Below, piece after piece: positions 1-64,000 of a stretch of DNA of 64,000 nucleotides. Origin of the DNA: Apostichopus japonicus (taxonomy: Eukaryota > Echinodermata > Holothuroidea > Aspidochirotida > Stichopodidae). The stretch covers positions 27,825,666 through 27,889,665 of the forward strand of contig NC_092579.1 of assembly GCF_037975245.1 (NCBI RefSeq), in the 5' to 3' direction. A program made the translations under genes and the position numbers. Positions within the stretch are counted from its first letter, which is position 1. Each line of letters opens with the position of its first letter. The notes below the pieces were generated by a model, which worked only from the letters and a program-made list of their open reading frames with translations, made no database searches and was not told where the DNA came from.

Positions 1-355
1 TACGGCTATTAATTATGACTGCAAACTCTAGAATTGGCAGACCAAACTTTGTTTTAATGCATTCTGAGCATCAACTCTGAGGGGTGAAGGCTTGGAGGGT
101 CTAGACTCAGCCATCATGGATAAATCTTGGGTTGTGGCCCTAAAAGTTTGTGGACTGCTTGGTTTAGGGCAAGAGGCATTATTATCTTCCAAATAACTAC
201 ACTAAAACCAAATCACTTTGGTAGTAAGAAAAAATTCTGTCTCCTTTGGGGGAGGATGGCATAATTCAATTAGTCTTGTGTATCGATTGCAGTCATGTCT
301 TATCTGTCACGTAATCCACGAATACTTTGATGATAACATTTTGCAATTATCTTAC

Positions 356-3300
356 CGGGGGCTAGGGAACACGCCCGTAGAGTTCTAATGGCATGTGAGA
401 GCTCTCCTCGGAGGTTGGCACCGTTTGTGGATTTGAGAGCTTCCATCATGGAGTTGATGTAGGCTACACCCTCACCGTCAACATCAAATTGTTCAAAGGC
501 CTGTGATGGGGATGAAATGAAGAAAGGTTACATTGTCATAATGATCTAACATGATTTTTTTCTGTGGACAATGCATGGAAGTAGAAGTAGTATGAAAGAA
601 GAAATACATCCAAATACAATAGGATGGTATACAGGAACTTTGCAATGTTGTTAAGTGTAAACACGTCCTATTAAAAGTCAAAGGTGACGATATCTTTAAA
701 TTTGCTTAATGTAATACGTTTACTCCTTCATTTATGTGGCTTCTCCATTACTTTCATCAGAATCGCCGGAATGAGTTATGTTTGTAAATGTCTTGAGTCA
801 ACCATTTCAAAATCTTCCATAACTTTGCCCACGCTTTACAATAAACAGCATTCTGGTAAATGGATGAAATCATTTGTGAAAGTGCCTCAGAATACAGAAC
901 AGACGACTGACGAACAGCGATTACTTTCATGAATAACGCATTCTGTGTGGGGTAATCATTGCTGTCAATAATACCATATCAGTATTTCACATGATCGTCT
1001 TATAAATACTCTCTCAACAATAAAATTTCAAGATGCTGGGTGGTAAATGTATATAGTATCCTACCCTACAAAGCTAGGCAATCTACCTAAGGGTTTATTT
1101 TGTCTATTCATTCTGTGCGAACCCGTTCATCTGCTCCTTGGAGGGTGACAGTTGTTATTTGCAAAGAAACATTTTGCACAGCGCAAAGAGTCGAGTGGGA
1201 GTTAATCTTGTATCATAAAACAGTTGAATTCTATGCGCACAGTCATTTTGACAATTCAGCAAACTGGCTGGTATGCCAAAGATAACATGTGTCTGAGAAA
1301 CAAGAATTACACAGTAGCCAGCCTTCTGTGATGTGGTGTTTCATGGTTAGCCAAAGTTATTTTTATTTTTGATAACTAATTATAAATAAGTATGTCTGGA
1401 ATGAAATTCTTAGCTCCAATTCTGACCTCGTCATGCATAAATTTCTTTCCCGTTTCCAGAAGTTCAATCTGGAACTTACTCTTCTACTTATACCTTATTC
1501 ATACATGTAGCACTGAAAGTCAACCTCCGAACCCGCACCCCCACCCCAAGCCCCACACCAACCCCCACCCCTTGCCAATGACTTGGCATTTTCCAATCTG
1601 TATTATACTCTATTGGGCAAAATAATTTAGTCCTTGGCAAAAAATGCTTTTATTTTTAAGAAGTAAATCATTCACTTGTTTAAGAACACAAAACTAACTA
1701 GTGTGTTCTGAACTCTCGTCAAATTTGTTTTGTTTTAGTTTTTTTGTCTTTTGCACCTCAAATTGATATACTTCTTTACCTTGAAACTTAAATACTCTAC
1801 TTACTTTATTCTTATCAGTTACAATTTTGTTTATCATCACTGTTTGATTGATAATCAATAAATAAGTGAATTGAAGAGGTCAGTTGATTGAAAGAAAATT
1901 GATTAAACAACAGAGGACTTTAATCTACTTAATCCAACAGAAGTCAATGGTTGACCGATTTCTAGATTCATTTATTGATCAGGTAAATCAACGAGTCGGG
2001 TATCTGGTACTGACCTCCTCCGCTTCTTTCCTGTTGACCCCACGATTGAACAAAACATCGCAGAACTGACCCACTGTCACCGTTTGCTGGAAAATTGAGA
2101 AATAAATACATTAATAAAAACAGGCAATGTGGATAGTACAATGCAATATGAAATACTAGGCTTTTTGGATCAGTCTACAAACTGTGATGTGACCATCTGC
2201 GCCGTTTGTGCGATCAGGTTTCTTCCTTTTCTCTAAAATTACCCACGATGCAACATTTCTTTGATACAGCCTGTATTAGAATATATGACACAATGGATTT
2301 ATCTTTTACAAATAGGACAAAAGAGCCAAATCCACAATGATCACATTACTAATGTGCAATCTTTAACGAGATCTTCCACAGTCAATCAAAGTATGTTTTC
2401 TTATCACTTGACAAACTTAGTCAACCATCTTAGCAAAATCTGCAAATATTTGACTATATGGTAGAAATGTCAACAAACAAATATAGATTTAAATTACATG
2501 GTCTTTTTGTACTCCCAACAAATCAATTCAAAACCTGTGGTCCAACTTCCAAATGTTTTACAATGGTTTGAATTTCTCATGATACGAGACCTCTTGACAA
2601 AGAATGTTTGTACACAAGACAATCACAAACTAACCATGAACATACATGCTGCCTAACAAAGAGACAGGAATCTTTAGATAGAACTTGATCATGGATGTGT
2701 TCTTCATGTTAAAATGTTCAGAGATTGGCTTTTTTTTTTATTTACAAAAAAAAAACAGAACCTTAGGTTTGTCACTATTGTATGATACAAAACTCATGCA
2801 TCAGAAACTTGCTAGGCAAATTTTTTACCAGATGGTCCTGTAAGCAACATATAATTTGCATATAAGAATCAAGGTCACAGTTGTTAAAATAATGTTCTTT
2901 TTGTTTTGCTGACCTCATTTCGCATGTTTCTTTCCTCCAACCAGCGGAGTAAATGTCCATGATGTTGTTGTACCACCGTCTCTGGTACGACATCACTATA
3001 TCAGATGGAAAAAAAAGTAAAAATATGAAAATGGAAGGTGCAATTCTGTTCTCAAGTAACTCAACACCCACCCAAGGCCTTCCAGTTTTCTGCAGCAGTG
3101 TTAATAATGATTAGCCTTCCAAGGAATCCACAATTGGCCAAATCCCAAAAATTAATCATCTAATTTATGACCAATTTTTTTTTTTGTCTCTGCTAGTAAA
3201 TTCTACTCTTCATGAGTAACCTCTTTCCCATGTAACAGGGATACAATACGTTTTATGAAAAAGTATCAAAGCAAAGCCAATTTTGTGTGCTTGAACACAA

Positions 3301-6300
3301 CAGATGTTTTAAAGTAGACCAGCTACAAATCTTTCTTGCTATCAAGAATGATACAAGTTACTTTATGAGTGTCACTGGGCCAACAAAAGGTGGTGACAAT
3401 TTGGAATGTTATTTACATGTACATTATCAATATCATTAACTTTGGGTAGTTTGAAGGAAGCTTTTGGTATTCAAGAAGGATACAGAATGTCATTCCAAGT
3501 AGGTCAAGTGAATGTCAATAAAAGTGGGACCAGTCAGTGCCACTTAAAAGTGGATCATGTGAATACCATTTCAAATGGTCAAGTGAATGTCACTTCAAAG
3601 TGGGACAAGTGAATGTCACTTCAAGTAGGTCAAGTGAATGTCACTTTAAAGTGGGTCAAGTGAATGTCACTTCAAAGTGGGTCAAGTGAATGTCACTTCA
3701 AAGTGGGTCAAGTGAATTTCACTCATGTTGGGTCAAGTAAATGTCACTTCAAATGGTAAAGTGAATGTCACTTCAAATGGTCAAGTGTTCGCCACTTAAA
3801 AGTGGGTCGTAAGAATGTCACTTAAAAGTGGGTCGTGTGAATGTCACTCAAGTGGCCCAAGTGAGTCAAGTGAATGTCATTTCGAGTGGATCAAGCGAAA
3901 GTCACTTCAAGTGAGTCAAATGAGAAACAAGTCAAAGTAATGTACAGGTCATTGACTCTTGATTCAACTTGAGGTATCTGAGGTCACACTTGAGGTCACA
4001 CTTGTGCTCAGTCAAGTGAGAGAGTGCACCAACTACTGTCAATACAAGATAGGTCAATAAACTGATTATTATTTTACAGACACTGTGAATAGATGAATGA
4101 GAAGCACACTTATCACATTTCAGTTTGACTCACAGAAGAAAGTAAAACACAGCAAAGCACTTATTTTTAATATGCAGAAAACGATGTCCCCTTGTATCCC
4201 CCCATGTCACTTAAGGCAGACAACCATGATTTTAACCTCCTATATACAGTAGTAGTAGTAGTAGTTACCTGTTAAGTTTCACATTTTATACAGTACTTAC
4301 CTAACTTTGGATACAGCTTCTCTTAATGTTTCACTGTTAAACAGATCAATCAGGTGAAATTCGCTCAAGTCCAACTCGTCATCTTGTCCTGTGGTGAACG
4401 AAAAGTAGAGGATAATGCAGTTGGTTGCATTTCATTACATATTACATAACCATATTCCACCTAGATTCACTCAAGGAAACTATCTCCTGTTGGATGTACT
4501 TGTACCCAGATGCATCGAGAGCCAGTTTGGCAATCTTTTTCTTTTTATTCATAAATATTATGAAAATTAGAACACACCATTCTTTATCCCATATTTCCTG
4601 AGCCCCTCCATATTTTTGTCTGGGTCTCTACTATATTTTCCTGGACCAATTTCAAACTTTCCAGAGCCACCTTACTGACCCTGGGCCCCAGGATTGTAGC
4701 CCCTGCCTAACCCCCTTTTATTAGCACTGTGTTACCCATATTTGAAAGACGATGTCTTTGGATTTTATACTATTTCTTCCACTTGTTGTCCACTGTTGTC
4801 ACTAGTTCTCCCTGTTGCTGTATAGTTAATAATATGTAGGCAAACACAGGTGCCGGTTAAAGATCGTTTACCAATTAGCAGTGTTATCAAAACCATATGA
4901 CAAGGGCACTGCACCCCCTTTTAACATTTCTAATGCAATTTACCACATTGATCACTGAGCAATAATTCAACAGAAAGATACTGTCACTTGGGTCTGTCAA
5001 ACAAATGTTTGAAAGTCAATGACAAAGACAAACTGTACGGTTAGATCGCAATACATGGAAAATGTTATGCACTAGCTATTGTACTACAGTAGCAGCAGCT
5101 CATGTAACTGAAAAAATTGTCTCTAATTTTACAAATTTATGCAATTTTTACAAAAAATTACAAATTTACATTAAATCCTAAGGCCTTTTATTACGCATAG
5201 TACATTAAAGCAATATAGGTGTGGGCTGTTTATTGTAATGAATGAATAACATTTGTGGTTACAGCAACTATACAGTTAAGGCTATGTAGATGCCATTCAA
5301 GTTCCTTGGAAGACATTCTATGAATGGTCTTACCTGTATGACATATTTCTTTTAGTGCAAAACAGTCTTCAGCTTCCATATCATATGTGCACAGTAGGCT
5401 ACGGTAGGCCTAGGTATAGCAGCTCTGCTATGAAAGTGTGGTACTGTACAGTAGGTCTGTGTTGTTGTTTGTTTTAACGAGGTTTAGAATTTCTCATTTC
5501 AACATCTATCATTTGAGATGATTAATATTACAGACTTTAAAAAAAGAACTTTAATGATCAAGGATGATTGAAGCAGAGAGCCAATGAGCTGTAACTTATG
5601 CAACCAGCTTGTATCAGGTGTGTGGTGCACTGTTGATGAGAGTACAATAGTTGTGATCAGACAGGTGCATGAATAGCTAGTACTGTACTATACTGTACTG
5701 TACCAATTAGTTCTGGAATTACCTTTGTCTGGTACAATGAAGTGGCTAGAGTTCTCCTCTTCCCCTCCAGTCTGAAAAGAAGATTGAAAAACAATGCATG
5801 AATGATATCCCATTGATATGTAAATACAGAACAGCTGGTTCGTCCCCAGTGAAGAAAGGGGACAAACCAAAAATAGATTTAAATTGAATTTGGAAGGAAC
5901 AGTGCACATGTATACCAAATATGTCAGTAAAAACAATTAAATAATATATGCAAGCCAGACCCTGGATACAACAATGACCTTCTCTTTAACATGACCCTCG
6001 ATATTAATAGCAGGTCAAAATGGTGAACTTTAGTGCTCACCTTTTCAGAAGGAAGGACGAAAAATATCAAACCTCCCTGGTTTACTGTATGCACAGTACC
6101 TACCAATCCCCACTCTACTGCATTCCAAATCTCATCTACCTAACCACAAACTACTTAGATATCTTTTTTTTCTAGCACTGAGCAATGCAGCCCATCTGAC
6201 CCACTTCTGGGTCCAAAGCCCCTTACACTGAACTTCCTTAGATCTCATTTTATCCGGCTATCAGCTAGAAGTAGATGGGGAATTTTGTGCAACTGTAGAG

Positions 6301-9300
6301 TTGAGACAGGTGACAGAGGAAATGTGTAGTAAATAACATGAATCCTGGAAGAAAGAGGGCCAAAAAATAAACAGATTTTTTGTTTAAACTATTTTTCTCC
6401 ATCCTCCAACATTTCCAGTATCACTTTCTACAGGAGCAGTGTCATGGCATCTTTGTTCAGTTATGTTTGTTTTTCTGTATAATAAATAATCACACTTTTG
6501 AATCCCTAACAGACTCTCTGACAGGATGAACATGAAAGAGACAATCATGGATTGGTCATGGATAGGAACATTCAATTAAACTAGAAAGGGATCCACAGGT
6601 TTGTAAACTAAAATGTTTCACCAAGAATATCTGGAAATGCAAATTATAAAAGGAAAATTCTCCTTGATTCCTCTAGCCCAACAATGTAGAGTCACAAAGT
6701 TGCACTGTAATGGAAGGGTTTTTATATAGTAAACATTACGTACTATATATACCCAGTGCATCACAATTTAAAAGCAACTTTAAAACCTAGATGGTATAAG
6801 TTTAGTTTAGACTGAGTTCACAAGGTGAACTGTGTTACTATCAACTCACGGCTACCACATCTTCTTCCCTCCTCTCCTGTTGCAATGACGTGAGAAAGTG
6901 ATCAAATCTTGCTAGGAGAGTTCGACGCATAACTTGAGATGATAGCAAGCTCATTTGTACAGAGGAAGAGTGTTCAGTGAAGAAAGTTCACAGCTTTTGT
7001 TCTCGGTAAAAAGAAACTTTATTGTCCAAGGGAGAGAGTGTCACGGACGAATAATGCCAAACTTATTTCCAACCAAAAGTTAAAATGCTAATACAGTACT
7101 TATTAACTTGCTGAAAATATTTCCAAAGTACATAAAAATTTCTTCTAGAAAGACCGCACGGTTAAAAAGGCCATTTGTACTGTTTCTGCTGGTACGTACA
7201 TCTCCTTCGATCGATGGTCACTTTCGAACGTGCTGCAAATAATACATCGCAAAGAACCAAAATATATAATTCACAAAGAAGTTTCACTTACGAGGTAGAT
7301 CTAATTTTCCATCATACAGTATGATATGATAGGAAACATATTTCTGTTCATATATTATAGCAACAAAACACTGTTAATATATAAGCTGCTTACTGTGTTG
7401 TTCTCTTGTATTGACTTAGATGCACGGCAAGAGCCATGAATTATCTCGAACCCAGGCTCTCTTAATAACGCGTAATACGAGTCCAACAAAACACCTAACT
7501 GTATTGGTTTTGTCTAGAGCTGCATACCCAAATGAAGGTGTTTCCAACATACATGTATGAAAGCTCCTGTACGTACTTCTATAAAGGGACTGCTACTTGA
7601 CTTGACAAGTCATGGAGCTGCTACATAGGACTTCATAAATATCTGTCCATATAAATATGAACTTTGCCTGCAATTTGCAAACAGATGGGTAGACAATGGA
7701 ATCTCACTTGATCTTTAAATCGTGTTTACATAACTGTTTGTTAACTTCCAATATTTCATGTGACATTAACTTTTGGCCAGAATTGGATACGATACCAGAA
7801 GTGATTACAGATTTACATAGGGCGAAGGTTGGTCTTGCTGATTGTTGGTGCCAAATTACATTGTCTTGCAAAGTTGAGTGCCTATCTAACCCTTAGGAAA
7901 ATTGTCAATGGGTAGCACTGTACTTTAATGATCATGTCAAGTGCTCCATATCAACAAAGCCGATTGACGATGCAAAACAAAGTTTACCAGGGCTGGAATC
8001 CACAAACGACATGCAGAAAGTGTTTTTTAATGGTTGATTTTTTTGGGCCATTTCATGTATGCACAAAACTGTACAATTTCCATGTCACTGTCATGTTAAT
8101 GCTCCCTGTGACACACATGTTAGATATTGTACAAACATGAATAGAATATCTGAGTAGATGTATGTAAGGTCAGAGTCAACCATGTTCGTCAAAAACGAGA
8201 AATTGAACAGTGAAAGTGAAATTGGAATGATTAACAATTAAATTTATGCATTGTTTCAGTTGACACTGTTGATGTACACTCAATAACTTTGAAAGACTGA
8301 CCTTAGTCTGATAATCTATATGAACTATTTGTGTAACATTTACTGATAAAAAAGCTCTTCCAGTCTGTCAACGGTCAACTTCTTTCTAAAGTTGTATACA
8401 TATAAAAGCTTTGATACAATATGAATGTTATAGTACTACTGTAGTGTTTGTGTATGAAATTTTCTGTGAACAGGAGGTATTGCAGTCCAGTACTTAGCAA
8501 ACTGATACCCGCTGTTGATGTGTTCCATCTTGACTTAATTTCAACAACTTTCAGCTTTTTGTTTTTTTGGCACAGCATTTTTACACCTGTGAACTCCTGT
8601 AAGGACCATAAATTTCCTACAAACCTGGTTCAGATGGTTAGCATGATACTCTAACTATGACTATGATATTTTTAAAGGGTGTGAAGACTCGCGCACAAAG
8701 AACCTCTCATGCCGGTTATCTGACCTAGTTTCGAATGAGGTGTACCAGAAGTGTTAGACACCACCATCGATCCCAGAAAATACACACACAGCTTGCTACC
8801 GTCGGTAATTAGACACTAGTGTACAGTCAATACATACAGCTGCGGTCAATACCCACAACACAGTGTACATAGCAGCGATGGACATCTCAGGTCTAGATAA
8901 TAGATAACATGGTATCACGTTTCATTACTGTCTGCATTTTGTAGCGACAAGAAGAAAACTTCACTTGCAAGCAACGGAAAGTTAACTTTTTCAGAGTGCA
9001 AAAAGCGGTTTGGGTCTAGTCTTCAATGCCTTTTAAAAGTCCTGCCAGATATTGCAGTTATTTAAGGAAAATATCGGAGCAAATAGCCCTCTGCACAGAA
9101 ACTGGGGGTTAAACAACAGCTCAGAAACAGTCAAGTGGATTCAGTGGATACACACTACTGCAGGAACAAGTGCAAAAGTGGAACGAGTAGGAACAGTAAT
9201 AATGCCATGTCAGTGTTGGCTGATAACCTGTATCAAAGCCTTGTTTCATCAAGTACAACACACAAGCAAGCTTCTTACCAGGAACACTACTCCTCTCCCA

Positions 9301-10601
9301 AACTAAATCATGCTGTAATCCAGGTAGATTTTAGTAAAAATGCTATAGATGTTTTAATAAGATGAAACACAGACTGGCTTTAATTTAGCCACCAGTTTGG
9401 TCTGACATAATATTTCCGTTTACAATTGAGTTTCAAGGATTACAGCTGCCAAATGGCATTCTCCATATACCTCACAGTACTGTTGGTGTATCCCTCCGTT
9501 ACCCTCTAAAATGTCACTCCGTTACCATAGAAAAATAAGTCTGGATGTAAACATTGGAACACTTGAAGAAGCTCATGGATTATTGAAATGAATCTATCAG
9601 CCAACCCTTCCAATGAGTTTTATGCAAGTATTGTACTGTTGTTCCTTCACAACCGTGGATAGTGCAACAGTGAAATAGAGTGAAATTAGTGAAACAGTGT
9701 GAAATTTCCAAACTATGTCAAATCAAGGTGTAAATTTTGTGTCCCTCAATTACCATCATGTTTTCATGGAAATAATTCAGCCATGATTACTGTTATCAGA
9801 AATAAAATTATGAATCTGAAACAACCTACCGTAACTGCTGCCTAGATGATGGGCCAAACAGAAAATGCCAAAATGTTATATCACAGATTTGTGCACTGGG
9901 AGACAATATGTAATGGGTAGAGTCAGATTTCCCTCCATTTACCTCTGACCCTGACCATTAGTCATAGTTGATACTTTGCAAACTAGGAAATTGGGCCAAT
10001 ACTGTAGCTATGAGCTCAGCTACTTGTTGCATGATATTTCAAACTGGGATTAGATTGTCTGTTTTTGCTGTCTGCCATCCTGAAAGCTTTTGACTGACTT
10101 GCAATGTAGTTCATGTAACACTCTAGTTCAACTGGATGGAATCACTGGTAGTAATGGATTTCCATGAATAAGTTCTATCCCAATTCTAAAGCATTCACTC
10201 ATATATTCAGGAGCTATAAAATGTTTTTGAGTGGATTTTCTACAAATTAAAATTTTGTTAATGTCTGGTCACATATGAAAATCTCAAAGAGTTAATTTCT
10301 TATGGTAAGCTAGTGATTGCAAATTCAGTATTTCTACCACATATAAAATTTCAACTTAGAATTAAATTTTTATGGTAAATTTAGTGTTTACAAATTCAGT
10401 ATTTCTACCTGAATAGGCACGTTTGAATACTTTATCTAAGTTCAAATCAAAACAGGGAGAACATGAATGAAGTTCAAGAAGTCCATACAATTATATTTTG
10501 TTCCGAAGTGGTTCACATAACATCAAACTTACCGTAAAGGTTTCTGAATCTTCTTCACTTTCACTGCTGCTGCTATCATTACTGCTAGCACTGCTGCCCA
10601 T
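356..10601 (-). CDS. ZZEF1: ZZEF1 homologue, N-terminal exons (partial)
   Basis: Coding exons seen on the minus strand, in order: 10601-10533, 5771-5723, 4388-4301, 2979-2914, 2086-2015 and 500-356; the gene continues off the left edge. The protein starts MGSSASS, a likely N-myristoylation start like that of vertebrate ZZEF1, followed by a Ser/Glu-rich stretch. Later pieces HLLRWLEERN, TVTVGQF, EQFDVDGEG and GANLRGELSHAIRTLRACS match the N-terminal EF-hand region of ZZEF1 in order. The EF-hand loop begins D-x-D-x-E but lacks the usual Glu at position 12, so it may bind calcium poorly. ZZEF1 is a very large protein with EF-hand, DOC/APC10, CUB and ZZ domains and has been reported as a histone-tail reader; only the first part is visible here. 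Phases agree at all joins except exon 4388-4301 to 2979-2914, where the strong donor is out of frame. Identification rests on remembered family similarity. Confidence 0.82.
3480..3925. repeat. Degenerate 26-bp minisatellite in a ZZEF1 intron
   Basis: About fifteen imperfect copies of a 26-bp unit containing GTCAAGTGAATGTCACTT, most regular between about 3590 and 3720 and decaying on both sides. Each unit carries CACTT and AAGTG as a short inverted pair, so the array could fold into serial hairpins. It lies in the intron between the ZZEF1 exons at 4301 and 2979. No coding role is suggested. Confidence 0.85.
6850..6954 (-). CDS. ZZEF1: Possible alternative first coding exon of the ZZEF1 homologue
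   Basis: An ATG at 6954 opens 35 codons beginning MSLLSSQVMRRTLLARF and ending at a good donor (GCC|gtgagt) in phase 0. That is the phase needed to join the exon at 5771-5723, which the MGSSASS exon at 10601 also joins in phase 0. The reading is rich in Leu, Arg and Glu and unlike random intron translation. If used, it would give an isoform without the N-myristoylation start. It could instead be an internal exon with an unseen acceptor, or a chance open frame. Confidence 0.35.
8677..9030 (-). mobile_element. TTAA-flanked MITE, copy 1
   Basis: A 354-bp element reading GGGTGTGAAGACTCGCGC at the left end and ending in CTTCAATGCC, the inverted form of the other family end (GGCATTGAAG). Flanks are TTTTAAA on both sides. 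The body (for example TTAGACACTAGTGTACAGTC) matches the copies at 26145, 55034 and 56797 in reverse orientation. It lies in the first intron of the ZZEF1 homologue. No open frame of interest. Confidence 0.85.
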
Positions 10602-10609
10602 TTCCAGCA

Positions 10610-12044
10610 CAGAAACCAAGGCTATTTAGCCTGAGACTAATCAAAGGTTTGCTTGTCTGCTCTGTCTGAAGGGACTGGACTGGTTAATCCTAACTTAGTT
10701 AGGGCAAATCTTCAGGTAGCAGTCACTTTTTTACTGGTATTTCAAAGATCAGCAACAATCCAACATTTAAGAAAACTTGACCAACTTGCTACTGGCATGT
10801 CAATTACTTCAACCTTCAGTCCAACCTAATTGTTAAAGCTAGGCTAAATCCAACTATGGGCTAGCATAGGCCGTAGCCTCTTTAAACTTTCCAGGTAAAG
10901 TAGGTTATTTACTTTTTTCTTAGAGCTCAGATTTAGTCTAGTAGGACTAGGAGAAGGAATTTGTCCGTCATTTTTATATTTCAAGTTTATTTCTAGCTAC
11001 AAAATGTCACGGGACGTCTTGCCAGTCTTGGACTTTAGCTTAACTGTATAAAGTTAGTTTCATTATGCCTATCCTGACGTTAATCTATAAAGTTTGTGCA
11101 CGAGTCGTTTGAGTTAACGTTCAGGCGTTAGATCTAGACTGTTCGACACAGAATATCAGTAGCCTTACGTTTGTGTTCGACCTCACCCAATAACATATTT
11201 TCGTTAGGCCGATAAATTATGCCGTTGCGTAACTTAATCTGCACTGTTGAAATATTCTATTCGTCTAAAGAAGAAACTACGGTCCCGGATATTATCTTCG
11301 GTTGCAATGCTGTTTCTTCGGTTTTAACTCATTCTTGGGAATGATGTAGGCTAGCCCTAACGGTACCCTATCGCTGGAGATATACAGTAAGCGAAACAAA
11401 GTAAGCAACGTACGGATATATAGTACTTCCACAACTATCAGTAGATCGAGAAGGGGAATAGGATGTGTTGTTGCCATATGCCACCGTTTGTTACGTAAGG
11501 GGATTTTCCAAGTACCGTGTGTGCAAAATCTACATAGGACGCCAAAACAAAATAAAATGTCGGTACAAACGCACGGTTCACAGAATAACTATATCCATTG
11601 AACTGTGCATGGATATACCACATTGCAGTTCAACATGCTCTTCTTCGCGTTTCATCCTCATTTGAAAAAACCAAAGTATCTATGTATGTGGATAACTACA
11701 CTTAAATTCATATTGCTATATCAGTACTAGATCGTGACCAGCATTTTTGTGAATCAAAGTTATTTTGAAGCATAACAACAAAAATGAAACACATTAACGC
11801 TTCCATACATAGGTGATAACTTGTGAATAGTGCTTGTGTTCATTTGTAGCACTGCTGTCGTGTTCACTTACTGTCCAAGTCTGAGAATGGTCTGGTCCAC
11901 TTTGTCAGTCGGGGCCCAGTCAGAGTTGACATATGCTCAAACTTGCTATCAATATGAGTTTGAACTTAGGTAATCAGCATTGCTCCCAAAATATGCTAGA
12001 AAAGCAATACTGGTCAATCCTTATCGTTATCACATTGTAAAGTG
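10610..12044. other. 5' flank of the ZZEF1 homologue, no gene seen
   Basis: Non-coding sequence upstream of the MGSSASS exon, expected to hold the 5' UTR, any leader exon and the promoter. Short open frames occur on both strands around 11292-11665, but none has recognisable content or convincing splice context. Confidence 0.5.
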
Positions 12045-12052
12045 CATATTGT

Positions 12053-12536
12053 CAGTGGCGGAGCGTCCATACAGTCAGGGGCGGATGCCCCCCCCCCCCC
12101 TGACGCACTCAATCGGACTGCTGGCGCCCTTTTCACCTTTTTACCACTTTTTACTTATTCGCGATTATTGACTTTTTATTGCGCTCTGATCTACCTTTTG
12201 ATATTTGTCACATTTTGTTGGTGTAATTTTCTGACAAAATGCTCTAACGGCGGTCTTTAATTTATCGGCACTTCGGGGTTTTCGATCTATTTTTAGACGA
12301 TACGCCACGCGCAGTGGCTGAAATACAGGGATTGTGATGAAGCTCATGTACTTTCAACACCCATATAAACTTCCGAGTTGTCACAAATGGCGATGACACT
12401 ATTTATTCTTCGTTTATCTGCAAATTAGCAAGGCCCGGAAAGGGTCATTTTCGCGATCTAGGGAATATCTTTACTCAAAGCGCCCCTACAGACCATTCTC
12501 GCCCCCCCCTGACCGATACCCCTAGCTCCGCCACTG
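12053..12536. mobile_element. hAT-type non-autonomous element
   Basis: 484-bp element with inverted ends CAGTGGCGGAGC and GCTCCGCCACTG and a perfect 8-bp target duplication CATATTGT at 12045-12052 and 12537-12544. C-rich tracts sit just inside both ends. An 8-bp duplication with CA/TG termini is typical of hAT transposons; no transposase is encoded, so it needed one supplied in trans. Confidence 0.9.
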
Positions 12537-13171
12537 CATATTGTATTACATAAATTAACACACCTCAATATGTAGAGAGTCAGAAAGGACGGAAACATAT
12601 AGTAGCCAGTTTAAGTTCAATAATCTTCAGAAGCAACACTAATAAAATGTTGAAATACCGCCCAATGTTCCCGTAAAAACGTAGTTTGTTCACATTAACT
12701 ACAAAATAACATTTCAAAATGCAAAAATATATTTTCTAAAAATGATCACCGCCGTGGCTTTTAGATGTGGCTATTTATAGTGAATTTATATTTAACTGTA
12801 TATATATAGAAGTATATACTTATGCCGATCTCACATTAAAAACCTGGTAGAGGGATATACAAATCGATGCACTCACAGTGAGTTTAATTATTTTATAGAA
12901 AGATGAGGTAGAAAGATGTTAGGTAACAGTTCTCTACAAAATACTGTATACTGAAATCAACATAGCATACTTTCTAAATGAAACCATGTGTTATTGTTGT
13001 TTTAATGACTGATTAATAGTGGTGGCTAATGTCTACGTTGGATCTATAACGACGCACCAATGTGAACAATTCATGCACTATTTGCACATGATCCTCATGC
13101 TAAAGGATCTGTTTATAGCTCCATGGCTATACTCACTACAATTTGGCTAATCCTATACCGTATATGTTCAC

Positions 13172-13173
<2 letters not shown>

Positions 13174-13227
<54 letters not shown>
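13174..13227. repeat. (TA)n microsatellite
   Basis: Uninterrupted TA dinucleotide run of about 54 bp. Confidence 0.95.
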
Positions 13228-13230
<3 letters not shown>

Positions 13231-15293
13231 AATAGCTAGGCGATAAGCTTAACTGAATGCGGAACATTGTTTTTAATCTCTCGAAATTAATGTTATGTTG
13301 TATTTTGATATTGCAAAGCTTTTAACAGTGATGCCGAATTTCGCAATGCCTCGAAAAACAGCCGTTTGGTTCCGGGTACCTCCATCATCTTCTATTGCAA
13401 TGCTCTAGTCCATTCCGTACAGGTTGTCTCATAGAATTGTGATAAAGTCTCCGTAAATTTTAGCTTTATTATGTCTATCTTTGACACAACTTTAACTACA
13501 CTGAATTACTCTATATACTGAAGGTGGCTCTTTTAAGTCACAATACTGGTAATGAAAGGCTAAAATTTTAAAATTAAAGCTTTTAGACATTTTATCTGCA
13601 TAGTGGGTGATTTCGACTGGGCTCGTCTGCAGCACTCGACTATAGACTCCACTGTGTTTATATATGCCTATATGCAATATATGGCGCAAATGGGTGCGCG
13701 AGTGGGTTGTCTGTTATATAGGTATTGTGTGATACGTCTAATGTCTCTCACGCACACCAGGCTTTTTCAGTAAATAAATAACATTTTTTCAGTACCATGC
13801 TATATACCAAATCAATCTATACCCTTTGTTTCATAATAATTTCAGGATGCTTACAATATATTCCTCTTGCATGAATCAAAACTACATATATACCCCTAGA
13901 CTTTTGTTAAAGTATATGATGTTCTGCCAATTGACACATTCATTCATATAGATCAATCGGGAAAACTGTACACCCAGATTATGAGATGTTTTGTATAAGG
14001 TCTGATTTGGTGGGGGGGGGGGGGAGGGTTAGTGTGTCACAGGACAGTCATGTTTATTGTTTTCTGTTCGTGTGAGTTCCTGAAAGTCTTTCACCAAACA
14101 AAACAAACAAAAGCAAAGCCGTATACTGTGTTCATATTTTTATTGGGGTGGGGAGGGGAGGGGTGGGTAGGCAGTATGTCGCTTACTAACCTGGTCCCAT
14201 TATGTTAATCAGAAGGTCAGTAAAATGAAATCTCTCTCTCTCTCTCTCTCTACTTGCCACCGTCGAAATAAATAGACGTATAAAGTATTGAAATATACCC
14301 TGAGGAATACGTTGAGCTACAATCAACCTGTAATTTCAACAGTGGACTATATACTAGTATAAAGTGGGTTGTTGTCTTCTAAATTTGAAATAACTATAAA
14401 ATCTTTGGAATAAATCAATTGTGAAATAAATATTGCTATTTTATCTTGATTCGACATGATCAAGTAACATATACGAAATAACTAGTAATTTCAATTAACC
14501 AGCGTCATAATTACATCAATAAAGGTAATGAAAACACAGATTGATATGTTGTTCATTCATGATGTTGTAAATTATTTGTCTAGGTATATACTTGCTCAAA
14601 TCAACTGAAAAACTTCCATAACGTTTACTTGTTATCAATATCGGTGTGATTCGTTTCTTACATATTTATGGCAGTTTTATTTCCATACTTTATTTCGAAT
14701 TCAATACACAACTTGAAATATACACAACTGTTTACATATATTATATGCTATTTCTATACAGTGATGATAATATTTTTATTAAAAATCATATAGGGTTACC
14801 AATAAATTACAGTAGAAAATTGTCGACACCAGTCTATTACTCGGAAGACAACAAATGGTGATATAGTATGATGTCTATAATGAAGATGTAAAATAAATGC
14901 TATTAATATTAAGAAAGTAATAACAAATATTAAAGATATTTCCTGAATTGAAAATCATGTCTAAATTTATACTGAGCCGTTGAGATAAAGTATATACTGT
15001 GGCATGAAACTCGACATCTTGAGAATATTAATTGGAAACTACAATCTATATGGGACAGGGCGTGTTGAAATACTTTTAACTAAACGTAATACTACATTTG
15101 CTACCAGTTTTCTTCAGTGACAATCAAGACATCTGTTTGTATATGATGAACTGATTAACAATATTAACAAACTTAATTAAAGTGAAGTGGCAAGGGGATT
15201 TCACAGTAATTATGTACACCAAGTATAGGCATATCTATATGTCAAGACTGGCAAAGAACGTTTTTCAATGCTGTGGTCGCGTCACGATATAGG

Positions 15294-15414
<121 letters not shown>

Positions 15415-18400
15415 GCTCAAAAACCTGTGGCGCCATGCATAATTACCCAAGACTGGTTTATCTATATGGGGCTGAACTTTCATGGACGGGGAAGAATCGA
15501 ACGAAGGATTTTATAAAGGAACTCCCATGTAGGGGATCTGGTGGTCCTTCCAAAATGAAAATTTAGACGTCAAATGGTGCACTCTGAGTCATGTTTCGAC
15601 AATAATAAATAAGATCTATGATTATAATGAAAGCTTGTGCTAATAAATGTTCTTGATTTTTTGCATGAGTTTGAAAAAGGGGTGTACGCCCATATCAGTG
15701 ACATTATTTTTCCTCGACTGAATGTAAAAAATCCCCCGATTGAACGGCATTTTACCTCTATTGACGATGGAAGGAATGGACACCACCCCCCCCCCCCTAC
15801 GGCGCTGTGGCTTACCCCAAAAAATTATTCTGGCAGTACCGGTAATACTTTTGCTTCTGCTAGCGATTTCTAAATTTAGTTTAGGCATGGGAAAATAAGG
15901 AAATTGTGATTTATATATGGCATTGGGTAGCAAAGTATAAACGGAAGGAAGGAAGGTTGCAACTCGATCATTTTGTTGTTCACAAGGGATCTGGTATTTA
16001 TCTTTCATTTCTGTCTGCATTATGACCATTTTTTTTTTTCAAACACGCTTTAAATCAGAAATTATAAGAATCTCTTACTAAAACCAGTGTCTTATGAGTA
16101 TATTTTGATTCGTGTAACTTAATCTAAACACAAATCATTGAGAACAGGCATTAATAACAAAATGTTAGAATTTTTTTCTTCAAATTTCATTGGACAAATT
16201 ATCAGTTCCCCTAGTTACACCGTCATTTAACCCCCTCCTCAACCACTCACACATCGATACTATTCCATCCTGAGGCAGTATGTTTCCTCATGGCATGCAG
16301 CACGCAATGTTCTTTGCTATTTCCTTGACGTAATGCATAGAACAACTCTCAGCTTTAAGCTTATTTCGAAGTTTTCAACGAAAGAGCTATCGTTATTACA
16401 TACACACGTTGTATTAATGCCGTTACACGGCATCCGTAGTGACATCGTCTTTTGAGCCAAATTTCCTTTTTCATCATGCCTTTAATCTGCTTTTTAAAGT
16501 TATCTTGAAGAATGTTCGTAATAATGATAACATCTTAAGACTTCTAAGTCGTGTTTCTGTTTCCTGTGTAATCGTCTCGCTGAGATATTAATGGATGAAT
16601 TTCCCGTACGTTTTCTCGGTAGGCCCCTCTGTTCAAGGTCAATGACCGACTATAACATTAGGTCCAAAATATTCGGATTCTGGTCCCCGTTTGCGAGTTT
16701 TGCAGCGACAAGTCTTCGCTACGTATCTACGGTGTCTTCTAAACGACATCATCATAAACAACATTTTAGAGCATCGATAAGCTCTTTGTTGTCATTTCTT
16801 ATTACTTTTCTACGATATAAGTGAAATACGGGAAAAGAACAAATGGCCGTCGTGAACTCCACAACCTAAACTCTCCTCCTATAGCAATCAATTTGTTTAA
16901 AAACAGTTGCAAAGTGTCATAGTACTTTTTTGTTTGAAAAAGGCATCAAATCATATATGTAGAGAATGCTGACAAAATTTTGTAATAAGACAGATTTTGG
17001 TGTTTAGGCTTGTGCTGAAAAATCAATGAATCTAAATTGTGCGAAAAAGTGTTTAGTATACTCCTCCTAGACCGTAAGTTTGATCACGTTCGAACTTGTT
17101 GGGTAGGTGCATGACCGTGTAAACTCGTACCTGTGTGATTGGTGACGTGATAGGTAAAAGGTCAAATACCCTAAAAAAAATGTTTTTAGCCATTTTCTGC
17201 TTGTCAGTATACTGGAACAAGTCATTAAACCGCAGGATATGTAGAAAATATTGGGACAAATTTTAAATATGTTAATCAGTCCGTATATCAATAGATGATA
17301 TCGTTATTAAAAGTATACATGGATTCTTTGATCAGTGGCCACTGCAAAGTAGACCACTGCAATGTGTGCACCCGTTGCATTTAGAACTATATATATACTT
17401 TATATATAGTCTAAATAGGCCCCAGAATGTACCTATAATGTATCTAAACTTCCTGTTTTTTGAGAAATTTACAATTTCCACCCCCCCCCCCCCCCGCCAC
17501 TTACCTTTGAAATCCTGTGCATGCCACTGACTAGGATTGTCATTATGAAGGTGGTCGCGTCTTCTTTTCATCACATAGGCCATGCCAGATGTAAATGGAG
17601 GTGCTTCCTATAGCCACTTTTTAGATACTTAGATACAAGTGCATTTGAATTCATGGACAGCTTGTAACGGTAAGTTTACCCCTCCATCATGAAATCAGGT
17701 TGCCGGATGCCACTGGAAACATGATTAAGCAATTGACATCTTGCTTATAAGAACAACCACCAGGTTGCCTACACGGCACGTCTCTACTATAATTAAAATG
17801 AGAGCAATACAATCATTTTAAAATGCAAAAGTTAGTAAAAAAAGCTCGGGCGTCGTGTGGAAATGCCTGGTCCACTTCACGGTATCAAAGATATTTGAAA
17901 GAAGGCTTCGCTTCATTACATTCCTCATAAACAAAATATAAACTTTCACGAATAACAGCAATCAGATCATGACACCGGGCTGTGGTTGGAGAGTGAGTTT
18001 ATTCTGACAAGTTAACTCGTATGTTTCCGAGTTGGTACCGTCAATATGTCTACCCTCTGCACAAGTTGCACAACGGTACGATTTTTTCACATCGTTGTGG
18101 CTTCATAGAGTAGTGTGTAACAACATCATTCAGCGGTAACGGAAGATACAACTACAAAATGGTATTAGGCATAAACTGCATTTCAGGAAGCATTGGTCAC
18201 TCTTGAGCATACGAGGCCACATGATCTATTGGAATTTTATGTTGTTTCTTCTTACATTTAAAGAATCGGCTGCGCCTGTATGTATAATCACGATTCCCGA
18301 CAGACCAGTACTACGCAGTGCACTGAAAGTTTTTTTTTTTACCCTTTTCGCCCCTCACAGAAATGTTACTCTTCCAAAGTTGTCAACCGTGGAGCGCTGT

Positions 18401-18463
18401 CCAGGCCAGTAACAAACATAAACACTTAAATGATCCAAAATCTTTACATTTTGACGCTTCATT

Positions 18464-21400
18464 ATGTTGGGAATAATTTCAAATGTTGATCATATCACCT
18501 TCGATATCGAATATGCTATCGAACAACAGATTGGAACCCAAACTCTCCCATTTCCTGGGATGGATAGTAAGTGAATGCAACCAAGTATTAAGATATACTA
18601 TCGTTGACTTATACATAATTATAACACTAGGCTAGCTTAGGCGAAGCATTAGTAGCCTAGGCTAGTTGAAGTTGTAACATGTTTGAACGTTGACATGTTA
18701 AGACTTAAAGGGTGTGAAGACTCGCGCAGAAAGTCCAGTTACAGAATTGTTAACAATTCATAATCATGGACGTTAAATATGAATGTAAGAGACTGACTCC
18801 GGTGAGCTTGCGGCTTTGATAAGCCAATGAGGCTTCTTCGGGAGTTCCTGCTTGCAGGAGGATCTAAATACATACATACAAAATTGAACATTAACTTGTT
18901 CAACTGAAACATATCTTTTCTGGAGTCTCCTCTCACATGGAGCTGTGACTGCATGATCTTAAGCTTTTTTTGTTCAAATCTGAAGTACACATTGTAGGAC
19001 TGTAGAAATAATGTACAATAGGCCGCAGAAATTGCTTTCCACACCAAAATATGCAACTATCATCATAAGTTTATGACTTATGAGCTAGGCGTACAGTACT
19101 ATATAAAGCTAGGGCCAATGCCATACTTTTCGACAAATGCTTTGTAACATGTTTGAACAAAGAAGCACACACACTTATAGCCAGTAGCCTAAGGATAAAC
19201 CTTATTTCATGTGCAGAACATTTTGTTATCATCATGTCATGTAACAAATAGGTTTAAGCCTACCAACCTATTTTGACATAGAGAAACCCTTAAGATAAAG
19301 TGAAAATTTAAGAATCTTCTATTGTACTGTACCTACAGACTAAACAATATGCACAATGCTTTCTTGAAGCTTCAGAATAACTTGATAAGTAGCTTCTGTT
19401 TTCACACTATTTCAATGATCATCGTTAAGTTAGATTACAAATTGTGAGTAAAGCTTCTCGTTGGCTGCAAAAAGATGCACTGTTACAGTAAAATAGCAGC
19501 TTTGTTTCAAGTGTAACTGTTAAACTGTAACTTTGTTTTAAGTAGTTAAACTGATAACTGCTTGTGTTACAGAATCAAATGCAGCAGTTTGCACGTTTTT
19601 CCAACACAATTCCTGTGCAAAGGGCTACATGTGTCCATTCCGGCATGTCAGAGGAGAAAAGCAGATTGTCTGTAAACATTGGCTGCGTGGTCTCTGTAAG
19701 AAAGGTGATGAATGCGAATTCCTCCACCAGTATGATATGACCAAAATGCCAGAGTGCTTTTTCTTTTCCAGATTTGGTAAGTATTTCTTCATAAAGTATC
19801 CATTCATATATATTCAGTAGACTGCAGTAGACCGTGAGGTGGTACATTAGACTCAAAATTGCCAAATAGTATTATAGAGAGTATCTTTAGTTATCTCCCT
19901 TTTGCTACAAACCCAAGACCCATAACGATGCAATCAGCTGTTAATTACTCAGATCACAGTTAATTCAGGTTCACTGTACTGTAGATAAAATTTCATTGGA
20001 ATGTGTTCAGACCAATAGGTCTTTGATTGTGTTAGTGCCAAGCTTTCTTAAGGTTTAGATCAAACATCTGTTGAGGCATCAATGCCAACAACAACAAAAA
20101 GTACCAATTTATTCTGTGTTTGCAGAAGACACTAGTAACACTATCAGCATTGTCGATTTTGTATTCTGATAGTTTAAGCCATCTCAATTATCTTGATACT
20201 ATTGATAGGGGTTCATTTTCTCACTTTCTTTGCAGGCATGTGTAACAACAAGGATTGCCCATTCCTTCACATTGATCCAGACTCCAAGATAAAGGATTGT
20301 CCTTGGTATGACAGGGGATTTTGCAAACATGGTAAGAGAACTCCTTTGACCAGAACTGCTTCATTTCCATAGCTTTTATGAAAGGATGATTTATTTTGTA
20401 ACCGTCATAGATTTGCAGAGTATTACATCATGTCCCTCACTAAATACAGGAATCAGGGTTCTATTCGTCTTCAAAAAGTTATTCTGAGACGCATACACAA
20501 TAGTGACACCGTGACAGTACCAAAATTAAGTTTGTCTGTATTTCCATGGTTGGAACATTTTTACAAAATTTACATGCACAATTGACAAAAGTTGAGTCAA
20601 AATATGATTATAATGACAATACATTACTATGCAGTGTTATTTTTTTTACTGAGCCACAGAAATATGAAGTGATGGAGCTGTTTCAGCAATTTTAAGAACA
20701 ATATATAGTAAATTACTGTAGTAAAATACAGTTCTGAGTCTTTATATTGTTAATGCATAAAACTTGCTATGTCATTGAATTTTGGTAATCAATCCATTAA
20801 TGATAATTTAAAGCAGCTTTTTCCAGTTGATCAACCATTTTACAAAACCTAGTATAATACTCTAAGCCATCACCTAGATATCTGTAATGAAATGAAGTAA
20901 ATGACTGAGTATTTAACAACTGATTTGATGACACCCCAAATATTGCCTAGACACATTTTTCCAGGTAGTATAAAATGTTAAGAGCAACTTGGAAAATGTT
21001 AATGTTCAAATTCCACTTCATAATTTGAAATGAAACTCTTGACTTGTCCAGTAATGACCAATTTGTTATGCTGTTTTAGATATCAAATAGCATCAAATCT
21101 TTTTTTTATCAAGATCAAGACACGTCTGCTTTAATTAATGATCAAAAAAATTATAAATTTCATCACATGAAATCAGCAGTTACAGAACTGAGAATAAATG
21201 TGGTTCTGACAATTAATTTTTATGTATAATAATAATGTCTATAGTCATTTGTAGTTTAATCATGTCTTCAAAATGCTTTCATATGTTTCCTTTCTCTGGT
21301 AGGTCCTACTTGTAAAAATAGGCATGTCCGGAGGGTGATGTGTCAGAATTACCTGAATGGTTTTTGTTTAGATGGTCCACAGTGTAAATTCCAACAGTAA

Positions 21401-23902
21401 GTCATAATTTGCCTCTTATAGATCACAGCCACACCTGTGCTTCTTCCATTTAGCATCATGATTAAACCTCAAGTAGCTGGTTGTGAATACATTGCTTTAT
21501 TCCATGTTCTCTCCAATGCTTACTTGAGCACTGTTCTCCTCGAGCAAGACTTCAAAATGATTTTCTGGTGACAAACAATGTGAAACATATATTAAAAAGT
21601 AAAAATATTCCTCACTGTCAGGTGGCACTACCGTCTCAATCTCTTGCCCATGACTCGAGATATCGTTGATTGAATGTAATATGGCTATTAAAACCTTCAA
21701 CTACTATACCAGGAAATTTGATGATAGTAGGGGGTGTGTGATGTCATCTGGGCAAATACTCTTCAAAAGCTCTACTTTGGCTATTTAATATAATCTTCTT
21801 GTTGATTTATTCTCGAAACCTGATATATTTGGAATGTTTGCTTAGCTGTCAAAGTTCTTTGTACTTAGAATATCATAGAGAGAGAGAAAAAAAAACTGCT
21901 TCTTTACTGCGAAAGGTCTGTGTAGGGAAATAGATAAATGTAAGAGGGTTTTTGATCCTAACATATTCAGAACACCAGACAGTCTATATTCTATACACTC
22001 AGAATTTCATCAAAATGTAGCCCTTTTGTAGAAATATTCTTTTACTTTGAGGATAAAAGATTGACAAAAAATTAAACAGAAAACAAAGACATTTTCAGCT
22101 GAACTGCACTCATGACATCAGACATTCTGCTGATGCCAGATTCCTAATTTATAAAATGTCACCAAATTTGAAAACTTGATATCTTCAGGATACAACGATG
22201 CATGCACAATTGATGGTATGCTCTGTACTGAGGTAGAAGTTTAGAAAAATATTTAGAAAATAATTACTTTCACAGAGCACTCATCATCACTTATCGCTAA
22301 CTGTTGTCCATTGTTCTAAGACAATATTTGAGACAGAAAACAAGATAAAATGTGTACTCAAAGTTCTTCCTTTTTATTTCTTTGTATGCAGTCCAAAGTT
22401 TGACATGAATTTACCCTCATCAGTGGATTACAAAGAAATATTGAAGAAGCTGATTTGTCATTATTGCGGGCAGCCAGGTCATAAAGTGATGCAGTGTCCG
22501 TCAAACCCAAATGCAGACCACAAAGCACCGCCAGCTAAGGTTTGTAAGATTGTAGATATATGGAAATGGGGGAGAATTAAATGTTTCTGTTTGTTTAAAG
22601 ACACTTAAGCAAATTCTTGAGGCTGTTTGTTACTAAATTGGAGTTCATTAGCTGAACACTTATCAACTTTTTGTAACTTTTTTTTGACATTTGACATTTG
22701 ATCAATTACAGTATGTGGTATTTTATTATTTATTATTTATGTGAAAATATTGTCTTTTTGATAACAAATCATTATTGACTCACTCGCTATCCTTCTTTTT
22801 TGTGTCAAAGTGTAGGAGGGTGTCTTACATTTGTTGAATCAATGAATTTATATTGAGAAAAATAGAAGGCTAGTTTACCTGATGACAGAATTTATGATAT
22901 GTTAAAGACTAACAAAGTAGCAGAACATTTTAAAGGCAAGTCAGACTTCTTTACCTGTTTTGGATTCGATGTTAATTCACACTTCAAACATCATAAAGTG
23001 TCCTGATGTATCCTTTCACATAAACCTATCCCATCAATGCAAACGTAGACAATTTTATTTACAAAATAAATTGAATCGCAGCATCCATCTAGACTGGAGA
23101 TGTCTGACACCTTGGACAATGTGTTTGCAAACTGCAGATTAACTTTGCAAAACCCAGTCATAACGATGAATTTGTTGTTTGACTCGCAGGGTATCCAGGT
23201 ATTAGGTGCCAAGGACACCAATATCAAAGGAACTACCTATCGAGCCGGAATACCAAACACTCCGTACGGCCAACACGACGAGCACAAACATCAAATGAAA
23301 CCTTACCACCCAAGGAACATGGACCACATCAAATGCTACAGAGTAAGGAACCTCTTCGTTGTGAGTGGTGTAAAGTAGACCAGATGTGTGATGAGTCTGT
23401 AGTTATATTCTATCAATGATAATCAGTGCAAATACACTATGATTGGAATTATAGTCACAAATTTGTTTCATAGCTGACCCTATTACCACTAGGGAAAAGA
23501 TAAGACTTTCATTTATGCCAAGTGACTGGGCAGTAACAATGACAGAGTGATATGAATTCATTCACTCACCAGTTCCTCATCTCAACATGTGGGAGGGTGG
23601 GGGGGGGGGGTGCGATGGGATGGGTATCATGGGGTCGTATCTCTGTATGTCTAAGAAGTCATCCACGGTTATGGTTACAAATTTTCCAAATGGGAGCTTG
23701 TCTATGGTGTATCCCTACTAGTACTGGGTACCTTAGAAATATTACAGAAAGCACCATGAGCTCTTTGTGTAACACAATATGCGTATTTCATTGTTTTTAT
23801 TTGCTTCTTTTGCAGTGTGGCAAGAATGGACATATAGCATCTCATTGTCAGGCAGAAGATAAACCATCTTCACATCTTCTGAGCAGCAACTTCCCTAGTT
23901 AA
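18464..23902 (+). CDS. CPSF4: CPSF4 / CPSF30, cleavage and polyadenylation specificity factor subunit 4
   Basis: Seven coding exons: 18464-18566, 19573-19776, 20236-20331, 21303-21396, 22392-22539, 23190-23342 and 23816-23902 (TAA). All introns are GT-AG and all phases agree, giving 294 aa. The N-terminus MLGIISNVDHITFD resembles the conserved CPSF30 start. Five CCCH zinc fingers follow: C41-C49-C55-H59, C68-C76-C82-H86, C96-C105-C110-H114, C124-C132-C138-H142 and C148-C156-C162-H166. Two CCHC knuckles then occur at C188-C201 and C264-C277. CPSF30 is the nuclear CPSF subunit whose CCCH fingers contact the AAUAAA signal. Two knuckles match the fly Clipper layout, whereas the vertebrate protein has one. 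A possible poly(A) signal AATAAA lies at 25081. The start codon is set by N-terminal homology. Confidence 0.95.
18709..18733 (+). mobile_element. Fragment of the TTAA-flanked MITE
   Basis: TTAA followed by AGGGTGTGAAGACTCGCGC, identical to the family's GGGTGTGAAG end, then unrelated sequence. No second end was found nearby, so this is a truncated copy. It lies in intron 1 of CPSF4. Confidence 0.75.
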
Positions 23903-25883
23903 GAATCTTACAGCAAACTTCATCATCAAACTCTTTGTACCCAACAATTATCCTTGATGAAAATTGCAGCTATCTTCATCATCAAACTAGTCACTAGTGC
24001 CCCCTCTTTGTACAAAAACAGTGTACTCTTTTTAAACATGTAGAAGAATCACACAGCTAATTTCATCAGCAGAGTACATGCATGGAGATACAGCTCTGTT
24101 TAGAAAAGCCAGTGGAATCTCCACCCACCATTCAGATCAGTCCTGAGAGTAACCTTCTTATTAAACCAACGGAATATATCAGGAGGGTCAGACTGCTGCA
24201 CACACTGCTACCCACGCAGTGATCCCATCTCAATGGGGTCTTGAAGCAAGCAACTTGAATGAAAAACAACCACCCTTGAATGAAAAACAAGCACCCTCTG
24301 CAACAAGGAAATGCATGCCTTAAGCAACTCGGACCCAGCAGTGCGCCGGTATTCGGGTAGCCCCAATCCTCCTCTGATAGACTTTAAAGACAAGCAAGAT
24401 AAAAATGACAACGACTGTCAATCACTGAGAAAGGGGAATGTAATTCCTCAAGATAGATGGTGGATATTAGTTTGATGAATGTGAAAGGCTCATCTTAAAG
24501 GTTGAGATGGAAAGAATTTGGTGATGACATTTAGATACTGTACAGTTACTAGGATTAAACATGGACTTGTGCATGTACCAAGTTTGGATTTTCAATGTCT
24601 GACAATTTACCAGAATACATTAGAAAATACAAGGGGAACAAAAGAGTTGACTTGTGATTTTATATAATAGGCAACCCATCATGTGATACAGAAGATACCA
24701 GGCCACATCCATCAAGGGGTCTCCATGGAGCCAGAGACCCTCGTCTGAAATTTTTCAGCACTACAATTTAGCTGCTTTTGCTCAAAGCAAGCTATATAGT
24801 GTGAAAATTAAAGATGCTTTGCATGATGGAGTCGTGGACATTCCTTGCTTTTGACCTGTTTCTCTTATACACACCTTTTTGGTAGTAATTTCTATCGATA
24901 CTCGTCTCCGGACCCCCTCTTTGGAGAAATGCTGGATCCACCCCTGATTATGAATCTGGGCAGGACCAGCAGCTTTTCTTGCTCTGACTGGATGCACATT
25001 TTATGGAATTAAAATATAACAATGCTAATATCACTGTATTTATTTAGCATGGATTATCAAAGATACCCTTTCAAATAAGGAATAAAAAGTTGCAAAAATA
25101 AAAATATCTGCATGATTCATTGTTCCTTAGCAACACAAGTCTCCTTGTCATCTTTGCACGTAACATGATAGTACTGACCGCCGTAAGACTCTGACAGTAG
25201 ATGTTCGAATAGTAGTGAGGGTCTATGCATTTCTGACACAGATTTCTCAATTTTGGAGGCCTGTTATAAGTGGCGTTCTTTTGTCTACAAAATCTTATCG
25301 CTTCGAAACTGACAAAGGGTTAAATAATATGTTAGTATCACCTGGAAGCATATCAGGTTTCTGCAACAGAACTTTTGGAATTGTATTGTCCAAATGGCAA
25401 GCATTTTATTGAGTTCTCGGTTACATAAATGTAAATATTTAGTTTGTACAGAACAGATTTCCTTTAAATTGTTTATGTGAAAGGGATTTGACTGTGGCAG
25501 CCATATCTTGGGGAAGGCTTCCCAATCTCTTTATCTTGCTTCTCTCATAATCTGCATGGTGTTTTGAAGCGAACAATTGCTTCAATTCAGGGACTCACGG
25601 AAATCTCACTAAAAGTACTGATTCTCTCAAGTTTTATGGCATATCTCAACCATTTTACAAAATTTGACGCAACTGGAAACATTCACAGGCTTTCGTAGCT
25701 GGATAGTTCCTATGGGAAAACCTTCCTAGTCATTTTACTTTGGAATATTGGCATCTTAAGCTGTTTTGTCAATACAAATGTTGTGTTTATTTTGTTAAAA
25801 AATCACAAATAAATGGACTAAGAGAAACAGTGAATAAGTTGTCTTTTTATTACCGTGTGTGAAATTATTCCAAATACAATGTA

Positions 25884-26525
25884 AATCTACAATCATGTGA
25901 GATTAAAATGTTGACAAATTTGATTTGCTTTCTTTGACTCGTTTTTCATTCTACAGCATTAAATGTGAAAATCTCTGGAGCACCACACTTGTAAAACTGT
26001 TAGAAATGGCATTTTTTCCTATGTGAAAGGAGAGTTGTAATGTGGAAGTCTACATAAATAATGGCAAGGAGGGGGTGAATGGGGGGGGGGGGGCACTAGA
26101 GGGGATTCCTATTTATTGTCCACTGAATTGCAAGTTTTCTTTAAGGCATTGAAGACTCGCCCAAAACGCGTGCAGCCATCTGAAATAGTTAACTTTCTGT
26201 TGCTTGCAAGTGACGTTTTGTTTGTGTCGCTACAAAATGCAGACAGTATAGTAATGACACGTGATACCTTGTTATCTTTAGCTGGACCTGAGTTTTCCAT
26301 CGCTGTATTGTTTGTACACTGTGCTGTGGGTATTGACCGCAGCTGTATGTACTGACCATACACTAGTGTCTAATTACCGATGGTAGCAAGCTGTGTGTGT
26401 GTATTTTCTGGGATCGATGGTGGTGTCTAACACTTCTGTTACACCTCATTCAAAACTAGGTCAGATTACCGGCATTAGACGTTTCTTTTTGCGCGAGTCT
26501 TCACACCCTTAAAACCATCACATTT
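25884..26525 (+). repeat. Dispersed repeat copy A (MITE-filled)
   Basis: Sequence from about 25884 to 26144, resuming at 26509-26525, matches 30447-30738 closely (shared pieces such as ATCATGTGAGATTAAAATG, AGCACCACACTTGTAAAACT and GTCCACTGAATTGCAAG). It is split by the MITE at 26145-26508. Function unknown; probably an interspersed repeat. Confidence 0.8.
26145..26508 (+). mobile_element. TTAA-flanked MITE, copy 2
   Basis: 364 bp, from GGCATTGAAGACTCGC to GCGCGAGTCTTCACACCC, flanked by TTAA at 26141-26144 and 26509-26512. The related sequence at 30716-30740 has a single TTAA at the same place and no element, so insertion duplicated exactly TTAA. That target choice is the hallmark of the piggyBac superfamily, although the inward-reading termini (GGC/GGG) are not the usual piggyBac CCC. 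Confidence 0.92.
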
Positions 26526-27477
26526 AATTCAAACTTGTGAATTGAATCTATACCTTTGCATTGCTTTTAAGCCCTAACAAATTCCACAGCATTGTTCAAT
26601 ATGACATTCTCTAGAATGAGGAATTTGAAAGAAAACACAGAAAACAGTATCAGAATAACATTAAAGATATTAAGAAGAGACAAAAGTGAAAGACAAATAT
26701 CTTGGAAATGCAATTTCTCTCATGAGACAGATTTATAATTAAGTTAAAATGAAATCTTCAGAGGCAGGAATTGTAAAGTGTTCCCCATAGGGACATGCTG
26801 GCCTGGAGAGTGGTTAGTCCATGGCCTAGGCATGTAGCTTATGTTGCTAACATCATTGCAATGCCCTTAAATAATAACACAGACTAACAGACCAATCTGT
26901 CTAATGTAACTGCAGGTTAGTTTGACAGTCAAAGCATGCCATTATTCTTCCGTCTCAGAAAAGACTCAATTAGAGTATGAGGCTCTTTGTCTCTATGAGT
27001 TGAATGACCTATCAACATTCTACCATCAAGGTCCAATTTTTCCAAAATTCATCATCAAAGGTCTGTCCTCCAACTATTGGCATCTAGAGACATAAAGGAA
27101 TGATGTCAAGTTCAGAATATGTAAAACAGAGCCAAGTTTAATCTTTGTTGACCTCAACTGCCTTCTGATCCTTCCCAAAACAAGTAAATTCTTGTATCAG
27201 TTGTCCCTGTGTGGCATCAACAGAGAGAGCAATTAACTATAAAGTCAATTATAGATACAAAATAACAAAATGTATTTTTTACGATGCTGAAAGTTAGAAC
27301 AACAAGGTTCCTTTGCTTCATTAATTCTCTTAAAACACGAGACCTCAGTATCCAATCCACTTCAGCCGGGGCGAATCCACTTATCCACGACCACTTCTGA
27401 TGTCCACTTCAAAGCTCTGAAATATATTATCTTATAATTGCATGGTTTGAGTTGGATGCTGGTAATCGGCCATATTT

Positions 27478-30400
27478 TCAGGTAACTTTACTGCTGGAAG
27501 CCTTGTCTGTTTCTTTGGATGGCTTTCCTTGAGTTTCCTGCATACTCTTTGCCACTCTTTTATCCTCCATTTCTGTGAGAAAAATTAAAAGATATGCAAC
27601 AGATGAAGGCGGAAATGTATTTGAACAATTTAGCACATTAAATTTATATTTTATAGTTTATTTATCACATTTACGCGATATTGTCAAGTAAACTGGAATA
27701 TTTACATATTGGCATATTCTGGCAACTGGCATATTCACACTTTCATAGCAAATTATTAACCTAGCATACTTTACAGATACATATCAGGGCACAAGTTGTT
27801 CTTGTTAATTTTTCTTAACAGGCTAATTACCAGCTGCCCAAAACTGCAACTCTTTGGTCAAAGAGAGACAGACACAAATCAAAGTTCAACAAACTTTCAC
27901 TGAGGAAAGTGCACTTAAAAACTTTCATAGAAAATATGGGCGAGAAGTAGTGGAAAGATGTTATGAACAGTTGAAAATCACTTTAAGAAAAAAAACCTAA
28001 AATTGTCTCCAATTTACTGTACCTTGTGGATGATACACGGCCTCTGGTTTGTCCACCCAAAGGATATGGTTGGGATTGTAAACAAACCTCTTCACTTTAC
28101 CACATTCCACACATTGCACAACTTTGTGTTTCTGTCGATGAGCTGCACAATAGAACAGAGGAGACCTCTTATCGAGTTTCCAAGGTAACACCACAGAGCT
28201 ATTAACAAAATATTTCGTTGATAGCTCCCATGGTAACACTTATCTTATGTAATCTTATGCACCTATAACTGCATGCACATAAACATAAACCTTAAAGGGA
28301 CTGTCTGGTGGTGTTACTGTTATTGTCTTTGTTGCAAATTGTTCACATCACCATGTCTGCTTTCAATATGGAAACAAATTTAAAGCATTTCAAAGGAAAA
28401 TGTTCATTTTAATGAATTTTGATATTTGAACATGAATTTTAAGGATATACTGTACCAATAACACAGTGAGGGTTGTTATCACAATTCATTACCAACAAAG
28501 GCCTCATTTTCTTCAAAGATAATTTATGAATTAACCAAGTAAGGTCAATTTCTTTCCCATAAAATGTTTGTCTTCATGAAGCCTGGATGCTGCAGAATGA
28601 TGTGAACATTCCACTCATTATTCTTATATCATGGTCAAACAGAGACTTGTATGGAAACATCAAGGTTTCAACACAATGTTGACATGTTGCTGAATGTCTA
28701 GTATGCTACAGTATTAATTTCTACAAAACAAATGAATATTAAGAAAAATAATTCTCAAGTAACATAAATGTTCGTCAAATTATGAAAAGGTGTTAAAAGT
28801 TTTTGTCCTTTTGTAGCAAAATAACAATCTGAACTTGTAAACGTTTTTGACATTTTTCAGCAAACCAAAGAACTTTTAAGTCAAGATGGAGTTAGCAATT
28901 GAGTACTAAAAGAGAGAAAGGGGGGGGGGGAATAAATAAATAAAAAATAAATAAGAAGAAAACATTGAAACTATCAAATATTGTACATGGATACAGTACT
29001 ATCATTTCAGCAATTAATGAAAAATAGTAAAAAAATTATATTCTTGTAGGAAGGATCAATTTGGCACAGTTTCTGCAAAATGCTAAATTGCTTACATCTG
29101 AATAGGGGGGCAAATGGATATTTGCTTCAAACTCTTGAATTGCAAAGTATTTTTGTGAAAAGCATTTAGTCTTAATTCAACTGCAAAATTTGAACTGTCT
29201 AATTAATCAACTGTACAAAACTTTGTGACATTTATGGAGATATTTTATGTAAATCTGGCAGTAAATTACTTTTGCTGGTATAAGGCAGACATATTGGGGC
29301 ATCTTTAATGTGTCAAGACATTTGGAAGCTTGAATTGTATTACAGCACTGGGGCTTATGCAAGTGGTCAATGGCAAACAAGCCATTATGCTTGCTCCCAC
29401 ACAAGCCAAAAATTAGTCTAAGATATTACAGATTCAAATGCTGAATCAGATTAATTGCTGATTCTGATCAAAATGCAAAGAGCAAATGAGAAAAAAAGTA
29501 GAGGGGAAACATAAGAAATATTACTCCAGAATAGAAATCAGTTTTGGAAAACATTGTCAGTTTGTCACAAATAAAAAAGAGCTTACCTTTAATCCTGACC
29601 GTAGCAGTAATTCCAGGGATTAACAGCATATCACATTTCTTACAGATGGCTCTTTTGATACTTGGATGCCTTGCGAACCAAAACACATTAAATATTGAAA
29701 TAGGATAAGCTGGTGACTTCTTAAAAAAACTTTGGAAAAATTTCTGCATCTGGTCAAAACTACATCGGCTTAGCATTTTTTATTGTGAAGATATGAATTT
29801 TTTATATTATTCAGTATCTGACTCTGCCAACAGTAGCGTGTGATTATGTCATCAGGGCAATTCAGCTAAAATATTCTGCTTGTCTTAATAATATTCCTTC
29901 AAAAGCATAGCATTTTGATAAAATTCGAAATATATAACGTGAAGATATGAATTTTTTATATTATTCAGTATCTGACTCTGCCAACAGTAGCGTGTGTTTA
30001 TGTCATCAGGGCAATTCAGCTTAAAATGTCTCTGCTATTTTTTTTGCTAAAATATTGAAATATACTTAATAAATACAGTTACAATTGACAACATTAAAAA
30101 TGTATCAAATTTAAAGGATACATCAGCCAGAAGAATAAAAGAGCTGAAGTCAAGCTTTTGAAGAACATGTCCCCCAAGTTTCTTAACCTCAAGTGCAATG
30201 TAGGAGATGCAAAGCTATAGGCATCATCAATAAACTTATGTGCAAAGCATGCATCCACAGCTGGTAAAAGGAGTGCAATTTATAGTTCTTCAATTATCAA
30301 GGATTGAGAATACTGGAAAAGTACTGATCTGTACCTTTATAGAAGTTTAAGCAGAAACTGACTTCGGATATGAAGTTCAGTACCTTGAAATGATTAACAC

Positions 30401-33400
30401 ACTGCAACTGATCAAACTACTAAGTATAATTGTGCCTTACAGTACAAAATCTTCAATCATGTGAGATTAAAATGTTGACAAATTTGATTTTGCTTTCTTA
30501 GACTTGTTTTTCAATCTACTTTGATACAGCACTAAATGTGAAAATCTCTGTAGCACCACACTTGTAAAACTGTTAGAAATGGCATTTTGATCCATTATAA
30601 AGGGAGAGTTGTATGTGGAAGTCTACATGAATTATGGCAAGGGGAGGGGTGTATGGGGGGTGTATGGGGGGGAGGAGACACTTGAGGGGATTCCTTTTTT
30701 TGGTCCACTGAATTGCAAGGTTTCTTAAACCATCACAATTACAGTACAAAATTAATTATTCCTTGAAAGCTTAAAATCAGTGTCCTTTGTTTTTACAAGC
30801 TCTGTGTAATACATTTTCTAAATCTCAAACTTTATATACAGTATAGCTTTAAATTCACTGCATGGAGGTTTTCAGTATGGAAAGTTTTACCAATTGATAG
30901 CAAAATAAACTTTTGCTGTATATACAGTTTACTGTAAAGTTAGTAAGAAAAACATGCTACAAACAATGTGTAGAGGTTTTAAAAATTAAAGCTGTATGTC
31001 TAACCCCTGATAAACATGCAGCTGTGAACATGTTAAAGAGCTCTACAAGACCAAGGGCTGGGTCGACAACGTCCAAGGGGGTGGGGCGACATAACTATAA
31101 TCAAGAATGCAAAATTTGTGAAGGTGGCATACTCCAATTAGTGTCTATATCAATCCGCCCCAAGTGTTCTCCTTCAGAAAAAGTGCCAAAAAGCAGCAGG
31201 AGAACATCTTTTTTGACCTGTTATCAATCATGAATCATGATCTAGTTTTTTGTGGCTTGCATGTTGAAGAGCATGAATGGAAGTACTGTACATATAGTGA
31301 GAAAATTGGGTCAATTGAGGCAATTTTAGACCGCTTTAAGGCCTCCCAGGAGCAGCGTAGGAGAATTGTTTACCACTGAGTGAAGAGGTTTGTTTACAAG
31401 TGACGAAAACTTCCGGCTCGGATAGCAAAAAATCTACATGGTCATGATACGGAAAATTGATGGTGCTATGAAACGCCAACTTGTCAGCTATCCGGTGATG
31501 GGTAGCGTTTAGCTAGTGAAAACTTCTATCTAGACTTAGAGACCACATTACTTTTGTGATTTAGTGTGTAAGTCAATGGGGCTTTTAATGGGCGTATGCT
31601 ACCTTAAGACAATATCTGCAAGCTGTATTGGTAATGATACTCCAAATGTACTTACAACTTCATAACAAGACGAGTTGCGATTCTCTTCATCATAGAAATG
31701 TAGAACCTCGCCAGATTTTTATTTTCTGGCTTGGACAGAAGGACCTGGTGAGCCATCTGTGGAAAAGTTCAAAAAAGGAACATGATGTTATTCAGAATGG
31801 AGAACTTACAAGTAGAATGCACAACATAGAAGAGAATATGGTTTCAAGATATTCCTTGTTTTAGTGACAGCCATGTACTATCTGAACCTTTTATGAAGAA
31901 AAAACTCAAACAGAGAGACTTCGCCGGTGCTATACATGATGCGATGCAGCTCATAATTCATCATTATTAAACTTCATTTTCACCTCTGTAGTCTGTTAGA
32001 TGTATCATCGTTTGTTATTGTGAACCAATATGGATGTAAACATGTATGCTGCTGGATTACAAGTTTTCCGAGCGGTCCAACTCACCAGTGCGCTATGTTC
32101 CTGTTACACTATGCAGCCTAGGCCAGACCAACTCACGCACAGTATGTCATATTCAGCCTTACCGAAAGAAATGAGGAAAATATTGAAATTTTGACTGTTG
32201 GTCTGAGATCCTATCACCTCCCACAGGATTTTTTTAATGCCATCCATCTTAGTTTATGTTCCTAATCTTACTGTCTCAAAAAATGTGGCTAATATAGAGT
32301 ATGACTACACCCTTTTGCTTTCATAGTCATCGATTGTGATTTTAAGTACATTAAAGAAGAGCTGTGTCTGTTAATCATTAACTCGTAGACTGTCCCACAT
32401 GTGGAAACGCGACCATTGGTCTATGCTAGTCTAATGTTTAAGAAGCCTACAATGCATCAGCTATTATACTCTGTTTCGGAAATCTGATCATGATCTGGTA
32501 ATCCTTTATCCCAGGTATCGGTCTATTGTCCTAAGACAGGAACTTCGCACTAGTTATCGTAGTTCAACAATTGCACGCACTTGACCATCTTCAATCAACA
32601 CTGGAAATGACGGATTGTGATATGTTCATTCGATCAATTAACTGTAAGGGTCAGCAGTTAGGGGAGCGTTTGTGGGGACTGTTCTGTAACCTTAAAAGCA
32701 GATCAGGATTATTCCAAACAATAAGCCGTGGATTAGAAGTGGTGTGAAAGCAGTAAATAATAAGAAGAAATGTATCTTCGGTCGGGGAGATAAGAATGAA
32801 ATTAAAATTAGTTCAAAAAGAACTGAAAGATTGTATAAGGAGGGAAGAGATCATATGCAAACTGTGTAAGATTGAGAACCACTTTATTTATAAAAAATAT
32901 GCTGAATCAATTCTAGAACCAATTTGGCTGCCATGATTTGTTGACAGTTTTTGGACAATTTGTACTTGCAATTAATTTTTAGCAGCTCCATATATCTAAA
33001 TGCTTACTTAATGTGTTTATACATTTCTTCACTGACACTCTCTCTGCTTGAGAGATAACTCTGATAAAAATCAGGGAGAATTGGACTTTTTTGTTGTTGT
33101 CCTATATGGGGTGTCATATATACTGATACATGTGTATGTCATTCAGAGAGGTAACCAGAAATGTGAAAGGGGGGGGGGGGAGTAGAATTTTGACAGGGGC
33201 ACTACTGTGGCAGTTGGAAAGAAGAACAACCCAAAAAATTGACCAAACCCCCTAACCTCCCCCTTATAAGTATAACATATAAGGGATACATAGGCCAACT
33301 ATTTGTTGATCAATCTATCAATCAATTTATCTTAAATGTCAGGATGGGGCTACTAACCATGTAGGGAAGCAGGATTTGGGGACTAGATACAGTAGGTGGT

Positions 33401-35022
33401 ATAAAATGTAGAGCTATAGCTTACAGGGACACGTCTATGAAAAGTGAAACAGCTACGTAGCCTCATTCCTAATTTTCATGTTTCTCCAATCTGAGACTGT
33501 TACAATCCATGAACTCAACCCAACTTCTCTTCCTGTTGCAGCTAGTGACCCCTTAGTCTGTTGTACTGGATGATGGGTTCTTATTTCACGGCCCTACTCC
33601 ACAAATTGGATTGTAACTTCACAATTCTTTGACCAAAATGCTTTTGAATGACTTCTTAGACTAACAGAATCAGTCTAACGCTTGTTTTTTAACGTCTGTT
33701 TCCACTGACCCAAGAAAAGCTTAGACTTAGCCTATGTAGGCCGGTCTACTTACTAACAACGGCATAAACGTGAATCCCTTTAGACTGTTTCGTAAAATTT
33801 TTATTCCGGTAGTCATTTTTAGAGGGAAAACTTTGAGTGTCGGTGATTGTATGATACTATGCCTTTCCTGCAAGGCGTATACATGAAAAACTTTACGAAA
33901 AATTAACGTTTCTGAATGAAACAAAATAAAACATACCTGCTCTTTACATTATGTTTAAGTTCGCAAGTACAGTATATGATGAAACTACGGTCAAACCGTG
34001 TCATGGTGGAGATAACACCATGCTTAATATAAACCTGGTCTACTGTTACACTAGCTAACATGCAGTCACATCAAAGAACGAATGTACATCGGTGCATGCA
34101 GATCTATACATCTACGTGGCCAAATGAAGATGCACTCAGTGAGCTAAGTTGAACAGTAATAAACAATATTATTATAGTAGTTAGTACTTGTCTTTAACGT
34201 TTCAACCAGGAGCTACCTCTTGCATATTTGGAGGAACGGTTTTTATTAATCAAGTATTTATCACCATGAACCTTGGTAGGACCTTAGTACTTAATACCAA
34301 GGCTTGAACTTTATAAACGGGCATGTGTTTACTACTCCCGGCTGTGCCCTTACTAAGTATTTAATCATTACGCAAGTGCCTCAAGTTAGGTTGTATTGCC
34401 TAACGTTAGTGTATAGCACTTTGCCAGCGGTTAGGTTTATCGTCTCCCCCAGGGCTGGCTGTATTAACACTGCTACCCAAGGTTGCGCCTCATCTGTTTT
34501 CTTTGGGAGGACCTTCAAGCTGGAGGCCCATTGGAGCATGTAAGAAAGACTAGGGTAAATGAACATTATAATATATATTGTATGTTATCCTAAATTAGTG
34601 TCACTGTCATTAGCCTAGGCTAAAGCTGACACTTGGTCAAGGTGGCAATCAAGCCCTTCTTATGTTAGGAGAGTAGGCTTAGCCTTTCTTTGCTCTTGTC
34701 CCATATAATGTGCTCAAAGATAATCTTTTATGTAAAGCGCCTTATAAGTTCATTATACAACTGGCTGATACTATAGACTATACTATAGTACTTAATACTA
34801 ATACATTGACCTAGCTTAGGCCTCTGTTTTTGTTAGCCTAGACAAGAGATAGTATTACTACTACTACTAGTTACGGTACTGTGTTACACTAACTAAAAGT
34901 ACACAATGCAACACAACCAATGACAATCATAAAGTAAACTACTGTACCTGGAAAAGGTGGTTCATTCTCAAGTGAATGTCCCGATTTTGATTCAGAAAAG
35001 TCTTCTGAACTTTTTTCTTCAT
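27478..35022 (-). CDS. RPP21: Ribonuclease P/MRP protein subunit p21 (RPP21)
   Basis: Five coding exons on the minus strand: 35022-34948, 31756-31656, 29669-29587, 28142-28023 and 27572-27478 (TGA). All junctions are in phase and give 157 aa, close to the human length. The N-terminal helical part reads NRDIHLRMNHLFQMAHQVLL and ENKNLARFY, as in the family. Two CxxC pairs, CKKC in exon 3 and CVEC in exon 4, form the predicted Rpr2-type zinc ribbon, followed by the conserved NPNHILWVDKPEA. The Lys/Ser-rich C-terminus is not conserved. RPP21 is a protein subunit of RNase P, which removes the 5' leader of pre-tRNAs in the nucleus, and of RNase MRP. Introns hold dispersed repeats. Confidence 0.93.
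29785..30022. repeat. Two direct copies of an 84-bp segment
   Basis: The segment starting GTGAAGATATGAATTTTTTA and containing CTGCCAACAGTAGCGTGTG is present at 29785-29869 and again at 29939-30022, almost identical, about 154 bp apart. It lies in RPP21 intron 2. This is a recent local duplication. Confidence 0.9.
30447..30738 (+). repeat. Dispersed repeat copy B (empty site)
   Basis: Paralogue of the segment at 25884-26525 but uninterrupted: the TTAA at 30725-30728 is single where copy A carries a MITE. It lies in RPP21 intron 2. G-rich tracts (about 30640-30672) differ between the copies. Confidence 0.8.
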
Positions 35023-35789
35023 GTCGATTCAAACACAAGGCCTATAGAATGAGGTGAATCAAAAACAGACGGTAATCTGTCATGGAGTTTGATACCGATA
35101 CGTGGTTGTCTGTAATGCAGTCACAGATAGTAGTAACTATTAATTTTTGAACTTCTGTGGTTGCAGTACATCATTGCGCAATAATACTCTTCAATGGTGT
35201 TTATGAAACGCCGTTATCCTCACATATATATTATTATAATTTTAGGTTTACAGTCTTGTTCAGGGCCAAGGCCCTCTCACACGACTTTACAACTTAACCC
35301 TGGTCATTGGTAACTTGTCTCACCTACACACCAAAGTGTGCACAATTCAATCAATCTCTCCTGGGGCACCACAGTGCACCACAACCAAAACCGGCGCAAA
35401 CAACAATATTTACAAGTTACCTCGCAAGTCACCATTTATACACCTGGGTGAAGAGAGGCAATGCCCAAGGACACAACGTAATGCTCTGGCCAGGGCTCGA
35501 ACCTGTAATCCTTAGATCACTGCCTTAACCACTTGACCACAACGCCCTCTCTGCCTCGGGGTGTCAAGTTACTCCTAATCAAAGTTATTTTACGAAGTTA
35601 GTGTTAACATCCCCACCGTACTGCTGTAAAAAATATAACATATACATCTATTAACGCATGAATTGCCTTTAATCTTCAATTTGAATTTCCCCCCCCCCTT
35701 CCACCTCACCCCCCAAAAAGAGGAAAATTATAAAAATTATAAAATGTAAATATTCGACTGAAAGAGAGAATTTCAGCGAGATATACGGT
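35023..35789. other. RPP21 5' flank with a SINE
   Basis: Upstream of the RPP21 start codon. Apart from the SINE at about 35245-35545 no gene is visible. The flank ends at the target duplication of the 9-kb foldback element, so the RPP21 promoter lies within 0.8 kb of that element. Confidence 0.5.
35245..35545 (-). mobile_element. tRNA-derived SINE
   Basis: On the minus strand a tRNA-like head begins GTGGTCAAGTGGTTAAGGC (A-box-like) and continues to GGTTCGAGCCCTG (B-box-like). It is followed by the body motifs TGTCCTTGGGCA and CACCCAGGTGTATAAATGG, which are widespread in invertebrate SINEs. The tRNA head most resembles tRNA-Leu, but its anticodon arm is degenerate. Ends are approximate and no clear target duplication was found. 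Confidence 0.75.
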
Positions 35790-35800
35790 ACCTAGAGTAG

Positions 35801-36085
35801 TGTATAGACCACAACCGGGGCACAATCGACAAGGGGGACCCCAACCGGGGCATAATCGACAAGGGGGACCCCAACCGGGGCATAATCGGTGACCGGAACT
35901 AGGGCAAAATAGACAGTGGGGACCCAGACCGGGGCAAAATGGACAGTGGGGACCCCAACCGGGGCATAATCGACAAGGGGGACCCGAACTAGGGCAAAAT
36001 GGACATTGGGGACCGGAACTAGGGCAAAATGGACATTGGGGACCCGAACCAGGGCAAAATGGACAGTGGGGACCCAAACTAGGGC
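35801..36085. repeat. 30-bp minisatellite at the left end of the foldback element
   Basis: About nine imperfect units of roughly 30 bp, such as ACTAGGGCAAAATGGACATT with GGGGACC. It is mirrored at 44477-44757 on the right arm. The open frames it produces, rich in Cys-Pro or Val-Pro, are periodicity artefacts. Confidence 0.9.
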
Positions 36086-36943
36086 ATTTCTGGAAAATGA
36101 GAACAAAAGCGATGTGTTGTACATTTTTTTTTTATTCGAGTGCACCACAGCATATCTTCACATCAAACAAGAAAATATATTGAACAAAAGGATAAGTCAA
36201 TAGTGGCTTTAGTGACAATAACAATAGCGACTCGTCCGTTAGGTAGGATATTGATTTCTGTTTGAGGCAAACAATTACTAACCCCTAAGATCATCGTCCG
36301 TTAGCTATTTTCGCGCTCAGTACACAATGAAACTCAATGTTCTCCTTTGGGGTCTTAACCTTTCCTTTAGGATATATTTTGTCCGGTACAGTAATGTAGC
36401 GGGGGACGAATTTTCCAAAAAATGTAGTACACAATTATATACAAACACACTAGCTACATATGAGAAAAACACTGTATTGAATATTGAAAGGTATCCAACA
36501 TCAGCACGACACTTTTCTAAACTCGTTAAAGTCAAAATAGATTTACCTAAAAGTTTCACTTGATCTGATACTAAAAAACGTTTTGCACCGAACAGTTCAT
36601 GAAACGTCACTTTGTAAATAATAAAATTAAAAAAAGATAAAAGATGCATCGCTAAACACATTTCATAAAATGTATGTCAATTTAAGAAAACACTTCATTT
36701 AAAATAAATAAACACATAAAATCATGCATGATTATGTTTAGAACAACAACTTGGTAAGCACATGAAATAGTGAACATTGAAATGATCAATCGTTAAAGAT
36801 ATGGATTGATAAAATAATATACATCTTGGTCATTACGGTGAACGTCATCGGTAAACCTTCCAACGATATCCGCCATACGTTGTCCACGGTTGTTATTTCT
36901 TTCTTCAGATCGATCGTATAGTCACCCACGTCTCTCTGACAAC

Positions 36944-37963
36944 TTACACATCGTTGTCATCGTCCTCCTCCTCATCACTTTCGTATTTGTTCTTCAGTCC
37001 ATGATGTAATATCTCATGCAAGGGCGGCGGATGCACTTTTAATCTGGGGGGGCACCGATATCAAAGGGCACTTTGCAGAAATTCGATTGGACTGATGCGG
37101 CCTTATATTTAGTACCCTTTATAACTCTTATTGTATTATCTTATTTGCGTATACACATCACTCCATCAACGCCCCCCCACCGAAGGAAAATATGCATACT
37201 GCACTGCAATATCCAATGTGCAAATTGGGAAACAAGGAACAAGTTTTCTTTTGAGACAAAATGAGGTGAAATCATGCTAGTTGCTAATGAAGTTGTATGC
37301 ACGACTATCTAAGTGGAGCGCCACCATCGGTTGGCGCGGAGCGTACAAGAAAATTTTTGGTTTTACAAACCCCTCAGATGGCTGGAAACAGCCCTTCCCG
37401 AGTGTTCATTCTGGTTCCCTGGCCTCTTGCTAAGTGAAGACACCTCAATTTTTATGTAGAAAAAGGGCACATTTTTATCCTGAGGAAAAGTGGGGGGGCA
37501 CGTGCCCCCTGTGCCCCCCCCGGTTCCGCCGCCCTTGTAATATCTTAGACATTTGCTTATTGAGTTCGAGCAAGTGCATCCAAGTCTCCACAGCATCATA
37601 CGTGCGTTCACCATCCTCGTCATCGTGATCGGCACCACCATCATCCTCACTGCTACTACTGCCAGTACCGTCTGATGTTTCAATCGGCTCATCCGAACTA
37701 TTTTGTTCATTACTTCCCTCAGTATCCACCAGGTCATCGTCCTCTTCACTGCGGTCATCGGTCGAATCACTTTCACGATGTTTGCATTTCACGCCGACAC
37801 GACGCGTATTCACATAACGATCTCTATTACCATTCACACTGTCATCCTCGCTTTTAGTTACCATCGCCGCCTTTTGATTACTAGGGTGAATGATGGATTC
37901 GTGTCGACGAAGATTGAACTGACGGTTAAATCCTTTATTGCATATTTTACAACGAAATCTCAT
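36944..37963 (-). pseudogene. C2H2 zinc-finger gene, left arm, split by a MITE
   Basis: Same gene as the intact copy at 43132-43620. The start is at 37963 and the original stop at 36946-36944. The coding sequence is interrupted near codon 140 by a 523-bp insertion (37015-37537) with an 8-bp duplication TAATATCT. Translation into the insertion would replace the acidic C-terminus with an unrelated tail. The finger CKICNKGF...RRHESIIH is unchanged, so a truncated protein with its DNA-binding finger could still be made. Confidence 0.85.
37015..37537. mobile_element. hAT-type MITE inserted in the left-arm zinc-finger gene
   Basis: Inverted ends CAAGGGCGGCGGA (from 37019) and TCCGCCGCCCTTG (to 37537), with an 8-bp target duplication TAATATCT at 37007-37014 and 37538-37545; four extra bases, CATG, precede the left end. 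It is absent at the matching site of the right arm (around 43548). It shares an internal stretch (GCGCCACCATCGGTTGG, 37318) with the element at 50119-50787. Confidence 0.9.
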
Positions 37964-38048
37964 CTTGAGGGTGTGTACTCTTTTGTGTCATTCGACGCAA
38001 TGAGAGCTATTAAACAAAAATGTGAATGATATACTTTTTGAATATATC

Positions 38049-38835
38049 AATATGAGCACATGCTCAATTGCTCATCTAAACGACTCTCTTTTGCTCACGA
38101 TGTGCTCTTTTGCTCTTTGAGTCACTCCTTTTATGCTCGCGCGCTCATCACATGAACCACATCATGCGTTTTTGTTTTGTTGCTAATTCTAATATGAGCA
38201 CATGCTCAATTGCTCATCTAAACGACTCTTTTTTGCTCACGGTGTGCTCTTTTGCTCTTTGAGTCACTCCTTTTGTGCTCGCGTGCTCATCACATGAACC
38301 ATATCATGCGTTTTTGTTTTGTTGCTAATTCTAATATGAGCACATGCTCAATTGATCATCTAAACGACTCTTTTTTGCTCACGGTGTGCTCTTTTGCTCT
38401 TTGAGTCACTCCTTTTGTGCTCGCGTGCTCATCACATGAACCACATCATGCGTTTTTGTTTTGTTGCTAATTCTAATATGAGCACATGCTCAATTGATCA
38501 TCTAAACGACTCTTTTTTGCTCACGGTGTGCTCTTTTGCTCTTTGAGTCACTCCTTTTGTGCTCGCGTGCTCATCACATGAACCACATCATGCGTTTTTG
38601 TTTTGTTGCTAATTCTAATATGAGCACATGCTCAATTGCTCATCTAAACGACTCTTTTTTGCTCACGGTGTGCTCTTTTGCTCTTTGAGTCACTCCTTTT
38701 GTGCTCGCGTGCTCATCACATGAACCACATCATGCGTTTTTGTTTTGTTGCTAATTCTAATATGAGCACATGCTCAATTGCTCATCTAAACGACTCTTTT
38801 TTGCTCACGGTGTGCTCTTCGAATCACTCATTTTG
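38049..38835. repeat. 142-bp tandem array, left arm
   Basis: Five full units and a partial sixth, period about 142 bp. Each unit contains GAGCACATGCTCAATTGCTC and many further TGCTC or GAGCA pentamers (TGCTCACGGTGTGCTC, GTGCTCGCGTGCTCATCAC). It lies just upstream of the left-arm zinc-finger gene. The right arm has one unit fewer. Confidence 0.95.
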
Positions 38836-39035
38836 TGCTCATATTTAAAAAATGATATAATCCACGGTAAAGGTTCCAGTGAAAATAATATCGTATGAAT
38901 CCACGGAACTTGCTTCGAAGGTCCGACAAAGGGAAGAGAGAAAGTATCCCGGTAAATGAATCCGATTGGTCTATGTGTATCAAGTTTTATGTCGTGTACG
39001 TGGCACAGGCGAAAGATCCTCAGGTATGGGACCAA

Positions 39036-39437
39036 TCAAGCCTGCTCGTGCAATGTATCAGCCAAAAACGCATCGACTTGGTTACTTTTCAGCCATGACG
39101 CACTTTTCCCGATCAAAAATTTGGCACAAAGTGAGACTGTCCTACCTAACCACTGTTTGTATACCCCAAATACTTTATCAAGTTCTAATGGAGCACCTTC
39201 CTCCCGAAGACTATTTGACCTTCTGCCCCCTTTACCCCTCTTTGAAAACGATCGATCGGGACCATTGTCTGCCAACAGCCTAAGATTCCAACACACACAA
39301 TGAGGCATTATCGATACTTGGGTGAGACTTGGCATGTATAATGTGCACATATACGCAGTGTATATAGTGTATTTGTATAACACTGTGTGAGCTATAGGCA
39401 CAACGTATGAGACCATCGTAACCCATGTTTGGATCAT
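39036..39437 (-). CDS. Hypothetical 133-codon frame, left arm
   Basis: Open frame of 133 codons, not recognised, with the more protein-like part near the C-terminus (VYKQWLGRTVSLCAKFLIGK). The matching frame in the right arm is broken by one extra G in a G run near 42031. The ATG lies only 20 bp from the 5' end of the U2-like segment on the opposite strand, so it may be a promoter-region artefact. No known domain was seen. Confidence 0.2.
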   Translation of the reverse strand: MIQTWVTMVSYVVPIAHTVLYKYTIYTAYMCTLYMPSLTQVSIMPHCVCWNLRLLADNGPDRSFSKRGKGGRRSNSLREEGAPLELDKVFGVYKQWLGRTVSLCAKFLIGKSASWLKSNQVDAFLADTLHEQA

Positions 39438-39456
39438 CCTTATTTTAGATAACTGG

Positions 39457-39636
39457 CTCGCTTCTCGGCCTTTTGGCTAAGATCATGTGTAGTATCTGTT
39501 CTTTTCGGGAATGGTGATGCACACCTGACGATGATCACACAGTCACAGTCCCGATGTAAGGGGACTGGGGTTAGAAGCGGATCAGTCGTTCAGTAGTTTG
39601 GTTTTCGTTCCCAGGTTCTTTCCTGGGCGACTTTTT
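39457..39636 (+). ncRNA. U2-like RNA segment, left arm
   Basis: The first 47 nt (39457-39503) match the 5' end of U2 snRNA as remembered, with two differences (first base, and A to T at position 30). They keep stem I and the branch-site-pairing GTAGTA. The remainder is not canonical U2: stem II and the usual Sm site are absent. Instead there are other potential helices: CAGTCCC/GGGACTG (39546-39552 with 39561-39567), AGTCG/CGACT (39584-39588 with 39628-39632) and CCCAGG/CCTGGG (39610-39615 with 39622-39627), followed by a T run. The length of about 180 nt is close to U2. It could be a divergent transcribed snRNA-like gene or a U2-derived relic; expression is unknown. Confidence 0.6.
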
Positions 39637-40003
39637 CTTAAAAAGTATTTTGGATAACTGGCTCTTATTAGCCAGGTAAGTTTTCTTTTCTAACCGCAAA
39701 GTTTTGGTTTTCACTCGTTTCCCCATGAAACATTAGTTTGTCTGTAACTTGCTATTCCCCGGAAAAGTCAACACTAACGAGATTTTTCTTTCCTAGAGTT
39801 TTCTCAGTACTACGATAGGGCGAGCATACTTTTTTTGATATCTAAATAACGATGGTAAAATGGAACTAAGATCACCGTTAGGTCTACAATAAATTTACAT
39901 TTTACTTGAGTCGTATGGTAAAATGGACCTCAAAAACACCTTTTTGTGTACAATAAAGATTGTGCTTGATGATATACACACATCGTACATTTGGATATGG
40001 TAT

Positions 40004-41231
40004 AATGTGAATAGTACACGTATTGAACAAACGGATAAGTCAATAGTGACTTTAGTGACAATAACAATAGCGACTCGTCCGTTAGGTAGGATATCGATGT
40101 TTGAGGCAAAAAATTACTAGCCCCTAAGATGATCGTCCGTTTGCTATATTCGCGCTGTTTATAAGACACGTTACGGTTAAGAATTTCGCGACCGGAAACA
40201 TTATTACATTATCCGTTTGTTCAATACGTGTACTATTCACATTCGTTGATGTTTTTACACTGTGTAACATATAGCCAGCGGTACAAATGTTTCTACGTAC
40301 AATAGCGTCAAACGGTGCATAGATAGTTTTATATATTTAAGGGAAAATAAAACAAAGTTGCAAGTCCTAGATCAATTTTAGGGATGACATCATCAGTTGC
40401 ATAAGTACATCGTACGAGTGAGTACTGCGCATGTGTAAAGAGGCGGTGCTTACATGATTTGGCGGTATTTTTGAAACTAGCCATTACCTATACTTACACT
40501 GTGGCGTACACACTAAACGCTATTAACATTTGGAACCCTATATAAGACGATGTCTCTGTGGTGATTACGTCATTTGAGCAATAGCCTCGAAGATGGCTAG
40601 CACGAGCATATTGTGTCTTTTATTGTCAACGTTTTGAAACACCAACGCAAATTGTAAATCACCCGGTGGCCTGCATTTGTATTCCACCGTTGGGTATTTG
40701 CGGCATGTGGAGGAGGAGCAGGAGCCTGAAGGAGCAGAGGATAACGGGAAAAGAATACAATGTCTTCATAGAGACACTGGCCGAAATTTTCCCGGAAACT
40801 CACCATGGTAGATGAGGACATTAAGGAGGAAGAAGAAACCATCGAAGACCTTGTCAGACTTAAGCTGATCAGTACTTTTTTTTTTAATTTTTAACCGACT
40901 CTACAAAGGGTTATCAAATATTCCAGAAAGAGCAGACTCAACACTCTCCTTAAACATGCATTGTGTCGTCTCATTTATTTCTAACGTATGTATAGGCTTA
41001 ACTATAGTGGTAGGCCATTTAGGCATTGATGTAATTTAAGAGGTTGGTTAATTTAATACATTTAGGCTAGTTCAGTTATATATTCTTCTATCATGTAAAG
41101 GCTCCGATACTTTACAACATAGACCTGTTTATATATATATATATATATATCTATATATATATATATATATTTACCCAAATACATAGATCTTTATATAGTC
41201 TACGTTATTTTAAACTTAGGACCGTATAAAA
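40004..41231. other. Spacer of the foldback element
   Basis: Unique centre between the arms. It contains a 35-bp perfect inverted pair (40004-40038 and 40209-40243), a diverged third copy (about 40023-40157) of a block found near 36180-36316 in the arm, a (TA)n tract at about 41129-41170, and a short purine-rich stretch around 40690-40850. No gene was recognised. Confidence 0.7.
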
Positions 41232-41598
41232 ATACCATATCCAAATGTACGATGTGTGTATATCATCAAGCACAATCTTTATTGTACACAAAAAGGTGTT
41301 TTTGAGGTCCATTTTACCATACGACTCAAGTAAAATGTAAATTTATTGTAGACCTAACGGTGATCTTAGTTCCATTTTACCATCGTTATTTAGACATCAA
41401 AAAAAGTATGCTCGCCCTATCGTAGTACTGAGAAAACTCTAGGAAAGAAAAATCTCGTTAGTGTTGACTTTTCCGGGGAATAGCAAGTTACAGACAAACT
41501 AATGTTTCATGGGGAAACGAGTGAAAACCAAAACTTTGCGGTTAGAAAAGAAAACTTACCTGGCTAATAAGAGCCAGTTATCCAAAATACTTTTTAAG

Positions 41599-41778
41599 AA
41601 AAAGTCGCCCAGGAAAGAACCTGGGAACGAAAACCAAACTACTGAACGACTGATCCGCTTCTAACCCCAGTCCCCTTGCATCGGGACTGTGACTGTGTGA
41701 TCATCGTCAGGTGTGCATCACCATTCCCGAAAAGAACAGATACTACACATGATCTTAGCCAAAAGGCCGAGAAGCGAG
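41599..41778 (-). ncRNA. U2-like RNA segment, right arm
   Basis: Inverted copy of 39457-39636; the U2-matching 47 nt are 41778-41732. One clear difference from the left copy is T to C in the predicted 8-nt loop of the CAGTCCC/GGGACTG stem, leaving the pairing intact. As in the left arm, a diverging open frame starts about 20 bp upstream. Confidence 0.6.
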
Positions 41779-41797
41779 CCAGTTATCTAAAATAAGG

Positions 41798-42200
41798 ATG
41801 ATCCAAACATGGGTTACGATGGTCTCATACGTTGTGCCTATAGCTCACACAGTGTTATACAAATACACTATATACACTGCGTATATGTGCACATTATACA
41901 TGCTAAGTCTCACCCAAGTATCGATAATGCCTCATTGTGTGTGTTGGAATCTTAGGCTGTTGGCAGACAATGGTCCCGATCGATCGTTTTCAAAGAGGGG
42001 TAAAGGGGGCAGAAGGTCAAATAGTCTTCGGGGAGGAAGGTGCTCCATTAGAACTTGATAAAGTATTTGGGGTATACAAACAGTGGTTAGGTAGGACAGT
42101 CTCACTTTGTGCCAAATTTTTGATCGGGAAAAGTGCGTCATGGCTGAAAAGTAACCAAGTCGATGCGTTTTTGGCTGATACATTGCACGAGCAGGCTTGA
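41798..42200 (+). pseudogene. Frameshifted copy of the 133-codon frame, right arm
   Basis: Corresponds to 39437-39036 in the left arm. One extra G at about 42031 (GGGG instead of GGG) breaks the frame into 41798-42058 and an overlapping frame that continues to 42200 with the same C-terminal residues. Either arm could hold the ancestral state. Real coding status is doubtful. Confidence 0.25.
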
Positions 42201-42407
42201 TTGGTCCCATACCTGAGGATCTTTCGCCTGTGCCACGTACACGACATAAAACTTGATACACATAGACCAATCGGATTCATTTACCGGGATACTTTCTCTC
42301 TTCCCTTTGTCGGACCTTCGAAGCAAGTTCCGTGGATTCATACGATATTATTTTCACTGGAACCTTTACCGTGGATTATATCATTTTTTAAATATGAGCA
42401 CAAAATG

Positions 42408-43048
42408 AGTGATTCGAAGAGCACACCGTGAGCAAAAAAGAGTCGTTTAGATGAGCAATTGAGCATGTGCTCATATTAGAATTAGCAACAAAACAAAAAC
42501 GCATGATGTGGTTCATGTGATGAGCACGCGAGCACAAAAGGAGTGACTCAAAGAGCAAAAGAGCACACCGTGAGCAAAAAAGAGTCGTTTAGATGAGCAA
42601 TTGAGCATGTGCTCATATTAGAATTAGCAACAAAACAAAAACGCATGATGTGGTTCATGTGATGAGCACGCGAGCACAAAAGGAGTGACTCAAAGAGCAA
42701 AAGAGCACACCGTGAGCAAAAAAAGAGTCGTTTAGATGAGCAATTGAGCATGTGCTCATATTAGAATTAGCAACAAAACAAAAACGCATGATATGGTTCA
42801 TGTGATGAGCACGCGAGCACAAAAGGAGTGACTCAAAGAGCAAAAGAGCACACCGTGAGCAAAAAAGAGTCGTTTAGATGAGCAATTGAGCATGTGCTCA
42901 TATTAGAATTAGCAACAAAACAAAAACGCATGATGTGGTTCATGTGATGAGCGCGCGAGCATAAAAGGAGTGACTCAAAGAGCAAAAGAGCACATCGTGA
43001 GCAAAAGAGAGTCGTTTAGATGAGCAATTGAGCATGTGCTCATATTGA
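42408..43048. repeat. 142-bp tandem array, right arm
   Basis: About four and a half units of the same repeat as 38049-38835, inverted. Adjacent units differ by few bases. It lies directly upstream of the intact zinc-finger gene. Confidence 0.95.
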
Positions 43049-43131
43049 TATATTCAAAAAGTATATCATTCACATTTTTGTTTAATAGCTCTCATTGCGT
43101 CGAATGACACAAAAGAGTACACACCATCAAG

Positions 43132-43620
43132 ATGAGATTTCGTTGTAAAATATGCAATAAAGGATTTAACCGTCAGTTCAATCTTCGTCGACACGAATCC
43201 ATCATTCACCCTAGTAATCAAAAGGCGGCGATGGTAACTAAAAGCGAGGATGACAGTGTGAATGGTAATAGAGATCGTTATGTGAATACGCGTCGTGTCG
43301 GCGTGAAATGCAAACATCGTGAAAGTGATTCGACCGATGACCGCAGTGAAGAGGACGATGACCTGGTGGATACTGAGGGAAGTAATGAACAAAATAGTTC
43401 GGATGAGCCGATTGAAACATCAGACGGTACTGGCAGTAGTAGCAGTGAGGATGATGGTGGTGCCGATCACGATGACGAGGATGGTGAACGCACGTATGAT
43501 GCTGTGGAGACTTGGATGCACTTGCTCGAACTCAATAAGCAAATGTCTAAGATATTACATCATGGACTGAAGAACAAATACGAAAGTGATGATGAGGAGG
43601 ACGATGACAACGATGTGTAA
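43132..43620 (+). CDS. Single C2H2 zinc finger protein with acidic tail (intact, right arm)
   Basis: 162 aa in one exon. The N-terminus MRFRCKICNKGFNRQ is one classical C2H2 finger, C-x2-C-x12-H-x4-H, at residues 5-26. It is followed by a basic linker and a long Asp/Glu/Ser-rich region ending DDEEDDDNDV. A short hydrophobic heptad-like stretch (WMHLLELNKQMSKIL) could mediate dimerisation. No family was recognised beyond the finger. It is the only convincing protein of the foldback element, it lies downstream of the TGCTC-rich array, and it is kept open here while the left copy is broken. A role in binding the element's own repeats is speculation. Confidence 0.65.
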   Translation: MRFRCKICNKGFNRQFNLRRHESIIHPSNQKAAMVTKSEDDSVNGNRDRYVNTRRVGVKCKHRESDSTDDRSEEDDDLVDTEGSNEQNSSDEPIETSDGTGSSSSEDDGGADHDDEDGERTYDAVETWMHLLELNKQMSKILHHGLKNKYESDDEEDDDNDV

Positions 43621-44476
43621 GTTGTCAGAGAGACGTGGGTGACTATACGATCGATCTGAAGAAAGAAATAACAACCGTGGACAACGTATGGCGGATATCG
43701 TTGGAAGGTTTACCGATGACGTTCACCGTAATGACCAAGATGTATATTATTTTATCAATCCATATCTTTAACGATTGATCATTTCAATGTTCACTATTTC
43801 ATGTGCTTACCAAGTTGTTGTTCTAAACATAATCATGCATGATTTTATGTGTTTATTTATTTTAAATGAAGTGTTTTCTTAAATTGACATACATTTTATG
43901 AAATGTGTTTAGCGATGCATCTTTTATCTTTTTTTAATTTTATTATTTACAAAGTGACGTTTCATGAACTGTTCGGTGCAAAACGTTTTTTAGTATCAGA
44001 TCAAGTGAAACTTTTAGGTAAATCTATTTTGACTTCTAAACGAGTTTAGAAAAGTGTCGTGCTGATGTTGGATACCTTTCAATATTCAATACAGTGTTTT
44101 TCTCATATGTAGCTAGTGTGTTTGTATATAATTGTGTACTACATTTTTTGGAAAATTCGTCCCCCGCTACATTACTGTACCGGACAAAATATATCCTAAA
44201 GGAAAGGTTAAGACCCCAAAGGAGAACATTGAGTTTCATTGTGTACTGAGCGCGAAAATAGCTAACGGACGATGATCTTAGGGGTTAGTAATTGTTTGCC
44301 TCAAACAGAAATCAATATCCTACCTAACGGACGAGTCGCTATTGTTATTGTCACTAAAGCCACTATTGACTTATCCTTTTGTTCAATATATTTTCTTGTT
44401 TGATGTGAAGATATGCTGTGGTGCACTCGAATAAAAAAAAAATGTACAACACATCGCTTTTGTTCTCATTTTCCAG

Positions 44477-44757
44477 AAATGCCCTAGTTTGGGTCCCCAC
44501 TGTCCATTTTGCCCTGGTTCGGGTCCCCAATGTCCATTTTGCCCTAGTTCCGGTCCCCAATGTCCATTTTGCCCTAGTTCGGGTCCCCCTTGTCGATTAT
44601 GCCGCGGTTGGGGTCCCCACTGTCCATTTTGCCCCGGTCTGGGTCCCCACTGTCTATTTTGCCCTAGTTCCGGTCACCGATTATGCCCCGGTTGGGGTCC
44701 CCCTTGTCGAATATGCCCCGGTTGGGGTCCCCCTTGTCGATTGTGCCCCGGTTGTGG
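44477..44757. repeat. 30-bp minisatellite at the right end of the foldback element
   Basis: Mirror of 35801-36085. Units resemble GGTCCCCAATGTCC then ATTTTGCCCTAGTTCC. The array ends 13 bp before the element terminus. Confidence 0.9.
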
Positions 44758-44776
44758 TCTATACACTACTACCTAG

Positions 44777-47146
44777 GCCTACCATGCCATCATATCTATA
44801 GCTGTAGTATGTTCGCCATTACTCATCCAAATGCATTATATGCATGCTCGAAAGTCCGGGCATTACTAATTTGTATTGTCAAATTCAAGTGCGATGTCAT
44901 TGGTTGTGGTGTGTGAGTCCAAAACCATTTTCAGAGCATTTAAGTTGAATTAAATAATTATTGTACTGATATGACTTTTTATGACACTACATGGCTCTAC
45001 ACCTATGTTACTCCGTATAGGATCGATGAAATATACATGTAGGGTGTCTGGGTGTCCCACCCCCACCCAGAACTAACATACAGTTTTAGAATTCAAATGG
45101 TGCAAATATTCCGTGGCATATTTAGAACATAAATTAAGTTAATTCTAAAAATCGCAAGGTTGCATGTACTAATAACTCATTTTGTGTGTTCGATTTCTTA
45201 AAGAAAGTTTTACCAAAAAAGTGACCCCTTTACCCGGAAATACATTAACAAATATCAACAAAATTTGAACATCATTTCTTTTCAATACAAAATTATATGC
45301 GGACATGCATAGGGTTCACCTTTAAAGACGTAAACTTTCAACAATTTTGTTAAGCATTCAACTTTAGCCACCAGAGGATATCTTTAATCCGATTAAAGCG
45401 TTTGGCAGTCAAAATACGTAACTAAGTAAGATTGATGCAAACGTGCCATCTACAAGTATAGGATTAAAAGTGAATACCAAACCTAACTTACACCGTCTAT
45501 AAGTTGCTGACGTTTTGTTACAGCGAAGTAGATAATTTCTTGCCTCAGAATATTTGTATAGTTAATGGAAATGGAATATAATTACTAGAATCGGACGGAG
45601 TAGATTGCAAAGAATTACAATTTTCACTGACGTCTAACAGGTTCAGCGGACGGACGCATGTTGTACATAAGTCTCAGTGTTAAGTGCAAGCGATAATTCG
45701 TCCTGAGGAATTACAAAACCAGGTAAGCAGATTGTTCAAGAAATTTTACTTTTGTAACATATGCGCCAAACGTCTGTGGCTCAGAACTGTTCGTACGTGG
45801 ACCAGAAAGAAAAGTTTATTTCAAGGAATTGTTATGATCTACGGTTGTGTTGCTGTTTTGAGTTTTATTTGTTTCAATAAACTAGGGCAATATTTTTATA
45901 TCTTTTTAACAAATTAATTGTTTAGAAAAAAACAGAGGACCAAAACTATCACAAAACAGCTCCTTCACAAAACAATTACACGAGAGGGAATAGAACTGAG
46001 TTAAAAATCAAATAAAAACCTAAACAACGTTTACATGTTAGTATAACAACCTTCATTCTTTATAGTTGGACGGTGCAAACAACTGAGGGAAAAGAAACAT
46101 ATTTCTTGATAATTTGATAAACGCTCACCACTAATTTCCTGTGGCTTAAAAGATATCATTTCAATTATATTGGTTCTGCAAGTTCAGCATGTACTGTATA
46201 CAGTACTAGCTTTACTTAGGCTATGACTACTTTTTTTGATAAATCATGAAAATCTGATACAATGAGAATACTTCCGTAGCTGTCAATTTCCTCTGTATTT
46301 TAGAATTTCATGAAAATTTTACTCTGTTGTAGAAATATTATTTTCCTAGGTGGATAAATCATGGAAATAACATACAGAAGAAAAAAGTAGAAGAAATTTT
46401 CAACTGATGACATTAATTTACTCGGTTGCTGCCAGACGGATTTACAAATATCAACAAATTTAAGACAAAATGTCTTTCCGATACAAAATCTTATGAGGAT
46501 ATGCATATATATAGATATGTCAGATTTGACCTAAAGATTCACATTTTCAACAATGTTGCTAAGCATACAATAAATTTCGGCCACCAGAGGATACCTGTAA
46601 CTCGTCAAAGCGTTAGACATTACTATCTATAAGCAAGATTACAAGACGGTACCATCCTGTGATGGCATTCACGTAAAAAATGGGGAGGGGATGGGGGAGC
46701 AGGGAGGGAGGGGGAGATGCAATCCTGTATCCATCGTAAGTTACTGGCGTCATATAACAGCGAAGTAAGATAATTTTCTTGTTTCCTTACATTCGTTAAT
46801 AATCTTTGTTGACAATGAAATATGCGCAAAATGCGGTCCTTAGCTCTCATTGTAAACATACATATTAGATTCTCTTCTGTGTAAGATTATTTACGCGTAA
46901 ATTAAATTTTCATTAAAATATTTTACCGTTAACCTATACATTGCTAACACAACTAATGGATAGACAATAAACTTTGTGACATTTCTGATATTCATTGATG
47001 ACGGCATGATGGTAATGGTGGTATACGGTACGTCTATATGTTATTGTGCCATATGGATTTATCGTCAGTCCCGGCCTTTCTTTATAGTTAAAGGGACATC
47101 TATTAACAACAGGTAAATTAACAATATTTTAAAAATTATTTTTCAG
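44777..47146. other. Intergenic region with a diverged duplication
   Basis: No gene recognised. Two related segments lie at about 45236-45560 and 46438-46790. They share AAATATCAACAAA, GCCACCAGAGGATA and ACAGCGAAGTA in the same order. A probable acceptor (ttatttttcag) at 47146 begins the LRR coding exon, so an upstream leader exon of that gene may lie here. Confidence 0.6.
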
Positions 47147-47213
47147 ATTTATCTGTGTAAGTGTGATCACAAAACGAGGGCGCATCTCAAAAGTAAACCT
47201 ACCACGTTCACTC

Positions 47214-48746
47214 ATGAAGATGGATCAGCTATCTCACATGTCGATAGTTTTTCATATCTGTCTCTATACAACCATCCAGGCTTCTTGTGTTCAAAGAAAC
47301 TTTTTTAGCACCGTCGTGTTGAGATGCGATGGGAGAATCTACAATTTCACAAACTTTCCGAGCTCAACGTTTCCTAATAGGACCACAGAATTATTTTTCA
47401 TCTATACATCTATACCTGAGTTCCAGGAAGGCTGGGTGTCACCAATAGAAAATCTTGATGTTTTGCGATTACTTGATATCGGTTTCAATGGTATACGAGT
47501 AATAGATAGGTCATTTTTCACACATGTACCTCAACTAGAAAGTTTAAGACTGAGGAATAATGAGCTTAAAACAATGCCTACGGCAGCTTTAGCGAAACTG
47601 ATGGCTTTGAAATATCTCGATCTCTTTGGAAACCTTATCGAGAGACTTGAAGCCAGTTCTCTCTTAAACAATGCCAATATAACATACCTTAACCTCGGAA
47701 ACAATATCATTCGACAAATTCATGTGAATTCTTTCGAAGGATTGATGCATTTAGAGAATTTGATCCTGTCCGAAAACAAACTGACGGTATTGCCTCCTTT
47801 ATCGTCAAAATACTTATTAAAGCTAAGGTCAGTGGCATTAAGCGGTAATGATATACAGTGTGAAAGCAATGGAATCTCTCAAAACGAAACGTCTACACTT
47901 CGATCTCTTCATTTGGACGACAATAATTTCGTAAATTTAACTCAATATTGTCTTCAACTATCCTCTAGCATGACGATTCTTTCTATAGCTAACAACTCCA
48001 TGTCATACATTGATACTCTTGCGATGGGGAATAAGACACATGATGTATTGAAGAGCTTAATTTTGGCAACGAACGAATTAACAGAAGTACCGACAACTTT
48101 ATTAAAGTACCTTCCCCAATTAGTTACGATCGTTTTAAGGAATAATCGCATTGCAAACATTTTTGCTGACACCTTTCAACATAATGCACATCTTACATTG
48201 CTTGATTTATCGCATAATTTTATAACGGCATGCGACAAAGGAGCTTTTGCTGAACTAAGCTATCTGGAAAGTTTGAATCTTAACTACAATTTACTCGTTA
48301 GTTTGCCAGAAGAAAGTTTTGGTTCCGTTGTCAATTTCTTAATCAAATTAGAAGGCAACCCATGGCATTGTAACTGTTCATTATATTATCTATGGCTGGA
48401 TCTATCCAAAAGTAGATTTTTCGTCCAATCTTTTGACTGTGTAAGTCCACACCATTTCTCTAATACAAGTTTTCTAGACGTACCTTTCAAATCACTTTGC
48501 AATATGAACGTTACGACAATTACAACTACAGAAATATTACATGCTACCATAACAACAGATGCCGTTTCTTTAATGCCGTCCTCGCATATACATCTAATCA
48601 CTTTAGGAACTACAGTTCTGCTGGTTACATCTTTTATATTCTGCACATTGTGCATTGAACTTTGGAAGAGATCTCGGACATCAGCGCCAAATAATGGTGG
48701 AGTTTCCGCTACCAATTCAGCAGGACTTCAACTGAGGCAAATTTAG
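47214..48746 (+). CDS. Leucine-rich repeat type I membrane protein
   Basis: 510 aa in a single coding exon. The first in-frame ATG (47214) precedes a hydrophobic stretch (MSIVFHICLYTTIQASC) that fits a signal peptide. About twelve LRRs follow, with motifs such as LRLLDIGFNGI, LKYLDLFGNLI and LTLLDLSHNFI. Then comes a cysteine-rich LRR C-terminal cap starting NPWHCNC with four cysteines (about residues 380-429), a Thr-rich stem, a transmembrane segment near residues 460-481 and a short basic tail. There is no TIR, kinase or Ig domain. Such proteins act in cell-surface recognition or adhesion; the ligand is unknown. The tail is too short for signalling on its own. The 5' end probably follows a spliced leader exon (acceptor at 47146). 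Confidence 0.85.
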   Translation: MKMDQLSHMSIVFHICLYTTIQASCVQRNFFSTVVLRCDGRIYNFTNFPSSTFPNRTTELFFIYTSIPEFQEGWVSPIENLDVLRLLDIGFNGIRVIDRSFFTHVPQLESLRLRNNELKTMPTAALAKLMALKYLDLFGNLIERLEASSLLNNANITYLNLGNNIIRQIHVNSFEGLMHLENLILSENKLTVLPPLSSKYLLKLRSVALSGNDIQCESNGISQNETSTLRSLHLDDNNFVNLTQYCLQLSSSMTILSIANNSMSYIDTLAMGNKTHDVLKSLILATNELTEVPTTLLKYLPQLVTIVLRNNRIANIFADTFQHNAHLTLLDLSHNFITACDKGAFAELSYLESLNLNYNLLVSLPEESFGSVVNFLIKLEGNPWHCNCSLYYLWLDLSKSRFFVQSFDCVSPHHFSNTSFLDVPFKSLCNMNVTTITTTEILHATITTDAVSLMPSSHIHLITLGTTVLLVTSFIFCTLCIELWKRSRTSAPNNGGVSATNSAGLQLRQI

Positions 48747-49961
48747 ACGCCACCACCTATTATTTATATATGTTTGATGTAGTCAGGTAGCCGTCTCTGG
48801 TCAACTCGTTTATTCAACAGATTTACACAATGAACAGAATAGAGGGCGGTATGTCAGAATAGTCATTAAATACAAGTATTCTGAATAGATGACAAACGCC
48901 GACAATGAGCAGGCCTAACTATTGACAGGTTGGCACAATATTTGTGTCTCGTAACGTGCGGTAAAACAATCCAAATCTAAAAGTTATAAAGTGTGGCATA
49001 TTATAGATTATGCATCCTGACCATGATAGAAGATTTCATGGTGTTGTACTAGTTTGTACCAACAGTACGGCACTGTACCTGCATGTACCATCGTTTCAAA
49101 TAAGTATTGAAAACTCCAACTACCGTATAGTGGCAGTTATGGCAACGGGGACACACAATTGAGTTGCATGTATGCGTGAGGGCGTTGGTGAGGTGGAACA
49201 CCTTACTGTCACAGCCTGGCTACTGGCCTGTCAAAAGATAATGCAAAATTATGTTGTTTATTCTAAGTTCTTCCCATTTGTTGGTTATACTTTGAATTCG
49301 TGTCCGTTTTTAATTGTTGTAATTTTTCTTTGTCTTATTGCTTCTCTTTAAATTTCCTTTCTGTATCTATTGGTTATATATTATCCGTATTTTAGTTCCA
49401 TTTATTCCTCTTTTATTCTCTCTGTATTACTCGAGACTATTCTATCAACTTTATTCTTGTCCTTAATATTGGAAATGTTACTTGATGTAAAAAAAAACGA
49501 AAAAACATAAAAACTGACAGAGAAAAAGAAAGAAACAGAAGCAGAGGTAAAAATAATGAGTAATATTTCTTTTCACATCGGAATATATCCGATTTTCCTT
49601 ATTTCTATTACTTTTTAATAAATGTGTAAAAGTAAGTTGGCCTAACGTTTCGATCCTAGCAGGATCTTCTTCAGAGGCTAAATGACAAGTAACAGACACA
49701 GAAGGGACAAAAACACACACAGAATACAAAGACATAGATGTAAGGAGATTAGTGGACAAGGGATGGAGAGAAGAAAGCAACAGGAAAAGAGAAGAGGTAG
49801 GAGATAAACAGTGGAGGGACAAAGAGAGGATTAAGGGAAGGGGGTAGGCAATAAACTGGAGAAGGACAAAGATAGAAAGGTGTGGAAAAAAAGAGGTGGA
49901 AGAGAGCTGTGAGAAGCGAAGTGATGGGGGGGGGGGGACAAGTTCTTGGGAAGGCCTGTTG

Positions 49962-51154
49962 CAGGGCGGCGATTTGTTTCAAATATTGGGGGGGGAGACA
50001 TTTGCTTGGGTGCAGGCGTGTAGCAACTTCATCCCCAGAATTGTTCGCGCGCTTTGTGATATTTTGTATACATATATATATATATATAAATATATATATA
50101 TATCTATGTATATATATACAGGTGCGTATCCAGGATTTTCTAACCCGGGGGCGTGAAATACTATCAAAGCCGAGCGCCACCATCGGTTGGTGCGCAGCGT
50201 ACAAGAAAATTTCTGGTTTTGACAGCCCCCCAGATCACCAGAAATGGCATTTCTCGGGCTTGAAAATGACCAAGCAGATGTACAGTTTTGCCTGAGAACC
50301 AAGTTTTTCCCAATAGTTTTTTTTCCATCCATGACCTTTTTCAAGATTGTCACCAGTCACACATCATGTTCGACCTCATCACATCTCCTGTGGATCATTG
50401 CTTTTGTAGGTAATTCTACGTAACGGCCCACAATACCCGTCAGCCCCACTTTTCAAGGATTTTGGCCCATTATTTGTTCAGAATTTGAATTATAAATTCA
50501 CTTCAAAACATACCCATAATGTTGCACAAAATTTCATCTAAATGGACAACCAATAGAGAAATTCCCCTTCAACCCCTAACAGACCGGTCAAAATTGCACG
50601 AGTAGAGGGAAGTATGATGAAACATGTTGGTCAGGGAATTTTCGAAAATTCAGACACAGTTAATTTATTGGTGTTCAAATATTAAACCTCTTATAACGGC
50701 TACTATAAAACTTCGATATCATAAAAAATACAAAAATATGCTCGAGGGGGCGGTCTCCCCCTCCCCCCCCCCCCGGCTACGCGCCTGCGGTTAGAAATCT
50801 TGTAGGAAACAGGCCAAATGGAAACCCAGTAAACCCATAGCGATGTGGATTATATATATGATTGTACGTACTTACACTCATACACAAGAGATGTACAGAC
50901 ATTATGATAATAATCATGAGTGACAACATGCTATACGGTCACAGGTCACAGAAACGACCACGAAGAGTCATTTACCTCATGCAGCATGCATGTGTTGGAT
51001 GAAGTTTTAGCTACCACCAAATATGATTGGATATTATTTTCTATTTATAGCCACAAAAAAACTATGCCACCAAATATTGGGGGATATTAGATACTATATC
51101 CCCCACCTAAAATATTGGGGGGGGGGACATGATCCCCCATGATCGCCGCCCATG
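49962..51154. mobile_element. hAT-type element with nested insertion
   Basis: Ends CAGGGCGGCGAT and ATCGCCGCCCATG are inverted with one mismatch, flanked by an 8-bp duplication GCCTGTTG at 49954-49961 and 51155-51162. G-rich and ATATTGGGGG motifs occur inside both ends. The interior contains a second element at about 50119-50787, so this copy is older than the insert. Confidence 0.85.
50119..50787. mobile_element. Nested MITE-like element
   Basis: Ends CAGGTGCGTATCC and GGCTACGCGCCTG are roughly inverted. It contains GCGCCACCATCGGTTGG, shared with the MITE in the left arm of the foldback element, and a C-rich tract before the right end. No target duplication was found; the left flank is a TA microsatellite that may have changed. 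Confidence 0.6.
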
Positions 51155-52053
51155 GCCTGTTGGGTATGCAGATGTGAAAGTAGACGAATGTTTTTGAAAG
51201 GTTATGATACTTTATAGATTTTTTTTATACATAAAGGAAGCATAGAATGAGAAAAGTTGGTAAACACTTTAGATATAAAAGGATATACCTTTTATAAGTA
51301 TATATATTTCTTTTTTCTATATCAAAACTGAAACATGTGTTGTGGTACCTACGGCGTTCCACATTCTACAGTACACATTGGACTGTGATATAAACCAAAC
51401 CCCGCTGAACGACACGACGCTACTGCTTTCTTCTTTTTCTCAGAAAAAAAGTGATGTAGGCTATGCCTATAACCAACCGCTATGCAGGCTTTCTCTCTAT
51501 GCTGTATGTTTATCCATAATTTTATTTCATCCCAACTTTACCAAGGTCTGAGTTTTATGATAAGTCGTCCCATAATGTAGACCTTACATTCTCTTGTGTT
51601 GATGTTTGTATAATACAGTTTGAATAGTCTAAAATGTAGCCTAGTCGGTCACGTAGGCGCCCACTCGTTAGTGATATATCGGTTGTAGTTTCGCGAATTA
51701 TTGCAGTATAGCGTGGACTTTGGGGGTAGCGGTGGTATGGGGGGGGGGGGCTGGGGCTTGTCACTCCGCCATCGGTACTTTCTGCCATAGAAGATGTGCT
51801 CTTTCCGCCTTAGAAAAAAAGTGCCTTCCGCCATGTTACCGCCTGCACTTTTTCTATTGCGGAAAGAGCACATTGTGGGTAGGATACTAGAGTAGGCTAG
51901 CTATGATTATGAAGGTTAGAAATGTAAAATGTTACCAATGTTTTTCCATTAGCAACATTTATAACATTTTGTGATTACATTAATAAAATATCCGTGGAAA
52001 TGACTTTAAAACTCCTCCGAAGCCTTGTTTGCCCCAGTTAGGGGTGAAATATA

Positions 52054-52329
52054 GGCCGTGGCTATTCTTACGACTAGTCGTAACAAATATTTATAAACTA
52101 TTCTTATGACAAAGGCGAATTCAAGCGCAGTAAAATAAATAAAGCAACTGCGCATGTAGTAGGGGTAACCCTAACCATAACCCTAAACCCCAATCCTAAC
52201 CCTAACCCTATAACCGGAAATTATTGTTACTCCTGGTCGTAAAAATAGTACTCCTGGTCATAAAAATAGCAACTGCGCATGCGTAATCGGAAATTATTCT
52301 TACGACTAGTCGTAAGAATAGCCACTTTG
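52054..52329. mobile_element. MITE carrying telomere-like repeats, copy 1
   Basis: 276 bp with inverted ends GGCCGTGGCTATTC and GAATAGCCACTTTG, each followed inward by the palindrome TTACGACTAGTCGTAA or a close variant. A perfect 9-bp duplication TGAAATATA lies at 52045-52053 and 52330-52338. The interior at about 52170-52211 is a degenerate CCCTAA array. A 9-bp duplication suggests the Mutator group. Confidence 0.9.
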
Positions 52330-52632
52330 TGAAATATACCTGATGATTTCCCTTTGCGACATTTATAACGTGTATGATCACATTAATAAAATGTTTGCAG
52401 TATATATATGTTAATGACTTTGAAATTCCTCTGAAACCCTGTTTGCCAGAGTAAAGGTCAAAACATATCACATGTTTTTCCCTTTGCGACATTTAAAAAA
52501 ATAACTGATTACATTAATAAAATATAATGTACGGCAGGAAGGTATCGAAGTATGAACTTATGGCGGAAAGGCACTAGATTCGGACATTGGTAGTATTAGT
52601 ACCAGGTAGCATAGTGATAATGGTAGTATTAG

Positions 52633-52987
52633 CAAGGGCGTAGGATCCGGGGGGGCTGGGGTGGCGCCAGCCCCCCCAGTGAAAAATATGGAGGGGCGGA
52701 AGTATCATTCCGCCCCCCGCTTCGCAAGTCAGAAAACCCCTTTTTCATTTCCAAATGAGATAAAAATCTCATTTGGAGAACCAAATTGCATCTATGGCCA
52801 GGTGAAAATGCAAAATTATTTACAAAATGGAGTGGGTGTTGAAGTGTGCTATATTGCACCAAATTGCATCAGAGGCCACCTGAAAAATTCCAAAGGGGAG
52901 GGGGACACCCCCTCCCCTTAGACCCCTCCCCCAGGCCGACCATCAGTCTTCAGCCCCCCCACTCAAAAGTACCTTCCTACGCCACTG
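52633..52987. mobile_element. hAT-type MITE
   Basis: Ends CAAGGGCGTAGGATCC and CCTTCCTACGCCACTG, with an 8-bp duplication AGTATTAG at 52625-52632 and 52988-52995. C- or G-rich subterminal tracts. No gene of its own. Confidence 0.9.
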
Positions 52988-53384
52988 AGTATTAGTACCA
53001 AGATAGCATAGTGATAATGGTATTGCATGCTACCGACGTCATGTAACTTACTATAGCCAAGGCCCATAGCAGAACTAAGGGAGACAACTGTGAATGGTAT
53101 ACATTAACTTTAAAAAGGCCAAGTGAAAATTAAAACTGGAATGTCAATTGATTTGTTAGGAAAATGTTAGAAGTTTTCTTTACACATCTGGAAATTAAAT
53201 TCCAAAACTCCTAGTAATATTTGACTCAGCGATTGTAGGTTACTTGCAAAGTGAGCACATGTTTCATCCCGATTTAGGTTAGTTTCTCTATTTTGTCATA
53301 AGTGACATGTACAGTATTCTATGCCTATCTTAACTTTGTACTTGTAGCTTTCCATTTTCTCTCCTTTAAGATAATTGCCAGAGG

Positions 53385-56300
53385 ATGTTGATACTGCATT
53401 CATCAAGACGGCTCGCCTTCAAGGCAAACTTCCTTGGCGCTGATATTAAGTGCTATGTGACAAAATGTTTGTCAACTTCAGTTGTGTCCGCACAAAAAAG
53501 TATCAAATCAGAACATTGGAAGAACCTCCTTTGGCTACGAAAGGTAAAGAACATTTAGGAGACCTGTTTTCATGGATCTCAGGAAAGTTTTGCCAAAGGA
53601 TTATATTATGAAAGCTGTGTTTTTGGATATATGTTCAGTATATCTATTCTGTACATTTGGGATTGAACTGTAACCACACACACTTTATAACATGCTGAAT
53701 CCATAACCTTTCCTTTGTAACCATGCAAATTACTAAAAGAATCGGGTACTACCAGCATTCCTGTTTCAAGTGATTGTCTGTATATTTAAACATACATTTC
53801 TCTATAATGATATATTTTTAGAATAATGAGAATATGACTTTTAACATATACATTAAAAAGAAATGAACCTTGACCTTGATGATATATGATAATACTACTC
53901 ATACATGTTGTACTTCCACAGCTTCCCCAGTCAACCACAGCAGGTACGAAAGTAATTGAAAGCTCACTAAAACCAGAGGAATCCACCAAATCTAGTCAGT
54001 GGTCAGAATCTTTACCTATTGATAAGGACACCGATAAAGCTTCACCAGAAATTTCAGAAGTATTACAACACGAGCATCATGAAGAGAGGTACAGGTTAAG
54101 AGTATCGGAGGAAGGGGTGGTGAAAGACGAGGAGAGGAGGGAGAACGCCTCTGCTGTTGATACAGTTATCGCTCATGTGACACCTTGTCCCATAGAACCA
54201 AAGGATGGTAACAAGGAAGAAGAGAAACCAGTGGTAGAGGAAATGTGGAGAAGACAGAAAGCTAAACTTACAGAATTACCATCCCTTTACTTACAGTTAT
54301 CAAAGAGTAGATTAACAAGTAAGTTTGTTAACCTTTCCATTTATAGACAAATGTCGAAGTTAAAGGATTCCTTAGCTATGCAAATTGTGTATCCTGACTC
54401 AGCACAACCTAACATAGAATAAGTGCGCAGTTCTCTTGGAAATGAGCTTTTAAATACTGATTGTACATTTAAACAGGTTTCACAGTAGTTTGACTCAACT
54501 TCTTAACTCTGACAAAGAAGCATATATGTGTATAGAGAAGATAGAATCGAACAAGCCCATATTCTATCCAATGACAGAACCCTTTTGCCAATTCAGATGA
54601 TATGATACCGGTCATGCTTGTGTGGCCACTAGATAAGGAAAAGATGGTCAGTTTGCTTGTTGTATTAAATCTTGTATTTTGCAGAGAAACTGCCATGCTT
54701 TTGTCACTTTGAAATTAAGCCTTGAATCCTTCTTCATATAATGTGAGATATTTGGTTACTGTAATAAGTCTTGAAGATAGTTAGTTTGTTTGTGTTAATT
54801 CATCAGGCTTAGTTGTTATATCAGCCTTAGCTGGATATGGAATGGCTCCAGCGACCTTTGACCTCCTTACCTGTGCACTAATGGCCGGAGGGACTTTTCT
54901 CACATCTTGTTCAGCAAACACAATAAATCAGGTGAGTTCATGTTGTCCTCATTACATAATTTACTGCACAACTGTTTTTCTTGTTTTTTTGTTTGGAGTA
55001 ACAATCACACATTATCCCCTGTTGTGACTTTAAAGGTATTAAAGACTCGCCCCAAACCGCGTGTCTCCCTCTGAAAAATGTTAACTTTCCGTTGCTTGCA
55101 AGTGAAGTTTTTTCTTGTCGCTTTTATTCTTGTCGCTTGGTGATACCTTGTTATCTTTTATCTGGACCTGAGATGTCCATCGCTGCTATGTACACTGTGT
55201 TGTGGGTATGGACCGTAGCTGCATGTATTGACTGTACACTAGTGTCTAATTACCGACGGTAGCAAGCTGTGTGTGTATTTTCTGGGATCGATGGTGGTGT
55301 CTAACACTTCTGTTACACCTCATTCGAAACTAGGTCAGATTACTGGCATCAGACATTGCGCGAGTCTTCACTCACCTTTAATGCCACAAGTGAACAGGAT
55401 ATCCAGTACTTAACTAGCTGTTTTCAAATTAAAGTGGGCTACCTCTTTATGTACAAAATGCCAAAACTGTCAGTGTTTCTTTTCTTTTGCTTACATTGAG
55501 TTATAATATTAGTTACTTTCGAAACATGTAATATTGAAAGTCTTAGTACAGTTGGAATTACAAGCTTGTATAATGTTTGGGGAGAAATTCAGTTTAGATT
55601 TTACCTTTCCATGCAACTTGTAAATCAGTTTCAAATGTATCCCTCTTGCCTTCAAGTCTAAACTTTAAAAATATTGTCATTTGGATGCCTTTAGAGATTG
55701 AGTACAGACAAGGAAAGTAAAGTTAACATTAATTTTTAGAGGAAAGCTTCATACAAGCCTAACTTTACTTATACTACAGTTCTTTGAGGTGCCTTATGAC
55801 TCGCAGATGGCAAGAACCAGAAATAGGGTGCTTGTACGGGGTCTCTTAAGGTAAGTGCCCTTGTATCTTTACCTTTTTGTGGAAATGGTATTAGGATTAA
55901 AACATTTAAAACTTCAGATAATGTTCTTTGGAAATTACTTGTAATTTGATGCAAAAACCTGATTTTTGAAAAATATTTAAATTTTTAAAAATTTTTGTTG
56001 TTGAAATTTCTTGCTATAATTCCGTTCTTTCCTCCTTCAGTCCTCTTCATGCAGTTGGTTTTGCCTCATTGGTTGGTATAACTGGTGTCAGCACATTGTA
56101 TCACTTAGTGAATCCTTTGTCAGCCGGTATCGCAGCTGCGACTTTGTTCCTGTACGTCTCAGCCTATACACCGCTGAAGAGGGTCAGCATTGTGAACACC
56201 TGGATGGGTGCAGTCGTAGGTGCGTTACCTCCGATGATCGGTTGGGCGGCATGTACAGGTGGCTTAGACTATGGTGAGTGACTTAATATTTAACCTGATA

Positions 56301-57778
56301 TTATAGTTTGATATTCGGGATTTGTAAGCGTTACTTTGTACCCTGGGAGGCAGGTATTTCATAAACTTTAACATATTTAAGTGTAGAAATGACTATATTT
56401 GATCTTTTTGAACCAGAATTCTCCCTTAATATGTTGCATGGACAATTTTCTTACATTAATCTACTTTAATTCAATCAAAATGAACTTTGATTCAAGTGAG
56501 AACATAAGTTTTCTGGATTGTTACTATTTGAAAATGTACTTTGCAACAGCTTTATAATTGTACATTACTAATTGTATTGTAATGGAATGGAGAGTTCTTC
56601 AAAATCAGGAAACACTATTGTGGGAATAGACATGGAGAAATGACTTAATCTATAACAAATTGAGATAAGCCTCCTAAATGGGGTAACATTAATATGAGAG
56701 GAGAAATCAATCAGAGTAACTACTGGTATTTAAAGGGATTGCTTATATATACATCTTGGATATTACACTTGAGTAAACGTTGTAGGAAGAGATTAAAGGC
56801 ATTGAAGACTCGCCCCAAACAGTGTGCCGCCCTGTGAAAAAGTTAACTTTCCGTTGCTTGCAAGTGAAGTTTTTTCTTATTGCTACAAAATGCAGACACT
56901 AATGAAACATGATACCTTGTTATCTTTTATCTGGACCTGAGATCAAGGAGTGCCATAACAACTCCCTGCTGAGATGTCCATTGCTGCTCTTTACACTGTG
57001 TTATGGGTATTGACCGTAGCTGCATGTAATGACTGTACACTAGTGTCTAATTACCGACGGTAGCAAGCTGTGTGTGTATTTTCTGGGATCGATGGTGGTG
57101 TCTGACACTTCTGTTACACTTATTTCGAAATTAGGTCAGATTATCGGCATGAGATGTTTCTTTGTGCGCGAAGCTTCACACCCTTTAAGTTGGTCAGGGC
57201 TGCTTCTTTTGGAAACTGCTACTTAACGGATTGATCGGTCCTGCTCCGATCTACTCTCTTCTGGATTTAATGACACACTGGATCTGGATCTGAATGGGCT
57301 ATGAGTGATGTAGTTTGTACACAGAATTTGTATTAAACCATTCTATATTTTCTTTCAACCTTCAGGAGCTTTCTTGATGGCCGGCTTCCTCTACTGCTGG
57401 CAGTTCCCTCACTTTAACGCCCTCAGCTGGAACCTCCGTAGCGATTACTCCCGAGGCGGTTACTGCATGATGGCCACGACAGACCCATCCCTCTGTCGTC
57501 GTGTCGCCCTCCGACATTGCATAGCGATAATTGGACTCAGCACCATGGCACCGATGTTAGATCTCACCACATGGACGTTTGCAATGGATTCGTTGCCCCT
57601 GAATCTATGGTTCAGTTATTTAGCCTGGAGATTTTATGATGATGCGGACAGCAAGTCGGCTAGGAGATTATTTTTATTCAGCCTTCTTCATCTGCCCATG
57701 TTGATGCTGCTTCTTCTCATTAGTAAGAAGGATCTTCATCCGGAGAAACCAGAGTCTAACATTAAAGTAATCGTGTGA
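53385..57778 (+). CDS. COX10: COX10, protoheme IX farnesyltransferase (haem O synthase), mitochondrial
   Basis: Six coding exons: 53385-53543, 53922-54318, 54807-54931, 55780-55850, 56041-56273 and 57366-57778 (TGA). All are GT-AG and in phase, giving 465 aa. The N-terminus is basic and hydroxylated, as expected for mitochondrial import. Residues 54 to about 160 are a low-complexity acidic linker. The UbiA-type core starts near [14 protein letters not shown]. It holds the polyprenyl-diphosphate/Mg site (N223 to D234, with [10 protein letters not shown]), the [13 protein letters not shown] loop and the family block [11 protein letters not shown]...DYSRGGY (340-361). The enzyme adds a farnesyl group to haem B to make haem O, the precursor of haem A for cytochrome c oxidase, in the inner membrane. 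MITEs sit in introns 3 and 5. A poly(A) signal candidate is AATAAA at 58065. Confidence 0.97.
55034..55377 (+). mobile_element. TTAA-flanked MITE, copy 3 (COX10 intron 3)
   Basis: About 344 bp, starting AGGTATTAAAGACTCGC and ending GCGCGAGTCTTCACTCACCT, flanked by TTAA at 55030-55033 and 55378-55381. The body matches the other copies with short deletions. Confidence 0.88.
56797..57184 (+). mobile_element. TTAA-flanked MITE, copy 4 (COX10 intron 5)
   Basis: 388 bp from AGGCATTGAAGACTCGC to GCTTCACACCCT, flanked by TTAA at 56793-56796 and 57185-57188. It carries an extra 30-odd bp around 56943-56975 (AGTGCCATAACAACTCCC) not seen in the other copies. Confidence 0.88.
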
Positions 57779-60657
57779 AGATGGAAGACATGGATACTTT
57801 GCACTGTTCCAAGAGATTCCACCAGTGTGGCTGAATGGTTTTGCAAGTATTGTTAGAACTTGTAGGGTGCCAGGTGCTTTAGTTGATCCGAAGGTGAAAC
57901 CCTCAACGATCTCTAACTTTGCCTAAAATGAGCCGGACTCATTGTTGTGGAAGATCTTTAAGCCTTGCATTGCTAATTTTCTCCATTTGAGGCACCTTTT
58001 AGATTGATGTAACATGTTCATCTGTCCATGCTCATCTCTAAGCTGAGTGCTTAAAGTGGAGAGAAATAAAAGCAGGCTTAACTACTGTATGGTGCTACTT
58101 GAATATAATATATGTGGAATACACCAGATGGCTTGTAGACAACACTTCATGCTTGACCAAAAATCTTTTGGTCATTCAGAGGATGGATTAATTGATAACC
58201 TTCTGGTTGTTAGGCTTCATATATTTATATCTTTTTAATTCACAGAAGTGTAGCAAATTTCATGATAGTTGCAAGAATTTGGTTGTTCATAGACCTGATG
58301 TGTGTCCGAATATAGACTTTTAAGCCAAGTCTCAAATATGTGGGAACTGGACGGAAGGGGAAAAAAATCAGTTGAACAGCAATGAAAAACTCTTTCTACT
58401 CACTTGTGTAATTGTAGTCATGATATTGAGGAAAACTTGGAATCAATGACCAAAAGAGCATTGGACGCAGTTGTTTATGCACAATGAATCTGTGACATAA
58501 TGACAAACTTTTGATATCAGAGCACTATATCCAAAACTTAATTCAAAGTAGGTTTTTGCAACCAAACTTCAACTATTCTAAGGCACATACCTTATCTAAT
58601 ACACCCTTGTATGATTGAGAGACATTTGATGTACATTTGGATTGGAGTCCTCATGCCCACTCCCAAGTTGCACCATCCCACCCAGGGGAAATGGATTGGT
58701 ACGTTTAGAGCGAACCCAGAATTACTCCTAGATGTAATTCCCTCAACTACAAGATTTAGATCATTGAAACAGGAAAGAGACACTTTATTTGCATTTTAAT
58801 CAATGTTGTGTAAGTACTTATTGAATTTTGAAGGTTTACTATGTCAGCTTGGGGTGCAGATACCATGAGCATCTTTGACAGTATCTGCTGAGTGACTTTT
58901 TTCCCTCTTAATTATGGAAAGTGCATTTTAAGCACCAAAATGTCCAGGTGATCACAAACGATTTTAAAACGACAAGAGAAAGGGAAAGTGCAAAAAGAGA
59001 GATGTCGTGGAAAGCAATTTAATTATTTCTATCAATAATTTTTAAATGTACATATATTATGCTGTCTGTAAAAGTTACTGAAGATATGAAATGAATGACG
59101 ATCAGCTCTCTTACAAAATTGAGGTGGTGCATTATTCCTGAGGATGCATCGTAAGCATAATGAATCCTTTCAAAGACGTTATCATTTAAAAGTTTCAGCC
59201 TATGCATTCTATTGTGACATACAATACAGTGTCACTACTGAAATAACTTCAGAATACAATACCTCAGGTTCTAAAAGATCCAGCTTGTTTTGGTTTTCTT
59301 TCTTGTACACATATTGCACATACCCAACTCTTCATCTGATAGAAATGATCATGCTTGTCTCAAGAAAGTAATAGCTATATGATTCTATCTTTTTTCATGA
59401 ACTGCCATTTTGTTTTAGATACCTCCAATTCTAATCATGCCGAAAATGAAGGGACAGAATGACCTAGATCAACTTGTGAGGGGGAAGGGGGGGGGGGAGG
59501 GAGGGATATTAATAAATCAATTTAATTATGAAGTGAGCATACAGAACTTGCCCAGCTTAGACACTGATTTGGGATGAGCCAAGAGCGTAGTTCAGGCATG
59601 ACGTAATAATGATAAATTTTTAAAAAAATTAAAAGGATTCCTAGAGCAACCTCGGTTTGAAGCAAATGGGAAGACAGCTAAAAGAAATGGCTGCAATTTT
59701 ATGTCAAAAACTAACATCCTCATAAGGGTGACCAAATTTCACCATGGCAATCAAGTTGTAATAATTATTTCTCATAAACATTCCAATGAATTACATTTCA
59801 AGGGTAAATTCAAGATGAAGTTAGTAGTATGAAAGGAAAGCTTCTTGAACAACTTCTGTGACCACTTCCTTGGAGGGCTTATTGTAGTCAGTCAATATAG
59901 GCTACAGCATGAATTGACATCAACCAAATACTAGTATATCAAGCTACCGACAACAAACAAAGCTTTAAGCATTTCATTGTCTGTGACCAGAATATACCTT
60001 AAATAGTTAATAATAGTTGACAAGGAACAACAAACCATGGAAGTACATTTCCACTGAGGAAAAGTATCCTACATTTAAGTACTATCATTTCACTCAACAT
60101 CGATGCAATTGACAATAACATTAAAGCCATAGAACAGTTCATTCAATTGTTAAAGTTTAAACTGTGGTAGTATGATAAATTATTTTTCACTTCACTAAAA
60201 GAAAAATAGATAAAACACTACAATAATTGAAATGATGCAACTATCAAAGAGTCTTAAACTTATGTTATATATTATTCACATTGTTGACATATCAATTTTA
60301 ATTGAATTCTGAATATCTTTAGCATTCTAAAGGCCAACAGTTTTGCCCAGGAAGGTTAAATATGCTAGAAATTCCAACACTGGTCACACTCACAAACTCT
60401 ACCCACTCATGAATTTTCACTCACTGGGACTGTCATCATATTGTCAAACTTAACATCCCTCAATGAATAAGAATAATTTACAAGACCAGAGACTTTAAGA
60501 CAGTTCTTTTGAGCGCTTTCAACAAGTTTTGGCACTCTAGAATTCACGGGCACACCAATGACCTTAAACTTCAGTGTAATCTCATAAGATACAATAGTTA
60601 ACCAAGATCCTAGAACAATTGTTACATGGTAAATAAGTGTAACATTTACTTTCTGAT
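57779..60657. other. Convergent intergenic region between COX10 and the OXLD1-like gene
   Basis: Should contain both 3' UTRs. No further exon was recognised. A poly-G tract lies near 59486. Short open frames such as those near 58611 have no recognisable content. Confidence 0.5.
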
Positions 60658-61152
60658 TCACAATCCAAGTTCTAATTTGAGAAACATCTTAACATTGTAG
60701 TCTTCAACATTGTTCAATATCTCTTTCAATTTGGCTGGCCTCTCTTCTGGAGGATAATATTCATTAACCTCATTTGCATATTTTATCCACACACAATTGA
60801 CACATCCACTTTCACAACATGTCTCTGGATCAGGTGGCTGTGGAGGTTTCTTTTGCAACTTTTTCCTTTCTGATGAAATCAACTCAAGGTCATGCTTTCG
60901 TTGTAACTGGTTTTCTTCATGAGTGTTTTGATCATCTACATCTCCTGTTTGTTGATGCTCACTTTGCACTGTTCCATTTGCCAAGTGTTCTGATGGACCT
61001 GAAACTGACAGCATATTAAATCCTGCAGATCTTTTGTGGGTCATTGTGCTTCTGGTCAGAATCCCTGCAATTGAAACATTCTCAATATATCTAGCAAGGA
61101 GTCTGTTGCATTTCCAGTTGTTAAGGAGCTTGAATTTATTGCTGACATTCAT
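60658..61152 (-). CDS. OXLD1: OXLD1-like protein (oxidoreductase-like domain)
   Basis: 164 aa in one coding exon. The C-terminal part holds the family signature PPQPPDPETCCESGCVNCVW (residues 103-122), with C112, C113, C117 and C120, followed by a helical tail. The N-terminus is basic and could target mitochondria. The middle (about 50-100) is polar and poorly conserved. OXLD1 is a small protein of poorly known function carrying an oxidoreductase-like domain, reported in mitochondria. The ATG is preceded by a good acceptor (tctttacag), so the 5' UTR is probably spliced; one donor candidate is at about 61830 on the minus strand. Tail-to-tail with COX10 and head-to-head with the gene starting at 62132. 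Confidence 0.85.
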   Translation of the reverse strand: MNVSNKFKLLNNWKCNRLLARYIENVSIAGILTRSTMTHKRSAGFNMLSVSGPSEHLANGTVQSEHQQTGDVDDQNTHEENQLQRKHDLELISSERKKLQKKPPQPPDPETCCESGCVNCVWIKYANEVNEYYPPEERPAKLKEILNNVEDYNVKMFLKLELGL

Positions 61153-62131
61153 GGCTAGGTACTGTAAAGATTAGTTTTTCACCTGTGAATGGATAGGAAG
61201 AGAAGAGGCATAAAACATGAAAATGGTTATAAAGGTGATATATAGTACCACAAACTTGGGCATTAACATATTTTACTACAAATGTTTTTGAAACAGTAAT
61301 TGGTTGGTCAAATATTTCACAGAGGGATGTCAGCCATGAATATATACATGCCAAGGCTCTGGGAAAAATGCAAAAGCCACCATAAATAACTGAATTCAAT
61401 GATAAATATGCTAATAAAATGAAGCTTGCTCTTATGTTTAGCATTAAAACAAGGCAGAAATAACAAATATGTAATATACAGCAGTTTTGCTAATCCATGC
61501 GATTTATTTACAATTAGGCCTTGGCCTAACGATCTAATCCTCAGAATTGTTTTGAATAAATTACCCTCAGAAACGTTATTTCCGTCGTTTAGTACGTAGA
61601 ATTCAGGCATATATTACCCTTTTGTTATAATTAAGCGTGGGAACAAATGTAGCCTAAGTTAACTTTAGGCTAAGTCTGAAACTTATATAGTACTAGTAGA
61701 CTAGGCTAAGCCTAACCTGGGAGTTATTCCATAACAACTCCCTGGCCTAACTATAACGTTAGTGATACTGACATCTCTGTTCAACGGATGTTTTTGGGGA
61801 CATTGCTTCTTCGGAATCAGCGACACTCACCCAATAAACTTATGGAAGCATTGCGGAGAGTTTGTTATTCCCATGACATTCATGTATGGCTTTAATTTGA
61901 GAAGGCTTCCAAGGTCGAAGTTGTTGATTGTTTTTATTTTTGTGCAGAGTCGTGTGTGATTGCGAAATTTCGGAAAACCTGACCTGATGACCGGTGACCG
62001 TGCTAGAGAACCCCTCTCTATAATTCTTGCAATGACATAGACGTGTAGCTTTGGCTGAAGCTTACACAATGTATGTTTAGAATGTCAGCTTTGTGAAAAA
62101 GCCGAAACCTTGTTTAACACTATGGAAGAAA
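61153..62131. promoter_or_regulatory. Divergent intergenic region, likely promoters
   Basis: About 1 kb separates the start codons of the OXLD1-like gene (minus) and the gene at 62132 (plus). It should include the OXLD1 leader exon and both promoters. No individual element can be assigned with confidence. Confidence 0.35.
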
Positions 62132-62384
62132 ATGGCTGCGTCCTGTGAAAAGGTGGAATTTCAAACGCTGAGCAACAACATGCAAACCGAGGACAGAAAA
62201 ACACAGAGTTTTCGGAGCAGCTTGAATCCAGGTGGAAGATCTTTTTATTCCTTACCGGAAGACTATGAAGCAGGAAAGCGACGTAAAGATGATTTCGAAA
62301 ATAAGCAGAAACTACTCAACCACGTCCACGACATGGTTATTGGAAACTCCGCAACGTTCAGTGGTCCATTTGGTATACGATCTG
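62132..62384 (+). CDS. First coding exon of an unidentified gene (possibly aminotransferase class V-like)
   Basis: The ATG at 62132 opens 84 codons plus one base, ending at a strong donor (TCTG|gtgagt). The protein starts MAASCEKVEFQTLSN and later reads LNHVHDMVIGNSATFSGPFG. The last part loosely resembles the N-terminal leader of uncharacterised class V aminotransferase-like proteins, in which a 'GPFG' stretch precedes the PLP domain, but no catalytic residue is in view. A short upstream frame starts at 62122. The next exon was not found before the right edge. The exon is convincing; the family is a guess. Confidence 0.5.
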
Positions 62385-64000
62385 GTGAGTGTGTGCCTCG
62401 TGGAATGGGTAGCCTGCATAGGCTGGCTAACCTACTACTAAAGTACTAGCACTTACTAGAAGTAGTACCACCACTAGTATAGTCAGTAGTGCGAAGTTCG
62501 GCATACTGCGAAGATCGGCCACCCCTAAGAAACACACGATTTCCCCATGAAAACCTACAGAAAGAGCCAAATTTCACCAAAAAGTACGAAGCTACAGTTA
62601 TTTTCTCTCCAAAATGACCCGTGTGCAAGAAATTACTTACATATTTGTCAATAAAATGACGAAGATCTATGAAGTCTGTTATAATTACTGAAAAAGCAAC
62701 TGCGCCACCAATTTTATCACCAGCGCCACACTGTGGGTTGCGTGTCCGAACTTCGCAAAACTCTAGCAAGAAATACCAGTTCCACAATCACGAAGAATCT
62801 TCTTGGAAAACAACGTGAAAACAGTTTGCAGGAAAGAAAGTTTGGCCGTGTATCGTACTATAACAAAATTCTCCCACCATATGAAGTATATTTTCAAATG
62901 ATTTATACCAGAAGATTTAGTTTTGGGGTGTTTTAAGTCTTAAGTGGCCGAACTTCGAAGTCACCATCCTACTAGTGGTACTATGCAAAGCGAGGGAAAA
63001 TTCCTTGCTTGGACTATTTTGACTATCAACTCTGCAAGTATAAATCTCTGTCACTCTAGCTGAATCTGTTCCAAGAAACATTGAAATCACATACTTCAAG
63101 AATGAAGGCTACTAAGTCACAGAGCAAAATCAAAGAAATCATATTTGGCCGTGGCTATTCTTACGACTAGTCGTAACAATTATTTATAAACTATTCTTAC
63201 GACATCGGCGAATTCATGCGAATTAAAAGTAAATAAAGCAACTGCGCATGTAGTAGGGGTAACCCTAACCCTAACTCTAACCCTCAATCCAACCCTAAAC
63301 CTAACCCTAATGGGAAATTATTGTTACTCCTCGTCGTAAAAATAGTACGCCTAGTTGTAAAAATAGCAACTGCACATGCGCAAAAGGGAATTATTGTTAC
63401 GACTAGTCGTAAGAATAGCCACTTTGATCATATTTTTGACCAAAGTTTGGAAGAACGTTTTGCTTTCTTACAAGTCCGTGTTACTGTAAAGTGTTAGTTA
63501 ATATGTTACATGACCAGTCATTCCTGATTTCATATAACTTCCGCAGTTTAAAAGTGTCTCCGGAAATGCCGCCCAATTTTATGTACTGAACCAGAAATAT
63601 CTTCAAATTTGAAAGAAGCCCTGAATTATTTCAATTGATATCTTTCAAGCTCCTGTTGGAGCTGGACAGCTTGATGTATAAACAACGAAGAGTCTGCTGT
63701 TCAAACTTATCTTGTGTTACCACAAATATCAGGAAATCCTGATGCACTACATAATTGGTGATTGGAAAAAATAAATAGAATTTATAAGAAATTTCTCAGA
63801 AAATTATGGAAGACATTAATCTGTATTCAAACGCGGTTTATGTTGTGATTACTGTAGGAACTGTATGGAGCATGGGTTATGTCGCAATCTGCTTTTGCCA
63901 AGGTGACGTCACGTTCTGTACTGTTCAAAGTATACTTGAAATATCCATCCTACACGATTAAAAAATTGTTTCTCTGTCAATCATAGTTAATCATACAGCG
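62385..64000. other. Intron or flank to the right edge, with one MITE
   Basis: Apart from the telomere-motif MITE at 63147-63426, nothing coding could be supported. The fragment is presumably the first intron of the gene starting at 62132. Confidence 0.45.
63147..63426. mobile_element. MITE carrying telomere-like repeats, copy 2
   Basis: 280 bp, closely similar to 52054-52329, with ends GGCCGTGGCTATTC and GAATAGCCACTTTG and the same internal palindrome TTACGACTAGTCGTAA. The perfect 9-bp duplication is ATCATATTT (63138-63146 and 63427-63435). The degenerate CCCTAA tract lies at about 63259-63310. Confidence 0.9.

What the first reader, a model, noticed from the sequence alone, without database searches (positions are those of the whole stretch)
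39457..39636. Transposon-borne U2-like RNA: U2 5' domain fused to a different structured 3' part
The first 47 nt match U2 at 45 positions as remembered, including stem I and the branch-site-pairing GTAGTA. The next 130 nt are not canonical U2 but show other potential stems, including a 7-bp stem CAGTCCC/GGGACTG, an enclosing AGTCG/CGACT pair and a 3' hairpin before a T run. Total length is close to U2. A mobile element carrying a branch-site-recognising snRNA-like gene in both arms would be new to me. It could influence splicing, or be a U2-derived promoter or SINE head.
Basis: partly seen in the sequence, partly recalled or inferred. Interest (0 to 1): 0.9.

Follow-up and report, generated by a model that had tools for sequence, protein, structure and literature searches.

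The report
A SINE that lives in U2 genes
The flagged spot is one of many copies of a small jumping element whose front end is copied from the cell's own U2 splicing-RNA gene; a few copies sit inside real U2 genes, where they may borrow the U2 promoter, which could explain how an element without a promoter of its own keeps spreading.

Summary
The element is a SINE of about 190 bp: U2 head, unrelated body, hairpin tail CTTTTTCTTAAAAAGTA. A pattern for its 3' end finds 1,082 places, and 36 of 55 testable dispersed copies have target-site duplications of 8 nt or more. The window copy inserted into a long-inverted-repeat DNA transposon and is now in both arms.

Its main home is elsewhere. In the U2 tandem array on contig C16, three U2 genes hold the full-length SINE at U2 nt 35 behind intact U2 upstream sequence; three more places hold truncated or nested copies. 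Two APE-type LINEs, found only in that region, insert at or within 3 nt of the same site. Dispersed copies mostly start at or near U2 +1, prefer sites resembling the U2 target (AYCT), and one is identical to a U2-resident copy.

Best reading: the SINE is transcribed from U2 promoters after re-inserting into U2 genes, a U2-targeting (Keno-like) LINE being the likely helper; dispersed copies are promoterless by-products. snRNA-headed SINEs (SINEU) are known; a U2-homing cycle was not found in the papers searched. Transcription and helper are inferred. A splicing role has no support.

The parts
39459..39647 (+). U2-headed SINE, left arm copy (U2 head about 39457-39506, body 39507-39630, terminal hairpin and tail 39631-39647)
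39457..39506 (+). U2-derived head: nt 2-50 identical to the genome's own U2
41588..41776 (-). Same SINE in the right arm, 1 difference in 191 (coordinates of the 191-nt comparison 41588-41778)
39443..39458 (+). Upstream copy of the SINE target-site duplication TTTTAGATAACTGGCT
39648..39663 (+). Downstream copy of the duplication TTTTGGATAACTGGCT (one mismatch)
35796..44770 (.). Host DNA transposon with long inverted arms (alignments of 1815, 1228 and 1172 bp at 98.7-99.3%), ends AGTAGTGTATAG...CTATACACTACT, flanking duplication ACCTAG

Best explanation
The feature is a copy of a U2-headed SINE, a non-autonomous retroposon with no evident promoter of its own. Proposed cycle: (1) a copy inside a U2 gene at nt 35 is transcribed from the U2 promoter; its RNA starts with U2 nt 1, reads U2(1-46)-body-tail and runs on into the U2 flank GUAUCUG. 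(2) A U2-targeting LINE protein (Keno-like, APE endonuclease) nicks a U2 gene around GTATCTG and primes reverse transcription on that RNA. (3) A full-length cDNA can join its U2 head to the matching upstream target seamlessly, making a new promoter-driven copy; a truncated one leaves a duplication of U2. (4) Many products land elsewhere, at sites resembling the start of the U2 site, and lack a promoter. The window copy is one of these; it hit a DNA transposon that multiplied it. Shown by sequence: structure, duplications, U2-resident copies behind intact U2 upstream sequence, the shared insertion site, the site preference, and identity of one dispersed copy to a resident one. Inferred: transcription from U2 promoters, the helper, the annealing step.
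For: SINE nature: 1,082 places for the 3' end, reversed control 0; duplications of 8 nt or more in 36 of 55 copies against mean 1.56, maximum 5 in 200 re-pairings. U2 residence: three full-length SINEs with 99-100% identity over promoter plus SINE, two truncated insertions with the duplication GTATCTGTTCTTTTCAG(C) and one nested copy, all in the C16 array. I predicted disrupted U2 genes from the array spacing before fetching them. Same site as a LINE: of ten 3' junctions at A|GTATCTG, six carry the SINE tail and four a LINE tail. LINEs with APE endonuclease and RT, 12 of 12 and 7 of 7 places in that region. 5' ends: the other 36 of the 40 best-scored places start at query 62-75, U2 +1 being 70 (the best scores favour full-length copies); in a sample not ranked that way alone 25 of 37 loci start within nt 1-5. 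Off-target sites follow U2's TCT: 23, 23, 21 of 37 loci, 44, 34, 34 of 74 flanks. A dispersed copy identical to a resident one over 191 nt, four more with 1 difference. SINE-in-SINE insertions at the U2 site of the head (L098, L099).
Against: No RNA data. The SINE tail does not resemble either LINE's 3' end, and both LINEs are confined to the U2 region while the SINE is dispersed, so another helper is possible. The full-length LINE insertions delete 3 or 7 nt of U2, whereas truncated SINE insertions duplicate 17-18 nt. The seamless full-length copies could come from recombination between SINE and U2. The window's subfamily has no resident copy among the six SINE junctions seen; it differs from the residents at 14-15 of 191. 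U2's next base after TCT, G, is not enriched at dispersed sites (2 of 37, 7 of 74). 19 of 55 copies show no clear exact duplication.
Confidence: 0.62

Rival explanations
1. Ordinary SINEU: the U2 head or body holds an internal promoter, any dispersed copy can be a source, and the copies in U2 genes are chance landings favoured by an AYCT site preference or recombinants.
For: Over a thousand dispersed copies; several subfamilies; the window subfamily has no resident copy; SINE heads usually act as Pol III promoters (PMC7245038, passages).
Against: Runs of four and five T inside the element, before its conserved 3' end, are unfavourable for Pol III (recalled rule); six SINE junctions at one exact nucleotide of a gene that makes up a tiny part of the genome; most 5' ends at or near U2 +1 without upstream sequence.
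Confidence: 0.25
2. The U2-resident copies arose by gene conversion or recombination between dispersed SINEs and U2 genes through the shared head and GTATCTG, and play no part in the SINE's cycle.
For: Full-length resident copies lack a repeated head; hairpin variants occur with more than one body subfamily, which suggests exchange.
Against: Two truncated resident copies carry 17-18 nt duplications of U2, the mark of retroposition; L099 shows a SINE inserted at the U2 site of a dispersed SINE whose own outer duplication is still recognisable.
Confidence: 0.1
3. A functional U2-like snRNA gene carried by the transposon that influences splicing.
For: Head with stem I and branch-site sequence unchanged between the subfamily consensuses, against 5-8 changes in 140 body positions (only about two head changes were expected, so weak).
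Against: No U2 upstream sequence at the window copies; within subfamilies the head varies about as much as the body (35 of 2118 against 144 of 7486 positions); negligible covariation.
Confidence: 0.03

Closest known systems
SINEU, SINEs with U1/U2 snRNA-derived heads, crocodilians (Kojima 2015, doi 10.1093/gbe/evv100; not held, content recalled; existence seen as cited in PMC5753468, PMC7245038, PMC8010984 passages)
   Same: Head from a spliceosomal snRNA gene; short, dispersed, target-site duplications; recalled: mobilised by a Tx1-clade LINE.
   Different: Another animal group; copies reside in U2 genes at the LINE site behind the U2 promoter; the recalled crocodilian families prefer a Mariner transposon as target.
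Keno and Utopia, U2-targeting LINEs (PMC4640811, passages)
   Same: Insertion site in U2 at or next to the same position; the LINEs here carry an APE-type endonuclease, as stated for Keno.
   Different: The SINE has no coding capacity and is dispersed; the LINEs here are named Keno-like only, since no RT tree was built.
R2-derived short non-autonomous elements (SIDEs) in rDNA (recalled)
   Same: Non-autonomous, site-specific, thought to be co-transcribed with the host RNA gene.
   Different: They derive from the LINE itself; here the 5' end is host U2 sequence kept as the head.
Tailless and other U2 retropseudogenes of mammals (PMC5322556, passages)
   Same: Retroposed 5' parts of U2.
   Different: Dead copies without a common body or tail; here a defined composite element with subfamilies.

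Membership tests
SINE | Short, repetitive, dispersed, non-coding | tested here: met
   About 190 bp; 1,082 places; no ORF of 90 aa or more over it
SINE | Target-site duplications from retroposition | tested here: met
   36 of 55 with 8 nt or more, re-paired mean 1.56
SINE | Head derived from a small RNA gene | tested here: met
   nt 2-50 identical to own U2
SINE | Internal RNA polymerase III promoter (usual, not universal) | not testable with these tools
   No box search or assay was made; internal T runs speak against it (recalled rule)
SINE | 3' tail shared with a partner LINE (frequent, not universal) | tested here: not met
   Not shared with the two U2 LINEs; pattern for the terminal hairpin without CCTGGG gave 2 places, one not fetched
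SINEU | Head from U1 or U2 snRNA | tested here: met
SINEU | Sequence kinship of body and tail with crocodilian SINEU | not tested
   No such sequences at hand
U2 snRNA gene | Full-length U2 with its 3' domain | tested here: not met
   57.3 bits against 182-187; homology ends at nt 50
Keno LINE (helper) | Insertion into the U2 site | tested here: met
   U2 1-31 | LINE | 35-201 and U2 1-30 | LINE | 38-201
Keno LINE (helper) | APE-type endonuclease and reverse transcriptase | tested here: met
   PF03372 and PF00078 in both types
Keno LINE (helper) | Place in the Tx1 clade by RT tree | not tested
   No tree built

The most novel reading that the evidence does not exclude
A homing SINE: a parasite without a promoter that keeps a piece of the host's U2 gene as its head so that, on landing in U2, the head merges with the gene and regains the U2 promoter, while other landings are dead ends. 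The head would be a guide back to the promoter, not a promoter.
Probability: 0.45. Interest if true: 0.85.

Novelty: new variant of a known kind. Interest (0 to 1): 0.72.

Why it matters
snRNA promoters lie outside the gene and are not copied along by retroposition, so how snRNA-headed SINEs are transcribed is a puzzle. Source copies inside the snRNA gene would answer it and make it testable in one animal. It would also be a SINE with a genic home site, would disrupt several U2 genes of an array, and shows that SINE copies pass Rfam's U2 threshold and can inflate counts of U2 genes; the published assembly lists 996 splicing snRNAs and 0.02% SINEs (PMC10344927, passages), but whether SINE copies are among the 996 was not checked.

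Tried and rejected
RNA structure as evidence of function: RNAalifold on 55 copies gave 41 pairs, 4 with any double change, covariation term -1.02; the copies are too alike to say more. Single-sequence folds beat mononucleotide shuffles (z -2.7 window, -4.7 resident, -4.4 older type), a weak control. Tail shared with the U2 LINEs: not found. A LINE elsewhere with the terminal hairpin but no CCTGGG before it: 2 places; one, by its printed letters, looks like a SINE with a short deletion and was not fetched, the other (L090) is a short hairpin fragment beside a SINE copy. Head kept by conversion or selection: no head changes between subfamily consensuses where about two are expected, not significant (the raw head counts 2, 2, 4 printed there are missing first bases, not substitutions). 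Class of the host transposon: 6-bp duplication and AG...CT ends recall Polinton termini (recalled); only an ORF list was made.

Limits of the searches: the junction pattern excludes a G five bases before the junction, so at least one more LINE junction (L093) is not among its ten. One search scored 40 of 2,793 candidates. Searches list only the first 100 places.

On checking I mended these points: L099 is not seamless, its head is partly repeated; three, not all, of the five dimers have like units; 'all other hits start at +1' became the counted range. I lowered confidence from 0.7 in my notes to 0.62, since L099 removes one of two seamless cases outside U2.

Full report
What was checked. The window segment matches Rfam U2 at 57.3 bits, as does the copy on the other strand at 41684-41778. 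The genome has 46 scored full-length U2 matches, 42 on contig C16 and 4 on C15. Against its own U2, nt 2-50 of the element are identical and homology then stops. The genome, 671,581,487 bases in 35 contigs, is close to the published Apostichopus japonicus assembly (671,643,915 bases, 34 scaffolds, 23 chromosomes; passages of PMC10344927). The host is probably that sea cucumber, but the totals are not equal and the name is inference.

It is a SINE. A pattern for the 3' end with up to 3 mismatches occurs 1,082 times (557 + 525), the reversed control never. The head-body junction occurs 76 times (39 + 37) at up to 2 mismatches. The 20 regions fetched from among the first places listed all hold SINE copies, some truncated or in tandem. 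Of 74 distinct copies in hand, 55 dispersed ones were tested for duplications; transposon-borne and U2-resident copies and one without a tail were left out. Exact repeats of at least 8 nt flank 36 of 55 and of at least 10 nt 31 of 55; 200 re-pairings of flanks gave a mean of 1.56 and a maximum of 5 at 8 nt. Nineteen of 55 show no clear exact duplication.

In the window. The SINE is flanked by TTTT(A/G)GATAACTGGCT and lies in both arms of a long-inverted-repeat transposon at 35796-44770, itself flanked by ACCTAG. The same flanks surround the SINE in 17 of the 30 loci cut, on C2, C3, C7, C16 and C19. So the SINE hit one ancestral transposon and spread with it. Nothing seen indicates that the transposon uses it.

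Where the head comes from. The C16 U2 array has a 645-bp unit. From two odd spacings of U2 matches (1443 and 2226 bases) I predicted disrupted U2 genes (note) and fetched them. Three U2 genes there hold insertions: one truncated SINE with the duplication GTATCTGTTCTTTTCAGC, and two full-length SINEs reading U2 upstream sequence, U2 1-46, body, tail, U2 35-201, with no repeated head. A further gene near 31.059 Mb has the same full-length form (one change in the head), and at 31.021 Mb a truncated SINE sits at the U2 site in the head of a resident SINE. Another truncated SINE with the U2 duplication lies behind a LINE at 31.007 Mb. A query of upstream sequence plus SINE matched over its whole length at 4 places, all in this array, three at 99-100% and the truncated one at 93%; the other 36 of the 40 best-scored places start at query 62-75, with U2 +1 at 70. 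That list favours full-length copies; in the 37 loci, 25 start within nt 1-5.

Same site as two LINEs. One LINE type interrupts U2 between nt 31 and 35, the other between 30 and 38, so their 3' joins lie at A|GTATCTG and 3 nt further on. They encode a zinc-knuckle ORF1, an APE-type endonuclease and a reverse transcriptase (in the first type the second frame is broken and was searched in pieces). Their 3' ends match 12 and 7 places, all on C16 between 30.87 and 31.14 Mb; some of the 12 lie up to about 140 kb beside the scored U2 genes. PMC4640811 (passages) describes Keno, with an APE-type endonuclease, and Utopia at this U2 site. The junction pattern found ten 3' joins at A|GTATCTG, six with the SINE tail and four with the first LINE's tail.

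Links between resident and dispersed copies. One dispersed copy is identical to a resident one over 191 positions; four more differ by 1. From the loci with several pieces I picked the five whose second unit starts at U2 nt 35 and fetched them. In L098 a young unit joins an old diverged unit at nt 35 without a repeated head. In L099 a full-length unit interrupts the head of a truncated copy of another subfamily at GTATCTG; the outer duplication of the interrupted copy (TATTAATAA) is still seen and its head is partly repeated. The other three have like units; two of these (L101, L102) are flanked by one duplication as a whole, so a dimer RNA probably moved as one, and they are not counted as separate insertions.

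Target preference. After AAAAAGTA, dispersed loci favour T, C, T, the next U2 bases: 23, 23 and 21 of 37 loci (p = 3e-5, 4e-8, 4e-4; 44 loci before dropping 3 likely duplicates and 4 without GTA). In 100 listed of 500 matches, 74 flanks remained after dropping repeated flanks, U2- or SINE-like continuations and variants of a tandem cluster: 44, 34 and 34 of 74 (p = 6e-8, 7e-7, 2e-3). The pattern requires a non-G at the eighth base, and the two samples share loci. The next U2 base, G, is not enriched in either. In many copies A-Y-C lies inside the duplication, so it belongs to the target DNA.

What is inferred. That U2 promoters drive the resident copies, that Keno-like LINEs help, and that the head guides seamless joining follow from anatomy only. 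The SINE tail does not resemble the LINE ends, and the LINEs are confined to the U2 region while the SINE is not; this is the weakest link. The window's subfamily has no resident copy among the six SINE junctions seen, so its source is not identified.

Literature. Ten searches of the held library were answered. In what I saw of them (listings, plus passages of six papers), snRNA-headed SINEs appear as the SINEU class cited from Kojima 2015, which is not held. Apostichopus japonicus with U2 snRNA and retrotransposon returned no paper. I saw no report of a SINE resident in U2 genes; most subscription journals and Repbase entries were not searchable.

Noticed in passing
window 35796-44770: Host transposon: long inverted arms with 142-bp tandem repeats, 6-bp flanking duplication, AG...CT ends; resembles Polinton termini from memory, not tested.
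   Followed up: partly
L084 (C2:21947400-21948600): Tandem cluster of SINE copies separated by TCCTAT-type repeats; one search lists nine tails in 21947817-21948945.
   Followed up: partly
C16:30.87-31.14 Mb (L089, L092): Two U2-inserted LINE types; one copy has an intact-looking 1157-aa second frame (L092).
   Followed up: partly
L001-L003 against L004: U2 genes on C15 and C16 have unlike upstream sequence and small differences in the 3' half; no SINE insertion was seen in the four C15 genes scored.
   Followed up: no
alignment A2, columns 43-59: The hairpin that replaces U2 stem IIa comes in a long and several short forms, each found with more than one body subfamily.
   Followed up: partly
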